Assembly: GCA_022842785.1 (NCBI GenBank)
Contig: JALHOW010000004.1
Location: 464,387-528,386, forward strand
Length of the DNA stretch: 64,000 nt
Source of the DNA: Hyphomicrobiaceae bacterium
GTDB taxonomy: Bacteria > Pseudomonadota > Alphaproteobacteria > Rhizobiales > Hyphomicrobiaceae
Direction: 5' to 3'
This document shows, piece by piece, positions 1 to 64,000 of this stretch (the stretch's first letter is position 1; each line of letters begins with the position of its first letter). The translations under genes were made by a program, and so were the position numbers. A model generated the notes under the pieces. The model saw only the letters and a program-made list of their open reading frames with translations, had not been told where the DNA came from and searched no databases.

Positions 1-5
1 GGCAT
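1..5 (-). CDS. Possible start codon of a leftward gene running off the window
   Basis: On the minus strand an ATG lies at the extreme left edge, preceded by GAGAGAGG with about 8 nt spacing, which is a good ribosome binding site. Only the first codon and two more bases are inside the window, so the product is unknown. The 198 bp between it and the lysR stop would be its upstream region. This is an inference from the binding site alone. Confidence 0.3.
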
Positions 6-140
6 TAAGGGCACCTCTCTCAGTGGCGCTCGATGCGCCTAAGCTATTCATCCTAAGATAGAATTTCGGATGAACGCGTACGCGATGGCACCCTGGCACC
101 GCGCACCTAAAATCATTCCAGAAAGGCATTCTGGCCTGTC

Positions 141-152
141 TTGGTATACCAA
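141..152. promoter_or_regulatory. Palindrome TTGGTATACCAA, GntR/FadR-type operator candidate
   Basis: A perfect 12-bp palindrome sits in the 198-bp gap upstream of the candidate leftward gene at the window edge. TTGGTATACCAA is the core of sites bound by FadR-subfamily GntR regulators such as UxuR/ExuR. A second small inverted repeat, CCAGAA-N5-TTCTGG, lies at 118-134. The rest of 1-203 shows no gene. No GntR gene is in the window, so the regulator would have to be encoded elsewhere. Confidence 0.4.
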
Positions 153-203
153 TCCAATCGGTTGTTCCGATGATTCAATCGGGGCGGCCGATGACCGACT
201 GCT

Positions 204-1118
204 CTACTTCTTGCCGGTCCCTGCGGGCGCTGCCGCCTGGGCGGCGGACTCGAAGACTGCCAGCACGAGCGGCGAAACCGGGTCCCGATCCACCGCCACC
301 AAGCCGACGCTGTGCTCGATCTCCGGCGACTTGAGCGGGACTGTGCGAATGTCCGACATGGGCCCGAGTATCTTCAGGAAGTACTCCGGCACGATGCTGG
401 CGAGCCCCATGAGGTGAACGTTCGCATAGAGATTGATGACCGAATTGGTCTCGAGCCGGATGATGGGCGTGCTGTTGGCCGTGCGGAAGGCGCGGTCGAT
501 GATGCGCCGGTTCTGCATGTTCGGCGTCAGCAGGCAGAGCGGCTGCTTGGCCGCCTCCGCCCAGGTCACCGATGACTTGTCCGCAAGCGCATGGTCATCG
601 CGCACGAGCAGGCAATAGCGCTCCATGTAGATGGATTCCGCCCGCATGCCCTCGATCGGCTCGTTGTCGAGGTACGTGAGGCCGACATCGATCGCGAAAT
701 CCTCGAGATTGCGCAGGATTTCGACGGAACTCTGCGAGAGCACGGTCAGTTCGATGCCGCTGTGGCGATCCTGGATGGCCTTGGTGATGAGTGCCGCCAT
801 GGGGAGCGCGGACGGCACGACGCCGAGCGAAAGCCGCCCGACCAGCGCGCCCTTGGTGCCGCGCAGCGTCGAAATCTCCTGCTGCAACGAGCCCCAATTG
901 TCGAGAATGGCGTGCGCCCACTTGAGCACGCGCTCGCCTTCAGCCGTCAGGCCATGAAAGCGCTGGCCACGCTCGACGATCGGCACGCCCAGTTCCTGCT
1001 CGAGCTGGCGAATGCGCCCTGAGAGCGTCGGCTGTGTGACGTTGCATGCCTTGGCGGCGCGCGTGAAATGCTTCTCACGCGCGAGGGCGGACAGGTACTG
1101 GAGCTGGCGGATATCCAT
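204..1118 (-). CDS. LysR-family transcriptional regulator
   Basis: 304 aa, the usual LysR length. The N-terminal winged helix-turn-helix is clear (MDIRQLQYLSALAREKHFTRAAKACNVTQPTLS), followed by the typical RIRQLEQELGVPIVER recognition region, and a periplasmic-binding-protein-like effector domain from about residue 90 to 295. It is the last gene of the minus-strand run DUF1445-dctPQM-oxoprolinase and begins 73 bp after the oxoprolinase stop. It is therefore the likely local regulator of that transport and hydrolysis operon, probably sensing its substrate. LysR genes are more often divergent from their targets, so co-directional placement is slightly unusual. The effector is unknown. Confidence 0.92.
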   Translation of the reverse strand: MDIRQLQYLSALAREKHFTRAAKACNVTQPTLSGRIRQLEQELGVPIVERGQRFHGLTAEGERVLKWAHAILDNWGSLQQEISTLRGTKGALVGRLSLGVVPSALPMAALITKAIQDRHSGIELTVLSQSSVEILRNLEDFAIDVGLTYLDNEPIEGMRAESIYMERYCLLVRDDHALADKSSVTWAEAAKQPLCLLTPNMQNRRIIDRAFRTANSTPIIRLETNSVINLYANVHLMGLASIVPEYFLKILGPMSDIRTVPLKSPEIEHSVGLVAVDRDPVSPLVLAVFESAAQAAAPAGTGKK

Positions 1119-1191
1119 GGCCCCAGTATATCAACCCATTCTAAGGCTGGCACACCTCATGGCGCCCGTCCTCGGGGCAAGGTAAGCGCAC

Positions 1192-4100
1192 CTAATTCCG
1201 CCGCCCATACCCGCCGCCGGCTGGCGTCTCCATGTGATAGAGGTCGCCGGGTTGCATCTCCCGCCGGTCATTCCCTTCAAGATGCTCCTTCGTGCCGTCG
1301 ACGCGCTCGACGATATCGACACCACGGGCGCCCGGCGCCCCGCCCGCGAGGCCGAACGGCGGCACCTTGCGCGATGAGCCCAGCGTGGTCACGGTCATGG
1401 CTTCGAGGAAGCGCATCCGCCGGAGCGCGCCGTCACCACCGCGCGAGCGCCCAGCCCCGCCCGAACCGCGCCGGATGCTGAAAGCTTCGAGCCGCACCGG
1501 GAAACGCCACTCGAGAATTTCCGGATCGGTCATGCGCGTATTGGTCATGTGCGAGTGCACCGCGCTCGCGCCATCGAAGCCATCACCAGCGCCCGTGCCG
1601 CCGCAGATGGTCTCGTAATTCTGCAGGCGCGCGTTCCCCCACACGAAGTTGTTCATCGTCCCGTGCGAGCCGGCCAGCACGCCGAGCGCGCCGAAGAGCG
1701 CATTTGTCGCCGACTGCGACACCTCGGTATTCCCCGCGATGACCGCCGCCGGATAGCGCGGATTGAGCATCGTACCTTCGGGCGTAATGATCGTGAGCGG
1801 CTTGAGGCAACCTTCGTTCAGCGGGATCTCGCTCTCCGAAAGCGTGCGGAAAACATAGAGCACGACGGCACGGCATACGGCGAGTGGGGCGTTATAGTTG
1901 AACTCGCTCTGCGCTGATGTCCCGGTGAAATCGATGGTTGCCGTGCGCGTCGCACGATCGACACGCACCGCGACATGGATCGCCGCACCGCTGTCCATGG
2001 GATAGTGGAACTCGCCGTCCTTGAGTGTATCGATGGCCTTGCGCACGGCCGCTTCGGCATTGTCCTGCACGTGGCGCATGTAGGCATCGACGACTTCTTG
2101 GCCGAACTGCTCGACCATGCGCACGATCTCGCGCGCGCCTGTCTCGTTGGCAGCAATCTGCGCGCGCAGGTCCGCCATGTTCTGATCGATATTGCGGCAG
2201 GGATAGCGCCCCGAGGCGAGCAGCGCGCGCGTCTCCGCATCGCGCAGCCGCCCCTGATCGACCATCTTGAAGTTGTCGATGAGGACACCTTCCTCGTCGA
2301 TATGGCGGCTGTCCGGCGGCGCTGAGCCTGGCGTCCTGCCGCCAATGTCCGCATGGTGACCGCGCGAGGCGACGATGAACAGAATGCGCGCGCCATCGCG
2401 GCTGAAGACCGGGGTCACGACCGTCACATCGGGGAGATGCGTGCCGCCGCGGTAGGGATTGTTCAGCATGATGCTGTCACCCGGCTTCAGGTTGCCGGCA
2501 TTGAGACGCAGCACCGTGCGCACGGCTTCGCCCATGGAACCGAGATGCACCGGCACGTGCGGCGCATTGGCGACGAGATTGCCTTCGGGATCGAAGAGCG
2601 CGCAGGAGAAATCGAGGCGCTCCTTGATATTCACCGAGTAGGCGGTGTTTTCGAGCGTCGCGCCCATCTGCTCGGCGATCGACATGAAGAGGTTGTTGAA
2701 CACCTCGAGCATGATCGGATCGGCCTCGGTGCCGAGCTGCTCGCGTCGAGCTTGCGCTGCCGTGCGTGTGAGCACGAGATGGCCGAGGTTAGTGATCGCC
2801 GCGGCCCAGCCCTCTTCGACGACGTTCGTGCCTGTCGGCTCGATGATGATCGCGGGGCCTTCGATCGTATCACCGGGATCGAGCTTGGCGCGGTCATAAA
2901 GCGACGTCTCGGCCCAGCCGGCGCGCGTGTGCATCCGCACTTGTGCGATCGCGCGCACGTCTGCTTTGTCGCTCGCCGCAAGGGTCCGCTCGACGATCGC
3001 ATCGCTGGCACCGATGGCCTCCAGCGCCACGGCTTCGACGATAAGATCATCGCTCTCGACAGCAAAGCCGAAGCGCGCGCGATGGACCTCCGCGAATCTC
3101 TGGCGGAGTTCGTCCTCGGTCCCGAACTCGACGGCCAATGGCTGATGTGCACCCTCATAGCGGACGTGCACACGCCGCTCGATCCTGATCCGCTCGCGCG
3201 CGATGTCCTGTCCGAGCACTTCATCGACGGCGGTCGCCTCGAGTTCGGCGAGCGCGTCGGAAATGGCCGCGGCCGATCCTTTCAAAGGTCGCTCCACCTG
3301 GCGTTCGCGCAGCGCCCGCACTTCGGCGAGTCCCATGCCATAGGCCGAAAGCACGCCCGCATAGGGATGCAGCAACACGCGCGTGATCCCGAGCACATCC
3401 GCGATGGCGCAGGCGTGCTGGCCACCGGCACCACCGAAGCAGTTGAGCGTGTAACGCGTCACGTCGTAGCCGCGTTGCACCGAGATCTTCTTGATCGCAT
3501 TGGCCATGTTCTCGACGGCAATGCGCAGGAAGCCTTCCGCGACTTCCTCGGGCGAATAGGACGTGCCGCTCGTCTTGTTGATCTCGGCCGTCATGCGCGC
3601 GAAGGCGGAGCGTGCCGCCTCCACATCGAGCGGCTCGTCACCACCAGGGCCGAACACGCTCGGGAAATGATCCGGCTGGATCTTGCCGAGCAGGACATTG
3701 CAGTCAGTAACGGCCAGGGGACCGCCGCGCCGATAGCAGGCGGGGCCCGGATTGGCGCCCGCGCTCTCAGGCCCAACCTGGAAGCGGCCGTCCTCAAACT
3801 TCAGGATGGAGCCGCCACCCGCCGCGATCGTGTGAATGTGCATCATGGGCGCACGCATGCGCACGCCCGCAACTTCCGTCTCGAAGGAGCGTTCGTACTG
3901 TCCGTCGAAGTGCGTGACGTCGGTCGACGTGCCGCCCATATCGAAGCCGATGAGCTTGTCGAAACCGGCCATGGTGCCGGTCCTGACCATCCCGACGACT
4001 CCGCCGGCAGGTCCCGAGAGGATGGAATCCTTGCCCTGAAAAAGGGCGGCATCGATCAACCCGCCGTTCGACTGCATGAACTGAAGACGTCGGCAACCGC

Positions 4101-4794
4101 CGCGATCGGCGCCAAGCTCGTCGCGCACCTGATCGACGTAACGCCGCAGCACCGGCGAGAGATACGCATCGGCGACAGCCGTATCGCCGCGTGAGACGAG
4201 CTTGATCAGTGGGCTCGCGAGATGGCTCGGCGAAACTTGGGTGAAACCGATCTCCCGTGCGATCTCGGCGACACGCTGCTCGTGCGCGGGATAGCGATAG
4301 GAATGCATGAACGCGATCGCGACTGCGCGGATGCCAGCGGCGTAAGCATCTTCCAGCGCGGTGCGCGCAGTCGTCTCATCCAGGGGACGGACGACCTCGC
4401 CGCGCGCCCCCATGCGCTCGTCGACTTCGCCAACGCGTGTGTAGAGCACTTCCGGCAGCCGGATATGCAGATCGAAGAGGCGCGGACGGCTCTGGTAGCC
4501 GATGCGCAGAAGATCGGCGAAACCGCTGGTGATCAGCAGGAGCGTCGGATCGCCCTTGCGCTCGAGCAGCGCGTTGGTCGCAACTGTCGTGCCCATGCGC
4601 ACGGTATCGATGACGCCCGGCGGGATCGGCTCGCCAGTCTTCAGCCCGAGCAGATCACGGATACCCTGCACGGCGGCATCGCGATAACGCTCGGGGTTCT
4701 CCGAGAGAACCTTGTGACAAAGGATCTCGCCGTCGGGCCGGCGCGCGACGACGTCGGTGAACGTGCCACCGCGATCAATCCAGAACTGCCACAT
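1192..4794 (-). CDS. Fused hydantoinase/5-oxoprolinase (HyuA-HyuB domains)
   Basis: About 1200 aa, the length of bacterial ATP-dependent 5-oxoprolinases. Residues 1 to about 690 form the HyuA part, with the ATP-binding signature [10 protein letters not shown] near the N-terminus and [10 protein letters not shown] further on. From about residue 693 ([20 protein letters not shown]) to the end is the HyuB part. Such enzymes open a cyclic amide (5-oxoproline or a hydantoin) at the cost of ATP. The track starts at 4800 (MVMW); I prefer ATG 4794 because GAGAGG then lies 8 nt upstream. It follows the TRAP transporter genes, with a perfect hairpin in the spacer. Exact substrate (5-oxoproline, hydantoin or N-methylhydantoin) cannot be told from sequence. 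Confidence 0.9.
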
Positions 4795-4812
4795 AACCAT
4801 AACCTCTCAAGC

Positions 4813-4843
4813 CAACGCCCGCATCGATCCGATGCGGGCGTTG
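4813..4843 (-). other. Perfect 14-bp inverted repeat between dctM and oxoprolinase gene
   Basis: CAACGCCCGCATCG and its exact reverse complement are separated by 3 nt and fill most of the 83-bp space between the dctM stop and the oxoprolinase start. No T-run follows on the minus strand, so it is not a classic intrinsic terminator. It could stabilise the upstream dctPQM message, be a processing point, or be a protein-binding site. Confidence 0.6.
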
Positions 4844-4877
4844 TGTTCTAACATTCCGCGCAAGCTTTTGCGCGGGA

Positions 4878-6164
4878 TCAGCCCATGACGACGCGCGGCA
4901 ACCAGAGTGCGAGGTCGGGGATCGCGATCAGGAGAGCGGTGAGAACCAGCATCGAGATCACGAACGGCAGTGCGCCCCATATCACGTCGGCCACCGGACC
5001 TCGCTCGCGCATACCTTGCACCACGTAGAGGTTCAGGCCTACGGGCGGCGTTATGAGCGCCACCTCCATCATCACGGTCAGAACGACACCCCACCAGATG
5101 GGATCCCAGCCGAGCGAGAAGACGATCGGCGCAATGAATGGCGTGGTCAGGATCATCATGGAGATCGTCTCCATGAACATGCCGAGGATAACATAGAACA
5201 CGACGATGAGCGCCATCGTGCCGTACTTGCCGAGCCCCAGCCCCTCGATCCACTTGCCAATTCCGTCCGTGGCGCCGATCGCGGCGAGAACGAAGTTGAG
5301 GAACTGCGCCGCGATGATGATCAACATGATCATCGCAGTCGTCCGCATGGTCCCTTCCGCAACGGCACGCAGCATCGCGAACGAGAACTTCCGCTCCCAC
5401 ACGGCCAGCACGAGCGCGCTCATCACACCGAGTGATGCCGCTTCGGTGGGCGTCGCCCAACCGGCATAGATCGAGCCGACGACCATGAAGAAAATGAAGA
5501 GCGGCGGCAGGAGCGCTGGCAGGGTCCTGAAGCGACTGCCCCACGTGGTCTCGATCGGATCGCCGCCCTTCTTCGGATCGACGAGGCACCAGATCAGAAT
5601 GATCAGCATGAACAGGCCCGCAAGCATCAGGCCAGGAATCATGCCTGCGAGATAGAGCCGCGGCACCGATGTGTTGGTGAGAAGGCCGTAGAGGATGAAG
5701 TTGATCGATGGCGGGATGAGAATGCCGAGCGTTCCGCCCGCGGCGATGCTGCCGAGAAACAGGCGCTCGTCGTAACGGCGCTGCTTGATCTGCGGGATCG
5801 CCACGGTGCCGATCGTTGCCGCAGTCGCGACGCTCGAGCCGCAGGTGGCGGCGAACATGGCCGAGGTGCCGATGTTGGCGTGCATCAGCCCGCCAGGTAG
5901 CCACGAGAGCCACTGCGCCGCAGCGTTGTACACCCGCTCGGCGATACCCGTCCTGAGGAGAATCTCGCCGAGCATGACGAACAGAGGGATCGCGATCAGG
6001 ATGTACTCGCTCGAGGCATTCCAGACGATCTCGCCCATCGCCAGATGCAGCGGCATCATGGCGAAGAAATCGTTGAGCGCCAGGCCGAGCACGCCCATGA
6101 CAGCGGCAACGGGCACGCTCAGCGCGAGCAAGAAGAGCAGCAGGAAAAGCGTTGTAGCCAGCAT
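4878..6164 (-). CDS. dctM: TRAP transporter large permease (DctM)
   Basis: 428 aa from ATG 6164 (MLATTLFLLLFLLALSVP); the longer ORF in the track extends upstream into dctQ in another frame. The protein is a string of hydrophobic segments, about 12 predicted, with typical DctM features such as the conserved GG..ILIPPSINFILYG and TPPVGLNLYVVQG stretches. It is the proton/sodium-coupled translocation subunit of a tripartite ATP-independent periplasmic transporter in the inner membrane. It starts 5 bp after the dctQ stop and is followed by the oxoprolinase gene, which suggests the imported acid or amide is its substrate. Confidence 0.94.
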   Translation of the reverse strand: MLATTLFLLLFLLALSVPVAAVMGVLGLALNDFFAMMPLHLAMGEIVWNASSEYILIAIPLFVMLGEILLRTGIAERVYNAAAQWLSWLPGGLMHANIGTSAMFAATCGSSVATAATIGTVAIPQIKQRRYDERLFLGSIAAGGTLGILIPPSINFILYGLLTNTSVPRLYLAGMIPGLMLAGLFMLIILIWCLVDPKKGGDPIETTWGSRFRTLPALLPPLFIFFMVVGSIYAGWATPTEAASLGVMSALVLAVWERKFSFAMLRAVAEGTMRTTAMIMLIIIAAQFLNFVLAAIGATDGIGKWIEGLGLGKYGTMALIVVFYVILGMFMETISMMILTTPFIAPIVFSLGWDPIWWGVVLTVMMEVALITPPVGLNLYVVQGMRERGPVADVIWGALPFVISMLVLTALLIAIPDLALWLPRVVMG

Positions 6165-6169
6165 GGTGC

Positions 6170-6877
6170 TTAAGCTCCCGCCTTCGGCGCGCCGTGGCCC
6201 GTGACCATGCCTTTGATCTCCGATTCGATTTCTTCCTGCGTGGTCGGCACACCGCTGATGGCGTTGACCGCGCTGTAGTCGCCCTTGGCAAGCGCCGCGA
6301 TGCTGCGAATGAGGGCCACCACGATGGAGAGGAAGAAAAGGCCGATGCCGAAGGCCCAGGGGATCTGGGACCACGCAAGCGGAATGCGGAGCTGTGTGTT
6401 CGACCGGAGCTGCTCGACGTAGCTAGTCGAAGCCACATTGATCACGCGCTCGAGCAGGACAGCGATGAAAACCGCCATCACGGTGAGCGCGATGATGTCC
6501 ATTATCGAGCGCACTTTCGGGCTGAACTGGCCGTAGAGGACGTCGATCCGGATATGGCCTCTCGTCACCAGCACGTGCGCCATCGACAAACTTGTTCCAA
6601 CCGCAAAAAGATAACCGGAGATCTCGTCGGAACCGGAAAAGATGAAGCGCGATCCAATAAGGGGCCCGGCCGCCTTTCGCACGAATACTTCAGCGGTAAC
6701 GATGATTGCGGCAGCGAACAGAAGTATGCCGCCAACCCATACCCCGATCTGTGCGAGGAAGCCGATGGCATGCCAGATCGGCTCACGCAGGAAGATCAAA
6801 ACGAGCAGTGCAACTACGCCTACCGCGAACACCCATAGAGGCGTCTCGGTGAAGAGCGAGTTCAACATTTGTGACAT
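6170..6877 (-). CDS. dctQ: TRAP transporter small permease (DctQ)
   Basis: About 235 aa with four or more hydrophobic segments, including LWVFAVGVVALLVLIFL and IGVWVGGILLFAAAIIV. It is slightly longer than the typical 160-200 aa DctQ because of an extra N-terminal membrane segment. The track starts at a TTG (6886) that lies inside the hairpin after dctP; ATG 6877 (MSQML) or ATG 6868 is more plausible. It pairs with DctM to form the membrane component of the transporter and sits between dctP and dctM, the usual P-Q-M order. Confidence 0.9.
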   Translation of the reverse strand: MSQMLNSLFTETPLWVFAVGVVALLVLIFLREPIWHAIGFLAQIGVWVGGILLFAAAIIVTAEVFVRKAAGPLIGSRFIFSGSDEISGYLFAVGTSLSMAHVLVTRGHIRIDVLYGQFSPKVRSIMDIIALTVMAVFIAVLLERVINVASTSYVEQLRSNTQLRIPLAWSQIPWAFGIGLFFLSIVVALIRSIAALAKGDYSAVNAISGVPTTQEEIESEIKGMVTGHGAPKAGA

Positions 6878-6887
6878 GCCAAGCAAA

Positions 6888-6911
6888 AGGCCCGGGTTAC
6901 TTCCCGGGCCT
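6888..6911 (-). terminator. Hairpin with short T-run after dctP (attenuator-like)
   Basis: AGGCCCGGG and CCCGGGCCT pair perfectly around a 6-nt loop. On the minus strand the stem is followed by TTTT. It lies between the dctP stop and the dctQ start. A leaky terminator here would give more binding protein than permease, a common arrangement in binding-protein-dependent systems. Confidence 0.65.
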
Positions 6912-6930
6912 CCCCCTTCTGTGCAGACTA

Positions 6931-7986
6931 TTAGTTCGCCTTAGCCGTCAGGCCGTACTTGCTGCCGACAAGCTCGTTCCACTTCGCGGCGCAATCGGCG
7001 CCGCAGCGCTTCGCCCACGCAGCGAGCACCTGCTCGTCGATGGCCTTCTTGCGCTCCTTGATGGAGTCAGGCGACGGCGCGAACAGCTTCAGCTTGCCTG
7101 GCGGACCCACCGAGCACGCACCACTACCGGTGTTGCAGGCAACGCCCTCCTCGGTCTCTTCCTCGATGACCTTCCAGGCCTTGTCTTCGAGCTTCTTCAT
7201 CTCCGCCTGAATGACCTTCCGGGTCGCCTCGGGGAGCTTGTTCCACATGGCCGTATTCACGACCCAAACGCCGACCGTGTAGTTCACGGGCAAGCGGACC
7301 AGCGTGTTCACGACCTCGTACCACTTGGCCTTGTAGCCGGGCATCGTGCCCGTCACACCGCAGTCGGTCACGCCCTTCTCCAGCGCCGGCACGACCTCAC
7401 CGAAAGCGATCGTGACACCGACACCGCCGAGGGCCGCAACGAAATCAGCCTGCGACGTGCCTTGCACGCGAACCTTCTTGCCCTTCAGGTCATCGAGGCT
7501 GTTGATGTCGCCTCTGCAAAAGATGACCTGCTCGGGGAAGGTGAACGTGCCGAGGATCGTGGCACCGTTCCGATCCATGGCCTTCTGCATCTCGGGGAGC
7601 CAAGCATTGACGATCTCGCGGCTCATCTTGAAGTCGCGCGCCACGCCCGCGATGTCAGACGCCTCGATGATCGCACCGCCATCCTCGACATAGATCGGCA
7701 GCGCGGCGGCGAAGTCGAACACGCCCTGCTTGAGCAGACGCACGACCTCGGTACCCTTCAGGTTGACCTCGGTGATCGACTTGATGTTGCCCTTGAGCTT
7801 GCCGCCAGTCGCTTTCGGCAGATCTTCAACCCAGAAGGGCTGCTCCATCTTCTGCCAGTTGGTCAGGAAGTTCCACGTGCCGACAGCATTGAACGTGCGC
7901 GGCTGCAGATCCTGCGCCCAAACAGGAATGGACGCCATGGCTGCGATGGTCGCAGCGAAGCAGGCAGCAGGCAATTTAAACTTCAT
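6931..7986 (-). CDS. dctP: TRAP transporter substrate-binding protein (DctP family)
   Basis: 351 aa with a Sec signal peptide (MKFKLPAACFAATIAAMASIPVWAQ) and a DctP-type binding domain. The region GDINSLDDLKGKKVRVQG is the conserved ligand-binding segment of the family, with the arginine that usually holds the substrate carboxylate. Two cysteine-bearing insertions near the C-terminus (CNTGSGAC and CGADC) may form disulfides and are not usual for DctP. A strong ribosome binding site (GGGAGGA) precedes ATG 7986. It is the periplasmic receptor of the transporter encoded with dctQ and dctM; the ligand is unknown, a carboxylate is expected. Confidence 0.92.
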   Translation of the reverse strand: MKFKLPAACFAATIAAMASIPVWAQDLQPRTFNAVGTWNFLTNWQKMEQPFWVEDLPKATGGKLKGNIKSITEVNLKGTEVVRLLKQGVFDFAAALPIYVEDGGAIIEASDIAGVARDFKMSREIVNAWLPEMQKAMDRNGATILGTFTFPEQVIFCRGDINSLDDLKGKKVRVQGTSQADFVAALGGVGVTIAFGEVVPALEKGVTDCGVTGTMPGYKAKWYEVVNTLVRLPVNYTVGVWVVNTAMWNKLPEATRKVIQAEMKKLEDKAWKVIEEETEEGVACNTGSGACSVGPPGKLKLFAPSPDSIKERKKAIDEQVLAAWAKRCGADCAAKWNELVGSKYGLTAKAN

Positions 7987-8033
7987 CAGTACTTCCTCCC
8001 TTTGAGACTCTCGAAATTTGGCTCAGCGATCCA

Positions 8034-8846
8034 TCACAACGCCGCCAGCTTGTTGTTCAGGCGATCGGTAATGAGCATCGAACCCGGCTTGTGCGTGATG
8101 CAGAGCGACGGCCGGGCATTGAGAACGACGGATTGAGGCGTGACCCCGCAGGCCCAGAATACGGGGAGCATCCCCTTCTCGACAATGGGTGGCGGATCGC
8201 CATAGTCGGGCGACATCAGATCCTTGACGCCGATCGCTTCGGGAATGCCGATGTGGACGGGCGCCCCGTGCACCGCTGGAAAGCGGGACGTGACCTGGAT
8301 GGCGCGGATCGCATCCGTCGGCGTCATCATGCGCATCGATACGATCATCTTGCCGCTGAACGGCCCAGCCGGCACACAATCGATCGACGTGCGGTACATG
8401 GGCACGACCGTATCGTGTTGGATATGGTGGAGCGGGATGCCCTCCTCGATCAGCGGCTGCTCGAACGAAAAGGAGCAGCCGAGAACGAACGACACGAGAT
8501 CATCGGTCCAGTATCCGCGGATGTCCGTCGGCTCGTCGATGCACGCGCCGTCCTTGAAGACCCGGTAGCGCGGCACGTCGGTGCGAATGTCGATGTCGCC
8601 AAGGTCGGGCAGCGCGGGATCGCCGACCGCGCTCATGCCGATCACGGGGCAGGGCTTCGGATTGCGCTGGCAGAAGGCCGCGAAGTCGGTGGCGTAGGCC
8701 TTCGGCAGAATACAGAGATTGCCCTGGACGTAGCCGGGCGCCTGACCTGCCGTGTGGCCGGTGAGATCGCCCGCACGGCAGCGCAACCGCGCTACATGCG
8801 ACGGCAACGCATTCAGCTCGCCCGCGCTCGCAGGTCGATCCTGCAT
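8034..8846 (-). CDS. DUF1445 family protein (putative hydro-lyase / D-glutamate cyclase-like)
   Basis: 270 aa from ATG 8846, chosen because GGGGAGG lies 6 nt upstream; the track start at 8945 adds 33 poorly matching residues. The family signature is clear: [19 protein letters not shown] near the N-terminus, [12 protein letters not shown], and [10 protein letters not shown], and the end CGVTPQSVV. The family includes YcsI and the mammalian mitochondrial D-glutamate cyclase, which makes 5-oxo-D-proline from D-glutamate. Its place at the head of an operon with a TRAP carrier and an oxoprolinase fits a role in D-glutamate or 5-oxoproline metabolism, but that is inference. It starts about 280 bp from the divergent amidohydrolase gene. 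Confidence 0.85.
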
Positions 8847-9128
8847 CAGAGGCCTCCCCAGACCCGTTAGCCGGTACGTGCAGGAATTGACTTCCATGCT
8901 CCGGCCGGACGGGCGCACGATTGCATTGGTACGGACATACGTCAATTTGAGATATTCGGATTTCTATGTTGTGCCAGTGGATTGAGCAGGAGGGCGCTGC
9001 GGCGATCGCGTGAAGTGTCGACGCCCATGATCGTGCGTATGCCGATCAGGCTGAGCGATTGACGGGTGCAGGGCGGCGGATGATGCTGCACGCGAAACCA
9101 CAACCCACAAAAGCCGCGGAACAAAGCC
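8847..9128. promoter_or_regulatory. Divergent intergenic region, likely promoters for both sides
   Basis: This 282-bp gap separates the minus-strand DUF1445-TRAP operon from the plus-strand amidohydrolase gene, so it must hold promoters for both. A relatively AT-rich stretch lies around 8940-8975. I see no convincing -35/-10 pair or strong operator and no additional gene. Confidence 0.4.
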
Positions 9129-10013
9129 ATGAAAGTCCCGAAATCTGGCAGGCATCTCGGCTGCCTCTTCGGTCTCGTGCTTGGGACGATCATCCTATTC
9201 GGAACGGCATCGCGGACGAGCGCCGCCGAACCGATCGAGATCTTCGACGCCCATCTCCACTACAACTGGGAGCCCAAGCCCTACTTCTCACTCGATGAGG
9301 TGCTCGCGCTCTTTCGCAAGCATCGCGTGACCGGCATTCTTGCGACGAGCCGGCCGAACACCGGCACGCACGCCCTCGTCGATGCTCGAGCCGAGGGAAA
9401 GGCCGATGGACTTTGGGTCGTCCCTTTCATCCGGCCCTACCGCATTCGCGCGGACATCGGGAGCTGGTTCAATGATCCCTCGATCTACGATCTCGTGCGT
9501 GAAGAGTTCAAGCGCGGTGGCTATCGTGGTGTCGGCGAGTTCCATCTCACCGGACGCGCCGCCACCACGGACTGGGTGCGCAAGACCGTCGATTTTGCCG
9601 TCGCGCATGATCTCTACCTTCACGCGCACGCTGATGCGGAAGCCGTCGAGATTCTGTTCGCCCACAATCCTAAGAGCCGCATCATCTGGGCACACACTGG
9701 CTTCTCGCTCGATCCGGCCCGCGTTGCCGAGTTGCTTGCCAAGCATCCGACGCTATGGGGAGAGCTGTCCTATCGCGGCGGCATTACCGAAGGCGGCCGA
9801 CTGACGCCGGCGTGGCGCCAGTTGTTCGAGCGCTATCCGGATCGCTTTCTCGTTGGGTCCGACACCTGGATCAACGAGCGATGGGCCAGTTACGGCGACA
9901 TCATCGCAGGCTATCGGCAATGGCTCGCACAGCTGCCGCCTGAGATCGCCGCAAAGATCGCTCATGGCAATGCGCGTGCGCTCTTTGCCGGCCCAGCCCC
10001 GGCCGTGAGGTAG
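9129..10013 (+). CDS. Exported amidohydrolase (Amidohydrolase_2-like, TIM barrel)
   Basis: 294 aa. An N-terminal hydrophobic stretch ending in TSAAEP is a probable signal peptide. Next comes the metal-binding DAHLHYNW motif, then HAHADAEAVE, WAHTGFS and the C-terminal GSDTWINE aspartate, which are the metal and catalytic positions expected of metal-dependent hydrolases of the amidohydrolase-2 type. It is divergent from the DUF1445-TRAP operon, so it may act on the same or a related compound, but its substrate cannot be deduced. Export is unusual for this family, which is mainly cytoplasmic. Confidence 0.85.
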   Translation: MKVPKSGRHLGCLFGLVLGTIILFGTASRTSAAEPIEIFDAHLHYNWEPKPYFSLDEVLALFRKHRVTGILATSRPNTGTHALVDARAEGKADGLWVVPFIRPYRIRADIGSWFNDPSIYDLVREEFKRGGYRGVGEFHLTGRAATTDWVRKTVDFAVAHDLYLHAHADAEAVEILFAHNPKSRIIWAHTGFSLDPARVAELLAKHPTLWGELSYRGGITEGGRLTPAWRQLFERYPDRFLVGSDTWINERWASYGDIIAGYRQWLAQLPPEIAAKIAHGNARALFAGPAPAVR

Positions 10014-10034
10014 AATTCGACGGCTCGCAGAAAT

Positions 10035-10412
10035 CTAAGGCGCAAAGCTCGAGCGGAGCTGCGCCGCCCATCTGTCGTCGATGCGCGTGACCACCCAGAT
10101 CGAGCGGTAGCTGGCAATCGCGGAACCATCGGCGCGATAGCGCGTGAACTGGACGTCGAGATGGACCTTCTCGGGAGAGGCCGCGATCACGTTACGGAAG
10201 TCCCACGCGCTGTGGTGCCAGTCGCCGCCGGCGCGTGCGCGGAAGTCATCGAAATAGCGTTCCGAGTTCTCCCAGACGCGCATTGCTGCGCCGGCAAGCC
10301 GGTAGTGAGGAAAGTGGAGCGTCGCCGCAACCGCTGCCGCGTCCTGAGCATTCAGCGCGGCTATGTGACAATCGAGCACGTCGATCGCCGCCAGCTCCGG
10401 ATCACTTGCCAT
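10035..10412 (-). CDS. Small NTF2/SnoaL-like protein
   Basis: 125 aa. The layout DVLDCHIAALNAQDAAAVAATLHFPHYRLAG, a central WHHSAWDFRNVIAASPEKVHLDVQFTRYRADG and the terminal IWVVTRIDDRWAAQLRSSF is typical of the NTF2-like alpha-beta cone fold (SnoaL-like or DUF4440-like). Such proteins bind small ligands or act as small isomerases; nothing indicates which. It is convergent with the amidohydrolase gene, 21 bp apart, and divergent from the AhpD-like gene. Confidence 0.7.
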   Translation of the reverse strand: MASDPELAAIDVLDCHIAALNAQDAAAVAATLHFPHYRLAGAAMRVWENSERYFDDFRARAGGDWHHSAWDFRNVIAASPEKVHLDVQFTRYRADGSAIASYRSIWVVTRIDDRWAAQLRSSFAP

Positions 10413-10517
10413 GCCTGCTACCCTCGCTCATGCGGACCTCGGCGGCGCCGCCGGTTGACGCCCGTCAATGCTGTGCGAGACATTCCTGCCCCAACTCGCG
10501 ACCGGAAGGAGATTGCA

Positions 10518-10910
10518 ATGAAGCCCGTCGATCCCCGCACTGCAAGCGCCGAGGTGCGCGCCGTCTTCGACGACATCAAAGCGACGCGGAAGGTCAAGTC
10601 GATCAACAATTTCTGGCGCTACCTCGCGCATGAGCCCCGTATGCTCAAGCACACCTGGGAGAGCCTGAAGGCGATCATGGGCCCGGGACATCTCGACCCG
10701 CTGACTAAGGAACTCGTCTACGTCGCCATTTCGATCACCAATAACTGCGAGTACTGCATGGCCTCTCATACGGCCGCGGCACGTGCCAAAGGCGCGACCG
10801 AAGCCCAGATCAACGAACTCTATGCAGTTGTCGGCCTCGCCAACATGACCAACCGCCTCGCAAACGCGTACCGGGTGCCGGTCGATGCGCAATTCAAGGA
10901 TGCAACCTGA
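10518..10910 (+). CDS. Carboxymuconolactone decarboxylase/AhpD-like protein
   Basis: 130 aa from ATG 10518, preceded by GGAAGGAG; the track ORF extends far upstream without support. The motif NNCEYCMASH gives C77-x2-C80-x3-H84, the redox CxxC and histidine of AhpD-type alkylhydroperoxidases in the carboxymuconolactone decarboxylase superfamily. It is likely a thiol-dependent peroxidase or disulfide reductase in the cytoplasm. It stands alone, with no linked peroxiredoxin gene. Confidence 0.87.
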   Translation: MKPVDPRTASAEVRAVFDDIKATRKVKSINNFWRYLAHEPRMLKHTWESLKAIMGPGHLDPLTKELVYVAISITNNCEYCMASHTAAARAKGATEAQINELYAVVGLANMTNRLANAYRVPVDAQFKDAT

Positions 10911-11173
10911 GGTCTCTGCCACCTGAATGCCTCGGTTGGCCCCTAGCGTGGCCTCAAGTGGCGAAACGCATTCTGGGATCGGGCCCGAATTCGGCGCAGG
11001 ATCGGAGCGGCGGAAGAGCGCGCTGGTGGCAAACTTCTGAATTTTGCCGCAATGCGCGACGATGCGTCCTCATGTGTGGTATTAGGGGCACGCCGAGCCG
11101 TCGTTGTTCTGCGTTCCCCGAAGGCCTCGGCCGAGCATGAACCGCCAACAGCACTTCGAGAACAACGGAACAC

Positions 11174-12712
11174 ATGTCGCAAGCCGATCAATCCAGTGAA
11201 TGGTATCTGGCGCGCGACGGGCAGCAGCACGGTCCGATCAGCGGCCCCGAGATGGAAAAGATCATCGAGCTCGGCTATCTGCTGCCGACCGATCTCGTGT
11301 GGCGTCAAGGATTTGACGACTGGAAGCGGGCCTCCGACGCCTTCCCCAAAAAGATGGAAGCCGCTCCCGCCGCGGCACCTCCGGCAGCCCCACCGTCCGC
11401 GCCCGCAAGCCCTGCACGCCCGAGCGAGATCTCCAGCGCGCCCCCTGCATCCGCGGCTCCCAAGGCAGGAGCCGAACGCGACCGCATTGCCAAGGATCCT
11501 GCAAGCTGGGAGGCCGAGGCGCGCCGCCAGGCTGCGATCCGGACGTCAGAGCCCTCCGAACGGCCGGGCAGCCTTCAGGATAAGGTCGAGCGGGCGACGG
11601 GCACGCGCGAAGTGATTGCCGCCGAGGCAGCCCGGCGCGAGGAAGCGGCTCGCCGGTCACGTGAGACTACGGCCCGCCCTGAAGGTCCAGCCCCCCGCCA
11701 GCCGGCTCCTGGCCAGCCTCGGAATGAGACCGACGGCCCTCGCATCGATGTGACTGCAGGTCCGCTGCGCGGCCCCGCGCCGGCATCGGGTAAAATCGCG
11801 CCACCGTCGCGCGCCCGGGATGACGATGACGCGTGGGCCGACGAGCGCACGCCGAGGCGCTTTCCGAAGATCGCCGTCGCAGCCCTTGTGCTCCTCGTGC
11901 TCATCGGTGGTGGCGTTTACGCGCTTCACGCGACCGGTCAGCTCGATCCGCTGATCAATCGTGTCTCGTCCGCGACGACGCCCGACTCCGCTGCACCGCC
12001 TACGGTCAAAGCCACGCCCGAGGCGCGCAAGCAGGCCGCTACCGGTTATGCCACCGATCCCGCTGAGGTCGACCGCCAGTTCCAGAGGGCCGCGCTCTGG
12101 CAGCTCCTCAAAACCGAGTTCCCCGACTGGTACCAGGAGCGCGTGCGCGATACGGCCCGCCTCAAAGGTGAAGGCAAGACCGACGATGCCATTGGCCAAC
12201 ATCTGGCCGAGCAGCTCGTCGCGCTCCGCCGCAAGCACGTCACGGACGCACTCGCCGCAAGCCCGCAGCATCTGAAGTCGGTGGCCGCGACATTCCTCGA
12301 CAATCTCGAGCGCCTCTCGCGTCACAGCACCGACGCCTGCTACGGCTTCATCTCGCAGGGTGAGACCAATCCGCTGATCGTCGAGCTGTCGCGCTCCTCC
12401 GAGCACACGCCCGCCCTGCAGAAGCAGGCTGCCGCCATTTTCTCTGCCATCGCGGAGGGTCGCCGTACGCCGGCGCAGCACCGCCAGCCGACCCGCGAGG
12501 ACTACGACCAGCTCGCCATGCAGCTCGCGAAGCGCGGCTGGAGCCCGATGGATCTCCAGCTCTTCTCGGATGCGCGCTCGCTTGCACGTGCAGCCCCCGA
12601 TCGGGTCTGCCGCATGGTGCAGGACTGGTTCGCGGCGCAGCTCGCCGTGACTGACGAAGAAGTGCAGGTGCGCCTGCTCATCGAGGCGCTGAAGCCCGTC
12701 GTCGCAGGCTGA
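11174..12712 (+). CDS. GYF_2 domain membrane protein of unknown function
   Basis: 512 aa in four parts. Residues about 5-60 are a GYF_2 domain (EWYLARDGQQHGPISGPEMEKIIELGYLLPTDLVWRQGFDDWKRA). Residues about 60-230 are a low-complexity Ala/Pro/Arg-rich linker. One membrane segment lies at about 235-256 (IAVAALVLLVLIGGGVYAL). The remaining 250 residues form a soluble, helix-rich domain that I do not recognise, with two cysteines (DACYGF and RVCRMV). GYF_2 domains bind proline-rich peptides and usually face the cytoplasm, so the C-terminal domain would be periplasmic. It lies upstream of ccmC on the same strand, 81 bp away. Confidence 0.8.
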   Translation: MSQADQSSEWYLARDGQQHGPISGPEMEKIIELGYLLPTDLVWRQGFDDWKRASDAFPKKMEAAPAAAPPAAPPSAPASPARPSEISSAPPASAAPKAGAERDRIAKDPASWEAEARRQAAIRTSEPSERPGSLQDKVERATGTREVIAAEAARREEAARRSRETTARPEGPAPRQPAPGQPRNETDGPRIDVTAGPLRGPAPASGKIAPPSRARDDDDAWADERTPRRFPKIAVAALVLLVLIGGGVYALHATGQLDPLINRVSSATTPDSAAPPTVKATPEARKQAATGYATDPAEVDRQFQRAALWQLLKTEFPDWYQERVRDTARLKGEGKTDDAIGQHLAEQLVALRRKHVTDALAASPQHLKSVAATFLDNLERLSRHSTDACYGFISQGETNPLIVELSRSSEHTPALQKQAAAIFSAIAEGRRTPAQHRQPTREDYDQLAMQLAKRGWSPMDLQLFSDARSLARAAPDRVCRMVQDWFAAQLAVTDEEVQVRLLIEALKPVVAG

Positions 12713-12793
12713 GGCGGGGGACCGCCCAGGGACCTGGCGCGGTAAGCGTCGCGCCGGCTTTGCCGGCATTGCAACCGAACCTAAGTCAACGCC

Positions 12794-13570
12794 ATGCAGA
12801 CGAGCGCCCAGAACCTCACTCACCGCCTCGCCAATCCGACCCGGTTCATGTCGCTGAGCGCGAGCTTGCTGCCATGGATCAGCGGGCTGGCTGCGGTGCT
12901 GATCGCCGTCGGGCTCTATCTCGCGTTCTTCTCCGCCCCGCCCGACTATCAGCAGGGCCAGACCGTCAAGATCATGTTCATCCACGTCCCTTCGGCGTGG
13001 TTGGCCATGGGCGTCTATCTTCTGGTCGCGATATCGAGCTTCGGATTACTGGTCTTCCGCCATCCGCTCGCCGACGTCTCGGCCAAGGCTGCCGTGCCGC
13101 TCGGTGCCGCCTTCACCTTTCTCGCACTCGTCACGGGTGCGCTCTGGGGCCGGCCCATGTGGGGCGCCTACTGGGTGTGGGATGCGCGGCTGACGTCGGT
13201 GCTGATCCTCTTCTTTCTCTATCTCGGGCTCATGGCGCTGCGCTCCTCACTCGACGACGAAACGCTGGCGAGCCGGCTGACTGCGATCCTCGCTCTCGTC
13301 GGCGTCGTCCTGCTGCCGATCATCAAGTTCTCAGTCGACTGGTGGAACACGCTTCATCAGCCGGCGAGTGTGCTGCGCATCGGCGGTCCGAGCATTCACA
13401 GCTCGATCCTGACCCCGCTGCTCGTCATGGCGGCGGGCTTCACGCTCGCATTCATCGCGATGCATCTCATGGCCATGCGCAATGAGATCCTGCGCCGCCG
13501 CGTCAAGGCGCTGACGCTCGCTCAGGTGAGCCGCGCGGGCGCAGGAAATCCCGCCAGCGTGAAAGGTTGA
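12794..13570 (+). CDS. ccmC: Heme exporter protein CcmC
   Basis: 258 aa with six hydrophobic segments. The WWD-type heme-handling motif is present as WGRPMWGAYWVWDARLTS, with flanking histidines (FIHVPSAWLAMG and WWNTLHQPASV). CcmC loads heme onto CcmE during System I cytochrome c maturation in the inner membrane. It starts the ccmC-ccmD-ccmG operon. The CcmAB transporter parts are encoded 33 kb away at 46664-47967. Confidence 0.96.
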   Translation: MQTSAQNLTHRLANPTRFMSLSASLLPWISGLAAVLIAVGLYLAFFSAPPDYQQGQTVKIMFIHVPSAWLAMGVYLLVAISSFGLLVFRHPLADVSAKAAVPLGAAFTFLALVTGALWGRPMWGAYWVWDARLTSVLILFFLYLGLMALRSSLDDETLASRLTAILALVGVVLLPIIKFSVDWWNTLHQPASVLRIGGPSIHSSILTPLLVMAAGFTLAFIAMHLMAMRNEILRRRVKALTLAQVSRAGAGNPASVKG

Positions 13571-13575
13571 GCACC

Positions 13576-13752
13576 ATGGACCTGGGACCGCACGCAGCCT
13601 TCATTATTGCGTCCTATGCGGTGGTCGCAGTGGTGATGCTGGGGCTGATCGCGTGGCTGCTCGCGGACGGCCGGCGCCACCAGCGTGCTCTCGCGGCGCT
13701 GGAAGCGCGCGGCGTGCGCCGGCGCTCGAGCGCGGAGGACAACGGCCAATGA
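13576..13752 (+). CDS. ccmD: Heme exporter protein CcmD
   Basis: 58 aa from ATG 13576, with AAAGG 9 nt upstream; a TTG at 13567 overlapping the ccmC stop is the alternative. One N-terminal membrane helix (HAAFIIASYAVVAVVMLGLIAWLL) is followed by a basic tail (DGRRHQRALAALEARGVRRR), the standard CcmD design. It helps release holo-CcmE from the CcmABC complex. Its stop overlaps the ccmG start (ATGA). Confidence 0.92.
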   Translation: MDLGPHAAFIIASYAVVAVVMLGLIAWLLADGRRHQRALAALEARGVRRRSSAEDNGQ

Positions 13753-14351
13753 CGGACCAAGCTGCCAATCAGGCCGTAGCGCGCCGCCGTCCGTGGCTGA
13801 TCCTGGCCCCGCTCCTCCTGTTCTGTGCCATGGCTGTGATGTTCGCCTTTGCGCTCACGAAGGGCGATCCCTCGAAGCTCCCCTCGGCGCTCATCGGCAG
13901 GCAGGCGCCTCCCCTCGAACTCTCAGCGATCGAGGGCCTGCAGGATGGCGCGCGCGCCGTACCGGTGCTGACCTCGGAGACGCTCCAGCAGGGTCAGGTG
14001 ACTGTTGTCAATTTCTGGGCTTCGTGGTGCCTTCCCTGCATCGAGGAGCATCCCCTGCTCATCGAACTCGCCCAGAGGACAAAAGTGCCGGTGGCCGGCG
14101 TCAACTACAAGGACGCGGCCGCTAACGCGCGCCGTTTTCTCGGCCGCTACGGCAATCCGTTCGCCGCCATCGGCGCGGACACGACAGGGCGCACGGCGAT
14201 CGAGTGGGGCGTCTACGGGATGCCCGAGACATTCATCGTCGATGCAGAGGGCCGCGTTGCCTATAAGCATGTCGGCCCGATCTCGCGCGATACGCTCGAG
14301 CGGACCATGCTTCCGACGATCGCGCGGCTGAAGGCTGCGAAGCCGAAGTAA
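13749..14351 (+). CDS. ccmG: Periplasmic thiol:disulfide oxidoreductase CcmG/DsbE
   Basis: 200 aa from ATG 13749 inside the ATGA overlap with ccmD; the longer track ORF is out of register with that coupling. An N-terminal membrane anchor (PWLILAPLLLFCAMAVMFAFAL) is followed by a thioredoxin fold with the active site WASWCLPC (C94, C97) and the cis-proline segment YGMPETFIVD. It keeps apocytochrome c cysteines reduced for heme ligation. It is the last gene of the ccmCDG operon and meets the IalB-like gene tail to tail, 4 bp apart. Confidence 0.95.
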   Translation: MTDQAANQAVARRRPWLILAPLLLFCAMAVMFAFALTKGDPSKLPSALIGRQAPPLELSAIEGLQDGARAVPVLTSETLQQGQVTVVNFWASWCLPCIEEHPLLIELAQRTKVPVAGVNYKDAAANARRFLGRYGNPFAAIGADTTGRTAIEWGVYGMPETFIVDAEGRVAYKHVGPISRDTLERTMLPTIARLKAAKPK

Positions 14352-14355
14352 CGCC

Positions 14356-14904
14356 CTACTTGCAGTTCGTCGCGACGGCCTGAAGGGCCTGCGAAATCCC
14401 GGCGAGCGAATAGGTGTCGGTCGTCGTCGTGCCGCGTTCGGACGTACCGACGACGGTTATCGTCGAGCCTTTGCGCATGGCATCGAGAAGCTTCTGCTCG
14501 TCGCCCGCGTCTGCGATGTAGGCGCGATCATTATGGACGAAGAGCTTGAAGCTCGCATTGCCAACCGACACGGTGACGTCGCTGCCGCCCTTGAGCGGAT
14601 AGCCGACGCGCACGCTCAGCTCGGTCTTCACGCCGTCCTTGGGCCAACTCGAGACATAGATAAAAGCCGGGCTCCTCTTGGCACCCGCAGGCTCCTGCTT
14701 CGTCGGCTGCGCGGTCGCGAAGCACAGGAGGCTGCCGCCCTCACCGTGCGTGAAGGCCGTCCAGCTCGAGAATGTGCCGATGGTTTTGACTGTCTGCGCG
14801 GCAGCAATACTGCCGGCGAGTGCCACCCCCGCCACCGCAGCAGCTGTGCGCAGCGCCATCGCGCGCGTCCATCCCCGATGAGACATGAGCCTTCTATTCT
14901 CCAT
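14356..14904 (-). CDS. Invasion-associated locus B (IalB)-like periplasmic protein
   Basis: 182 aa. After a signal peptide (TRAMALRTAAAVAGVALAGSIAAAQ) comes a compact beta-rich domain with the IalB-family pattern: a W near the start of the mature protein (FSSWTAFT), a LLCFA cysteine, AFIYVSSWP, FVHNDRAYIAD, and a final cysteine in VATNCK. The two cysteines could form a disulfide. The family is widespread in Alphaproteobacteria and is not limited to pathogens. Start 14904 follows GAAGGTG; ATG 14886 (MSHRGW) is an alternative. Confidence 0.8.
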   Translation of the reverse strand: MENRRLMSHRGWTRAMALRTAAAVAGVALAGSIAAAQTVKTIGTFSSWTAFTHGEGGSLLCFATAQPTKQEPAGAKRSPAFIYVSSWPKDGVKTELSVRVGYPLKGGSDVTVSVGNASFKLFVHNDRAYIADAGDEQKLLDAMRKGSTITVVGTSERGTTTTDTYSLAGISQALQAVATNCK

Positions 14905-14942
14905 TCTCGTGCGACACCTTCCGCAGAACGCTCGCCGCGCTG

Positions 14943-15500
14943 CTACGGATCCTCCCGGCGTATGACGCGCCCACCCTGCACATGCGGTTCGGGATCCACG
15001 ATCAGCCCACCCTCGCTCACCGGCCTTGCCGCGAATCGGCCGAGCGATCGTACGCGATCATACATGACGATGGCCCCCGCCATGGCCACGTTGATACAGA
15101 ACGTGGTCGGTATTTTGACGGTGTAGTCGCAACGCGCAAGCATCTCAACCGATAGCGAACCCCGCTCCGGTCCGAGCACATAGGCCGCGCGCAGCGGATG
15201 GCGGAAGCTCGGGAGCTCGATCGCCTCGTCGATCAGCTCGATGCCGACCAGCCGGCAGTCCTGTGGAAGCACCATGTCCTCGATGCGCACCCAGTTGTAG
15301 TGCGGAAGGTGCTGAACACCCTTCGATGTATCCGAGTGCGCCTCGCGCCCCTGGTAGGTCGCCCCGACGGTGAACGTGAAGCTCGCGCCGAAACCGTGCG
15401 CTGAGCGCATGAGGTTGCCGACGTTGAGGCTTTTGGATATGCGCTCGGCACCAATGGCGAAGTAGCCGCGGTTGACTGGCGGGGCAGGCGTCGTACTCAT
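14943..15500 (-). CDS. SpoU/TrmH-family RNA 2'-O-methyltransferase
   Basis: 185 aa, the minimal catalytic SPOUT domain. The three family motifs are visible: NVGNLMRSAHGFGA (motif 1), YVLGPERGSLS (motif 2) and IPTTFCINVAMAGAIVMYDRV (motif 3, a variant of IPM-SLNVS-A). It should methylate the 2'-O of a nucleotide in tRNA or rRNA using S-adenosylmethionine bound in the trefoil knot; the target is unknown. It is divergent from the quinone oxidoreductase gene. Confidence 0.88.
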   Translation of the reverse strand: MSTTPAPPVNRGYFAIGAERISKSLNVGNLMRSAHGFGASFTFTVGATYQGREAHSDTSKGVQHLPHYNWVRIEDMVLPQDCRLVGIELIDEAIELPSFRHPLRAAYVLGPERGSLSVEMLARCDYTVKIPTTFCINVAMAGAIVMYDRVRSLGRFAARPVSEGGLIVDPEPHVQGGRVIRREDP

Positions 15501-15552
15501 GTCACGGGCGCTCCCGGTCGGAGGGCATTGAGTTTTCCTGAGGAGGTGTCAC

Positions 15553-16527
15553 ATGAAGGCCGCCCTGTGCAAGTCGCTGGACGGACCCGAGGCCATTGTG
15601 ATCGAGGAGATCGCGGACCCGGTACCGGGCCCCGACGAGGTCGTGGTGCGTGTGCGCGCCGCCGCCCTCAACTTCCTCGATACGCTGATCACACGTGGCA
15701 AATACCAGTTCAAGCCCGACCTCCCGTTCTCGCCGGCGGCCGAAATCGCGGGTGTCGTCGAGGCTGTGGGGGCGGGCGTCGGCGATCTGAAGCCGGGCCA
15801 GCGCGTGTGTGGCTATATCGCCTGGGGCGGCGCGCGCGAGAAGGTCGCGGTGCCAGCCAAGCTCATGATTCCAATCCCCGACGGCGTCAGCGATGCCGCA
15901 GCGGCCGGCATCAGCGTGACCTATGGCACAGCCATGCACGGCCTCAAGGACCGCGGTGGGCTCAAGGCCGGCGAGAGCGTCGCCGTGCTCGGTGCCTCGG
16001 GCGGCGCCGGACTTGCGGCCGTAGAAATCTCCAAGCTCATGGGTGCCCGCGTTGTCGCCGTCGCCTCCAATGACGAGAAGCTCGCTGTCTGTCGCGCGCA
16101 TGGCGCCGATGAGTTGCTGAACTATGCGACATCCGACCTCAAAACCGGTCTGCGTGAGCTGACCGGCGGCAAAGGCGTGGACGTCGTCTACGACTGTGTC
16201 GGTGGCGACTATTCCGAGGCAGCGCTGCGCTCGATCGCCTGGGGCGGGCGGCTGCTCGTGATCGGCTTTGCAGCCGGCGCAATCCCGAAGATCCCGCTCA
16301 ATCTCTATCTGCTCAAGAACGCTTCCGCCGTCGGCGTGTTCTGGGGCGAGATGATTATGCGCGAGCCCGAGCAGCATCGCGCCAACATGATCGAGGTCCT
16401 GGACTGGTGCGCCAAGGGCCGCCTCAAACCGCACGTTCATGCGACTTACCCGCTCGCGCGCATCGGCGAGGCCATCACGGCGCTTGATAAACGGCAGGTC
16501 ACGGGGAAACTGCTCGTCGAGATCTGA
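15553..16527 (+). CDS. NADPH:quinone oxidoreductase-like MDR protein
   Basis: 324 aa medium-chain dehydrogenase/reductase without the structural or catalytic zinc cysteines. The GroES-like N-terminal part starts MKAALCKSLDGPEAIVIEEI, and the Rossmann fold has AVLGASGGAGLAAVEISKLMGARVVAVASNDEK. This matches the quinone oxidoreductase/zeta-crystallin branch. An excellent ribosome binding site (GAGGAGGTG) precedes ATG 15553. Cytoplasmic; the physiological acceptor may be a quinone or an enone. Confidence 0.9.
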   Translation: MKAALCKSLDGPEAIVIEEIADPVPGPDEVVVRVRAAALNFLDTLITRGKYQFKPDLPFSPAAEIAGVVEAVGAGVGDLKPGQRVCGYIAWGGAREKVAVPAKLMIPIPDGVSDAAAAGISVTYGTAMHGLKDRGGLKAGESVAVLGASGGAGLAAVEISKLMGARVVAVASNDEKLAVCRAHGADELLNYATSDLKTGLRELTGGKGVDVVYDCVGGDYSEAALRSIAWGGRLLVIGFAAGAIPKIPLNLYLLKNASAVGVFWGEMIMREPEQHRANMIEVLDWCAKGRLKPHVHATYPLARIGEAITALDKRQVTGKLLVEI

Positions 16528-16701
16528 GGAATAGCTTACCTCCCCTGCCTGCTGGGATCTGCTGGCAACGGCAATGTCGTGCTATGGCAGGGACCGCCAT
16601 GCGGATGCGTTCCTCATGGCGCGGCATCGGTCGCACCACTTCTCCCGAACGCGCGGCGGTGCTCCCGCCGATAGCTCCTCCCCCTTCCCGGCGGGCACCT
16701 C

Positions 16702-17433
16702 ATGACTGCGGAAATGCTGCTCATCGTCGCCGGTGCCTTTGCCGGCGGGCTCGTCAACGGTCTCACGGGCTTCGGCACGGGCATGACGGCGCTCGTGCTC
16801 TGGCTGCACGCGCTGCCTGTCACGGTCGCCGCGACGCTCGTGCTCGTCTGCTCGGTGGTGGCACAGCTTCAGTCGCTCCCCTCCATCTGGCACGCCCTGG
16901 ACTGGCGGCGGCTCGCGCCATTTCTGATCGGCGGCCTCATCGGCATTCCGCTCGGCACATGGCTGCTCGTCATGGTGTCCGTGCAAACGGTGAAGCTCGG
17001 CGTCGGCATCGTGGTCACCGCCTATTGCACGGTGATGCTGCTCGGCAGCTACCGTCCGACCGTCCATTGGGGCGGGCGCATTGCAGACAGCATCGTCGGC
17101 CTCGCAGGCGGCATTCTCGGTGGGCTCGCCGGTCTTTCAGGCGCGCTACCAACCATCTGGGCGAGCCTGCGCGGCTGGGGCAAGGATGAGCGTCGCGCCA
17201 TCTTCCAGGGCTTCAATCTGACGATCCTGACGGTGTCGCTGATGGTGCACGCCGCAGCCGGCCTCGTAACGGCGGAACTAGGCCGCGCCGTACTCTTCGC
17301 GCTGCCCGGCACGCTCGTCGGCGCCTTCATCGGCCAGCGCATATATCGCCGCCTCGACGACCACCGCTACGACCGGCTCGTGCTGGCCATCCTGCTCGTC
17401 GCGGGCCTCACACTGCTCTGGTCGAGCCTGTAG
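16702..17433 (+). CDS. TauE/SafE-family (sulfite exporter) membrane protein
   Basis: 243 aa with about eight hydrophobic segments and the internal repeat typical of the family: GLVNGLTGFGTGMTALVLW in the first half and GILGGLAGLSGALPTIWASLRG in the second. Members export sulfite, sulfoacetate or other sulfonates. Given the sHdr sulfur-oxidation cluster 3 kb to the right, sulfite export is an attractive but unproven role. It is convergent with the MFS gene, 8 bp apart. Confidence 0.88.
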   Translation: MTAEMLLIVAGAFAGGLVNGLTGFGTGMTALVLWLHALPVTVAATLVLVCSVVAQLQSLPSIWHALDWRRLAPFLIGGLIGIPLGTWLLVMVSVQTVKLGVGIVVTAYCTVMLLGSYRPTVHWGGRIADSIVGLAGGILGGLAGLSGALPTIWASLRGWGKDERRAIFQGFNLTILTVSLMVHAAAGLVTAELGRAVLFALPGTLVGAFIGQRIYRRLDDHRYDRLVLAILLVAGLTLLWSSL

Positions 17434-17441
17434 GCGAGATT

Positions 17442-18710
17442 TCAGCGAGCCGGCGAGGTGCCGCCTTCGGGGACCTCTTCTGTGGGTTCGCCGCGCGGAT
17501 CGAGCTCGAAGACCGCGGGCGTCGTCTTGGGGACGATGACGAACGGCTCCGAGCGCTCTGCCGGCAGTTTCGGGCGAATGCCCACGCGCAACAGCATCAC
17601 AAGCGCAATGCTGACATGGGCGAGGGCGGTGTGAAGGTACAGACCGCCGTGCCCGAAGGTCTGCATCATGGCTGAAGCCATCATCGGCCCGATAATGGCG
17701 CCCGCCGAAAAGACAAGCAGCAGGCCACTCGATACTTCGACGGCACGCTTTCTGTGCACGAGGTCATTCGCGTGCGCGACGCAGAGCGTATAGACCGTGA
17801 AAGCCATGCTGCCATAGAGAACGGCAAGACCAAACAAGGCTGTCGCGCCCGCGCCTGACGTTGCCCAGAGAGCCGTGCCGGCCAAGGCTGCGACGGTGCT
17901 CACGACAATCGCGACGGCCCGCCGCCCGAGCCTGTCCGACAGCCGGCCGATCGGCCATTGACTGACGGCCCCGCCGAGCACAGCGAGCGACATGAACAGC
18001 GCCGTATTGCGCACCGACAGCCCTTCGCCCTGCGCGAACAGCGGCGAGAACGTCCAGAAGGCGGAGTTGACGAGGCCGGCGGCAAAGCAGCCGAAGACAG
18101 CAGCAGGCGACACTGTGATCAGCCATCCAAGCCGCATCTTGGCTCTCGGCGGTGGCTGCGGCGCACTCTGCCGCGTCAGCGCAATGGGGACCGCCGCGAG
18201 CGAGTAGAGAATGGCAACGAGCGAGAAGAGCTCGAAGCTCGCGGGCTGTCCGGCGGAGATGAGCTGCATCCCGACGGTGACGACGGTCAGGTTGGTCATC
18301 GCATAGGCGCCGAGGACGCGGCCGCGGTTCTCGGGCTGCGACGCGCCGGTCAGCCAGCTCTCGATGATCATGAACAGGCCGGCGAAGACGAGCCCGTTGA
18401 TCGCCCTGAGCCCCCACCACATCCATGGCGTGGTCCACATGGCGTGCATGAGCGGTGTCATCGTGGCCAGCGCCGTCAAGGCGGCAAAGGCGCGTATGTG
18501 GCCGACCGTTGCAATGACGCGCGGCCAGAGCAGACAGCCGATCATCAGGCCGGCGAAGTGAAACGACCCCATGAAGCCGATATCGTAGGACGAGAAGCGC
18601 TCGATATCGGCGCGGATCGGCACGAGAACGCCGAACAGCCCATTGCCCATCATCAGGATCGATGCGCTGAGCAACAACGCCGTCACCGGCCGGAGAATCC
18701 CGGTCATCAC
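17442..18710 (-). CDS. MFS transporter (YcaD-like)
   Basis: 422 aa with 12 hydrophobic segments. Family marks include SYDIGFMGSFHFAGLMIGCLLWPRVI, RAINGLVFAGLFMIIESWLTG and QWPIGRLSDRLGRRAV, the last being the conserved cytoplasmic loop of the major facilitator superfamily. The IESWLTG helix is typical of the YcaD-like group. It has an extended acidic C-terminal tail (EPFVIVPKTTPAVFELDPRGEPTEEVPEGG). The substrate is unknown. Confidence 0.9.
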   Translation of the reverse strand: MMTGILRPVTALLLSASILMMGNGLFGVLVPIRADIERFSSYDIGFMGSFHFAGLMIGCLLWPRVIATVGHIRAFAALTALATMTPLMHAMWTTPWMWWGLRAINGLVFAGLFMIIESWLTGASQPENRGRVLGAYAMTNLTVVTVGMQLISAGQPASFELFSLVAILYSLAAVPIALTRQSAPQPPPRAKMRLGWLITVSPAAVFGCFAAGLVNSAFWTFSPLFAQGEGLSVRNTALFMSLAVLGGAVSQWPIGRLSDRLGRRAVAIVVSTVAALAGTALWATSGAGATALFGLAVLYGSMAFTVYTLCVAHANDLVHRKRAVEVSSGLLLVFSAGAIIGPMMASAMMQTFGHGGLYLHTALAHVSIALVMLLRVGIRPKLPAERSEPFVIVPKTTPAVFELDPRGEPTEEVPEGGTSPAR

Positions 18711-18740
18711 CTATCCCAGTTCTGTTGAAGCTTTGCCTGC

Positions 18741-19175
18741 TCAGGCGTCGGTCGTCCCCGCCGACAGCTTGGCGAGGGCACGCATGGCATCGCGCAGGAT
18801 GATGTTGTGGTCGAACGCCAGGTCGACCTTGCGCCAATCCGCGATCCATTCGGCGGCGGCGGCATCGTCCCCGGCGACGGCGCGCGGCGCGCGCACACGC
18901 GTAAGGTACACCACAGCTGCCGTATGAAAGCGTGGATCACGTTTCGGATCGGAGTACACGCCGACAAGATGGAGCTTGCCGGCCTTGACGCCCGTCTCCT
19001 CCATGAACTCGCGGCGACAGGCATCATCCACCGTCTCGCCGATATCGACGAAGCCGCCAGGCAGGGCATAGTGACCGACATAAGGGGGGTTCTTCCGCCG
19101 GATGAGCAGCACGCGCCCTTTGGCATCGATTGCAACGCAATCGGTGGCCAGCCGTGGTGTAACGGGCTTGGGCAT
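18741..19175 (-). CDS. Nudix hydrolase
   Basis: 144 aa. The Nudix box is complete: GGFVDIGETVDDACRREFMEETGV, with the glutamates that bind magnesium. The preceding LLIRRKNPPYVGHYALPGG is typical of the ADP-ribose pyrophosphatase-like branch. It hydrolyses a nucleoside diphosphate linked to another group. It lies 10 bp downstream of the DUF1244 gene stop, so the two may be cotranscribed. Confidence 0.92.
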   Translation of the reverse strand: MPKPVTPRLATDCVAIDAKGRVLLIRRKNPPYVGHYALPGGFVDIGETVDDACRREFMEETGVKAGKLHLVGVYSDPKRDPRFHTAAVVYLTRVRAPRAVAGDDAAAAEWIADWRKVDLAFDHNIILRDAMRALAKLSAGTTDA

Positions 19176-19185
19176 CTGATGCGTC

Positions 19186-19494
19186 TCAGTGGCTGTGCGG
19201 CTTGGATTTCTCGAAGGCGGCCTTCTGATCGGCCGAAGCTTCCTTCTGGTGCTTCGCCTGCCATTCCTTGTACGGCATTCCGTAGACGATCTCGCGCGCC
19301 TCGTCCTTGCTGATCTCCTTGCCGGATGCGCTTGCCGCCTCCTGGTACCAATTCGAGAGGCAGTTGCGGCAGAAGCCCGCGAGGTTCATCAGATCGATGT
19401 TCTGCACGTCGCTGCGCGTGCGCAGGTGCTCGACGAGCCGCCGGAATGCCGCTGCTTCGAGCTCGGTCGTGGTTGCCTTGTCGAGTTTCGCCAT
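19186..19494 (-). CDS. DUF1244 family protein
   Basis: 102 aa, with the strongly conserved core EAAAFRRLVEHLRTRSDVQNIDLMNLAGFCRNCLSNWYQEAA. This small helical family is widespread in proteobacteria; its function is unknown. The CRNC pair could bind a metal. Downstream of the formylglutamate amidohydrolase gene on the same strand. Confidence 0.9.
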   Translation of the reverse strand: MAKLDKATTTELEAAAFRRLVEHLRTRSDVQNIDLMNLAGFCRNCLSNWYQEAASASGKEISKDEAREIVYGMPYKEWQAKHQKEASADQKAAFEKSKPHSH

Positions 19495-19525
19495 GGCTCG
19501 CTCCTCTTCAAAAACTTAGGGCCGC

Positions 19526-20335
19526 TCACAAGCGGTCGAGATTGAGATCTGGACGCCCTTTCAACGCGCGAACGAGCGCAATGATCCGCTCGACCCACTG
19601 CTGCTGTCCCTGCGCCTCGCGGATCAGGTCCTGGCGGATTTCGATAAGTGCATTGGGAAGTCCGCGCGATGTTGCGTGCTGCCAAAGGCAGTCCCCTTCG
19701 AGGCTGCCCTTGTAGGGTTCGTTATCGCCGACAATGAGACCACCATCGGCATGAAAATAGTCGAGCATGGGCGCCGAGAGGCGCGCATCGCGATCCCAGA
19801 GTATGCCGACATGCCATGGGCGCGGCACGCCCTTCCAGCTCTCGGTGAAGCTATGGATGGAGATGATGGCAGGCGGCCCACCGGCAGCGGTGCAGCGCCC
19901 GATGACGTCCTCGATGGCATCGTGATAGGGGCGATAGTAGAGCGACGTTCGCTTCTCGCGCTCGGTCGCGTCCATGTGACGATTGCCGGGAATGACGGCT
20001 CCATCCGACAGACGCATGATCATGGTCGGATCGTCGGCGCCGCGATTGGGATCGATGAGCAGGCGCGAGAAGCGCGTCAGCACTGCCGGCACGCCAAGCG
20101 CCGCCGCGATCCCGCGCGTAACGGCCGCCGCGCCAATGTCATAAGCGATGTGCCGCCGGAGTTGCGATTCCGGCAGGCCGAGCGTCCCGTACCCCGGCGG
20201 AAAGGCATTGCCGGCGTGATCGCAGAGCAGGATGAGGCCGGCGTCCGCCCGCCCAGGCACGACGGCAAAGCTCTCGGCCTCGACGGCCGCAATCCCAATA
20301 CCCGCTTGGGGCGCATGTTCTGATGCATCGCGCAT
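19526..20335 (-). CDS. N-formylglutamate amidohydrolase family protein
   Basis: About 269 aa from ATG 20335; the track start at 20407 would overlap the end of lbpA. Family motifs: LILLCDHAGNAFPPGYG near the N-terminus, RLLIDPNRGADDPTMI, and AIISIHSFTESWKG. In the histidine-degradation pathway this family hydrolyses N-formylglutamate to formate and glutamate, but many alphaproteobacterial members stand outside hut operons, as here, so the true substrate may differ. It follows lbpA by 49 bp on the same strand and could be the distal gene of the sHdr transcript. Confidence 0.85.
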   Translation of the reverse strand: MRDASEHAPQAGIGIAAVEAESFAVVPGRADAGLILLCDHAGNAFPPGYGTLGLPESQLRRHIAYDIGAAAVTRGIAAALGVPAVLTRFSRLLIDPNRGADDPTMIMRLSDGAVIPGNRHMDATEREKRTSLYYRPYHDAIEDVIGRCTAAGGPPAIISIHSFTESWKGVPRPWHVGILWDRDARLSAPMLDYFHADGGLIVGDNEPYKGSLEGDCLWQHATSRGLPNALIEIRQDLIREAQGQQQWVERIIALVRALKGRPDLNLDRL

Positions 20336-20384
20336 GGCGCGGCACTCTACAGCCAAGGTGTCCGTGTGGCGACCCGGCGCGACG

Positions 20385-20825
20385 TTACGTGCAGCCGGAG
20401 AACCCATCGGCCGTCATCTTGGCCTCATAGGGCTGCGTGACGGCACTGCCGACGGTCAGCCCTGGCTTCACCGCATCCCAGTCCTGCGGTTTCAGGATGA
20501 TGAACCAGCCCTTTTCATACGGGTCACTGTTGGCAAGAGCTGGGTCGGCGACGAGCGCATCGTTGATCGCTACGACCTCGCCGGCCGCCGCGGATTTCGC
20601 GGGGCCGACCCACTTGCCGCTCTCGACGGTCGCGCAGCTCTTACCCGCATCGACCTTGCGCCCGACCTTCTTCGGCGTGAAAGCCACGAGCTGCCCCGCC
20701 ATCGCGGTCGCGACCGTCGTCATACCTACCTTCACGGTGCCGTCGCCCTGCTCCTGAAACCAGATGTGGTTATCCACGTCGTAGAGCAGGTGATCAGGGA
20801 GGTTGCAGCCATTCACGACGGGCAT
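20385..20825 (-). CDS. lbpA: Lipoate-binding protein LbpA (GcvH-like)
   Basis: 146 aa, GcvH-like. The lipoyl site is retained as ATVESGK (K71) followed by GEVVAINDAL, instead of the usual ESVKA of glycine cleavage H-protein. It starts MPVVNGCNLPDHLLYDVDNHIWFQ. No other glycine cleavage gene is near; it lies at the end of the sHdr cluster, exactly where LbpA is expected. LbpA carries lipoate that takes part in Hdr-like sulfur oxidation in the cytoplasm. Assignment rests on both sequence and context. Confidence 0.9.
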   Translation of the reverse strand: MPVVNGCNLPDHLLYDVDNHIWFQEQGDGTVKVGMTTVATAMAGQLVAFTPKKVGRKVDAGKSCATVESGKWVGPAKSAAAGEVVAINDALVADPALANSDPYEKGWFIILKPQDWDAVKPGLTVGSAVTQPYEAKMTADGFSGCT

Positions 20826-20891
20826 TTCAAGTCTCCGATAGTGCGCAAAGCGTGCTCGCTACTTATTTGCGACCTCAGGGCGACGCAAGTC

Positions 20892-21332
20892 TCAGTGCCC
20901 GACAGCGCGGAGCGGACGCGAGGAACAGCAGAATTCACCGAGCCCGGCAACCTCTAGCTTGCCGCCGACGAAGAGCAGGAGATGACGCGCGATCATGGCC
21001 GCGAGCGTCAGGCGGTGCCCCGTGTCTGGATGATCCGGCTCGAGTGCAAGCAGGTTGTAGTGATACACGAGCTCGCGGCAGGTCTCGCGGCAGGCGTTGA
21101 AGGACGGCTCTCCGCGCGCGCCCTGACGATGCAGCGCAAGCAAGCGAAAGCCCTCCTTGCGCGCGTCCGTCGGCGTCTCCCCACGCGCACGCACCCAGGA
21201 TTCGAGGACGTGCTCTCCGATAGCAAGCAGCTCCGCGGCGGCCCGCACCGGCTCCGAACCGCCGTCCACGGCAATCGCGTCGATACGATCCTCGATGCCG
21301 GCAAATGCCGGATATGCCGCCTGGCCACTCAT
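20892..21332 (-). CDS. Conserved hypothetical protein in sHdr operon
   Basis: 146 aa; I do not recognise the family. Predicted mostly helical, cytoplasmic, without signal or membrane segments. It has a CRETC motif (FNACRETCRELVYHYNLLALEP) and a GEFCCSSRPL C-terminal cysteine pair, so it could bind a metal or take part in thiol chemistry. Its start overlaps the stop of the upstream methyltransferase gene (ATGA), so translation of the two is probably coupled. It sits 66 bp upstream of lbpA in the same operon. Confidence 0.75.
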   Translation of the reverse strand: MSGQAAYPAFAGIEDRIDAIAVDGGSEPVRAAAELLAIGEHVLESWVRARGETPTDARKEGFRLLALHRQGARGEPSFNACRETCRELVYHYNLLALEPDHPDTGHRLTLAAMIARHLLLFVGGKLEVAGLGEFCCSSRPLRAVGH

Positions 21333-21976
21333 GCCGCCCTCCGTGCCGCAACGCGCACGACATGCGCCCGACCCTGATGCCGGGAGCCCTCGTCGAGGGG
21401 AACTTCCTCCTCGCGAATAAGATCGAACGCCGCACCTTCCAGATCCTGCCGCAGGAGCTCGGTCGTGTACAGCATCTCGGGTGGCGGCCCACCGCGACTG
21501 CCAGCCTTGCGATTCTCGACATGCTTCGGCGTGAACGCCTCCAGCAGTAGAATGCCACCCGGCTTCAGCGCCGCCAACATGCGCCGATGCATTATCGAGC
21601 GCGCATGCGGCTCGAAATGCACGAAGATAGCGGCCACGCCATCAAAGGCCGCTACCGGCCAGTCCCAGCAGTCCAGGTTAGTGTTCTGAATGTCGATGCG
21701 CGCATCGCGCTCGGCGGCCAGGGCGCGCGCCTTCTCGACGCCAACGGCCGAGGCTTCGACGCTCGTCACATCGAAGCCTTGCTCAGCCAGCCACACGCCA
21801 TTGCGGCCCTCACCATCACCCGGCACGAGAATACGCCCCTTCGGTGTGAAGCGATGCACCTCGGTAGCTAGGAATAAATTCGGCTTGGTGCCGAAAATGT
21901 AGCACGACTCGGCGTACTGGCGGTCCCACTTGGGGGCTGTCACCGTATCACGCGCCGCTGTGTCGCCACTCATCAT
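21329..21976 (-). CDS. SAM-dependent methyltransferase (TehB/thiopurine-type)
   Basis: 215 aa from ATG 21976, whose ATGA overlaps the hdrB2 stop; the long track ORF is a readthrough of the shadow frame upstream. The class I fold is visible: GRILVPGDGEGRNGVWLAEQGFDVTSVEAS (SAM loop), DCWDWPVAAFDGVAAIFVHFE, and LKPGGILLLEAFTPKH. Similar proteins methylate tellurite, selenium or thiols. Translational coupling to hdrB2 suggests a sulfur-related substrate, perhaps a volatile or toxic thiol, but this is inference. Confidence 0.85.
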   Translation of the reverse strand: MMSGDTAARDTVTAPKWDRQYAESCYIFGTKPNLFLATEVHRFTPKGRILVPGDGEGRNGVWLAEQGFDVTSVEASAVGVEKARALAAERDARIDIQNTNLDCWDWPVAAFDGVAAIFVHFEPHARSIMHRRMLAALKPGGILLLEAFTPKHVENRKAGSRGGPPPEMLYTTELLRQDLEGAAFDLIREEEVPLDEGSRHQGRAHVVRVAARRAA

Positions 21977-22917
21977 GTCAGGCGCTTCTCGATGATGAGA
22001 TCCATCGAATCCGAGATGTTCGTGTGGATGCCGAGAGCGCGTGGACCAATGCCGAGCGCGAGCCCCAAGAGCTGCGTGAAGTAGAGCACTTTCACGTTCG
22101 TCTTCTTGCCGAAGCGCTTCTCGGCACGCACCTGATGCATCTCGAGGCCTGTGTGGCAGGTCGGGCATTCCGTGGCGATGACCTCGGCACCAGATGCTTC
22201 CGCCGCCTGCAGGATGTTCAGCACGAGCTTCGTCGAGGTATCGCTGTCGGAGAGCGTATGCGCGCCACCGCAGCAGGCGGTCTTCAGCGGAAAGCTCACG
22301 TTCTCGGCGCCGGCCGCAGCCAGCAGATCGTCCATGAAATGCGGTTGGCTGGTCGATTCCGAACCCGGTCCCTTGTCCTTCTCTGGGAAGATGTGGCGCG
22401 GTCGCACGTACATGCAGCCGTAGTAGTTCGCGATCTTCAGCCCCGCGAGCTTGCCATTCGTACGCTCGCGCAGACCGTCCTCGCCGATAGCTTCCTTGAG
22501 CCAATCGAGCGCGTGAATCGTCTCGGCCTCACCCGCCTTGTAGGCTTTGTGGCCGGCCTTCGCGCTCAGCTTGTCGACGACCTCGACGGATTTCGGATCA
22601 TGCGCGAGATCGTACTCGGCCTTCTTGAGATTGTGATAGCAGCCGTTGCACGGCGCCATGACGACGTCCATGCGATCCTCGTTCACGGCCTGCGAGAGCA
22701 CGCGTGCGGAAAGATACGTCTGGATCTTGGGATCGACGTTCTTGACCTCCATGGCGCCGCAGCAGTTCCAGTTCGAAACATCACGCAGGCCGAGCCCGAG
22801 CTTTTTCGCAATGGCGCGCGTCGAGACGTCATAGCCGTTGCCTGTGCCTTCGAGCGCGCAACCGGGATAGTAGCCGACGCTACGGTACTTCTTGGCCTTG
22901 TCGGTCACATCGACCAT
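21973..22917 (-). CDS. hdrB2: sHdrB2, CCG-domain subunit of Hdr-like complex
   Basis: 314 aa from ATG 22917 (MVDVTDKAKKYRSVGYYPGC). Two cysteine-rich CCG domains: the first is C20-x31-CC(52,53)-x36-C90-x2-C93; the second includes YYGCMYVRP, KTACCGGAH and ATECPTCHTG. In HdrB these bind noncubane iron-sulfur clusters that cleave the disulfide; in sHdr they form the sulfur-oxidising site. It starts 4 bp after the DUF3303 gene stop and overlaps the methyltransferase start. Confidence 0.92.
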   Translation of the reverse strand: MVDVTDKAKKYRSVGYYPGCALEGTGNGYDVSTRAIAKKLGLGLRDVSNWNCCGAMEVKNVDPKIQTYLSARVLSQAVNEDRMDVVMAPCNGCYHNLKKAEYDLAHDPKSVEVVDKLSAKAGHKAYKAGEAETIHALDWLKEAIGEDGLRERTNGKLAGLKIANYYGCMYVRPRHIFPEKDKGPGSESTSQPHFMDDLLAAAGAENVSFPLKTACCGGAHTLSDSDTSTKLVLNILQAAEASGAEVIATECPTCHTGLEMHQVRAEKRFGKKTNVKVLYFTQLLGLALGIGPRALGIHTNISDSMDLIIEKRLT

Positions 22918-22921
22918 GTCG

Positions 22922-23206
22922 TCACTCCGTATCCACCAGCTTGCTCTCGACAAGCTCGCGCGTTTGCTTCGAGGGCACGACGGGCACGATCTCGAACGAG
23001 GCGAGATCACCCCAGTGCAGTATCCATTCCTGGATGAGCCGCGCGTCCTCGCATTCCATGAGCTGGAAGCAGCGGTCGAAGTTCGGCTCGATCCAGCTGT
23101 CGATATACTTGAGCCCCTCGGGGAGCCCGCGCCCCTTGTCGCGCAGGTGGCGGTAGATCGGTTTGGGATCGCAATCCTTGAAGCGCTCGATGATCATGAA
23201 CAGCAT
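22922..23206 (-). CDS. DUF3303-like small protein
   Basis: 94 aa from ATG 23206, chosen because GGAG lies 8 nt upstream; the track GTG at 23215 overlaps the hdrC2 stop. The sequence MLFMIIERFKDCDPKPIYRHL and SWIEPNFDRCFQLMECEDARLIQEWILHWGDLASFEIVPV fits the DUF3303 ferredoxin-like fold. Function unknown. Its place between hdrC2 and hdrB2 with almost no spacing indicates a role with the Hdr complex or its substrates. Confidence 0.8.
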   Translation of the reverse strand: MLFMIIERFKDCDPKPIYRHLRDKGRGLPEGLKYIDSWIEPNFDRCFQLMECEDARLIQEWILHWGDLASFEIVPVVPSKQTRELVESKLVDTE

Positions 23207-23211
23207 CGTCG

Positions 23212-23982
23212 TCACTCCGCCGCTTCACGCATGGGTGCCTGCTGGGGCTTGCCCTTGCCGTCGATGACGGCCTTTCTCTCGGCTTCCACTTCGTGGATGT
23301 AGTCCTCGAGCGCGACGCGCGCGCGATCCCAGCCGCGCGTCTTTGGTTTGAAGATCTGCGCCCACGCCATTTTGATCCCCCATTTTACCGGGAGCCGCTT
23401 GCCGATCGCGAAAGCGATGGCCGTAAGCCAGTCCTGCATAAGCGGCTGCTTCGTCTTGCGCAGGAAATTGTGCAGGACTTCCGTATCCTCGATGCGCCCG
23501 CGCTGGACGATCTGGCGGGTAAACTCCTCGTCGAAAATGTGCGAGGGCGAGGGCGGCGTGTAACCCTTCATCGTCAGCCAATGGGCCGTGGCCTTCATGA
23601 CGCCTTCGGGCTCGACATCGCGCGGGCAGACGTGCGTGCACTTGTGGCATGACACGCACTGCCAGATGATGTCCTTGTCGCGGAGAAGCTCGCTCTCCAT
23701 GCCCGTGCGGATCAGGTAAATCCAATAGCGCGGATTAAAACGAGGCTCGATGGCATTCACGGTGCAGGCATTCGTGCAGGAGCCGCACTGCCAGCAGCGG
23801 TGGATCTTGTCGGCGCCCGGCATGGCGGCGATCTCGTCCTCGAGGTTCTCGTTGTAGTCGGTGACGACGCGCGACTCGATGAAGGTCGACCAGTGCCCTG
23901 AAACGTCGATGCCCTCAATGACGAGATTCTCATGCGTCTTCAGATTCTCCGGCCGGATCAGCGATTTCTCGTGAATGGGCAT
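23212..23982 (-). CDS. hdrC2: sHdrC2, iron-sulfur subunit of Hdr-like complex
   Basis: 256 aa. Two [4Fe-4S] binding motifs: CWQCGSCTNAC (C63, 66, 69, 73) and CVSCHKCTHVCP (C109, 112, 115, 119). The first lacks the usual proline after the fourth cysteine. Electron-transfer subunit between the flavoprotein HdrA and the catalytic HdrB subunits; cytoplasmic or membrane-associated through the complex. It begins 10 bp after the hdrH stop. Confidence 0.93.
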   Translation of the reverse strand: MPIHEKSLIRPENLKTHENLVIEGIDVSGHWSTFIESRVVTDYNENLEDEIAAMPGADKIHRCWQCGSCTNACTVNAIEPRFNPRYWIYLIRTGMESELLRDKDIIWQCVSCHKCTHVCPRDVEPEGVMKATAHWLTMKGYTPPSPSHIFDEEFTRQIVQRGRIEDTEVLHNFLRKTKQPLMQDWLTAIAFAIGKRLPVKWGIKMAWAQIFKPKTRGWDRARVALEDYIHEVEAERKAVIDGKGKPQQAPMREAAE

Positions 23983-23992
23983 CAGTGCGGCC

Positions 23993-24859
23993 TCAATTCA
24001 ACTGCTTGAGCGCGTCGAGCGCATGAGCATCGCCCTTGATCGCGCTGCGGCCGCGCCGCTTGGCGATACGGTCGAGGCCGAGAATGCGGCGCGTGTGCTC
24101 CAGCGGATCGCTCTCAGCGGAGAAATCCGTCTTCAGGTAGGCGCCGCCCTGCGCATTGATGTAGTCGCCATAGATCTGCGCTTGCAGCAGATCCACGTAC
24201 CAGAGCATGTCGCGGAAAATGCCGTTGTCCGACAGGAACTGCGACAGCTCCTCGCGCAGGACCAGAAAAGTGTCATGGCCGTCCGGAATATCGAGAACAA
24301 TGTGATCGACGTCGTCGCCCGATGCCGGATCATGCCAAATCTCGCGTAGCACGCCGGTATTCGCCCGCGCATCCCATACCCAGCGATGCATGAGCGGATA
24401 GTGCTCGGGGTAGACGCCGTGCAGCAGCTCGGACGCTAGATCGCGCACGAAGCGGTTGGCCTTATCTTCGGGGAAAGACTTCACGAAGTTGGCAATGCGC
24501 GCGTCACCCGTGTCGGGCATGTGCGCATCGGTGAGCAGCATCGCGATCGCCTCGCGGACATGCGTCCAGCCGGCCGTGTCAACGAGACCCGCAATCCGGC
24601 GACGAACCGTCGCCATGAGGATCGCGATGTCCTCGAAAGCCTCGCGCTCGATCGTGGCCGCCTTGCCATTGGCTAAGCGATCCTGCATCACATCGGACTT
24701 GAGTTTCACGGCAGCGGCGAAGCGCTCGATGCCGCCGATGGGTTCGGCAGCGCGGATCAACGCCTCCAATGCCAGTCGCAGTTTCGCCCCGGAGAGATGC
24801 AGCACCGGGCGCACAACGGGCGCGCCATCCACCGTGCTGTCTCGATAGCTCACCGCCAT
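23993..24859 (-). CDS. sHdr-cluster conserved hypothetical protein (HdrH-like)
   Basis: 288 aa from ATG 24859, which shares one base with the osmC stop (TGATG). No cofactor motif is evident; it is a soluble, helix-rich protein with few cysteines (none seen in the main body). Hyp proteins of this size lie between hdrA and hdrC2 in sHdr clusters, and this gene occupies that slot, hence the HdrH-like label. The label rests on position, with the sequence match judged only from memory. Confidence 0.75.
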   Translation of the reverse strand: MAVSYRDSTVDGAPVVRPVLHLSGAKLRLALEALIRAAEPIGGIERFAAAVKLKSDVMQDRLANGKAATIEREAFEDIAILMATVRRRIAGLVDTAGWTHVREAIAMLLTDAHMPDTGDARIANFVKSFPEDKANRFVRDLASELLHGVYPEHYPLMHRWVWDARANTGVLREIWHDPASGDDVDHIVLDIPDGHDTFLVLREELSQFLSDNGIFRDMLWYVDLLQAQIYGDYINAQGGAYLKTDFSAESDPLEHTRRILGLDRIAKRRGRSAIKGDAHALDALKQLN

Positions 24860-25251
24860 CACACCACCAGCTCACTACGCTCGACGCTCATGGGCTTCGC
24901 CAGCGCCTTGTGCACGGGACAGGCCGTCGCGACGCGCAGCAGGCGCTCGCGGATATCCGGCGTGAGATCGCTCGCGCCGAAGTCGATGTCATAGCGGAGC
25001 ACGGGCGAATCGGCGCGCGACTGGTCGTACTTCACGCGCACTTCGAGGTCCGGCAGCGCCCAGCCATGCCGGTCGGCGTACATGCGGATGGTCATCGCGA
25101 CACACGTCGCGAGCGATGCCTCCAGAAGCGCAAAAGGCTTGAAACCCGCTTCGCGTCCGCCATCAGCCGCGATCGCATCGGCAAGCGCCGCGTGCTTACC
25201 GTCGCTGAACTCGACGGCAAAGGGCTCGGCTTGGTTGCGCGTCACGATCAT
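24859..25251 (-). CDS. OsmC family protein
   Basis: 130 aa. The OsmC pattern is present: an ALLEASLATCVAMTIRMYADRHGW helix with one catalytic cysteine, and the second cysteine in ATACPVHKAL. OsmC-type proteins reduce organic hydroperoxides or react with persulfides and thiols through this cysteine pair. It lies between hdrA (11 bp) and hdrH (1-bp overlap), so it is a true member of the operon. It may handle peroxide or persulfide by-products of sulfur oxidation. Confidence 0.88.
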   Translation of the reverse strand: MIVTRNQAEPFAVEFSDGKHAALADAIAADGGREAGFKPFALLEASLATCVAMTIRMYADRHGWALPDLEVRVKYDQSRADSPVLRYDIDFGASDLTPDIRERLLRVATACPVHKALAKPMSVERSELVV

Positions 25252-25262
25252 CGGAGCGTTCC

Positions 25263-26315
25263 CTACTCCGCCGCTTCGAGAATGCGCCCTTCGGCGGCTG
25301 CGAGCGCCGAAAGTGCGGCGCCGTTTGCCTGCGCGATGGAGTCGTCGATCGTCTCGGGCCCAATGGCGGCGCCGGCGACGAACACACCCGGCCGCGAGGT
25401 CGCTCCCATGGTGCCGTACGTGTCCTTGCGCGCGATGTAGCCGTGCTTGTGCAGTTCGACGTCGAACACTGCCGAAATCGTCATGTTGTCGATGTTCGGA
25501 TCCATGCCGATGGCGTGCACGACCATATCGAAGGGGATGGTGATCGGCCGCTTCACGAGCGTGTCCTCACCCTTGACGATGAGTTGCTTTCCGTCACCCG
25601 TCACCTCGGCGATGCGCGCCTTGATGTACTTGACCTTGAACTCCTCCTGGCTGCGCCAGTAGTAGTCCGTCTCGTAGTGGCCGTAGGTGCGGATATCCAT
25701 GTAATAGATGTAGACGTGGCAATCCGGCAGTTCCTCACGGATTTCCATGGCGAGGTTCGCTGACACCGTGCAGCAGATTTTCGAGCACCATTCGCGGCCG
25801 ATCTGGCGATCACGCGAGCCGACACAGAGCAGGATCGCGACGCGTTTCGGCTTGCGGCCATCCGAGGGGCACTTGACGCCCTGCCCGGACGAGATCATCT
25901 GCTCCACCTGCGTCGTCGTCACCACATCCGGGAAAAGGCCGAAGCCCCATTCGGGCTTGTTGATGCTGTCGAAGTGCGTGAAGCCGGTCGTGAGCAGAGC
26001 GGCACCCGCTTCGACGCGACTGCCGTCCGAAAGCTCCGCGACGAAGTTGCCGGGCGTGCCGGAGAACTTCGCGACGGTTGTGCCGAGCTTGCGCGTGACG
26101 CTCGGATTGCTCTCGACGCGTGCGACCATGCTGCCGATCGCATCTTTCGCCCAGCGACCAGAAGGGACAAGCTTGGCATAACCTGAATGAATCGGAGCGC
26201 CGCCGAGGATCGACGTCTTCTCGACCAACACCGATGGGCGACCAACGGTCGACAGGGCGTGTGCTGCCGCGAGGCCCGCCGGCCCACCGCCGACGATGAG
26301 AATGGGCTTGGACAT
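25263..26315 (-). CDS. hdrA: sHdrA, FAD subunit of Hdr-like complex
   Basis: 350 aa from ATG 26315 (MSKPILIVGGGPAGLAAAHAL). The dinucleotide fold GGGPAG lies at residues 9-14; the central LCVGSRDRQIGREWCSKICC bears the conserved HdrA cysteines; the C-terminal GVFVAGAAIGPETIDDSIAQANG closes the FAD domain. It is much shorter than methanogen HdrA, as is typical for the sHdr type. It splits or channels electrons from sulfur oxidation toward NAD or another acceptor. It starts 2 bp after the lysE-type gene stop. Confidence 0.93.
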   Translation of the reverse strand: MSKPILIVGGGPAGLAAAHALSTVGRPSVLVEKTSILGGAPIHSGYAKLVPSGRWAKDAIGSMVARVESNPSVTRKLGTTVAKFSGTPGNFVAELSDGSRVEAGAALLTTGFTHFDSINKPEWGFGLFPDVVTTTQVEQMISSGQGVKCPSDGRKPKRVAILLCVGSRDRQIGREWCSKICCTVSANLAMEIREELPDCHVYIYYMDIRTYGHYETDYYWRSQEEFKVKYIKARIAEVTGDGKQLIVKGEDTLVKRPITIPFDMVVHAIGMDPNIDNMTISAVFDVELHKHGYIARKDTYGTMGATSRPGVFVAGAAIGPETIDDSIAQANGAALSALAAAEGRILEAAE

Positions 26316-26317
26316 AC

Positions 26318-26956
26318 TCAAAGGCTCCGCTGCAGGAAGGCCAGTCTGATGCCGAGAAGCACAAAGAGCCCGCCGAGCACGCGCTCCATCCACGTGCGTA
26401 CCGCGCTGCCGGCACCGAGCACGCTCGCGGCGCGGGCAGTGAACCACGCGATCAGCAAGCACACGGCTGTGCCCGTCGCCACGAAGACCAGGCCAAGGAC
26501 GATGAAGGCCAGTGCCTTCGAAGGTGCTCCCGCCGAGATGAACTGCGGCAGGAAGGCGAGGAAGAACAGCGCCACCTTCGGATTCAGCGCGTTCGTGAGG
26601 AAGCCTTGCAGGAAAATCCCGCGCAGCGAGATCGCAGCCTTGCCATTGCCACTGCCCCCGCCGCTCGTGCCTGCGTGGCGGAGCAGCGAGATGCCGACCC
26701 ACACGAGATAAGCCGCACCGACGAGCTTAAGAATGAAGAAAGCTTCGGCCGACGTCGCGAGAATTGCGGATAGGCCGAGCGCCGCCGCCGCAATGTGCAC
26801 GAAGCAGCCCGCGCTGATGCCGAGCGCCGCGACCGCACCCGCGCGTGCACCGAGCTGCGCACTGCGCCCCATGATGAAAGCCATGTCCGGACCGGGCGTG
26901 ATATTGAGCAGGAGCCCCGCGATCACGAACAGCCAGAGATCGGTAATGCCGAGCAT
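26318..26956 (-). CDS. LysE/RhtB-family exporter inserted in sHdr operon
   Basis: 212 aa with about six hydrophobic segments. Family marks: LLNITPGPDMAFIMGRSAQLGARAG near the N-terminus and FLTNALNPKVALFFLAFLPQF in the middle. LysE/RhtB proteins export amino acids or other small metabolites. It is wedged between hdrB1 (3 bp) and hdrA (2 bp), an unusual insertion that suggests export of a product or toxic intermediate linked to sulfur metabolism, for instance a sulfur amino acid. That role is inference. Confidence 0.88.
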   Translation of the reverse strand: MLGITDLWLFVIAGLLLNITPGPDMAFIMGRSAQLGARAGAVAALGISAGCFVHIAAAALGLSAILATSAEAFFILKLVGAAYLVWVGISLLRHAGTSGGGSGNGKAAISLRGIFLQGFLTNALNPKVALFFLAFLPQFISAGAPSKALAFIVLGLVFVATGTAVCLLIAWFTARAASVLGAGSAVRTWMERVLGGLFVLLGIRLAFLQRSL

Positions 26957-26959
26957 GGA

Positions 26960-28348
26960 CTATTCTCCCGGCGGCGGAGGAATGACCTCGCGCTTGATCG
27001 GCTTGAAGCCCGGTCCCGATGTGATCCTGAGACGCGGATCGTAAAGCTGATCGGCGGCACCGGTTTTGATCTTCTCGAGGTACTGCTCGAACTCGGCCTT
27101 CTTGGCCTGCCAGTCGATGCCGAGCTTTTCGAGCAGCCGCTCGATCGGGCTCGCGTGCCAGTGCGTCTGCACGATCTTGTAGGGATCGGCGCCGCAAACG
27201 AGCGCGGCGAACTGACAGTCGGCGAGCACGGGCAGCTCGTAGGGCTTGCCGGCTGCGCGACCGATCCACTGGTTCTTGTCGAGCGTGGTGATGCAGCCCG
27301 TATCATGACCGATCATGACATCGGCGTTCGCCTCCTCGACAGCGACCTTGATCTTGCGGTCGATGGCGAACGAGCGCGTGAACTCCCGCTCGGAAATGAT
27401 GTGGCGGAAGCCGAAGCCGCAACAGTCGTACCACGTCTTGTAATCGATGACGTTGGCGCCGAGCCGCTGGATGAGGCCCGTCGAGACCGCCACGCGGTTC
27501 CCTTCGAGGATCTCGTCGTCGTAGATCGCGTCCTCCGGCACCATCTTGTAGACGTGGCAGGCCGGATGGATCGTCGCGCGTACGGCCGAGGCATCGATCG
27601 TCTGATGGTCGGCGATGCGGTGGCGCATGACGTGCAGCCACTCCGAGTAGTGCACGACCTCCTCGGGGATCAGCAGCTTTCCGTCGACGAGACGGCCGAG
27701 CTTCGCCAGGATCTTCGTCACGCTCTCGCGCAGCTTGGCTGAGTGCATGAGATAGGCGCGCACTTCCTTGTAGTTGCCGAAGGACGTGCCGCAGTGCACG
27801 AGCGGATAGTAGTAGCCCTCGGGCAGTCCCTGCGCCTTCGCCGACACGTACGCCTGATGGAAGTTGCGCAGGAAGACGGCGGCGAGGCTCTCGATATTGC
27901 CGATGCCGGAGCCGTGGTAGTTCCAGGCCGTGCATGAGGTCTGGTCGGTCTCGTCGAGATAGCTCGTGCCGAGCTTGTTCTGCAGCCAGAGCAGCGAGAC
28001 GGGATAGCCCGGGATGTTCCCGCACTGGCCGCAGCTCTTGTGGTGCCAGAGCTGCGTCGTCGGAATGCGCTTCGTCCAGCCGTAGAGCGTCTTGACCTCG
28101 ATCGGCTCGTGCTGGTCCGTGATGCGGTGGACCTTGATCTGGCCCTCTTTCTCGAGCTGCCACATGATATCGCGCACGTCCTCGACGCGATCCTTGTTGG
28201 TCAGCATGGAGCGGCGGTCGATGCGCTGCTCGACCCAGGCGGTGGCCGTTGCGGCTTCGCTTGAAGAGAGATTGGCGGGCTTCCACTCGGGACCGTGGCC
28301 CGTGAAGCGCTCGCCGTTCTGCGGTGGGCGATGCGTGGGATCGCTCAT
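26960..28348 (-). CDS. hdrB1: sHdrB1, CCG-type subunit of Hdr-like complex
   Basis: 462 aa. Cysteines are spread in CCG-like segments: KSCGQCGNIPGYPVS, PLVHCGTSFGN, HPACHVYK, WYDCCGFGFRH, GHDTGCITTLD and LADCQFAALVCGADP. The DCCGFGFRH segment is a degenerate CCG motif. It is longer than a plain HdrB, with a roughly 90-residue N-terminal extension of unknown role that has no cysteines. Its start overlaps the VOC gene stop (ATGA), so translation is probably coupled. Paired with hdrC1 upstream. Confidence 0.9.
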   Translation of the reverse strand: MSDPTHRPPQNGERFTGHGPEWKPANLSSSEAATATAWVEQRIDRRSMLTNKDRVEDVRDIMWQLEKEGQIKVHRITDQHEPIEVKTLYGWTKRIPTTQLWHHKSCGQCGNIPGYPVSLLWLQNKLGTSYLDETDQTSCTAWNYHGSGIGNIESLAAVFLRNFHQAYVSAKAQGLPEGYYYPLVHCGTSFGNYKEVRAYLMHSAKLRESVTKILAKLGRLVDGKLLIPEEVVHYSEWLHVMRHRIADHQTIDASAVRATIHPACHVYKMVPEDAIYDDEILEGNRVAVSTGLIQRLGANVIDYKTWYDCCGFGFRHIISEREFTRSFAIDRKIKVAVEEANADVMIGHDTGCITTLDKNQWIGRAAGKPYELPVLADCQFAALVCGADPYKIVQTHWHASPIERLLEKLGIDWQAKKAEFEQYLEKIKTGAADQLYDPRLRITSGPGFKPIKREVIPPPPGE

Positions 28349-28872
28349 GAGGTCTTCCTCCCGCGTGCGGGTTTCGCTTTCGGCTTCGACTTCGACGTGT
28401 CTGGGGTAGTGCCCGCCATCATGGCATCCAGGCGCTTCTGCATTTTCTTCGGGGATACATCCTCGATGTGCGTCTGGATCATCCAGACATGGCCGAACGG
28501 ATCCTCGACCTGCCCTGAGCGGAAGCCATAGAACTCATCTTGCACCGGTCGTTTCAGCGTGGCGCCGGCGGCAACCGCACGCGCAGCCACCGCATCGGCG
28601 TCAGAGACGGCCAGGCACATCGTCACCGTCGTGCCACCGAGCGCCTTCGGGCCGACGATGGCCATCTCCGGAAACTCGTCCGATAGCATGATGCAGGTGT
28701 CGCCGAAGTCGAGCTCCGCATGGCCGATACGATCGCCCATCGTCAGACGATACCGCTCCTTCGCATCGAAGGCCTTCGCATAGAAGTCAATGGCCGCAGC
28801 CGCGTCGCGCACGCGCAGATAGGGCACGGCATCACTGTAACCCTTGGTTGGCTTGTACTTGACCTTGCTCAT
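28345..28872 (-). CDS. VOC-fold (glyoxalase/PhnB-like) protein
   Basis: 175 aa. The fold is recognisable from SDAVPYLRVRDAAAAIDFYAKAFDAKERYRL, GHAELDFGDTCIMLSDEFPE and GQVEDPFGHVWMIQTHIEDVSPKKMQKR, the last typical of PhnB-like VOC proteins. The C-terminal tail is Lys/Pro rich (SKSKPKAKPARGRK). VOC proteins range from glyoxalases to resistance proteins. It lies between hdrC1 and hdrB1 and overlaps the latter by 4 bp. Confidence 0.87.
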   Translation of the reverse strand: MSKVKYKPTKGYSDAVPYLRVRDAAAAIDFYAKAFDAKERYRLTMGDRIGHAELDFGDTCIMLSDEFPEMAIVGPKALGGTTVTMCLAVSDADAVAARAVAAGATLKRPVQDEFYGFRSGQVEDPFGHVWMIQTHIEDVSPKKMQKRLDAMMAGTTPDTSKSKPKAKPARGRKTS

Positions 28873-28916
28873 ACGCTTGTCCGCCTGGATGACGTGAGAC
28901 GCGTTACGCCGCGACC

Positions 28917-29675
28917 TCAGTCATCGTCGTCGGCGTCCTCCTGGTCCTCGAGGAAGTCATTCCAGTCTTCGCGCTTCTCTTCCATGATGTCAGTGATGAC
29001 ATCGAAGAGATTCTCGTCAATGCCCTCGAGCTGGTCGAGAACACCGGTCATCTCCCAGATCGTGTAGAGCTCGACCGAGGTCTTGAGATTGACCTCCCAG
29101 GCGGTCTCCGTCGTGTTGAGCGTCGCCATGGGAATGGCCTTGCGCAGCAGCTTCAGCGGCGCATTGACCTTTGTGAGGTTCGGTCCCCAGTCGGCGAAGT
29201 GCTGGGGATTGATCATGTCGGGGGCGAGCTGATTGCCCGTCGAGATGAGCTTGAGCATGACGCGGCTGAAGGGACGCAGCACGTCCTTCGCGGATTGCAT
29301 CTGATGCTTGATCGCCACTTCGCGCATGAGCATGACGAGCCCACCTGGCGAATTGCGGAAGGGGCAGCGCGCGGCGCAGGTGTAGCATTGCGCACAGGAC
29401 CAGATCTTTTCCTGCATGGCATCGTAGATGCCCTCAAGGTTCTCGGTCCAAAGGAGCTGCACGATCTCGCGCGGCGAGAAATCGTAGTAGTGCGCAGCAG
29501 GGCAGGTCGCGGTGCAGATGCCGCAGTTGAGGCAGCCATGCAGCTCATGATCGTAGCGCATGTCCTCCTGCAGATCGCGGAAGATGGCTTCGAGCTTGGC
29601 ACGCGGCACCGGCGGCTTGTCCGAAATCGGATCACCGATGAAGTCCTGCACGCGTGTCGCCGTCGCCTCAGCCAT
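28917..29675 (-). CDS. hdrC1: sHdrC1, iron-sulfur subunit of Hdr-like complex
   Basis: 252 aa with two [4Fe-4S] motifs: CLNCGICTATCP (C48 to C58) and CAQCYTCAARCP (C94 to C104). The C-terminus is very acidic (EEKREDWNDFLEDQEDADDDD). It transfers electrons between HdrA and HdrB1. It begins 10 bp after the dsrE stop, and together they head the operon. Confidence 0.93.
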   Translation of the reverse strand: MAEATATRVQDFIGDPISDKPPVPRAKLEAIFRDLQEDMRYDHELHGCLNCGICTATCPAAHYYDFSPREIVQLLWTENLEGIYDAMQEKIWSCAQCYTCAARCPFRNSPGGLVMLMREVAIKHQMQSAKDVLRPFSRVMLKLISTGNQLAPDMINPQHFADWGPNLTKVNAPLKLLRKAIPMATLNTTETAWEVNLKTSVELYTIWEMTGVLDQLEGIDENLFDVITDIMEEKREDWNDFLEDQEDADDDD

Positions 29676-29685
29676 GGCTTGCGCC

Positions 29686-30066
29686 TCAGTAGCTCAGCAC
29701 CTTGGTGTCTTCGCCTTCCATGACCTCCTCGATGAGGTAGGCGCCGCCGACAATGCCAGAGCATTCCGGAATCAGGTCATCCTGTTTCATGTCGAAGAGA
29801 TCGAGGTTCGGCGAGCAGCAGAAAAATTTCACGCCCGCCTCGTGCGCATCCTTGATGAAGTCGTAGACGCTCTTCGGGCTGCCGGGCTTCACGACGAGCG
29901 CCTCGGCGACACCCTTCTTCATGAGGCGGCCGGCGGTCGCGGTGCAGATGACCTCGACCTCGTAATCCATGGCAGCGGCCACAGAGGCCTGGAAGATCGG
30001 CGCACCGAGCTCCTCGCCGTTGCGCGGATCCGTGTTCGCCATGATGATCACGAGCTTCTTGGCCAT
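29686..30066 (-). CDS. DsrE-family sulfurtransferase of sHdr cluster
   Basis: 126 aa from ATG 30066, preceded by GGGAGG with 6 nt spacing; the 300-aa track ORF extends upstream through the promoter region and is not real. The DsrE fold is clear (MAKKLVIIMANTDPRNGEELGAPIFQASVAAAMDYEVEVIC). Two adjacent cysteines, C83 and C84 (KFFCCSPNLDLF), mark the sulfur-carrying site, as in the DsrE3C-type proteins of sHdr clusters. It should pass sulfane sulfur to the Hdr-like complex. First gene of the operon. Confidence 0.9.
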   Translation of the reverse strand: MAKKLVIIMANTDPRNGEELGAPIFQASVAAAMDYEVEVICTATAGRLMKKGVAEALVVKPGSPKSVYDFIKDAHEAGVKFFCCSPNLDLFDMKQDDLIPECSGIVGGAYLIEEVMEGEDTKVLSY

Positions 30067-30207
30067 GCCGTGCCTCCCGGTGGCTTGGACGCGGGCAGGC
30101 GCCCGTGCCGCGCTGCCAGTTCGTGCCCATCGCCCAGCCGCAACTGCATGGCAGCTTGTCGGCGGGACGGCTTGGGGCGCGCTTCCTTGTTTGAGCAGCC
30201 TGGAATC

Positions 30208-30236
30208 CTTATACAGTGGCGCCCGCAAAGCGGCAA
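30208..30236 (-). promoter_or_regulatory. Sigma70-type promoter of the sHdr operon
   Basis: On the minus strand TTGCCG (30236-30231) and TATAAG (30213-30208) are separated by exactly 17 nt. Both boxes match the housekeeping consensus in four or five of six positions. Transcription would begin near 30200, giving a leader of about 130 nt before dsrE. Confidence 0.65.
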
Positions 30237-30242
30237 CCGAAC

Positions 30243-30258
30243 ATTCGCATGTGTGAAT
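30243..30258. promoter_or_regulatory. ATTC-N8-GAAT operator candidate (ArsR-type persulfide sensor)
   Basis: ATTCGCATGTGTGAAT fits ATTC-N8-GAAT exactly, the site described for SqrR/BigR/YgaV-type ArsR regulators that sense persulfides and control sulfur genes. It lies 6 bp upstream of the -35 box of the sHdr promoter. No ArsR gene is in this window, so the regulator must be encoded outside it. Confidence 0.6.
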
Positions 30259-30325
30259 ATTTACCGGCGCGACGCCGCGGCCGCCGGATGGGTAGCGCAC
30301 GCTGCCGAGGGGAAGGAATACCGGA

Positions 30326-31252
30326 ATGTCGGCTGAGACCGCGGCGTCGCCGGATGAGCGCGGACGCATCGTCTGGGCCGTCGTTTGGATGCTCGGGGCC
30401 ATCGTCTCGTTCACCGCGATGGCCGTTGCCGGGCGGGCTGCCGCGCAGGGCGTCGATGCCCTGCAGATCGCGGTCTGGCGCACGTTTGTTGGCGTCTCGA
30501 TCCTGATCGTGATCGTCATGGCGCGAGGTATTCCCTTCGGCAGCCTTGTCTCGAAACGCCCCGATCTCCAGATCGTTCGCAATCTCATTCACTTCACCGC
30601 GCAGTTCTGCTGGCTCTATGCCCTGACGCGCATGACGCTCGCCGAGCTGACGACGTTGGAGTTCACAGCTCCGCTATGGGTGGCGCTGCTCGCGCCTTTC
30701 CTGCTGGGTGAGCGCCTGACTACGCTGCGGCTAGCGGCGGTTGTGCTCGGCTTCGTTGGCGTGCTCATTGTCGTGCGCCCAGGCGTCATTTCGCTGAGTG
30801 AAGGCGCACCCTTCGCGCTCGCGGCGGCGCTTGGATACGCGTTCTCCATGATCATGACGAAACGGCTCCTGCGAGGAGACAACGCGTTCACGATCCTCTT
30901 CTGGATGCAGGGCCTGCAGGTTCTGATCGGTCTCGCGATCGTGTTGGCGGGCCCTCTGTTCGGCTACGACAAGGGGCTCGTCATTCCGGATGCCGTCACG
31001 TTCGCCTGGATCGTGGTCGTTGGCGTACTGGGGCTTACCGCGCACTACGCGCTCGCCACCGCATTCACCTATGGCGATACGATCATCGTCGCGCCGCTGG
31101 ACTTCCTGCGCCTGCCGCTGATTGCCGTCGTCGGCGTCATGCTCTATGCGGAGCCTCTCGACTTCTGGGTGCTCGGCGGGGGGCTTATCGTCGTGCTCGC
31201 CAATCTCCTGAACATCCGCGGCGAGCGCCGGCGTCATGCAAACCCAGCCTGA
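30326..31252 (+). CDS. EamA-family (DMT) transporter, copy 1
   Basis: 308 aa, ten hydrophobic segments in two EamA repeats. Characteristic stretches are ALTRMTLAELTTLEFTAPLWVALLAPFLLGERLT in the first half and DTIIVAPLDFLRLPLIAVVGVMLYAEPLD in the second. Drug/metabolite exporter of unknown substrate. It is divergent from the sHdr operon and shares its control region, so it may answer to the same regulator. Followed by a paralogue 18 bp downstream. Confidence 0.9.
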   Translation: MSAETAASPDERGRIVWAVVWMLGAIVSFTAMAVAGRAAAQGVDALQIAVWRTFVGVSILIVIVMARGIPFGSLVSKRPDLQIVRNLIHFTAQFCWLYALTRMTLAELTTLEFTAPLWVALLAPFLLGERLTTLRLAAVVLGFVGVLIVVRPGVISLSEGAPFALAAALGYAFSMIMTKRLLRGDNAFTILFWMQGLQVLIGLAIVLAGPLFGYDKGLVIPDAVTFAWIVVVGVLGLTAHYALATAFTYGDTIIVAPLDFLRLPLIAVVGVMLYAEPLDFWVLGGGLIVVLANLLNIRGERRRHANPA

Positions 31253-31270
31253 CGAGCATCAGCGCAGACA

Positions 31271-32167
31271 ATGAACAGCGAAGTCACAGCTCCGAAGAGC
31301 GCCGTGCAGGTTGCCATCCAGGCCGCATTCTGGATGGCCGGCACGCTCGCCATGATCTCGCTGCTCGCCGTCGCGGGCCGCGAGGCCATGCGCACGCTGC
31401 CAACCATGGACATGATCTTCTACCGCAGCTGGATGTCGCTGCCGGTGGTCGTGCTCCTTGCGCTCGTGGCAGGCCATAAACTCACGTTCTTCCGCACTCA
31501 ACGACTCGGGATGCACGCCTGGCGCAATGCCGCGCATCTCGCCGGACAGTTCACCTGGTTCTGGGCGATCACGCAGATCCCGCTGGCGGAGGTCTTCGCG
31601 CTCGAGTTCACGACACCGCTATGGGTGGCGCTGCTGGCACCCATCATCCTGCGCGAGCACATGACGCTGCCGCGCCTCGCCGCGGTCATGCTCGGGTTCA
31701 TCGGCGCGCTCATCGTCATCCGGCCCGTCGGTATGTCGATCAGCATGGGCACCGCGTCTGCCATGGCGTGCGCGGTGGCCTATGCCTTCTCGTACATCGC
31801 CATCAAGCAGCTCACGCGCACGGAAAGCGCGCTGACGATCCTTTTCTGGCTGTCGCTCTTCCAGGGCATCTATACGACGGTGCTGACCTTCGGCACGCTC
31901 TCATGGCCGACACCTACGGCCTGGACCTGGCTGGTGGTCGTGTCACTCGCTGGCCTCGCCGCCCACTACTGCATTGCGCGCGCCTTCGCCCTCGCCGACG
32001 CGACCATCGTCACGCCCATGGACTACCTGCGCGTGCCGCTGATCGCCTTCGTCGGCTGGCTCGTCTATGCCGAAGCACTCGATCCCTACGTGCTCATAGG
32101 TGGGGCTGTGATTGCCGCCGCCAACATCATCAATCTGCTGGCAGAACGGCGATCCACGGGCACCTGA
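31271..32167 (+). CDS. EamA-family (DMT) transporter, copy 2
   Basis: 298 aa, same architecture as the preceding gene, with near-identical landmark segments (AITQIPLAEVFALEFTTPLWVALLAPIILREHMT and DATIVTPMDYLRVPLIAFVGWLVYAEALD). The two are tandem paralogues, probably cotranscribed and possibly working as a heterodimer. Substrate unknown. Confidence 0.9.
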   Translation: MNSEVTAPKSAVQVAIQAAFWMAGTLAMISLLAVAGREAMRTLPTMDMIFYRSWMSLPVVVLLALVAGHKLTFFRTQRLGMHAWRNAAHLAGQFTWFWAITQIPLAEVFALEFTTPLWVALLAPIILREHMTLPRLAAVMLGFIGALIVIRPVGMSISMGTASAMACAVAYAFSYIAIKQLTRTESALTILFWLSLFQGIYTTVLTFGTLSWPTPTAWTWLVVVSLAGLAAHYCIARAFALADATIVTPMDYLRVPLIAFVGWLVYAEALDPYVLIGGAVIAAANIINLLAERRSTGT

Positions 32168-32242
32168 TCCGCCGCGATCCGGCATTTCACCCACCGGGGG
32201 AAATGCTATAACCAGCCAATCATCCGTTCCCGGAGCCCGCGC

Positions 32243-33418
32243 ATGTTCGTGACCTTCTTCCATGAGCTCAAGGCCGCCAAGGTGCCCGTCACCTTGAAGG
32301 AATACCTGACGCTGATGGAAGCCCTGCAGGCCGACCTCGCCGACCAGCGCGTCGAGAATTTCTATTATCTCTCGCGCGCGACTCTCGTGAAGGATGAGCG
32401 CCACCTCGACAAGTTCGATCAGGTCTTCGGCCATGTGTTCAAGGGCCTCGAGCTGATGAGCGACGCTGCCGAAGCCAACATTCCCGAGGAATGGCTGCGC
32501 GCGCTCTCGAGCCTCTATCTCTCCGAAGAGGAGAAAAAGAAGATCGAGGCGCTCGGCGGCTGGGACAAGATCATGGAGGAGCTGAAGAAGCGCCTCGCCG
32601 AGCAGAAAGGCCGCCACCAGGGCGGCAGCAAGTGGATCGGCACCGGCGGCACCTCGCCCTATGGCGCGGAGGGTTACAACCCCGCGGGCGTCCGCATCGG
32701 CCAGAAGGAAAACCGCAACTTCCGCGCGCTCAAGGTTTGGGACAAGCGCGAGTTCAAGGATCTCGACGACAAAGTCGAGCTCGGCACGCGCAACATCAAG
32801 GTCGCGCTACGGCGCCTGCGCAAGTTCGCGCGCGAGGGCGCGGCTGACGAACTCGATCTCGACGGCACCATCAAGGGTACGGCGCGCAAGGGCTATCTCG
32901 ACATCCAGATGCGGCCCGAGCGGCGCAATGCCGTGAAGGTTTTGATGTTCTTCGATATCGGCGGCTCGATGGACTACCACGTCAAGCTCGCTGAGGAGCT
33001 GTTCTCGGCGGCGCGGGTCGAGATGAAGCACATGGAGCATTTCTACTTCCACAACTGCCTCTACGAGTTCCTGTGGAAGGACAACAAGCGCCGCTGGACG
33101 GAACGAACACCGACCTGGGACGTCCTGCACAAATACCCAGCCGACTACAAGGTCGTCTTCGTCGGCGATGCCTCCATGAGCCCCTACGAGATCACGGTTC
33201 CCGGCGGCTCCGTCGAGCACATGAATGAGGAACCCGGCGCGGCGTGGATCAAGCGCGTGACCGGCATCTACGAGCACTCCGTATGGCTGAACCCTGTGCC
33301 CGAGCAGCACTGGAGCTGGACGCCCTCGATCAAGCTCGTGGGTGATCTCATGGAAGGGCGCATGTTCCCACTGACGCTCGAAGGCCTCGACAAGGCCATG
33401 AAGGAGCTTATGCGATAA
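32243..33418 (+). CDS. VWA domain protein (CoxE-like)
   Basis: 391 aa. The N-terminal half is helical (FFHELKAAKVPVTLKEYLTLMEAL, acidic and lysine-rich); the von Willebrand A domain begins near NAVKVLMFFDIGGSMDYHVK. The metal-ion site reads DIGGS instead of the canonical DxSxS, so one serine is replaced by glycine. Such proteins usually work with a MoxR-type AAA+ ATPase as chaperones for metal-cofactor enzymes; no MoxR gene is adjacent here. Cytoplasmic. Confidence 0.88.
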   Translation: MFVTFFHELKAAKVPVTLKEYLTLMEALQADLADQRVENFYYLSRATLVKDERHLDKFDQVFGHVFKGLELMSDAAEANIPEEWLRALSSLYLSEEEKKKIEALGGWDKIMEELKKRLAEQKGRHQGGSKWIGTGGTSPYGAEGYNPAGVRIGQKENRNFRALKVWDKREFKDLDDKVELGTRNIKVALRRLRKFAREGAADELDLDGTIKGTARKGYLDIQMRPERRNAVKVLMFFDIGGSMDYHVKLAEELFSAARVEMKHMEHFYFHNCLYEFLWKDNKRRWTERTPTWDVLHKYPADYKVVFVGDASMSPYEITVPGGSVEHMNEEPGAAWIKRVTGIYEHSVWLNPVPEQHWSWTPSIKLVGDLMEGRMFPLTLEGLDKAMKELMR

Positions 33419-33529
33419 GCCCTCTTGCAGAATTGAAGCCTCGACTACACATCACCTCCCATTGCCTAGATCGCCTGCACTACACCCGCCTGAACTACAC
33501 CAGATGGACCTGAAGGGGCCCGCCGTCCG

Positions 33530-34288
33530 ATGGACTACCTGCTGACACTCGCCGCAGATCCAGCGGCGTGGGCCGCGCTCGTGACCCTCATCGTGATGGA
33601 GGTCGTCCTTGGCATCGACAACCTCATCTTCATTGCCATCCTGACCAACAAGCTCCCCGAGGAGCATCGGGCCAGGGCGCGGCGCATCGGCATAACGGGC
33701 GCGCTTGTCCTGCGGCTTCTGCTGCTCGGTACCATCGCCATCATCGTGACGCTGACGACGCCGATCTTCTCGATCTTCGGGCACGGCTTCTCCTGGCGCG
33801 ACCTCATCCTGATTGCCGGCGGACTCTTCCTCGTCTGGAAGGCGACTAAGGAGATCCATCACCGCGTCGATCCCGATCCCGGCGATGTAACGCTCGGTCA
33901 GGTGGTCGGCCTCACTTTCGGGGCCGCCATTTTCCAGATCCTGCTGCTCGATCTCGTGTTCTCGATCGACAGCATAATCACGGCCGTCGGTATGACACCG
34001 CACGTGCCGATCATGGTGATTGCCGTCGTGTTCGCCGTGATCACCATGCTGGTTGCTGCGACGCCGCTCTCGAACTTCATTGGCAGAAACCCGACGATCG
34101 TCATGCTGGCACTCGGCTTCCTGCTCATGATCGGCACGGTGCTGATCGCGGAAGGCTTCGGCGCGCACGTACCCAAGGGCTACATCTACGCGGCCATGGC
34201 GTTCTCAGCGCTCATCGAGGGCTTGAACATGCTTGACCGGCGCGCACGCCAGCGCCGGAGAGAAGCAGGCATGAAGGACACTCATTAA
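33530..34288 (+). CDS. TerC-family integral membrane protein
   Basis: 252 aa with about seven membrane segments and the acidic motifs of the family: [16 protein letters not shown] in the second segment and [24 protein letters not shown] later. TerC homologues are linked to tellurite resistance and, more recently, to metal (manganese) export. Convergent with the TPR gene, with a shared terminator hairpin. Confidence 0.92.
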
Positions 34289-34296
34289 CGGTTAGC

Positions 34297-34326
34297 GCAG
34301 GCCCTCACTTCTTGGAGAGGGCCTGC
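34297..34326. terminator. Bidirectional hairpin between terC and TPR gene
   Basis: GCAGGCCCTC and GAGGGCCTGC form a perfect 10-bp stem with a 10-nt loop. It spans the convergent gap and the last codons of the TPR gene. No long T-run follows, so it may act as a Rho-independent terminator of modest strength in both directions. Confidence 0.55.
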
Positions 34327-34898
34327 AGTCCGGCGATGGCGATATCGTGCTCGCGCTCGATCTTTAGCGCGGCTTGGAAATCGGCCTTGGCCTTAGCCGG
34401 CGCGCCAAGCTGGCGATGGAGATCGCCGCGATTGGCGAAGAGATCGGCGCTGTTGCCGTCAAAGGAAATGGCCGTGTCGTAGGCCGCCAACGCTTCCTTG
34501 AGTTGACCACGCGCCTTGAATACTTCGCCTCTGTAAGCGTGGGCGACGGGATCACGCGGATTGAGAACGATTGCAGCTTCGAAATCGGTCATTGCGAGGT
34601 TCACATGGCCATCATCGAGCAGCACGATGCCGCGATACACCAAGGCCTCCGCGCGCACGGCGGGAGGAAGCTGGGTGTTGCCGACCAACTCAGTGCATAT
34701 GTACTGCCGCTCGGCAGCCTTGATCTCGTCGTCCTTGCAGTCGTCGAGTAGCGCCGCCACATCGTTCGGGAGCGAGACGGTGTCTTTACTTGCAAGCGCT
34801 CCAGGTGCCGCTCCTAGTGCCGGTCCCTGAACCGGGCCGGAGACAAGCAGCAGCACTGCCAACGTCCCCGCGACCATTCCAGTTTTCCAATCCCGCAT
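34305..34898 (-). CDS. Exported TPR-repeat protein
   Basis: 197 aa with a signal peptide (GTLAVLLLVSGPVQGPALG) and then three or so tetratricopeptide repeats, such as VNLAMTDFEAAIVLNPRDPVAHAYRGEVFKARGQLKEALAAYDTAISFDGNSADLFANRGDLHRQLG. TPRs mediate protein contacts; here probably in the periplasm. No partner is evident. Confidence 0.87.
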   Translation of the reverse strand: MRDWKTGMVAGTLAVLLLVSGPVQGPALGAAPGALASKDTVSLPNDVAALLDDCKDDEIKAAERQYICTELVGNTQLPPAVRAEALVYRGIVLLDDGHVNLAMTDFEAAIVLNPRDPVAHAYRGEVFKARGQLKEALAAYDTAISFDGNSADLFANRGDLHRQLGAPAKAKADFQAALKIEREHDIAIAGLQALSKK

Positions 34899-35199
34899 GG
34901 CTCACCTCTCTGCACACGCGCCATCTCAAAGGGTTGCCGCAATAGGCAAACCCTGTCGTCTCCGGCGAGTTCCAACTACCGAAACGCAATACTGAATTTG
35001 TGAGCGGGACCGGTGACCACCGCTGCGCTGCGGTTCTGCGAAGTCCACGTGTAAGAGCTAGATCCACGCGCCAATCCGTTCAAGCACGATTGCCGCACTG
35101 CACGGTGTGCGCAATCGATCGGCTTATCCACAGTGTTGCAGAGGCCACATTCACGTGCGCGGGTCTATCCGGCATTCTACCCATTCTGTGGGGGATGCG
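34899..35199. promoter_or_regulatory. Divergent intergenic region with a perfect DnaA box
   Basis: This 301-bp gap lies between the minus-strand TPR gene and the plus-strand HExxH gene. The DnaA box TTATCCACA occurs at 35124-35132. No further gene is seen. The track ORF start at 35107 lies inside it, but ATG 35200 is the better start for the downstream gene. Confidence 0.45.
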
Positions 35200-35931
35200 A
35201 TGGCGGGCTCGGACGACGGTGTCCGGATAGATATCGACTTGAGCGACGCCGAGCGCGAGGCGGAGCGCATTCGCACGTGGCTTGGCGCGCTGCGTCGACG
35301 CCATGATCTCGCACGGTTCGAGTTCACGCGGCATGTGCGCATCGTGCCTGCGGGGCCCACCTACAGCCATCCGATCCTCACACTCGGCACGCGCTTCACC
35401 GAGACGGAAGACCTTCTGCTCTCGACGTACCTGCATGAGCAGATGCACTGGTATCTCTCGCTGCTCGGCGGCCCCGATCATGATCCGGTGGAGCCGGTTT
35501 TCGATGAACTCGTGCGCCGCTACCCGCAGGCCCCTGTCTGGCTGCCGGAGGGCGCGCGCAGCTACGAGCAGACGTACGTTCATCTTGTTGTGTGCTGGCT
35601 GGAAGTCGAGGCGGCTGCCGAGCTGATTGGCCGGGAGCGCGCCAATCGCGTCGCCGACACGACCTGGGGCTATCGCTGGATCTACCGCACAGTCGTCGCG
35701 GATCGCGATCCGCTGTGCGAACTTTTCACGGCTAACGGCATCTATCCGATGATGCCCGCGCCTGAGCTTATTGCAGTGGAAGCTGCCCGCCGGCGGGCCG
35801 AACTCGAAGCAGAGGAGGCCGAGGCTAGCCCTCGCGCAGGCCGGCAAAGAATTTCTCCAGCAGGGCGCGGCTCTCGCTCTCGCCAAGGCCGGGATAGATC
35901 TCCGGCGCGTGGTGGCAAGTTGCGTGGCTGA
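35200..35931 (+). CDS. Putative HExxH-type metalloprotein
   Basis: 243 aa from ATG 35200, with GGGGA just upstream; the track start at 35107 adds 31 unsupported residues. I do not recognise the family. The segment STYLHEQMHWYLSLLGG has the zinc-binding HExxH pattern (H79, E80, H83), followed about 50 residues later by EGARSYEQTYVHLVVCWLEVEAAAEL, which could supply the third ligand. No signal peptide. The C-terminal 36 residues are R/S/G-rich low complexity and lie antisense to the end of tadA (107-bp convergent overlap), which may mean the real gene was extended by loss of an earlier stop. Confidence 0.65.
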   Translation: MAGSDDGVRIDIDLSDAEREAERIRTWLGALRRRHDLARFEFTRHVRIVPAGPTYSHPILTLGTRFTETEDLLLSTYLHEQMHWYLSLLGGPDHDPVEPVFDELVRRYPQAPVWLPEGARSYEQTYVHLVVCWLEVEAAAELIGRERANRVADTTWGYRWIYRTVVADRDPLCELFTANGIYPMMPAPELIAVEAARRRAELEAEEAEASPRAGRQRISPAGRGSRSRQGRDRSPARGGKLRG

Positions 35932-36289
35932 ACACGCGGGGGCCGTGCTCGACGCCGCCGCTCTTCGGATCGGACGCACCGTAGTAGAGCCGGCGTACGC
36001 GCGCGAAGGAGATGGCCGCCGCACACATGGGGCACGGCTCCAGCGTCACATAGAGATCGCAGTCGATGAGGCGCTCCGATTGCAGCGCCTGTGCTGCCTG
36101 CTGAATGACGAGCATTTCGGCGTGCGCAGTCGGGTCCTTGCGGGCCCGCGTGAGGTTGTGAGCCTCTGCGACGATGGCACCGTCCGGTCCCGCGATCACC
36201 GCACCGACCGGCACCTCGCCGAGGTCGGCGGCAACACGCGCCAACTCGAGCGCGCGATCCATGTGGCTTGAGGCGTGCGGTGATGTCAT
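35825..36289 (-). CDS. tadA: tRNA-adenosine deaminase TadA family
   Basis: 154 aa. The zinc deaminase motif is complete: HAE (H56, E58) and PCPMC (C86, C89). Flanking VPVGAVIAGPDG and GASDPKSGG match tRNA-specific adenosine deaminases, which make inosine at the wobble base of tRNA-Arg. Cytoplasmic, normally essential. Its 3' end overlaps the convergent HExxH gene. Confidence 0.92.
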   Translation of the reverse strand: MTSPHASSHMDRALELARVAADLGEVPVGAVIAGPDGAIVAEAHNLTRARKDPTAHAEMLVIQQAAQALQSERLIDCDLYVTLEPCPMCAAAISFARVRRLYYGASDPKSGGVEHGPRVFSHATCHHAPEIYPGLGESESRALLEKFFAGLREG

Positions 36290-36361
36290 AAGCTCTCGAC
36301 CTAGTTTATGTGAGCGGCGATACAGCCAACGCGATCACGCCTCAAGCCCGGAGTTACTGCC

Positions 36362-37471
36362 ATGCGCCCGCCACGATCCGATCGCCCCCGGGCCGGGCGC
36401 CGGGATGACCGACCGAAAACCGGACAAAAGCCGCGCGGCAAACCCGGATGGGGAGCGGATCCCAGTTCTGGGCCCAGTTCCGGAGCGCGCCCCGCATCGG
36501 CCACAGGCCGGAAGGCCGCCGGAGGCACACGCCACGAGGAGCGCGCTGCGGAATCGGGTTTCAAGAAGCAAGGCCGGCCATCGCGCCCAAAACCTGAGCC
36601 CGAGCGCGCACCGCACGTTCCGACGCCGCAGAGACGTCCGCGCAACATGCCACCCCCATCGGGCCGCCCGACGGAGGAGATGCGCATTGCGAAGGCACTG
36701 GCGCGCGCCGGCCTCTGTTCGCGCCGCGAAGCCGAGCGCTGGATCGAGGAGGGGCGCGTTCGCGTCAATGGCAAGACGATCAAGAGCCCGGCGCTCGATG
36801 TGGGGCCTAGTGACCGCATCGAGATCGACGGCAAGCCGATGCCGGATGCCGAGCCTGTGCGTCTGTGGCGCTATCACAAACCGCGCGGGCTCGTGACCAC
36901 GCACCGCGATCCCGAAGGCCGGCCGACCGTGTTCGAGAAGCTGCCGCCCGAACTGCCGCGCGTTGTTTCCATCGGCCGGTTGGACCTCAACACCGAGGGC
37001 CTGCTGCTGTTGACGAACGACGGCGCGCTTGCGCGCCACCTCGAGCTGCCAGCGACGGGATGGATGCGCCGCTACCGCATACGCGCATACGGCAAAGTCG
37101 AGCAGGCGTCGCTCGACAAGCTTAAGAATGGGGTTGAAATCGAAGGCGTGCGCTACGGCCCCGTCGAGGCGACGGTCGATCGCGAGCAAGGCCACAACAT
37201 CTGGATCACGATGGCGCTGCGCGAGGGCAAGAACCGCGAGGTGCGCAAGATCCTGAACCATCTCGGGCTCGACGTGAACCGCCTGATCCGTGTGTCGTAC
37301 GGGCCGTTCCAGCTTCTCGAACTCGAACCGGGCGCGGTCGAGAGCGTGCGCCGCAAAGTCATTGCCGATCAGCTCGGCCCGGCTGTTGCGCGCGAGCTTG
37401 GGCTCACGGATCGCGAGAACGACGCCGAAGCACGGCGCACGCGGGCGAAAAAGCCGAAGGATGAAGCATGA
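36362..37471 (+). CDS. RsuA/RluB-family rRNA pseudouridine synthase
   Basis: 369 aa. A disordered basic N-terminal extension of about 105 residues (R/P/G/K-rich) precedes an S4 RNA-binding domain (MRIAKALARAGLCSRREAERWIEEGRVRVNG) and the catalytic domain with GRLDLNTEGLLLLTNDG, where the aspartate is the nucleophile. It should modify a uridine in 23S or 16S rRNA. Its last codons overlap the rsmD start (ATGA), so the two are coupled. Confidence 0.92.
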   Translation: MRPPRSDRPRAGRRDDRPKTGQKPRGKPGWGADPSSGPSSGARPASATGRKAAGGTRHEERAAESGFKKQGRPSRPKPEPERAPHVPTPQRRPRNMPPPSGRPTEEMRIAKALARAGLCSRREAERWIEEGRVRVNGKTIKSPALDVGPSDRIEIDGKPMPDAEPVRLWRYHKPRGLVTTHRDPEGRPTVFEKLPPELPRVVSIGRLDLNTEGLLLLTNDGALARHLELPATGWMRRYRIRAYGKVEQASLDKLKNGVEIEGVRYGPVEATVDREQGHNIWITMALREGKNREVRKILNHLGLDVNRLIRVSYGPFQLLELEPGAVESVRRKVIADQLGPAVARELGLTDRENDAEARRTRAKKPKDEA

Positions 37472-38031
37472 GGATCGTCGGCGGCAGGCTGCGCGGGCGC
37501 AATCTCGCCACGCCGAGCGATGACGCGATCCGCCCGACCTCGGATCGCGTGCGCGAAGCCGTCTTCAATTGGCTCATGCATGGCGATCCCGTTGCGCGCA
37601 TCGACGGCGGGCGCGTGATCGATCTCTTTGCTGGGACGGGTGCCCTGGGGGTGGAGGCGCTCTCGCGTGGCGCCACCTTCTGCCTTTTCGTCGAGGAAGC
37701 CGCCGAGGCGCGCGGGCTCATCCGACGCAATATCGAGGCCTTCGGCTTGACGGGCGTGACCAAGCTCTGGCGACGCGACGCGACCGATCTCGGACCGGCA
37801 GGCAATATGATGCCGTACGATGCCGCCTTTCTCGATCCGCCATATGGCAAGGGCCTCGGCGAGAAGGCGCTTACGGTGCTCGCTGAAGGCGGGTGGCTCG
37901 TGCCGGACGCGCTGTGTGTTCTGGAAGAACGCAAGGGCGTCGATCTTGCGATCCCTGATGCGTACGACGTCGTCGATCAGCGCACGTGGGGCGATACGCA
38001 GGCGGTGCTGGTGCGGTTCAGGGGTGCGTAG
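37468..38031 (+). CDS. rsmD: 16S rRNA (guanine966-N2)-methyltransferase RsmD
   Basis: 187 aa. Starts MRIVGGRLRGRNLATPSDDAIRPTSDRVREAVFNWL, the RsmD hallmark; SAM loop LFAGTGALGVEALSRGA; catalytic FLDPPYGKGL (DPPY). It methylates G966 of 16S rRNA. Coupled to the pseudouridine synthase upstream and convergent with mutL, 3 bp apart. Confidence 0.95.
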   Translation: MRIVGGRLRGRNLATPSDDAIRPTSDRVREAVFNWLMHGDPVARIDGGRVIDLFAGTGALGVEALSRGATFCLFVEEAAEARGLIRRNIEAFGLTGVTKLWRRDATDLGPAGNMMPYDAAFLDPPYGKGLGEKALTVLAEGGWLVPDALCVLEERKGVDLAIPDAYDVVDQRTWGDTQAVLVRFRGA

Positions 38032-38034
38032 GCT

Positions 38035-39837
38035 CTACCGCCTCCCGAACAGCCGCTCGATGTCCGCACGCGAGAGCTGAACATACGTCGGACGGCCGTG
38101 ATTGCACTGGCCGGCGCGTGGCGTCGCTTCCATCTCGCGCAGAAGCGCATTCATCTCGGGACCTGTAAGCCGGCGACCGGCGCGAACGCTGCCGTGGCAC
38201 GCGATCGTTCCCAGAATCGCATCGAGGCGCGCTTCCAGAAGGCCGGTCGTACCTTCAGTCAGCATTTCGCGGGCGAGGTCCCTCACGAGGGCCGCCACAT
38301 CGCATTGGCCGAGCAAAGCCGGTGTTTCTCGCACGAGAATGGCGGCTCCGAACGGCTCCAAGGCGAGGCCAAGCTCGGCGAGCTGATCGGCGGCCTCGGC
38401 GAGCGCGGCAACTTCGTCGCTATCGAGATCGACGATTTCGGGAATGAGGAGGCCTTGGCGCTTCACACCGCCGTTCGCGAGCGACGCCTTGATGCGTTCG
38501 AGCACGAGGCGTTCATGCGCCGCATGCTGGTCGACGATGACGATGCCTGCAGTCGTCTCAGCGACGATGTACGTGCCGTGAAGCTGCGCGCGGGCGGCGC
38601 CCAGCGGGTGATCTTCGGTCTCGGCTTCATAGGCTGCTATGGGCGGCGCGGCCTCGTGCGCCACTTCCACACCCGGCTCGATTGCCAGGCCCGCCAGCGG
38701 CGCCTGCATGGCCTCGCCGAAACCACCCGAATAGCTCGGTCGCTGCGATGGCGGCGGCGCCCACGACGACGGCGCCGGCGTCTCGTTGCGCCGTGCCAGC
38801 ACGTCGAGCATCCGCGCGCCGCCTTCCGCGCTGGCGCGATGGCCGGCACGTTCCAGCACCTCGCGAATGCCGCCGACGAGCAGCGAGCGCACCGCACCGG
38901 AATCGCGGAAACGCACCTCTGTCTTCGCCGGATGCACGTTCACATCGACATGGCGCGCATCGAGCTCGACAAAGAGTGCCACGAGCGGATGACGCCCCTT
39001 CGGCACCATATCGCCGTACGCACCACGCAGCGCGCCGAGCAGGAGTCGATCGCGCACGGGGCGGCCATTCACGAACAGGAACTGCAGGCTCGCATCCGGC
39101 CGATTCAGCGTCGGCAAGCCAACGAAGCCGTGAAGCCGCACAGCTTCGCGCGTGCCATCGAGCGCCAGCGCATCGGCCATGAATTCGCGGCCCATGATGC
39201 GGCCGAGGCGCGCGAGCAGACCTTCCGGACCGGGGCCACAAGCTGGGAGGCGCAAACCCGTGCGCTCGCCCGTCGTCATCGAGAAGCCGATCTCGGGATG
39301 GGCCATGGCGAGGCGCTTGACCACCTCGGACGTAGCGAGGTTCTCCGCACGCTCGGACTTCATGAACTTCAGGCGCGCAGGCGTGGCCGAGAAAAGATCG
39401 CGCACTTCGATGATCGTGCCCGGGTTGAGCGCCGCGGGCCGCACCTCGCCCTTGCGTCCGCGATCCACGACGATGGCGATGCCATAATCGGCCGCCGACT
39501 GGCGCGTGCGGATTTCGAGTTGAGCAATCGAGCCGATCGAGGGTAGTGCCTCGCCGCGAAAGCCCAGAGTCGTGATGTTGAACAGATCCTCGTCGCGGAG
39601 CTTCGAGGTCGCATGGCGCTCGACAGCCAGCGAGAGGTCGCGCGCGTCCATGCCCGAGCCGTCATCCGTGACGCGGATGAGAGAGAGGCCGCTCCCTGAC
39701 GTGACGATCTCGATTTCGCGCGCGCCGGCGTCGATGGCGTTCTCGACGAGTTCCTTGACGACGCTCGCCGGCCGCTCGACGACCTCGCCGGCCGCGATCC
39801 GATTGATCGTCTCGGGTGTGAGCTGACGCACGGCCAT
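38035..39837 (-). CDS. mutL: DNA mismatch repair protein MutL
   Basis: 600 aa. N-terminal GHKL ATPase with ELVENAIDAGA, DDGSGMDA and GFRGEALPSIGSI. C-terminal dimerisation domain has DQHAAHERLVLE, which fits the endonuclease motif DQHA-x2-E-x4-E, and CNHGRPT near the end. It is therefore the nicking type found in bacteria without MutH. It couples MutS mismatch recognition to strand excision. Confidence 0.97.
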   Translation of the reverse strand: MAVRQLTPETINRIAAGEVVERPASVVKELVENAIDAGAREIEIVTSGSGLSLIRVTDDGSGMDARDLSLAVERHATSKLRDEDLFNITTLGFRGEALPSIGSIAQLEIRTRQSAADYGIAIVVDRGRKGEVRPAALNPGTIIEVRDLFSATPARLKFMKSERAENLATSEVVKRLAMAHPEIGFSMTTGERTGLRLPACGPGPEGLLARLGRIMGREFMADALALDGTREAVRLHGFVGLPTLNRPDASLQFLFVNGRPVRDRLLLGALRGAYGDMVPKGRHPLVALFVELDARHVDVNVHPAKTEVRFRDSGAVRSLLVGGIREVLERAGHRASAEGGARMLDVLARRNETPAPSSWAPPPSQRPSYSGGFGEAMQAPLAGLAIEPGVEVAHEAAPPIAAYEAETEDHPLGAARAQLHGTYIVAETTAGIVIVDQHAAHERLVLERIKASLANGGVKRQGLLIPEIVDLDSDEVAALAEAADQLAELGLALEPFGAAILVRETPALLGQCDVAALVRDLAREMLTEGTTGLLEARLDAILGTIACHGSVRAGRRLTGPEMNALLREMEATPRAGQCNHGRPTYVQLSRADIERLFGRR

Positions 39838-39885
39838 GAGTGGCGCTTTCCCCGTCGCGTCGCGCGGGCGCCGGCCGTTATGCCC

Positions 39886-41268
39886 CTACCTGGACAGCCG
39901 CTCGCGCGTGAGCACCTTGGCGAGTTCGACGGCTGGCTGGTCGAAGGGATCGAGGTCCATGAGCCAGCCGGCGAGAATCGTTTCGAGCATGATGTGCATC
40001 ATCAAGCCGCCGAGGCTTACCGCGTCAAGTCGCTCGATGTCGATTGTCCGCACCGGCCTGCCGGCGCGGTTGAGCGCCTCCGGCACGGCCTGGGCCTGGG
40101 CCGCCACAAGCTCGCTCACCGAGCGCCCCGCCATCACGTCGAGGCCTGCCAATTTCGCGAGCGCGGGGTCGATCACCGGCCCTGATTCGGCATTCTTCAC
40201 ACGCAGCACGGTCAGCGCGTGCTCGCGCGGGCCGTCCATGAAGAGTTGGAGCTGGCTGTGATGATCGAGCGGGCCGAGGCAGCCGAGCGGCGTCGTGCCC
40301 TGGCCGCCCTTGCCGAGACTTTCGGCCCAAAGCTGCACGTACCAAGCCCCGAACCGCTGCAGGCGATCGGCATAGGACATGAAGGCCATGACCTTGATGC
40401 CCTTCTCGCGCGCAAGGGCGACTGCAAGCGCAGCGCCAATGGCAGGAGCAGAGGCGGACGGATGCGCGGCCGTGAGCGCCTGCTGAAGGACAGCGTCGGC
40501 GCCAGCGCGCAAGGCACGCGGATCGAGGCCACGGGCCATGGCCGGAATGAGACCGACGACCGTCAGGGCGGAATAGCGCCCACCGATCGCTGTCGGATGA
40601 TCGAGGATGGGGATACCGCGGCTCGATAGCAGATCGCGCAGTCCATTGCGCACGCCGGGACGGGCCGGCTCGGTAACGCCGAGAAACAGTTCGGATGAGC
40701 GATGCCCCAGACCGGCCGCATCGACAGCCTGGAAGGCAGCGAGCGCCTGCACGAGCGTCTCCGACGTGCCGCCTGACTTCGAGGTGATCACGAAGCGGGT
40801 GGCTGCGAGGTCAATGCCCTTGAAGGCGAGCGCCAACGTCGAGGCATCGAGGTTGTCGTAGAAGCGCGTGCGCGGGCGATTGCGCTGCTCGGCATCGGCC
40901 GCGCCCGGGATGTTCCACCCCGCGAGCTGGGCGAGTGCCTGACCGCCGAGACTGGAGCCGCCAATGCCGAGGAACACGATCATCTTGGCGCCGGCCGAAA
41001 GCTTCTTCAGCGCGGCTTCGGCGGCGATGATGTCAGCTTCTTCTCGTGGCAGGCGCAGCAGCGGCAGACTGCCGTCAGCATATGCAGCTTTGAGCTTCGC
41101 GAGCGGTGCGGAGGTCTTGTCGAGCCAGCTTGCGAGCGTCGCGCGATCGAGCCCATGCGCACCGATGCGCCCATCGAGACAACCGGCGATGTTTTGATGA
41201 TAGAGCCGTTGAGCAGAAGCCGAGCCCGATGCAGCACCGGATACATCCAGCTCGACGGGATCGGTCAT
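39886..41268 (-). CDS. pgi: Glucose-6-phosphate isomerase (short form)
   Basis: 460 aa from ATG 41268, preceded by GGGAG; the track start at 41331 adds 21 residues. Phosphosugar isomerase motifs: IVFLGIGGSSLGGQALAQL, FVITSKSGGTSETL and GGRYSALTVVGLIPAMARG. It interconverts glucose-6-phosphate and fructose-6-phosphate. It is shorter than the 550-aa enterobacterial enzyme, as in many alphaproteobacteria. Follows the M16 peptidase genes. Confidence 0.88.
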   Translation of the reverse strand: MTDPVELDVSGAASGSASAQRLYHQNIAGCLDGRIGAHGLDRATLASWLDKTSAPLAKLKAAYADGSLPLLRLPREEADIIAAEAALKKLSAGAKMIVFLGIGGSSLGGQALAQLAGWNIPGAADAEQRNRPRTRFYDNLDASTLALAFKGIDLAATRFVITSKSGGTSETLVQALAAFQAVDAAGLGHRSSELFLGVTEPARPGVRNGLRDLLSSRGIPILDHPTAIGGRYSALTVVGLIPAMARGLDPRALRAGADAVLQQALTAAHPSASAPAIGAALAVALAREKGIKVMAFMSYADRLQRFGAWYVQLWAESLGKGGQGTTPLGCLGPLDHHSQLQLFMDGPREHALTVLRVKNAESGPVIDPALAKLAGLDVMAGRSVSELVAAQAQAVPEALNRAGRPVRTIDIERLDAVSLGGLMMHIMLETILAGWLMDLDPFDQPAVELAKVLTRERLSR

Positions 41269-41402
41269 CAGCTCAACTCCCTCGCAATCGGCCCCTAACA
41301 TGCCAATCGAGAAGCCGGTGCCTTGCGGCACAGCAGCTTCTCGAAGTTGGCATCAAAATACGTAGCGCCTTCGACACCCATCAGGTTCCGAAGACGCAGC
41401 TC

Positions 41403-42773
41403 TTACTGCTTCACCAATCCCTGCGGCTTGCCGACAACCGTAACGATCAGCTCGTCGGCCTTCAACAGCCGCGACGCGACGCGCTTCACGTCTTGGAGTG
41501 TCACCGCATTGACCAGCGCATTGCGCTTGTCGATGTAGTCGATGCCATAGCCCTCGAAGAGGAAGCCGAGAAGCTGATTGGCGATCTTGGCATTGGTATC
41601 GAAGCGCAGCGCGAACGACCCGGTGAGATAATCCTTGGCGTTCTGCAGCTCCTCGGGTGTCGGACCATCCTCCGCCATGCGCCGCAGCTCACCGCGGATC
41701 ACGTCGAGCGAACGACCAACCTCCTCGTTCTTCGTCGCGACGCCACCGGCGAAGATCGACGCGCGGCGATAGGGCTGCAGATAGCTGTAGACCGAGTAGG
41801 CGAGGCCGCGCTTCTCGCGCACCTCCTCTGTGAGGCGCGAAGCGAAGCCACCACCGCCCAGTATCTGGTTCAGGACGAACGCCGCCATGAAGTCATCGTC
41901 CTCGCGCGCAATACCCGGCGCACCGAACTGCACGACCGACTGTGGCACGTCCATATGGACGACCTGCACGCGCTCCTTGGCCTCGGGGACAGTCGCAGCA
42001 ACCGGCGTGAGATCCGCCTTGGCCGGCAGATCACCGAAGACGCGATCGATGAGCGCGCCGAGCTGCTCGGCATTGATGTCGCCGACCGCGACCACCTTCA
42101 GATTGTCGCGCGCGAAGTTGCGCTTGCGGAAGGCCTCGAGATCATCGCGCGTGATCTTGGCGATGCTCTCGGGCGTACCGTCGGACGGAAGGCCATAGGG
42201 GTGCCCCGGAAATGCCTGCGCACTCCAGGCCGCGCCCGCAACGCGGTTCGGGTTCTTGGCCGCGAAGGCGAGGCCGGAGAGGAGCTGCTTGCGCACACGC
42301 TCCACCGCATCGGCGTCGAAGCGCGGCTGGTTCATGGCAAGGCGCAGCATCTCGATGGACGGATCGCGATTGGCAGTCAGCGTCTCGAAGCTGCCGTAGA
42401 ACCCGTCACGCGCGTCCTCGAAGCTCATGCGGAAGGCGAGTTCCTCCATGCGCTCCTGGAATTTGTGAGAATCGAGATCGCCCGCCCCCTCGTCCATCAT
42501 CGACGAGAGGAAATTGGCGACGCCTTCCTTGCCGGGAGGGTTCTGCGAGCTGCCGCCCTCGAAGACGAAGCGCAGCGCGATGAGCGGCACGGCGTGCTCC
42601 TGCACGAGCCAGGCATCGATGCCACCGGGGGTTTTGATCTGCTGAATCTTCATGGCGTGGGCCTTGGCACTGAGGACGGGCGCCGCGAGGCAGAGCAGCA
42701 TGGCTGAAGCGACGACAGGAAGACGTGCGGGGCGGACAAAGAGCCTTCCACGAAGGGGTGCTGAACTGGACAT
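41403..42773 (-). CDS. M16-family peptidase, non-catalytic subunit
   Basis: 456 aa with a signal peptide (ARLPVVASAMLLCLAAPVLSAKAHA). The M16 fold is clear, but the zinc motif HxxEH of the partner is replaced by NFLSSMMDE, so the subunit lacks catalysis. It keeps the C-terminal lobe segment LTEEVREKRGLAYSVYSYL, whose Arg/Tyr help substrate binding. Such proteins form heterodimers with an active M16 subunit, here the gene immediately upstream, 109 bp away. Periplasmic. Confidence 0.9.
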   Translation of the reverse strand: MSSSAPLRGRLFVRPARLPVVASAMLLCLAAPVLSAKAHAMKIQQIKTPGGIDAWLVQEHAVPLIALRFVFEGGSSQNPPGKEGVANFLSSMMDEGAGDLDSHKFQERMEELAFRMSFEDARDGFYGSFETLTANRDPSIEMLRLAMNQPRFDADAVERVRKQLLSGLAFAAKNPNRVAGAAWSAQAFPGHPYGLPSDGTPESIAKITRDDLEAFRKRNFARDNLKVVAVGDINAEQLGALIDRVFGDLPAKADLTPVAATVPEAKERVQVVHMDVPQSVVQFGAPGIAREDDDFMAAFVLNQILGGGGFASRLTEEVREKRGLAYSVYSYLQPYRRASIFAGGVATKNEEVGRSLDVIRGELRRMAEDGPTPEELQNAKDYLTGSFALRFDTNAKIANQLLGFLFEGYGIDYIDKRNALVNAVTLQDVKRVASRLLKADELIVTVVGKPQGLVKQ

Positions 42774-42882
42774 GATACGGAGCCTCGCTGTGTCGACGCG
42801 TTGAAACTTGATCGTTCGGCGCGGAAACGCCGGGTAGTTCGTGTACCTGCGGACCTCACCTCATCCTTTCGGTTCAAATCCA

Positions 42883-44259
42883 TCAGGAGCGCGAGCCGGG
42901 CGGCTGGTCGGGCGCCTCGGGCAGTAGAACGCCGCTGACCGAGCGGAGAATATCGAGGTGGCGAATGGCCGCCTTCGCCTGATCCGCGGTGATCTTCGAA
43001 AGCCGCTCCGGCCACTCCTCGACATCCTTGATGGTCGCGCCGACGGTCAGGGCCCAGCCATAGCGGCGCGCAAGCGATGCCTGGTTGTCGCTCTGATAGA
43101 TGTACTCGGCGAGATAGGACTTCTTCGCCCGATCAAGCTCCGCTTCGGTGATGCCGTTAGCGGCCACATCGGCGATCACGCCATCAATGAGCTGCTCGAT
43201 CTTCTCGAAGGGGACGCCGTCATTCGGCACGGCGAAGAAGGCGATCTTGCCGCTGTCGCGCGCCGTACCCGAGTACCAGCCGCCAGCGCTGGAGGCGACC
43301 TTCTCCTCGACGACGAGCTTCCTGTAGATGCGGCTCGTCGGGCCGGAGGCCAGAACTTTCACCAGAAGATCGAGGGCCTCGGCCTCACCGGGAGCGGCCT
43401 TGGTGTAGGCGGGCGCGATGTAGTGGCGATGCCAGGTGCGACGGCCGGCGCGCGGATCCTTGAGCTCGATGCGCCGCTGGGCGCGGTGCGGCGGCTCGCC
43501 GGGGCGCTCTTTCATCATCACATTGGGATTGCGCGGTATGGTGCCGTAGGTCGCCTCGGCGAGCTTGCGCACTTCTTCGGGCGTCACGTCGCCTGTCACG
43601 ACGAGGATGGCGTTGTTGGGCGCGTAGAAGCGCTTGTAGAAATTGAGCGCATCGTCACGCGAGAGCTTGGCGATCTCGTGCTCCCAGCCGATCACCGGAA
43701 TGCGATAGGGGTGCGCGAGATAGAGGGCCGCACCCATCTGCTCGTCGAGGATGGAACTCGGGTTGTTCTCGACCCGGCTGCGGCGCTCCTCGAGGATGAC
43801 GTCGCGCTCGGTCAACACCTCCTTCTCGTCGAGCCTGAGGTTGACCATGCGGTCAGCCTCCATCTCCATCACCTTGGGCAGGCGATCCTTGGAGACGCGC
43901 TGGAAGTAGGCGGTGATGTCCTGCGCCGTGAAGGCGTTATCCTGGCCGCCGAGGCGCGAGACGATCTTGGAGAACTCGCCCGTCCCGATCTTCTCGGTAG
44001 CCTTGAACATCAAGTGCTCGAGGAAGTGGGCGATGCCCGAGGTGCCCGGGGGCTCGTCGGCAGCGCCGACCCGGTACCAGATCATATGCGTGACGACGGG
44101 CGCACGATTGTCCGGGACAACGACCACCTGCAAGCCATTCGGCAGAATGAACTCGGTGGCGCGCGGCCCGGTCTGCGCAAGCGATGTAACGGGAGCGAGT
44201 GAGAGCATGAGCAATCCGATGATCAGATGGTGAACATGGACAAGGGCTCGCGTGAGCAT
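42883..44259 (-). CDS. M16-family zinc peptidase, catalytic subunit
   Basis: About 458 aa from ATG 44259 (the track uses GTG 44265). A signal peptide (HHLIIGLLMLSLAPVTSLAQ) is followed by the M16 inverted zinc motif in GTSGIAHFLEHLMFKAT and the downstream EMEADRM...LTERDVILEERRSRVEN glutamate. It degrades peptides or misfolded proteins in the periplasm. Pairs with the non-catalytic subunit downstream. Confidence 0.92.
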   Translation of the reverse strand: MLTRALVHVHHLIIGLLMLSLAPVTSLAQTGPRATEFILPNGLQVVVVPDNRAPVVTHMIWYRVGAADEPPGTSGIAHFLEHLMFKATEKIGTGEFSKIVSRLGGQDNAFTAQDITAYFQRVSKDRLPKVMEMEADRMVNLRLDEKEVLTERDVILEERRSRVENNPSSILDEQMGAALYLAHPYRIPVIGWEHEIAKLSRDDALNFYKRFYAPNNAILVVTGDVTPEEVRKLAEATYGTIPRNPNVMMKERPGEPPHRAQRRIELKDPRAGRRTWHRHYIAPAYTKAAPGEAEALDLLVKVLASGPTSRIYRKLVVEEKVASSAGGWYSGTARDSGKIAFFAVPNDGVPFEKIEQLIDGVIADVAANGITEAELDRAKKSYLAEYIYQSDNQASLARRYGWALTVGATIKDVEEWPERLSKITADQAKAAIRHLDILRSVSGVLLPEAPDQPPGSRS

Positions 44260-44719
44260 GGTCACTAATTCCTACGCACAGGGATGCGGCAAGCCGCACC
44301 ACATTCCACACACCGCACCCCAGACGGTCCCGAGGCCACGACCTCGAGCTTTGTTCGACCGGGCGACCTGCTGCGCCGCCACTCTACAGTGTCCGGCACG
44401 CGCGAAGGCAGTTAACCTCCGATCGTGTCCGGGATCCGGCACTGGGCTCTGCACTTCGAGTGAATTCGAGCAGGGCATTGCAGCGCAGGCGTGGCGGGAT
44501 CACCACATTTTTCGCACGACTTTGTGATCGAGTTGCACCGCAAACAATGCAGCGTTAAACGACCATTGATTTCATTGGATTTTTACGCGCCGATGCGCGA
44601 CCAGCGTTCAGAGACTAGAGTGGCATAGCCACCACATCTCCCGGCCAGCGGCCCGAACTTCGGGCGTCGGGGCCGCCAAGTCAAATGACAACATTTTCAT
44701 GTTCGAGCAGGGTGTGCGC
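44260..44719. promoter_or_regulatory. 454-bp intergenic region upstream of M16 genes
   Basis: The gap lies between the 3' end of the ABC-F gene and the M16 operon on the same strand. Its middle (44520-44600) is less GC-rich than its surroundings, the likely promoter area for the M16 genes. A small hairpin GCCCG-aactt-CGGGC lies at 44651-44665, possibly part of ABC-F termination. Small track ORFs here have no recognisable product. Confidence 0.4.
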
Positions 44720-46618
44720 CTAGGACGCACCTGCTTCGGCCGCCTCCAAGGCCGCCGAGGCGGCGAGCCATGCCTCCTCCGCCGCCGCCATCTGCCGGGT
44801 CACGTCGGCGCGGGCAATCGAGAGCTTCTGGGCTTTGCCGGCGTCTTCATATGCGCGCGGGTCCGCGAGTGCCGCGTCGATCTCCTCGCGTTTCGCCGTG
44901 AGCCGCTCGATCTCTTTCTCGGCTGACTGCACGACCCGCCGCAGTGGCGCCGTCTCGGCGCGGCGTGCGGCAGCCTCGCGGCGCTGATCGACGCGCGCGA
45001 CCTTCGGCGTGTCGGGCGCCGCGCCGTCCCGCTGCACGCGTGCACGCTGACCGCGATCGGCAAGCAGCTCGGCGCGATAGCCATCAAGATCACCGTCGAA
45101 CGAACGGACGGTGCCGCCTTTCACGAGCCAGAGGCGATCGACGCAGGCCTCGATGAGATGGCGGTCGTGACTGATGAGAATGACGGCACCAGGGAAATCA
45201 TTGAGCGCCTGGATGAGCGCCTCGCGGCTGTCGACATCGAGGTGGTTCGTCGGTTCGTCCAGAATGAGCAGATGCGGCGCGTGGAATGCGGTGAGCGCCA
45301 GCAGCAGGCGCGCCTTCTCGCCACCGGAGAGCTTGGCAGCCTTGGTATCGGCCTTGTCGTGCGAGAAGCCCCAAGAACCGAGACGCGTACGCTTCTGCGC
45401 CTCGGTCGCATCCGGCATGAGGGCCGCGATCTGATCGTAGGGCGACCAGCTAGGATTGAGGTCGTCGAGCTGGTGCTGGGCGAAGTAGCCGACGTTCACG
45501 CGCTGCGCGCCGAGCACCCGTCCGCCCATCGGCTCGAGCCGTCCCGCCAGCAGCTTGGCGAATGTGCTCTTGCCATTGCCGTTCTGGCCGAGCAGCGCAA
45601 TGCGATCGTCCTGATCCACATTGAGATTGAGGCGCGTCAGTATCGGCGCGTCCGCCTCATAGCCGACGGCGGCATCCTCGATCTTGAGCAGGGGGCTCGC
45701 CAGCAGCTTCTGCGGCGCCGGCAGGCGGATCGGCACCACGCTCTCATCGACCTGCGCCGCAATGGGCTTCATGCGGGCCAGCGCCTTGATGCGGCTCTGC
45801 GCCTGCGTCGCCTTGGAGGCCTTCGCCTTGAAGCGGATGATGAACGCCTCGATGCGCGCGCGCTCCTCATCCTGGCGCCTGGCGAGCTTCGTTTCGAGGC
45901 GCTGCTTCTCGCGGCGCGCCTCCTCGAAATCGTCATAGCCGCCGGCGTAGAGCGTGAGCTTGCCGCGATCGAGGTGGAGGATGTGGTTGACCGCGCGATT
46001 GAGCAGATCGCGGTCGTGGCTGATGATCACGACCGTGTGCGGGTACGCTCGCAGATAGGTCTCGAGCCAGAGCGTACCTTCGAGATCGAGGTAGTTCGTC
46101 GGCTCGTCGAGCAGGAGAATGTCCGGCTCCAGAAAGAGGATCGCGGCGAGCGCCACGCGCATCCGCCAGCCACCCGAGAATTCACGGCAGGCGCGCGCCT
46201 GGGCTTCCTCGTCGAAGCCGAGGCCAGCGAGGATCTGTGCGGCGCGCGAGGGGGCCGAATGGGCATCGATATCCCCGAGCCGCTCGTGGATGGCGGCAAT
46301 GCGGTGCGGATCGCTGGCCGTCTCGGCCTCGGCGAGAAGCGACGCACGTTCCAGATCCTGGGAGAGCACCCACTCGACGAGTGTCTCCGTCCCACCCGGC
46401 GCCTCCTGCGCGACATGGCCGACTTTCAACCCGCGCTGGATCGTGATCGAGCCATCGTCCGGCGCGAGATCGCCGATGATGAGCTTGAAGAGCGTCGTCT
46501 TGCCGGCACCGTTGCGCCCGACGAGACCAACTTTGTGTCCTGACGGTATCGCGCACGTTGCGCCCGACAGGATCGGCCGCCCTTCAATACGGTAGGTGAG
46601 ATCATTGACGTGGAGCAT
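44720..46618 (-). CDS. ABC-F family ATP-binding protein
   Basis: 632 aa with two ABC domains in one chain: Walker A GLVGRNGAGKTTLFKLI and ALLGQNGNGKSTFAKLL; signatures FSGGWRMRVALA and LSGGEKARLLLAL; an ABC-F linker between them and a charged C-terminal coiled coil (AEKEIERLTAKREEIDAALADP). No membrane segments. ABC-F proteins act on the ribosome to relieve stalling or confer antibiotic resistance; this one resembles the Uup/YheS housekeeping group. Confidence 0.92.
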   Translation of the reverse strand: MLHVNDLTYRIEGRPILSGATCAIPSGHKVGLVGRNGAGKTTLFKLIIGDLAPDDGSITIQRGLKVGHVAQEAPGGTETLVEWVLSQDLERASLLAEAETASDPHRIAAIHERLGDIDAHSAPSRAAQILAGLGFDEEAQARACREFSGGWRMRVALAAILFLEPDILLLDEPTNYLDLEGTLWLETYLRAYPHTVVIISHDRDLLNRAVNHILHLDRGKLTLYAGGYDDFEEARREKQRLETKLARRQDEERARIEAFIIRFKAKASKATQAQSRIKALARMKPIAAQVDESVVPIRLPAPQKLLASPLLKIEDAAVGYEADAPILTRLNLNVDQDDRIALLGQNGNGKSTFAKLLAGRLEPMGGRVLGAQRVNVGYFAQHQLDDLNPSWSPYDQIAALMPDATEAQKRTRLGSWGFSHDKADTKAAKLSGGEKARLLLALTAFHAPHLLILDEPTNHLDVDSREALIQALNDFPGAVILISHDRHLIEACVDRLWLVKGGTVRSFDGDLDGYRAELLADRGQRARVQRDGAAPDTPKVARVDQRREAAARRAETAPLRRVVQSAEKEIERLTAKREEIDAALADPRAYEDAGKAQKLSIARADVTRQMAAAEEAWLAASAALEAAEAGAS

Positions 46619-46663
46619 GGTCGCGCAGATAGCCCAAGTGAGCCGCTCCTGTCACCCCGGACC

Positions 46664-47329
46664 TCAGGCGAGCTGAGCGCGCAAGGCCGCTGCTGCCGCA
46701 ATAGGCCCAAGAACGAGCGCTCCGAGCGAGATCGCCGCGAGGATCATCAGCGAGGGCCCGGAACCGCCCGGCCCGAGCAGCGAAGCAATGGCACCGATGC
46801 CGAAAATGAGCGTCGGCACATAGAGCGGGAGCACCAGGAGCGCGATCAGCAGGCTGCCGCGCCGACTCCGCAGCGTGAGCGCCGCGCCGATGGTGCCGAT
46901 GAAGCTGATCGCCGGCGTGCCAATGAGCATGGTCAGCATGAGCAGTGGATAGGCCGCGAAATCGAGATTGAGCATGAGACCGAGCACAGGCGCGAGCAGC
47001 GTCAACGGCAGCGCCGTAGAGAGCCAGTGCGCGAGGCCCTTGGCGAGAACGATCATTTCGAGCGGCAAGGATGCCGTCGCCATGACCTCGAGCGAACCAT
47101 CCTCGAGATCCGTCTCGAACAATCGGCCGAGCGTGAGCAGGGCCGAGAGCAGGAGCGCGAGCCAGAGCAGGCCGGGCGCGATCCGCGAGAGCAGCGCCAT
47201 GTCGGGGCCGAGGCCGAGCGGCAGCATGGCGACGACAATGAGATAAAAGCCGAGGGCGGCTCCGAGCGCGCTTCCCTCGCGCACCGAGAGGCGAAGGTCC
47301 CGCGAAAGGAGAGCAAAGAAAGCTCTCAT
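46664..47329 (-). CDS. ccmB: Heme exporter protein CcmB
   Basis: 221 aa from ATG 47329 (MRAFFALLSRDLRLSVREG), which overlaps the ccmA stop as ATGA; the longer track ORF runs into ccmA. Six hydrophobic segments, with the typical RLFETDLEDGSLEVMATASLPLEMIVLAKGLAHW. Membrane subunit of the CcmAB ATPase, which drives release of heme-loaded CcmE. Genes for CcmC, D and G are at 12794-14351. Confidence 0.93.
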   Translation of the reverse strand: MRAFFALLSRDLRLSVREGSALGAALGFYLIVVAMLPLGLGPDMALLSRIAPGLLWLALLLSALLTLGRLFETDLEDGSLEVMATASLPLEMIVLAKGLAHWLSTALPLTLLAPVLGLMLNLDFAAYPLLMLTMLIGTPAISFIGTIGAALTLRSRRGSLLIALLVLPLYVPTLIFGIGAIASLLGPGGSGPSLMILAAISLGALVLGPIAAAAALRAQLA

Positions 47330-47967
47330 AGGACCTCGCTGTGGGCATGGACTTCGCCCGGCTCGGGCGCGGCAAGCTCGAGAATGCGCGCATTGCTGAG
47401 GCCGAGCGGCCCATGCGTCGCCGCAATCAACATGCCACCACCATCCAGATGCTGCTGCATGAGGCCGGCAAGCAGCGCCTGCGAGGCGACATCTAGCGCG
47501 GCCGTCGGCTCGTCGAGCAGCCATATAGGCCGCTTCGCGAGCAGCAGGCGCGTCAATCCGAGACGCCGCTTCTGTCCGGCGGAGAGATAGCCGGCCGGCA
47601 CCTCGGCGAGATCCGCGAGATGCAGCATGTCGAATGTGTCGTCGACCGCGCGCACATCGCCATTGAGGAAGCGCACCCAGAACTGCGCGTTCTCACGGAC
47701 CGTCAGGCCGGGCTTCACGCCATTGGCATGGCCCACATAGTGCGCGCATTCGCCGACCAGACTGTCGTCATCGCCCGAACCCTCGAGGCGGATCACCCCA
47801 GCATCGGGTGGAATGAAGCCGGCGAGCGCGCGGAGCAATGTCGTCTTGCCGACACCATTGGGGCCGGTGAGCACCAACGCCTCGCCTGCCTCGACGGCGA
47901 ACGACAGGCCGGCGATCAGCCGCCGCTCACCGCGCGAGAGCGATATGTTGTCGGCCACCAGCCGCAT
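47326..47967 (-). CDS. ccmA: Heme exporter ATP-binding protein CcmA
   Basis: 213 aa from ATG 47967 (MRLVADNISLSRGERRLIAG); a TTG at 47985 overlapping the acyl-CoA dehydrogenase stop is the alternative start. Walker A LTGPNGVGKTTLLRAL, signature YLSAGQKRRLGLTRLLL and Walker B WLLDEPTAALD. ATPase subunit of the CcmAB complex. Coupled to ccmB. Confidence 0.93.
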   Translation of the reverse strand: MRLVADNISLSRGERRLIAGLSFAVEAGEALVLTGPNGVGKTTLLRALAGFIPPDAGVIRLEGSGDDDSLVGECAHYVGHANGVKPGLTVRENAQFWVRFLNGDVRAVDDTFDMLHLADLAEVPAGYLSAGQKRRLGLTRLLLAKRPIWLLDEPTAALDVASQALLAGLMQQHLDGGGMLIAATHGPLGLSNARILELAAPEPGEVHAHSEVL

Positions 47968-47981
47968 GTCGGGGCCGCCGC

Positions 47982-49157
47982 TCAAGCCGTCTCGTTGAAG
48001 AGTTCGCGGCCGATGAGCATCCGGCGGATCTCGCTCGTGCCGGCGCCGATCTCGTAGAGCTTGGCATCGCGGAGAAGGCGGCCTGTTGGCGACTCGTTGA
48101 TGTAGCCTGTACCGCCGAGAAGCTGGATCGCATCGAGCGCGATCTTGGTCGCGCGCTCGGCTGCGAAGAGGATCGCACCGGCCGCATCCTTGCGCGTGGT
48201 CCGCCCGCGATCGCAGGCCTTGGCGACAGCGTAGACGTAGGCGCGCGCGGCGTTCATCTCGGTGTACATGTCGGCGACCTTGCCTTGCACGAGCTGGAAG
48301 GTACCGATCGGCGCGCCGAACTGCTTGCGTTCGTGAATATAGGGCAGCACTACGTCGATCGCCGCCTGCATGATGCCGACTGGCCCGCCGGCGAGCACGG
48401 CGCGCTCGTAGTCGAGCCCGCTCATGAGCACGTTGACGCCCTTGCCTATGCCGCCGAGGATATTCTCCGCGGGCACCTCGCAGTCCTCGAACACGAGTTC
48501 ACCCGTCGACGAACCGCGCATGCCGAGCTTGTCGAGCTTCTGGGCAACCTTGAAGCCCGGCGTCGTCGTCTCGACGAGAAAGGCGGTGATGCCGCGCGGT
48601 CCGGCGGCGGCATCCGTCTTGGCGTAGACGACGATCACCTGCGCATCCGGCGAGTTGGTGATCCACATCTTGGTGCCGTTGAGAACGTAGCGGTCGCCCT
48701 TCTTGTCCGCGCGAAGCTGCATCGAAACGACGTCCGAGCCCGCGCCCGCTTCGCTCATGGCGAGCGAGCCGACATGCTCGCCGGAAATGAGCTTCGGAAG
48801 ATACTTACGCTTCTGCGCCTCCGAGCCATTGCGGCTGATCTGGTTGACGCAGAGATTGGAGTGCGCGCCGTAGGAGAGACCGACCGACGCCGAGCCGCGC
48901 GAAACCTCTTCCATGGCGACAACGTGCTCGAGATAGCCGAGCCCCGAACCTCCGTACTCCTCCTCGGCCGTGATGCCATGCAGACCGAGCGCCCCCATGC
49001 GCGGCCACAGCTCGCGCGGAAAGCGGTCCGTGCGGTCGATCTCGGCCGCAATAGGCGCGATCTCGTCGGCGGTGAAGGAGCGGACGGTGTCGCGGAGCTG
49101 GTCGGCCGTCTCGCCGAGGTCGAAGTCGAGTGTCGGATATTGGTTCGGGATCGACAT
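47982..49157 (-). CDS. ivd: Isovaleryl-CoA dehydrogenase
   Basis: 391 aa from ATG 49157 ([28 protein letters not shown]), the usual length. The catalytic glutamate is in the isovaleryl-specific position, [15 protein letters not shown], while the usual C-terminal site reads [12 protein letters not shown] with no glutamate before GTSE. This pattern separates isovaleryl-CoA dehydrogenase from short/medium-chain enzymes. Flavoenzyme of leucine degradation. The other leucine genes are not in the window; it lies just upstream of ccmA. Confidence 0.9.
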
Positions 49158-49412
49158 GATGGGCCTCGTGATGGGCGCGTGTCCGCAGGAATGCGCTGGC
49201 ACTCTTGCTTCGTCGGTATCTGGCTGCCGGGCCAAGCGCAAGCAGGCCTGACCTCGAGAGCTGTTCGCCTGCGGAGATCTGGTGTTTCCAGCATCTGCAT
49301 CCGGGCGCAAACTACTAATACTGAACATCGTTGTATTTGAGGCCGAATCAGTGCTCGTTTCGAGGCTGGCCACCTCGGTTGCTGGCCAACGACGAATAGG
49401 TCGAACGATAGA

Positions 49413-51230
49413 ATGATGAGCATTTGGACGCGTGGCCTGGCCGCGGCATTGTTACTTGCGGGCGGGGCTACGGCGATCCGCGCCGATGACCCATTCGCCA
49501 AGAAGTGGGAGCCGTGGCTCGAGATCGGCGGGCGGTATAGCGATCAGCGCACGCTCGGCGAGGCCAACCTCTTCGCGCCCCTCATCCAGACGCACAATTC
49601 GCTCGTCTTCGCCGATCTACGCGGCATGTTTGACAACCACGACGCCGCCGAAGGCAACTTCGGCCTTGCGATCCGGCGCATGTATACCTCGGGCTGGAAC
49701 GTCGGCGGGTACGGCTATTACGACGTGCGCCGCTCGTCGTTCGACAATGTCTTCCATCAGGTGACCTTCGGCGCCGAGGCCCTGAGCCGCGACGTCGATC
49801 TACGCGCCAATGTCTACCTCCCGGTCGGCAGTCGCGCAGAGCGTATCGGCCTCGGCTCAACGACGTCGACCACTGACACGACGGCCGCGGTCCTGACGGG
49901 CACGTCGCTCGCCATCCAGAGCCAATCCGTGGTCACGACCACGAGCACGTACATGCTCGAAAAGGCGCTCGCCGGCTTCGATGCGGAGATCGGCTTTCGC
50001 GTGCCAGTGTTCGATCTCGACTCAGGGCTGGATCTGCGGACGTTCGCCGGCGGCTACTACTTCGATGGCTCCGACGTCGACAAGGTGGCGGGGCCGCGCT
50101 TTCGGCTGGAGCTGACGGCCAATGATGTGGTCGGCCTGTCCGGCGTGAAGCTGGCCGGTGGCGTCATCTATCAGCACGACAATGTCCGCGGCGAGCAGTG
50201 GATCGCCCAGGCGCGGCTGCGGATTCCGCTGCAGGCGCCGGCGGCGCGGGCCAGCCGACCGCTCACCTACATGGAGCGCCGCATGGCTGATGCCATCGTG
50301 CGCGACGTCGACATCGTCTCCAACACGACCGCGGTGAAGACGGCAACAGCCACATCCACAGTCACGCACACCGAAGCGGCGATCAACACCTGGAACGGCG
50401 AGACGGTGACCTCCGTCAACTATGTCGATGCCGGATCCGCGGACCAAGCCGACCTGCAAGCCGCCCTCGATACCGGTGGCGCCGGCAGCGTCGTGGTGCT
50501 CAATGGCGGCATCACCGCCACCGACCAGCTGATTATCAACGAGCGCCAGACGCTACTCGGCGGCGGAACGGACCTGCTCGTGCGGGGCGCGGTCTCGGGG
50601 GTCGAGGTCGTCTACACCGCCACCGGCGCCGCCGGCAGCTTTATCGGCGACAATACCACAGTCACCACTACTGGTGGCTCTCCCGGATCTGTGTATGCGC
50701 TGGTCGCCGTCCGGGACTACGGTGTGATCGGGGGCATGACGATCGAGAAGACCGGCGAAACGCCCCATTTTTTTACATACGCGGCCACGGTTCTCGGTCA
50801 CACGGCTGATCCGGGTGGCAGCCCCATCGGTATCGCGCTCTTCGGCAACACCATCGTGGCTGGCCTCGGTTCCATGTCTTACGGTGTTTGGTTCAACCAC
50901 GGGCGCGATATCACGATCATGGACAATAACATTGCCGCACCGGACGGCGGCATAGCCGTAGTTTTATTCGACTCGTCAGACAATGCTCGCGTGGTCGGCA
51001 ATCGCCTCGGCGTAGGGAGCGCAGCATCTTACGGTCTGATGTTCGCTGGCGACGGGAACTATCAAGTCACAATCGCTGACAATTCTATCGGCGGCTCTGT
51101 GAACAGCCTTTTGTTCCTCAGCTCAGTCCATGCATCGAACTCCAGCGGAAACGTCATGGCGGGCTTCGGACATTGCAACGGAAGATCAGTGACCGGCGTG
51201 ATCGAGTTCACGGACGGGACTAGATGCTAG
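49413..51230 (+). CDS. Inverse-autotransporter-like surface protein with beta-helix passenger
   Basis: 605 aa. A signal peptide ([23 protein letters not shown]) is followed by a beta-barrel-like region to about residue 290 ([41 protein letters not shown]-like repeats, [11 protein letters not shown]), resembling the inverse-autotransporter barrel of intimin/invasin. After a threonine-rich linker comes a right-handed beta-helix-like passenger ([64 protein letters not shown]), similar to pectate-lyase folds. Probably an outer-membrane adhesin or surface protein. The passenger third (from about 50690) is visibly less GC-rich than its neighbours and holds a T7 run. Confidence 0.7.
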
Positions 51231-51421
51231 GCTCGATTCGTTGCACTGCAGGCAGAAATCGGCAAACGGTGGGCGAGCGCCCCTGCGACCATCGCGCAAA
51301 TCGGCAACACGCAGACGGATAGTGTCTGTAGGAGAATAAATCATGCTGGACGGGCGGAAAGGGGCCTTTGCATATTCCCGGACGGTTCTTTCGATCACTT
51401 GCACCTTCCGGAGCCCCGCCG

Positions 51422-52264
51422 ATGCCCCGCTTTCTGCTGCCTGCCGCAATCGTACTCGGGCTCGGCTTTGCGCTCGGGACTTTGGCCGCGCCGCTCCCGG
51501 TTTCGGCACAAACGGCAACCGAGGCTGCTGAAACAGCATTCTGGGACAGCGTAAAAGACTCTCGCGACCCGGCCGAGGTCCGCGCCTACCTCGAAAAATT
51601 TCCGAACGGCCTCTTCGCGCCGCTGGCAAAAATTCGGCTGAGGAATCTGGAGGCCGCGAAGACGCCCGCCCCGGCGCCGAGCACGGCAGCGAGCACACCG
51701 CCGCAACAGCAACCCACGTCAGCGCCGGCACTGACGAGCGAGTCGATCATCCGCGAGGTGCAGGACCGCCTCTATAACCTCAACTACATGATCGCAACCC
51801 GCAACGGCCGCATGAACGATCAGACGCGCGAAGCCATTCGTCAGTGGCAGACGAACGTCAAGCAACCGCTCGGAGTCATGACCGTCTCACAGCTCGCATT
51901 GCTGCGCAGTGCACAGCTGCCGGCGACCTGGGGCTCGATTGCATACTTCTCGAAGGGCGCGTCCTCGACGGTGTGGAACCGCCCGACACGCGAGATCGCT
52001 GAGCGGGAAGCACTGGCTGCGTGCCGCAAGAACGCGGGCGCGCCGTGCCAGGTACTGAGTGTCGCGAATAAGATTTGCGGCGCGCTCGGCTTCTACAATG
52101 CCGTCGTCAGCGGACAGCAGCACTGGGGTGCCTATGCGTCCGTCCGTCCGACCCTCGGACAGGCGACGGATCACGCCCTTTCCGAATGCCGCAAGCAGGC
52201 CAAGCAGCCGAACGCTTGCGGCATCCGCGCGACTGTATGTGCGGACGGGAGCCATCAGCGATAG
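51422..52264 (+). CDS. Exported DUF4189 domain protein
   Basis: 280 aa from ATG 51422, with GGAG 8 nt upstream; earlier starts at 51343 and 51368 lack support. Signal peptide MPRFLLPAAIVLGLGFALGTLAAPLPVSA. The mid part (AAETAFWDSVKDSRDPAEVRAYLEKFPNGLFAPLAKIRLRNLE) matches segments found before caspase-like or peptidoglycan-binding modules; the next stretch (DRLYNLNYMIATRNGRMNDQTREAIRQWQ) resembles a peptidoglycan-binding fold; the C-terminal DUF4189 (WGSIAYFSKGASSTVWNRPTREIAEREALAACRKN) has paired cysteines. Likely periplasmic, wall-associated. Confidence 0.82.
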   Translation: MPRFLLPAAIVLGLGFALGTLAAPLPVSAQTATEAAETAFWDSVKDSRDPAEVRAYLEKFPNGLFAPLAKIRLRNLEAAKTPAPAPSTAASTPPQQQPTSAPALTSESIIREVQDRLYNLNYMIATRNGRMNDQTREAIRQWQTNVKQPLGVMTVSQLALLRSAQLPATWGSIAYFSKGASSTVWNRPTREIAEREALAACRKNAGAPCQVLSVANKICGALGFYNAVVSGQQHWGAYASVRPTLGQATDHALSECRKQAKQPNACGIRATVCADGSHQR

Positions 52265-52291
52265 CTCCCGCTCGGACTTAGCCTGAGTATC

Positions 52292-52537
52292 TCAGGCCAC
52301 GCGCTTCATCGGGCGGGCGCACAGAGTGTCAGCGATGATCTCCACCGCGCGGCCCCAATCGAGCGCACCCTCGGCCTTCACGCCGAAAGCGGCGACGGCA
52401 TCGGCCGGGCTGCCGCCATCGCGGAACACCCTGGCGCAAGCCTGCCGCGCAAAGCCGACCGACTGGTGCCACTGCGCAGGATTCACACTGCGCGGGGCGT
52501 GGGCGGAGAGGTCCGTGGTTGCGATGCTCATCGTCAT
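52292..52537 (-). CDS. Small hypothetical protein
   Basis: 81 aa from ATG 52537 (MTMSIATTDL), with GGAGG 8 nt upstream; the track ORF starts 19 codons earlier. No known family. The core WHQSVGFARQACARVFRDGGSPADAVAAFGVKAEGALDWGRAVEIIADTLC is helical and soluble. It faces the DUF4189 gene tail to tail. Confidence 0.6.
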   Translation of the reverse strand: MTMSIATTDLSAHAPRSVNPAQWHQSVGFARQACARVFRDGGSPADAVAAFGVKAEGALDWGRAVEIIADTLCARPMKRVA

Positions 52538-53725
52538 GGCAGTTGCCTCCGTAAGCAGGTGGCCGCGATTGCGGGCCGTTACTGACTTGCCCAACGCTGT
52601 GGGCGATTACGCGTTGCCGCCCTGAGTACGCGGGCTGTGGACAATCGATATGAGGCCGGCGAGCACACCAGAGCCGTGCGACGCAACGCAAAACCTTGAT
52701 ACGCACCGCGCTTATGGACCGCAGGATCCGCGCTCCAGCACGCTCGCCGGTACTTTGGAGCCCTTGGGGGGGAGAACAGGCTCCAAATGGAATTCAGTTG
52801 GGGGTAGAACGCGCGGGACGGGGTAAACCCGTCTCTCCACGCTTCGACTCGACGCTCGACATCACGCTGAGAAACACTTCACCGATCGGACGCCACTCGT
52901 TACTGACAATGGAGCTCGGCTTCAGATCGGCGGTACGAAGACGCGTGGACACGATTGTACATCCTTCCCGGACAGCAGCCTGCGGGACCGACGCGGAACA
53001 AGGCCTACAAGGCGAAAACTAGGACAGAAGACGGGAACGCTGACGCAACGCTACAGGACGCAACTTTACTGCCGACGGCACCTTCAAGGCGGCGAGCCGC
53101 GACGCAATACTGGTGAACAGCTCGATACGTGCGACTCGCCTTGCCTTGAGGAGCGCGTTACTGAGGACGCTCTTCGGGGTGATCGGCCGACCAGGGGCGG
53201 TGGCCTTTGGCAGGTGCTGACGCTTACGCAACTGAGACGCAAACTCTGACGCAACACGACGCGACGCTACTGAACGCGAACTCTTACTCTCGGGCGACTT
53301 GTGTACGCGGTCCGATACGCTGACCGAACTGGACTGCCCTGACGCAACGCTACGATTGAAAATCACCGAACCGGGGGCGACGCGGGACTGAGACGCCAAC
53401 TTGAACTCACTCACACCCATGCTCCTTGCGGCTCGCTTACGCTTGACTGAGAACCGTGCTCGGCGAACAAGTGCACTTAACCGTTGTTTTGTGGCGACAC
53501 CCGGACGCAAAATTGGTGAATCGGAGAAATCGGATTGACATCCATTCATCCTGTTTCGTTCTCCACAGGAGGATGCCACCGGAGGCCTTTTTACTGGGGT
53601 TTCGAGGGGTGCCCCTGTGGAAAACATGACGGCCTGACAAGGGCCGATCCGCTCGAAATTCACGCTTGCAGTCCCGGCGGGACTGATTCGCGTCATCACC
53701 AGGGCCGCAACAGACCTCGTGCAGC
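52538..53725. repeat. Gene-poor 1.2-kb region with dispersed GACGCAA repeats
   Basis: No convincing gene in this stretch. The heptamer GACGCAA recurs at 52680, 53042, 53057, 53101, 53236, 53248, 53341 and 53504, with two exact GACGCAACGCTAC copies (53042 and 53341) and looser variants between. The copies fall in different reading frames, so they are DNA- or RNA-level, not protein, repeats. Three near-consensus DnaA boxes (one mismatch each) also lie here: 52636, 53559 and 53616. A long minus-strand ORF (53019-53987) covers the repeats but looks like a by-product. A promoter for rlmB should lie near the right end. Confidence 0.6.
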
Positions 53726-54505
53726 ATGAATCGCAATAAACCCCATCATTCGAGTCGCTCTTCCACGCGCGCATCAGACGACCAGGGCCCCGTACGCCTC
53801 TACGGCATCCACGCCGTCGCGGCGGCGCTCGCCAACCCTCAGCGCGAAATCGGCCGGCTTCTGCTGACGGACAATGCCGAGAACCGCCTCGAGGCGGCCA
53901 TTGCCGCACGCAATGCGCGATCGGAGAAAGTGACGCCGCGCGACCTCGATAGGCTGCTCGGTGCGGATACCGTTCATCAGGGCGCACTGCTCGAGACTGC
54001 CGACCTTGCCGAGCCGACGCTCGAGGAACTCGCGACCAGGTCTGCCACGGGGGGACCGCTGGTCGTTCTCGATCAGGTTACGGATCCGCACAATGTGGGG
54101 GCGATCCTGCGCTCGGCCGCCGTGCTCGGTGCTGGAGGGCTCGTCATGACGCGTCGCCACAGCCCACCGCTTTCGGGGTCGCTTGCCAAAGCAGCCTCGG
54201 GCGGACTCGAAGTGGTGCCAGTGGCGCTGGTCGCGAATCTCGCGCGTGCATTGGATGAGCTTGGTGAGCTCGGCGTCCGCCGCATCGGCCTCGACGGCGA
54301 CGGCGATGTCACCATCGACTCGGCCGACTTCTCGGGTGCCGTTGCGCTGGTGCTCGGCGCCGAGGGCAAGGGCCTGCGCCGTCTCACGCGCGAAAACTGC
54401 GACGTGCTCGCCCGCGTCCCGGCAGCGGGCAGCTTCGCTTCGCTCAATGTCTCGAATGCCGCAGCGGTCGCACTCTATGCAGCCGCTCGGGCGCGCGCGC
54501 CCTGA
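53726..54505 (+). CDS. rlmB: 23S rRNA 2'-O-methyltransferase RlmB-like
   Basis: 259 aa. An N-terminal substrate-binding domain (VRLYGIHAVAAALANPQREIGRLLLTDNAENRLEAAI) precedes the SPOUT domain with LDQVTDPHNVGAILRSAAVLGAGGLVMTRRHSPP (motif 1), LVLGAEGKGLRRLTRENCD (motif 2) and VPAAGSFASLNVSNAAAVALYAA (motif 3). It should methylate G2251 of 23S rRNA. The start lies close to the repeat-rich gap, and the first 20 residues are low complexity. Confidence 0.93.
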   Translation: MNRNKPHHSSRSSTRASDDQGPVRLYGIHAVAAALANPQREIGRLLLTDNAENRLEAAIAARNARSEKVTPRDLDRLLGADTVHQGALLETADLAEPTLEELATRSATGGPLVVLDQVTDPHNVGAILRSAAVLGAGGLVMTRRHSPPLSGSLAKAASGGLEVVPVALVANLARALDELGELGVRRIGLDGDGDVTIDSADFSGAVALVLGAEGKGLRRLTRENCDVLARVPAAGSFASLNVSNAAAVALYAAARARAP

Positions 54506-54536
54506 TCGGCGCGCCCGCGGAGCGCCGGCTCTCTTC

Positions 54537-54550
54537 TACATATATATGTA
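54537..54550. repeat. Perfect 14-bp palindrome TACATATATATGTA
   Basis: An AT-only-centred perfect palindrome in an otherwise GC-rich 157-bp gap between rlmB and the convergent small secreted protein gene. It has no obvious terminator T-run. Could be a transcription end or a binding site; function unknown. Confidence 0.4.
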
Positions 54551-54662
54551 CGTAGAGCGCCCGCGCCGCTCGGGTCCTGAACGCGCGAAAGAACAGGCAC
54601 GGGCGCGCGCATCCCGCGACGCTGATAGCGCCTTAACTTCCTAAGATCGCAGATATTTTCGG

Positions 54663-55028
54663 CTACTGCTTGGGGGCCGGCGCGGCCGGAGCGGGTGCCG
54701 ACGGCGGTATGGGACCACTACTGTCCGGTTTGTTGGGATCATCGGGACCGTCGTAGTAGAGGAACCCGTCCTCTATGGCCACGATGTCCTCGGCCTCCAC
54801 CTCGTACTCGTCCTCGTTATTGTCATCGAGGCGGACGGCGCAGCCGCTCATGCACACTTTATCTAGCACCTGCGAGGGCCGGATCGTGTGCTCCGTCGTG
54901 GTCTCTCCTTCGGAGATGGTGACCTTGACGTCTTTAGTGTCGCGATTGGTGATGCTGGCGGCATCGGCAGCGATGCTGGTCATGAGCAGCGCTGCCGCGC
55001 CAGACATCGAGATGAGCCTCGATGGCAT
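54663..55028 (-). CDS. Small secreted hypothetical protein
   Basis: 121 aa with a signal peptide (LISMSGAAALLMTSIAADAAS). The mature part is acidic (EDEYEVEAEDIVAIEDG), has two cysteines (VCMSGCAV) that could form a disulfide, and ends in a Pro/Ala-rich tail (IPPSAPAPAAPAPKQ). No known family. Periplasmic or exported. It lies downstream of the H1-like gene on the same strand. Confidence 0.7.
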   Translation of the reverse strand: MPSRLISMSGAAALLMTSIAADAASITNRDTKDVKVTISEGETTTEHTIRPSQVLDKVCMSGCAVRLDDNNEDEYEVEAEDIVAIEDGFLYYDGPDDPNKPDSSGPIPPSAPAPAAPAPKQ

Positions 55029-55066
55029 TCAGTGATACTCCGTTGCACAGAACAACGGAGACAGTC

Positions 55067-55243
55067 TTACCGCTTTGCGGCCTTCTTCGCACGCTTCACG
55101 GCAACCTTCTTCGCCGCCTTCTTCGCCGGCTTCTTCGAAGCCTTCTTCGCGGCCTTCTTCGCTACCTTCTTAGCAGCGGTCTTCTTCTTCGCGCTCTTCG
55201 TTGCGACCTTTTTGGCCGCGACCTTCTTCGCTCTCATTGCCAT
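55067..55243 (-). CDS. Histone H1-like Lys/Ala-rich mini-protein
   Basis: 58 aa from ATG 55243, with AGGAAAGGA upstream; the track ORF starts 34 codons earlier. Composed almost wholly of AAKK-type repeats (KKVAAKKVATKSAKKKTAAKKVAKKAAKK), like the C-terminal tail of histone H1 and HC-type bacterial nucleoid proteins. Expected to bind DNA nonspecifically. Divergent from the LysR gene at 55404; the space between them holds a LysR-type operator. Confidence 0.75.
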   Translation of the reverse strand: MAMRAKKVAAKKVATKSAKKKTAAKKVAKKAAKKASKKPAKKAAKKVAVKRAKKAAKR

Positions 55244-55346
55244 TGGATATGATCCTTTCCTGCTATTCGTCTTGTGGTGTGGTGCCGATGCATCATCTAA
55301 TGTGTGCAATCCGTAGCCATCGCAAACGCAAAATTTCCATGTCATC

Positions 55347-55363
55347 TATCGATTCTTTCGATA
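55347..55363. promoter_or_regulatory. LysR-type operator candidate (ATC-N9-GAT)
   Basis: TATCGA-ttctt-TCGATA is a perfect 6-bp inverted repeat that contains ATC-N9-GAT, a common LysR recognition pattern. It lies 40 bp upstream of the lysR gene at 55404 and between it and the divergent H1-like gene, where autoregulatory sites are usually found. Confidence 0.45.
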
Positions 55364-55403
55364 CATCGCGCATATCGTCATCAACAGAGCGAGAGCACAC
55401 ACC

Positions 55404-56252
55404 ATGGACATCGCGCTCGCACGCACGTTCCTGATGATCGCGGAAACCGGCAGCTTCATCGAAGCAGCACGCCGAATGAACATCACGCAATCGACGGTTT
55501 CATCACGCGTGCGCAATCTAGAGTCACTGCTCGGACGTCAGCTCTTCGAGCGCTCGAAGGTCGGCGCGCAGATCACGACGGCGGGCGAGCAGTTCCAGAA
55601 GCACGCGCTCGCCATGGTCCGCGTATGGCAACAAGCCCAGCTGGACGTGGGTTTTTCGGGCCAGCACGACCAGCATCTCGCCGTCGGTGCGGAAGCGACG
55701 CTCTGGCAGGGATTGCTCGTCACGTGGATCGCAAATCTCAAGGCCGCCTATCCGGAACTGGCGCTCACGGCGGTCACCGACACCGGTCCGATGCTGACCC
55801 AGCGACTGCTCGATGGAACGCTCGACGTGGCCGTCGTCTATCAGCCGCTGCAGTCGCCGGGCCTCCTCATCGAGCATCTTTTCGAGGAGGAACTCGTGCT
55901 CGTGTCGGCCGGTCGCGGTGACGCGCGACGACGAACTGACGACTACATTCTTGTGGATTGGGGGCCGGATTTTCGCGAAGACCACGCCATGGCCTTCCCC
56001 AAACGTGCGGGAGCACGACTCACACTCGACATCGGCCCGATGGCCGTCGACTACCTTCTCAACAACGAAGGATCGGGCTATCTGCCCCATCGGCTCGTGC
56101 GCGGACACCTTTCGCGCGGCCGCCTGAAGCTCGTGGCGCGCGCACGCCGCTTCACCGTGCCGGTTGGCGCTCTTTATCCGGAATCGCGCGAAGAATCCGA
56201 CTTCGGCCCCATCCTCGACAGCCTTCGGGCGCGCGTTGCCAGATACGCTTAA
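55404..56252 (+). CDS. LysR-family transcriptional regulator
   Basis: 282 aa. The N-terminal helix-turn-helix (MDIALARTFLMIAETGSFIEAARRMNITQSTVSSRVRNLESLLGRQLFER) is followed by the effector-binding domain. It heads a plus-strand catabolic cluster (RraA-like, acyl-CoA dehydrogenases, D-erythronate dehydrogenase-like) and probably regulates it, though a 156-bp gap separates it from the next gene. Effector unknown. Confidence 0.92.
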   Translation: MDIALARTFLMIAETGSFIEAARRMNITQSTVSSRVRNLESLLGRQLFERSKVGAQITTAGEQFQKHALAMVRVWQQAQLDVGFSGQHDQHLAVGAEATLWQGLLVTWIANLKAAYPELALTAVTDTGPMLTQRLLDGTLDVAVVYQPLQSPGLLIEHLFEEELVLVSAGRGDARRRTDDYILVDWGPDFREDHAMAFPKRAGARLTLDIGPMAVDYLLNNEGSGYLPHRLVRGHLSRGRLKLVARARRFTVPVGALYPESREESDFGPILDSLRARVARYA

Positions 56253-56408
56253 TCTTGGTGGCCGCGGGCTGCTGGAAAGAGGTGCTAACGCACGCTGTCG
56301 TGGTGCTATGCCCGCGGCGGCCATGCGGAGAGGTTTACAGCGCGATTGTCAGCGCTCCCGCGGTATGGTTCGCTTTCGTAAATCAATAAACAAATGAGGA
56401 ACGCCGCA

Positions 56409-57128
56409 ATGAGCACGACGCTCACGCCCGAGAACCGCGAGAAGCTCAAGAAGGTCAGCGTTGCCACGATCACGACGGCGCTCTTCAAGCGCAATTTCCG
56501 CAATCAGTTCATCCAGGACGTCCGTCCCGTCGGCACGAAGGCGCCACCGATGGTCGGCGAGGCTTACACACTGCGCTACATCCCGGCGCGCGAGGATCTC
56601 GACCACATCGGTGTGTTCGAGGATCGCTCTCACCCGCAGCGCCGCACGATCGAAGACTGCCCGCCCGGTCACGTGCTTGTGATCGACAGCCGCAAGGATG
56701 CGAGGGCCGCTTCCGCCGGCGGCATCCTCATCACGCGCCTCATGATGCGCGGCGCGGCCGGCATCGTCACAGACGGCGGTTTCCGTGATTGCCCTGAGAT
56801 CGCGGAGATGGAATTCCCCGTCTATCAGAACCGCCCCGCACCGCCGACCAACCTCACGCGCCAGCGCGCGATCGATATCAACGTGCCCATCGGCTGCGGC
56901 GATGCGCCCGTCTTTCCAGGCGACATCATCGTCGGCGACGGCGAGGGCGTCGTCGTCATTCCGGCCCATATCGCCAATGAGATCGCCGAGGAAGGTCACG
57001 AGATGACCGCCTACGAGGACTTCGTCATGGAGAAGGTGCGCGAGGGCCGCGGAATATTTGGCCTCTACCCTGGCGACGCCGAGACCAAGGTCGAGTTTGC
57101 CGCATGGCGCAAGGCGAACGGCCGCTGA
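56409..57128 (+). CDS. RraA-family protein
   Basis: 239 aa from ATG 56409, preceded by GAGGAA; the track adds five residues. The RraA fold signature is visible: MVGEAYTLRYIPAREDL, GGILITRLMMRGAAGIVTDGGFRDCPEI, where the RD pair is at the metal and substrate site, and VFPGDIIVGDGEGVVVIPAHIANEI. Members are either RNase E inhibitors or class II aldolases/decarboxylases of keto acids (HMG aldolase). In this catabolic cluster an aldolase or lyase role is more likely. Confidence 0.87.
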   Translation: MSTTLTPENREKLKKVSVATITTALFKRNFRNQFIQDVRPVGTKAPPMVGEAYTLRYIPAREDLDHIGVFEDRSHPQRRTIEDCPPGHVLVIDSRKDARAASAGGILITRLMMRGAAGIVTDGGFRDCPEIAEMEFPVYQNRPAPPTNLTRQRAIDINVPIGCGDAPVFPGDIIVGDGEGVVVIPAHIANEIAEEGHEMTAYEDFVMEKVREGRGIFGLYPGDAETKVEFAAWRKANGR

Positions 57129-57139
57129 GTGAGAACGCA

Positions 57140-58240
57140 ATGAGCAAGCAAATCGCCGACGCCGGCCTCGTGCAGGGCGTGCCGCCTTCCGAAAGCGCGC
57201 CCCGTGCCGTTGCCGATCTCTATCATGCCACCTTCACCGGCCTGATACTGACGCTTGTCAGCCGTCGTGGCAGCGCCGATGCGGCGCGCTGGATGCACGC
57301 AGTATTCCGCCACCAGCATCACGAGAAGTTCCTCTCGAGCTTCGAGAAGCTGGGCCTCGCGGGAATGCCGCACGCGGTTGCCTGCGCGGCCTATCACTAC
57401 CTTTCGAACAGCATTGGCGGTGTCGGCGTCGAGTTCATGAGGGAGAGCGACCGCAAAGCGTGGGTACGTTTTGTTCCACCGCGCTGGATCTATATGGGCG
57501 CGGCCATCTGCGGCGTGCCGAGCGAGGTCTCGCGGGGTTTCCTCACGGGCTGGTACGCGCAGAACGGCGTATCGCTCAAGAACCCGCGCCTCGGTTTTGT
57601 TTGTACGGCGCAGACCGTCGATGGCCAGCACGGCCTCGCCGGTTATTTCATGGAATACGACCACGACCTCGCGCCCGACGAGCGACTGGTCTTCCGCCCA
57701 GGCGAGATGCCGCCGCCCTTCGATCCTGATGCCGCGCCACGCCTGCCGGCCGCCGACTGGACGCCGGAACGCCTTGCGCGCGCCTATCGCAACTATGCGA
57801 TGGAGTACGTCCGCTCGGGTCTTCCGCGCCTCATGGAGCTGTTCGGCGAGACCGAGGGCGCACATCTCGGACATCTCACCGGCCGCATGATCGGCGCGCA
57901 GTTCTATAAGGAGATCGCAGGAGCTGCCGGCGTCGTGAGCAGTGATGCCGAAGCGATGGCGCGGCTACTTGCATGGATCGCTGAGGGTGAGGGCGATAGC
58001 GCCACGGTCACGCGCGACGGCGACAGCGTAGTCCTGTCGCGCACCGGCTGGCGTCTCATGCGCGGCATCGCCAATCCCTCACCCGGTGTGATGGACGCCT
58101 GGAACGGGCTCATCGAGGGCCTCGCCATGGTGCACAATCGCTTCCTGTCGATCGAACTCGTCGAACGCGTGGATCATGGCGCGCCGCAGACCGTCTGGCG
58201 CATTCGCGAGAGGGCGCACAGAGAGATCGTGATCGCGTAG
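57140..58240 (+). CDS. Conserved protein of unknown function
   Basis: 366 aa from ATG 57140, 11 bp after the RraA-like stop. I do not recognise the family firmly. Notable segments are VFRHQHHEKFLSSFEKLGLAGMPHAVACAAYHYLSNSIGGVGVEF, a very conserved-looking RFVPPRWIYMGAAICGVPSEVSRGFLTGWYAQNG, and FVCTAQTVDGQHGLAGYFMEYD. No signal or membrane segment. It faintly resembles L-2-amino-thiazoline-4-carboxylate hydrolase-type proteins, which I would not press. The cluster suggests a catabolic enzyme. Confidence 0.7.
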   Translation: MSKQIADAGLVQGVPPSESAPRAVADLYHATFTGLILTLVSRRGSADAARWMHAVFRHQHHEKFLSSFEKLGLAGMPHAVACAAYHYLSNSIGGVGVEFMRESDRKAWVRFVPPRWIYMGAAICGVPSEVSRGFLTGWYAQNGVSLKNPRLGFVCTAQTVDGQHGLAGYFMEYDHDLAPDERLVFRPGEMPPPFDPDAAPRLPAADWTPERLARAYRNYAMEYVRSGLPRLMELFGETEGAHLGHLTGRMIGAQFYKEIAGAAGVVSSDAEAMARLLAWIAEGEGDSATVTRDGDSVVLSRTGWRLMRGIANPSPGVMDAWNGLIEGLAMVHNRFLSIELVERVDHGAPQTVWRIRERAHREIVIA

Positions 58241-58320
58241 GGACAAGCTCGACATTGTCCCTTCTCCCCGTTCTACGTCGCGCTGGAAGCGCGCCTCTGG
58301 CGCGACGAGAAGGTTAGGAT

Positions 58321-58398
58321 GAGGGGCGGCGGCAAACGCGAACGTCAGAACAAGCGTCCGCCCCTCACCCCGCCCTCTCCCCGCACGCGGGGAGAGGG
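58321..58398. repeat. REP-like intergenic inverted repeats
   Basis: Two adjacent hairpins fill much of the gap before the acyl-CoA dehydrogenase gene. GAGGGGCGG (58321) pairs with CCGCCCCTC (58358), and CCCTCTCCCCGC (58373) pairs perfectly with GCGGGGAGAGGG (58387) around a 2-nt loop. This CCCTCTCCCC..GGGGAGAGGG form is a dispersed palindromic repeat seen in many Hyphomicrobiales genomes. The stretch is not coding although the track ORF runs through it. Confidence 0.65.
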
Positions 58399-58513
58399 AG
58401 AAAGACGAGCCATGCGGCATGGCGCATCGCTGCGATTTCAATTCGCACTTGTCGCGGCTGCCCGTGCAGGCTTACTCACCTCGCAGAAAGAACAACAGGA
58501 GGAGCCGCCCGCC

Positions 58514-59662
58514 ATGCCGGAGTTCCGCTTCGAGCCGGTGGTGATGCCGCCGACAGCGACCAAACTGAGAGCCGAAGTCCGCGCCTTCCTCGATGAGGAA
58601 AAGGCCAAGGGCACCTTCGTGCCGACAGTCGGCGCCATGGTGGCCGCAGATCCGGCTTTCAGCGCCCGCCTCGGCGCGCAAGGCTATCTCGGCATGACAT
58701 GGCCCAAAGAGTACGGCGGTCACGAGCGCTCGGCCTTGGAACGCTACATCGTCGTCGAGGAGCTGCTGGCTGCCGGCTCTCCGGTCATGGCGCACTGGAT
58801 TGCCGATCGCCAGAGCGGGCCGCAGATCCTCAAGCATGGCGCCGATCGCGTGAAGAAAATGATCCTGCCCGAGATCGCGGCGGGGCGCTGCTTCTTCGCC
58901 ATCGGCATGAGCGAACCGGACACGGGCTCGGACCTCGCGAGCGTCAAGACGCGCGCTGTCCCCGTCGAGGGCGGCTTTCGCGTGACCGGCCGCAAGGTGT
59001 GGACGAGCTACGCGCACATGGCGCACTACGTCATTGCCCTCGTGCGCACGGGCGGGCGCCCTGAGGGCCGACACGTTGGGCTCACGCAGCTCATCGTCGA
59101 CATGAAGTCGCCGGGCATCGAGGTGCGTCCGATCATCAACGTCTATGGCTCGCACGAGTTCAACGAGGTGACCTTCGACGACGTATTCGTGCCCGAAGAC
59201 ATGAGCGTCGGCGGCATCGGCAATGGCTGGGCCATGGTGACGTCGGAGCTGGCCTTCGAGCGCTCCGGACCGGACCGTTTCATGTCTACCTATGCCCTGC
59301 TCGTCGAGGCCTTCCGCGAGATCGGTGAAAGCCCCAATGCCAGCGAAGCCGCCGAACTCGGCCGCCTCGTCGCGCATCTGGCGACGCTCAGGCGCATGTC
59401 GAGTTCAATTGCGGGGATGCTCAACGAGGGCAAGTCGCCGGTGACGGAGGCTGCTCTGGTGAAAGACCTCGGCACGACCTTCGAGCAATCGATCCCCGAG
59501 ATCACGCGACGCTTGCTGCCGCTGGAGCCGCGCGGTGGCGGCAATGGCGGTTATGACGATCTTCAGCAACTCGCGCAGCTGCAGGCACCCTGCTACTCGA
59601 TCCGCGGCGGGACGCGCGAGATCCTGCGCGGCATGATTGCACGGGGGCTCGGCCTCAGATGA
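58514..59662 (+). CDS. Acyl-CoA dehydrogenase family protein (alpha-like)
   Basis: 382 aa from ATG 58514, with AGGAGGAG upstream; the track extends 65 codons into the REP-like repeat. ACAD features: GYLGMTWPKEYGGHERSALERYIVVEELLAAG, FFAIGMSEPDTGSDLASVKTRAV and FRVTGRKVWTSYAH. The usual catalytic glutamate position near the C-terminus reads IRGGTREI, with glycine in its place, and the FAD-contacting Phe-Gly/Gln segment is missing. It probably works as one half of a heteromer with the next gene, with which it overlaps as ATGA. Confidence 0.88.
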   Translation: MPEFRFEPVVMPPTATKLRAEVRAFLDEEKAKGTFVPTVGAMVAADPAFSARLGAQGYLGMTWPKEYGGHERSALERYIVVEELLAAGSPVMAHWIADRQSGPQILKHGADRVKKMILPEIAAGRCFFAIGMSEPDTGSDLASVKTRAVPVEGGFRVTGRKVWTSYAHMAHYVIALVRTGGRPEGRHVGLTQLIVDMKSPGIEVRPIINVYGSHEFNEVTFDDVFVPEDMSVGGIGNGWAMVTSELAFERSGPDRFMSTYALLVEAFREIGESPNASEAAELGRLVAHLATLRRMSSSIAGMLNEGKSPVTEAALVKDLGTTFEQSIPEITRRLLPLEPRGGGNGGYDDLQQLAQLQAPCYSIRGGTREILRGMIARGLGLR

Positions 59663-60672
59663 GCAGCGAAACAGAAGACACAGGCGTGCGCGACCTCATG
59701 TTGCGGTCGCTGGACCGCATCGTCGAGGAAAAGGCCGAGAACGCCGCGCAGGCCGCCGACGGCAAGCCGGGCTTTCCAACGGCGCTTTGGGCCGCGCTCG
59801 AAGAAGCAGGCATGACGGCACTCGGCGAAGAGAACGACGGCGATCTCGGGCTCGGCAATGCCGCAGCACTCATCGAGCGCACCGCCTATCACACGCTTCC
59901 CGTTCCACTCGCCGAGACCATTCTCGCGCGCCGCCTGCTCGCCAGGGCAAGTATCGAAATTCCCGATGGCGCCCTGTCGGTGGCGCCGCCCTCGGCCAAC
60001 CGCGATGGCAGGGCCGCGGGCGTGCCGTGGGCCGGCTCGGTGGTTGGAGTTGTGGTCGCAACCGGCCCCGACATGATCGGCCTGCTCGATGCACGCGCGG
60101 CATCCGTGCCGGGCTTCAACATGGCCGGCGAGCCGCGCGAGACCATCGATCACGGCCGGGCCAAGGTCATCGCCTCAGCCAGGCTTGCCGATGCACCGGG
60201 CGTCGTCGAGGCCGAGGGGGCGCTCGTGCGCGCCGTGCAAATGTCGGGGGCTATGTCGCGCGTGCTGGAGCACTGCCTCACCTGGGCCAATGACCGTATT
60301 CAATTCGGCCGGCCCATTGCGCGCTTCCAGGCCATCCAGCACCTCATGGCCGAACTCGCCGCGGAGGCGGCCGCAGGCAGCGCGTCCGCCCTCATGGCCG
60401 TCGAGGCGATGGCCGAGCGCGGCGACCGCCTCTCCGCCGCCATTGCCAAGGCCCGTGCGGGCGAGGCGGCCGGCCGCGTCTGCGCCATTGCGCACGAGGT
60501 CTTCGGCGCCATGGGCTTCACGCAGGAGCACACGCTTCACTATGCGACGCGGCGGCTCTGGAGCTGGCGCAACGAGTTCGGCTCGGAAGTGCAGTGGCAG
60601 GCCGAGATCGGCCGCACCATTGCAGCCGGTGGCGCCGACAATCTATGGGCAACGCTGACGGCGCATGGCTGA
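59659..60672 (+). CDS. Acyl-CoA dehydrogenase family protein (beta-like)
   Basis: 337 aa, shorter than a full ACAD. It keeps the FAD segment missing from its neighbour (NDRIQFGRPIARFQAIQHLMAEL) but lacks the substrate-binding loop motifs of the middle domain. The C-terminus (ATRRLWSWRNEFGSEVQWQAEIGRTI) has no catalytic glutamate in the usual place. The complementarity with the preceding gene and the 4-bp overlap point to an obligate heteromeric dehydrogenase, as known for steroid-degrading FadE pairs. Substrate unknown. Confidence 0.85.
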   Translation: MSSETEDTGVRDLMLRSLDRIVEEKAENAAQAADGKPGFPTALWAALEEAGMTALGEENDGDLGLGNAAALIERTAYHTLPVPLAETILARRLLARASIEIPDGALSVAPPSANRDGRAAGVPWAGSVVGVVVATGPDMIGLLDARAASVPGFNMAGEPRETIDHGRAKVIASARLADAPGVVEAEGALVRAVQMSGAMSRVLEHCLTWANDRIQFGRPIARFQAIQHLMAELAAEAAAGSASALMAVEAMAERGDRLSAAIAKARAGEAAGRVCAIAHEVFGAMGFTQEHTLHYATRRLWSWRNEFGSEVQWQAEIGRTIAAGGADNLWATLTAHG

Positions 60673-60816
60673 CGGGCGCCCGCCCCGTCGCGGGAGGCTA
60701 GATTGGCCTTGCGCGGCGGGACTGCTCTCCGCCAACTTAGAATGACGAATGACGTGGTTCACGCCCCCGGATCACCATGGATGGGGCGAAGGGATACGCG
60801 CGGGAGGAAATCCAAC

Positions 60817-61791
60817 ATGAAAATTCTCATCATCGGCGGCGCCGGCATGGTCGGGCGCAAGCTCGCCGAACGCCTCGCCAAGGACGGCACGCTCGGCGGC
60901 AAGGCCATTTCGTCGCTGGCGCTTTATGATGTGGTACCGCCGCAGAAGCCCGCCGACGCATCTTTCCCGGTCGAAATCACCACCGGCGATTTCCCGGCTC
61001 CCGGTGAAAGCGACAAGCTCGTCGCCAACAAGCCCGACGTGATCTTCCATCTGGCGGCGATCGTCTCCGGCGAGGCCGAGCAGGAGTTCGACAAGGGCTA
61101 TCGCATCAATTTGCACGGCACGATGAACCTGCTGGAGAGCGTGCGCCGCGCTGGCAACAAGCCACGCGTCGTGTTCACGAGCTCGATCGCGGTCTTCGGC
61201 GCGCCTTTCCCCGAGAAGATCGGTGACGAGTTCTTCTCGACGCCGCTGACGTCCTACGGCACGCAGAAGGCCATCGGCGAGCTGCTCGTCTCGGATTACA
61301 CGAGGAAAGGCTTCCTCGACGGCATCTCCATCCGCCTGCCGACCGTATGCGTGCGCCCGGGTGCGCCGAACAAGGCGGCATCCGGCTTCTTCTCGAACAT
61401 CATGCGCGAGCCGCTGGCCGGCAAGGAGGCCGTGCTTCCCGTGTCCGAGGATGTCATGCACTGGCATGCCTCGCCGCGCGCGGCCGTCGGTTTCCTGCTT
61501 CATGCCGCGACAATCGACGGCAACAAAGTCGGCCCGCGTCGCGCGCTCTCCATGCCCGGCCTCGCCGTAACGGTCGGCGAGCAGATCGCGGCACTCAAGA
61601 AGGTCGCAGGTGACAAGGTGGTCGCGCGCATCAAGCGCGAGCCGGACGCATTCATTCAGGGCATTGTCGCTGGCTGGCCGCGCAATTTCGACACGCGCCG
61701 CGCGATCGAACTGGGCTTCAAGCCCGATGCGAGCTTCGAAGAAATCATCCGCATTCACATCGAGGACGAGCTCGGCGGCAAAGTCGCCTGA
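60817..61791 (+). CDS. denD: D-erythronate dehydrogenase-like NAD-dependent oxidoreductase
   Basis: 324 aa from ATG 60817, with GGGAGGAA upstream; the track start at 60703 is unsupported. Extended SDR: MKILIIGGAGMVGRKLAERL (NAD-binding GGxGxxG), FHLAAIVSGEAEQEFDKGYRINLHGTMNLL, and the catalytic YGTQK (Tyr-x3-Lys). The segment SIRLPTVCVRPGAPNKAASGFFSNIMREPLAGKEAVLPV is typical of DenD, which oxidises D-erythronate at C2. Partner genes (OtnK, OtnI) are not nearby, so the substrate may be another sugar acid. Confidence 0.85.
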   Translation: MKILIIGGAGMVGRKLAERLAKDGTLGGKAISSLALYDVVPPQKPADASFPVEITTGDFPAPGESDKLVANKPDVIFHLAAIVSGEAEQEFDKGYRINLHGTMNLLESVRRAGNKPRVVFTSSIAVFGAPFPEKIGDEFFSTPLTSYGTQKAIGELLVSDYTRKGFLDGISIRLPTVCVRPGAPNKAASGFFSNIMREPLAGKEAVLPVSEDVMHWHASPRAAVGFLLHAATIDGNKVGPRRALSMPGLAVTVGEQIAALKKVAGDKVVARIKREPDAFIQGIVAGWPRNFDTRRAIELGFKPDASFEEIIRIHIEDELGGKVA

Positions 61792-61822
61792 GTATCGCCC
61801 TTCAAGAGCTAAGGACGACATC

Positions 61823-62782
61823 ATGAGCAATAAGCTGCAGGCCCTGCTGTACCTGTCGAATGCCAAGCCCTATCTGGATCGACTGGCGGCGGACGGACTG
61901 AACGAGCGCGTCGATTTCAAGGTCGTCGCGACCGGAGAGCAGGCAACGGACGAAGACCTCGCCAAGGCCGAGATTCTGTTCGCTCCGGGTGTGCCGCCGG
62001 GCACGCTCGGCAAGATGCCGCGGCTCAAAGTCATCCAGTCGCTCACGGCCGGTGTCGATCACTGGCTCGCGCGCAAGGATCTGGCAAAGGCACACACGCT
62101 CATTGCCGCGCGCGGCACGCATCGCATCCAGGTGCCCGAGAACATTCTCGGCGCGCTGTTTCACATTACGAAAAAGTACCACCAGATCGCACTTCAGCAG
62201 GCCGAGAGCCGCTGGAATCGCAGTGTCTCCGATACGCTGTATGGAAAGACGCTCGGCATTCTGGGCCTCGGCGCCATCGGTCAAGTGCTCGCCACCAAGG
62301 CGGCGGCACTCGAAATGCGCGTTATCGGAACCAAGCGCACGCCCGAGCCCGTCGCCGGCGTCGAAAAGGTTTACAGCTTCGACGAAACCGATAAGGTGCT
62401 CAGCGAGAGCGATTATGTCGTCATCCTGCTGCCGGTGACGCCGCTCACCGAGAATTTCATGAATTCGTCTCGAATTGCGAAGATGAAGCCAAGCGCTTGG
62501 CTGATCAACTTCGCGCGCGGCGCCATTATCGTCGACGCGGACCTTATCGCCGCGGTCAAAGCCAAGACGATTGCTGGCGCTGTACTGGATGTTTTCCGTA
62601 CGGAGCCGCTGCCCGCTGAGGACCCCTTCTGGAAGACGCCGGGCATCTACGTGCTCCCCCACATTGGCGGCTACCACCCGGAACGGGACAGCTGGGTCGC
62701 CGAGCTGCTTTCGGACAATATACGCCGCCATCTCGATGGTCAGCCGCTGCGCGAGGTCGTGGACCGCGAGCGGGGATACTGA
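61823..62782 (+). CDS. D-2-hydroxyacid dehydrogenase (NAD-dependent)
   Basis: 319 aa from ATG 61823, 31 bp after the denD stop; the track adds residues from the previous gene's frame. Family marks: NAD-binding GILGLGAIGQVLATKAAALEMRVIGTKR, catalytic Arg in LINFARGAIIVDADLI, Glu in LDVFRTEPLP and His in YVLPHIGGYHPE. It reduces a 2-keto acid or oxidises the matching D-2-hydroxy acid. Likely follows denD in the same pathway. Confidence 0.92.
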   Translation: MSNKLQALLYLSNAKPYLDRLAADGLNERVDFKVVATGEQATDEDLAKAEILFAPGVPPGTLGKMPRLKVIQSLTAGVDHWLARKDLAKAHTLIAARGTHRIQVPENILGALFHITKKYHQIALQQAESRWNRSVSDTLYGKTLGILGLGAIGQVLATKAAALEMRVIGTKRTPEPVAGVEKVYSFDETDKVLSESDYVVILLPVTPLTENFMNSSRIAKMKPSAWLINFARGAIIVDADLIAAVKAKTIAGAVLDVFRTEPLPAEDPFWKTPGIYVLPHIGGYHPERDSWVAELLSDNIRRHLDGQPLREVVDRERGY

Positions 62783-63078
62783 GTGGAGGTCCGCACGGGG
62801 CCGGGATATGGCGGCGATCTGTCGCGCGCATCGCCGGTGATCATGGCTCTCGTAAGGCTGAAACAACCGAAACGGAAAGTTGATGTAGGCCTGGGGCCGT
62901 GCTAGACGAACGCCCGTCTTTCCGAGCATGGCGCCGCCGGTGTCGCAACCGAGCGGGCGCGGTGTACTATCCCCACGCATAGGGGCGGCAACGACCCGAT
63001 CGGGCCGACCGCGCAAGGGTTGAGCGCCGGTCACGCGGTGCCGATGTTGAGCATTTTGAGAGGGGCAGAGCGCGAGCA
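62783..63078. promoter_or_regulatory. Intergenic region upstream of the ATP synthase operon
   Basis: 296 bp between the 2-hydroxyacid dehydrogenase and atpH on the same strand. A TACTAT hexamer at 62965-62970 is a candidate -10 box about 110 bp upstream of atpH, without a clear -35 partner. No terminator hairpin with a T-run was seen. The minus-strand track ORF through here is a shadow. Confidence 0.35.
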
Positions 63079-63639
63079 GTGGCCACGGACGATACCATCA
63101 CAGGGGGCGTGGCGGGTCGCTACGCATCGGCCCTGTTCGACCTCGCCGAGGAAGCCAATCAGGTCCGGCAGGTCGAGAAAGATCTGACCACACTTCAGGG
63201 CATGCTCGATGAGAGCGCCGATCTGAAGCGCATGGTTCGCAGCCCTGTGTTTTCGAGCGATGATCAGGGCCGCGCCATTGCGGCTGTCGCCGAGAAGGCC
63301 GGCCTCGCGCCGCTCGTCGTGAACTTTCTGAAGGTGCTGGCCCGCAACCGGCGCCTTTTTGCTGTTCGCGACATGATCCGCACGTTCCTCGCCCTTGCTG
63401 CGCGCCAGCGCGGTGAGGTCAACGCCGAGGTTGCGAGCGCGCACCCGCTCAGCGATGAGCAGCTCGCCGCCCTCAAGGAAACGCTCCGCGCCTCTGCAGG
63501 CAAGGACGTCAATATCATCGCCAAGGTCGATCCGACGCTGCTCGGCGGGCTCATCGTCAAGATGGGTTCCCGCATGATCGACAGCTCGCTTCGCACCAAG
63601 CTCACGTCACTCAAGACCGCCATGAAAGAGGTCCGCTGA
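63079..63639 (+). CDS. atpH: ATP synthase F1 subunit delta
   Basis: 186 aa from a GTG start (GTGGCCACGGAC), 18 bp downstream of GAGAGGGGC. The OSCP/delta fold is typical: [33 protein letters not shown] at the start and [33 protein letters not shown] at the end. It joins the F1 head to the peripheral stalk. First gene of the atpHAGDC operon, whose next gene overlaps by one base (TGATG). Confidence 0.95.
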
Positions 63640-64000
63640 TGGAAATCAAGGCCGCTGAGATCTCCGCGATCCTCAAAGAGCAAATCAAGAATTTCGGCCA
63701 GGAGGCAGAAGTCTCCGAAATCGGACAGGTGCTGTCGGTCGGCGACGGTATTGCCCGCGTCTATGGCCTCGACAACGTCCAGGCCGGTGAAATGGTCGAG
63801 TTCCCGGGCGGTATCCGGGGCATGGCGTTGAACCTCGAGACCGACAACGTCGGTGTCGTTATTTTCGGCGACGACCGCGGCATCAAGGAAGGCGACACCG
63901 TCAAGCGGACCGGCGCCATCGTCGAGGTCCCCGTCGGCAAGGGCCTGCTCGGCCGCGTCGTCGACGCGCTCGGCAACCCGATCGACGGCAAGGGCCCGAT
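63639..64000 (+). CDS. atpA: ATP synthase F1 subunit alpha, partial (cut by window end)
   Basis: First 120 codons only; the gene runs off the right edge and is not in the ORF track. The ATG at 63639 shares one base with the atpH stop. The N-terminus reads [20 protein letters not shown] and continues with [37 protein letters not shown], diagnostic for AtpA. Nucleotide-binding non-catalytic subunit of F1. Confidence 0.96.

Follow-up and report, generated by a model that had tools for sequence, protein, structure and literature searches.

In Hyphomicrobium denitrificans, the shdr-sox genes lie in one island with two regulators, SoxR and sHdrR. SoxR binds DNA in vitro and loses this binding with polysulfide (PMC10451225), and the bridging of two cysteines by sulfur has been shown for SoxR (PMC10451225) and is supported by mutants for sHdrR (PMC12423496). 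Cells that lack sHdrR transcribe soxT1A, lipS1, shdrA and shdrB2 constitutively (PMC12423496), and in EMSA both SoxR and sHdrR bind four probes, with a fifth unbound (PMC10451225, PMC12423496). No operator consensus is printed in the open-access main texts of these papers, and a published one may exist, for example in the repeats figure of PMC12423496. The genes for sHdrR-like regulators with the two cysteines are seldom neighbors of shdr genes (PMC12423496), which raises the question of how these regulators find their targets. Two further systems, Rhodobacter capsulatus SqrR and E. coli YgaV, are associated with ATTC-N8-GAAT sites (PMC9774250), and a third, BigR, is an ArsR persulfide sensor of the BigR/Blh operon.

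The locus described here lies in a 64,000-nucleotide stretch of a Hyphomicrobiaceae genome (the window). Like the shdr-sox system of H. denitrificans (PMC10451225, PMC12423496), it has an orthologous regulator with C50 and C116, and soxT, lipS1 and shdr are its predicted targets. Unlike that system, we found one regulator, on another contig, and soxT, lipS1, lipS2 and lplA are dispersed with an operator each, while no site was found at the sox genes that were inspected. The half-sites and their spacing are those of SqrR and YgaV (PMC9774250), and SqrR is the best structural match, but the regulator belongs to the sister sHdrR clade and its regulon would serve the sHdr-lipoate pathway and not the detoxification or respiration of sulfide. 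The sensor type is shared with BigR, and a Blh-type dioxygenase gene also carries a site here; in contrast to the BigR/Blh operon, this blh lies away from the regulator gene, other genus members do not consistently keep its site, and a tree separates the regulator from BigR. The kind of switch is already known, and what is new here is that an operator is defined for regulators of the sHdrR clade and that the arrangement is dispersed under a single regulator.

Candidate operator, promoter and operon at dsrE

The palindrome ATTC-N8-GAAT is present upstream of dsrE as ATTCACACATGCGAAT on the minus strand (30243..30258, reading from 30258 to 30243), and we consider it a candidate sHdrR operator. 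A −35 element, TTGCCG (30231..30236, minus strand), lies 6 nt downstream and is followed after a 17-nt spacer by a −10 element, TATAAG (30208..30213, minus strand). The original prediction had described this arrangement, reading toward dsrE-shdr, and it is exact in the sequence. Approximately 140 nt separate TATAAG from the ATG of dsrE (30066), and transcription of the operon probably starts near 30200. A simple sigma-70 scan of the window did not list this promoter because TATAAG lacks the final T that the scan rules require. The leader that would result (approximately 135 nt, 30067-30200) contains the genus-conserved blocks ATTCCAGGCTGC, ACAAGGAAG and AGCTGCCATGC.

The motif by itself is not significant because its counts are at chance level: the window contains one match, with 0.89 expected per 64 kb, and the 5 Mb genome contains 36, most of them within genes. 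The significance of the operator comes from comparison among relatives, rather than from motif count. Homologues of dsrE are encoded in 49 of 103 family genomes, and the upstream regions of 29 were read. The exact 8/8 operator was found at 14 loci, representing 14 Hyphomicrobiaceae genomes and eight genera, at which dsrE heads an shdr operon; hdrC1 follows dsrE at 13 of them, and the last (L040), which we count as probable, is on a contig that ends before hdrC1 could appear. None of the 15 dsrE homologues without hdrC1 whose upstream regions were read has the operator. When the 14 sequences were aligned on the operator, both half-sites were invariant and every row contained TTG at +6 and TA after the 17-nt spacer, while the flank upstream of the operator was at background, with a mean of 5.8/14 agreeing bases. 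An unbiased test of 256 half-sites at 15 spacings (3,840 combinations) ranked ATTC-N8-GAAT at the top, with occurrence in 8/8 genera and 3/8 for the runner-up. Judged from these sequence comparisons, the operator is conserved beyond chance upstream of dsrE (14/14 loci, 8/8 genera and 0/15 controls). The Fisher p-values of about 1e-9 and 1e-8 overstate independence because the genomes compared are related.

A divergent gene for an EamA transporter (30326..31252, plus strand; PF00892) lies on the other side of the operator, and it had been proposed that this side could be co-controlled. This idea is unsupported, as the block that is invariant at the level of the genus extends from the operator to the dsrE side and not to the EamA side. 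Furthermore, the gene upstream of the site in several other genera, G040 among them, is a co-directional lipX.

By gene order and domain content, dsrE is the first gene of a type I sHdr operon that extends down to 20385 on the minus strand, with the syntenic shdrC1B1A-hyp-C2B2 and lbpA of such clusters, as determined by comparison with G040. The DsrE3-type sulfurtransferase gene dsrE (29686..30066; PF13686 and PF02635), with a start backed by orthologues, is followed by shdrC1 (28917..29675), which encodes an HdrC-like protein with Fer4 domains and 87-92% identity to relatives. Next are shdrB1 (26960..28348; HdrB-like, CCG domain), shdrA (25263..26315; HdrA-like, Pyr_redox_2, start MSKPILIVGGG) and the 'hyp' gene (23993..24862), which has no Pfam match and corresponds in position and sequence to the G040 gene at 717719-718567. 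The genes shdrC2 (23212..23982; Fer4 domains) and shdrB2 (21973..22917) also match G040, the latter in sequence and order, as does the order of a small gene (20892..21332) between shdrB2 and lbpA. The lipoate-binding protein gene lbpA (20385..20825) encodes MPVV.GCNLPD.LLYDVDNHIWFQEQ as in G040. Three further minus-strand genes are inserted among the shdr genes: a glyoxalase-family gene between shdrC1 and shdrB1 (28345..28872; PF00903), a LysE-family transporter gene (26318..26956; PF01810) and an OsmC-family gene (24859..25251; PF02566). These inserts are also present in L131, from the same genus, and are absent from G040.

The candidate regulator

A search of the window's genome with HTH_5 (PF01022) returned ten ArsR candidates, and only one, encoded on the minus strand of contig C3 (176354-176728), has the SqrR pattern. 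The remaining ArsR proteins were ruled out as the sensor, with the SqrR pattern missing, and a search of the genome at E<=1e-8 found no other protein of the SqrR type. The best PDB match of the candidate is R. capsulatus SqrR (6o8l set, E 1e-19), and the two cysteines align between them. Numbered from the methionine of MSMDALAK, these cysteines are C50 and C116, the same positions as in sHdrR of H. denitrificans (PMC12423496); an ArsR gene with two conserved cysteines, as originally anticipated for this genome, is indeed encoded. In a phylogenetic tree, the protein joins 22 family proteins with support of 100/99, including G040_L076 at the sHdrR position, and this clade lies apart from SqrR and SoxR; BigR is also separate, with a long branch. 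With G040 presumed to be the H. denitrificans reference, the tree specifically places the regulator as an orthologue of sHdrR and not of SqrR or BigR. The original prediction of an operator for a SqrR/BigR/YgaV-type ArsR sensor is therefore upheld with respect to operator and sensor and revised with respect to the identity of the regulator.

Orthologues of sHdrR (at least 56% identity) are encoded in 23 family genomes, comprising 13 of the 14 that bear the operator and only 10 of the 89 others. The orthologue lies 6-10 kb from dsrE in G003, G010, G040 and G052. In the remaining operator-bearing genome (G016), for which the assembly is 85% complete, a close orthologue was not found and only a 40% homologue is present. 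The window's genome encodes the regulator on contig C3 and the operon on contig C4, and we did not treat this non-adjacency as defining because such regulators have been found to be rarely adjacent to shdr genes (PMC12423496). On contig C3, the arsR gene (L087, ~8352-8777) is flanked on one side by genes for cytochrome c maturation and on the other by a gene for a small cytochrome c.

We used G040 (one contig, 3,638,969 bp) as an anchor to the published binding data, taking it as H. denitrificans from the gene order of its shdr-sox island and its 173-bp lipX-dsrE gap, which is the size of the published probe. The upstream geometry of dsrE in G040, within the lipX-dsrE3C probe region, has the same operator and promoter spacing as the window. 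Among the bound probe regions, lipX-dsrE3C and shdrR-lipS1 contain 8/8 sites and soxT1A-shdrR and soxA-soxY contain 7/8 sites, while the unbound control region has no site and a best score of 5/8. We give weight only to the pair of 8/8 probes because chance alone would produce a 7/8 site in 9-21% of regions of this kind, compared with 0.5-1.5% for an 8/8 site.

Copies of the candidate operator at other genes

A scan of the genome for further ATTC-N8-GAAT sites, as had been suggested, revealed copies in front of sulfur genes with a linked function. Intergenic copies that match exactly lie ahead of soxT (Sulf_transp, YeeE/SoxT-like), lipS1 and lipS2 (LipS1-like and LipS2-like radical-SAM genes), a lipoate ligase gene (lplA) and the Blh-type dioxygenase gene, with LipS1, LipS2 and Blh assigned as best matches that fall below curated NCBIfam cut-offs. 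Exact matches to the extended form TATTC-N8-GAATA number three in the whole genome and lie in front of lipS1, lplA and soxT. A handful of further sites scored as intergenic have neighbors with no evident sulfur role, and the 20 second-tier sites with one mismatch to TATTC-N8-GAATA, nearly all within genes, added no new sulfur target. The sHdrR gene itself is preceded by a 7/8 site, TATTG-N8-GAATA, approximately 70 nt upstream in 4/5 genus members.

Conservation differs among these sites. The soxT operator is present in 5/5 genus members and also in G102 and G003. Those of lipS2 and lpl are present in 3/3 genus genomes tested, in which the genes are dispersed; outside the genus the operator is found in 0/7 and 0/8 genomes, respectively, and the coordinates place the genes mostly downstream of lipS1 or lipS2. 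It is fairly likely that one unlinked sHdrR governs a dispersed regulon in the genus, in which lipS1, lipS2 and lpl, which form an operon in other genera, have been split up and each have their own operator copy. Another genus member, G024, retains arsR and the operator-bearing soxT, and dsrE, lipS1, lipS2 and lpl were not found; the pathway genes seem to have been lost together. Conservation of the blh operator within the genus is incomplete, as 2/4 members whose upstream sequence could be read have it. Directly downstream of the operator-bearing blh is a class D beta-lactamase-like gene (L089:598-1416, contig C2; NF012161, 271 bits, cut-off 250).

No ATTC-N8-GAAT site at >=7/8 was found within 1.5 kb of either soxY or in the wider context of the sox genes, and the genome accordingly shows no operator upstream of sox genes of the kind that would mark SoxR. 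The two operator-free soxY loci are at G000:C1:392524 and C2:218122, and one of them is beside a flavoprotein gene that resembles flavocytochrome c sulfide dehydrogenase.

A proposed switch and competing explanations

We assign a probability of about 0.87 to a model in which the palindrome is the sHdrR operator, with sHdrR repressing dsrE-shdr-lbpA and the scattered units until persulfidation releases it. Without a sulfur substrate, an sHdrR dimer would occupy the operator beside the −35 element and block transcription of dsrE-shdr-lbpA. On entry of sulfane sulfur into the cell, a sulfur bridge would form between C50 and C116 and sHdrR would leave, which would permit transcription of the operon; we infer this derepression by sulfane sulfur from the work in H. 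denitrificans (PMC10451225, PMC12423496). Through the same operator, sHdrR may also control the sulfur importer gene soxT and the genes lipS1, lipS2 and lipoate ligase, which would assemble the cofactor for LbpA. It may control its own gene through the 7/8 site, and perhaps the Blh-type persulfide dioxygenase gene as well.

A chance motif beside a chance promoter would fit the motif counts, with 0.89 matches expected per window and most of the 36 genomic matches within genes, but it would not account for 14/14 conservation with fixed spacing while the flanks diverge, or for the copies in front of five further units with roles in or related to sulfur oxidation, and we give it practically no credence. 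It is also unlikely that the conserved operator belongs to another transcription factor, or to sHdrR plus another regulator, instead of sHdrR alone. The binding of SoxR to the same probes in H. denitrificans (PMC10451225) and the operator of G016, which lacks a close sHdrR orthologue, are consistent with that possibility, but the operator co-occurs with sHdrR orthologues (13/14 versus 10/89), the motif is identical to the site deduced for SqrR (PMC9774250), and one SqrR-type protein was found in the genome at E<=1e-8. A different question is the direction of control. The operator is centered near −50, just upstream of the −35 element, where activators can sit, and sHdrR might bind there as an activator or an HlyU-like anti-repressor that switches the genes on. 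The constitutive transcription of soxT1A, lipS1, shdrA and shdrB2 in H. denitrificans without sHdrR (PMC12423496), together with the same dsrE geometry in G040, argues against positive control, which we consider very improbable.

If sHdrR is the repressor, one unlinked sensor could control the whole scattered set of pathway genes via a shared site, and the operator that marks each dispersed unit would provide an answer to how such regulators find their targets. The conserved operator also offers a way to predict sulfur-oxidation regulons where gene neighborhood fails, and it specifies the exact bases for mutation.

A scan of named genomes yielded 80 shdr loci, which add only controls because the 11 family loci with the dsrE site repeat genomes already counted among the 14. 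A Fisher test on the 80-locus split was discarded, as its grouping was arbitrary. Among approximately 60 other loci with readable upstream sequence, the exact site was found in one (L204). Many shdr operons outside the family have a different ArsR gene (35-48% identity) approximately 6.7 kb downstream; L150, L151, L156, L167, L192 and others lack this operator and carry such a gene at that distance downstream of shdrC1.
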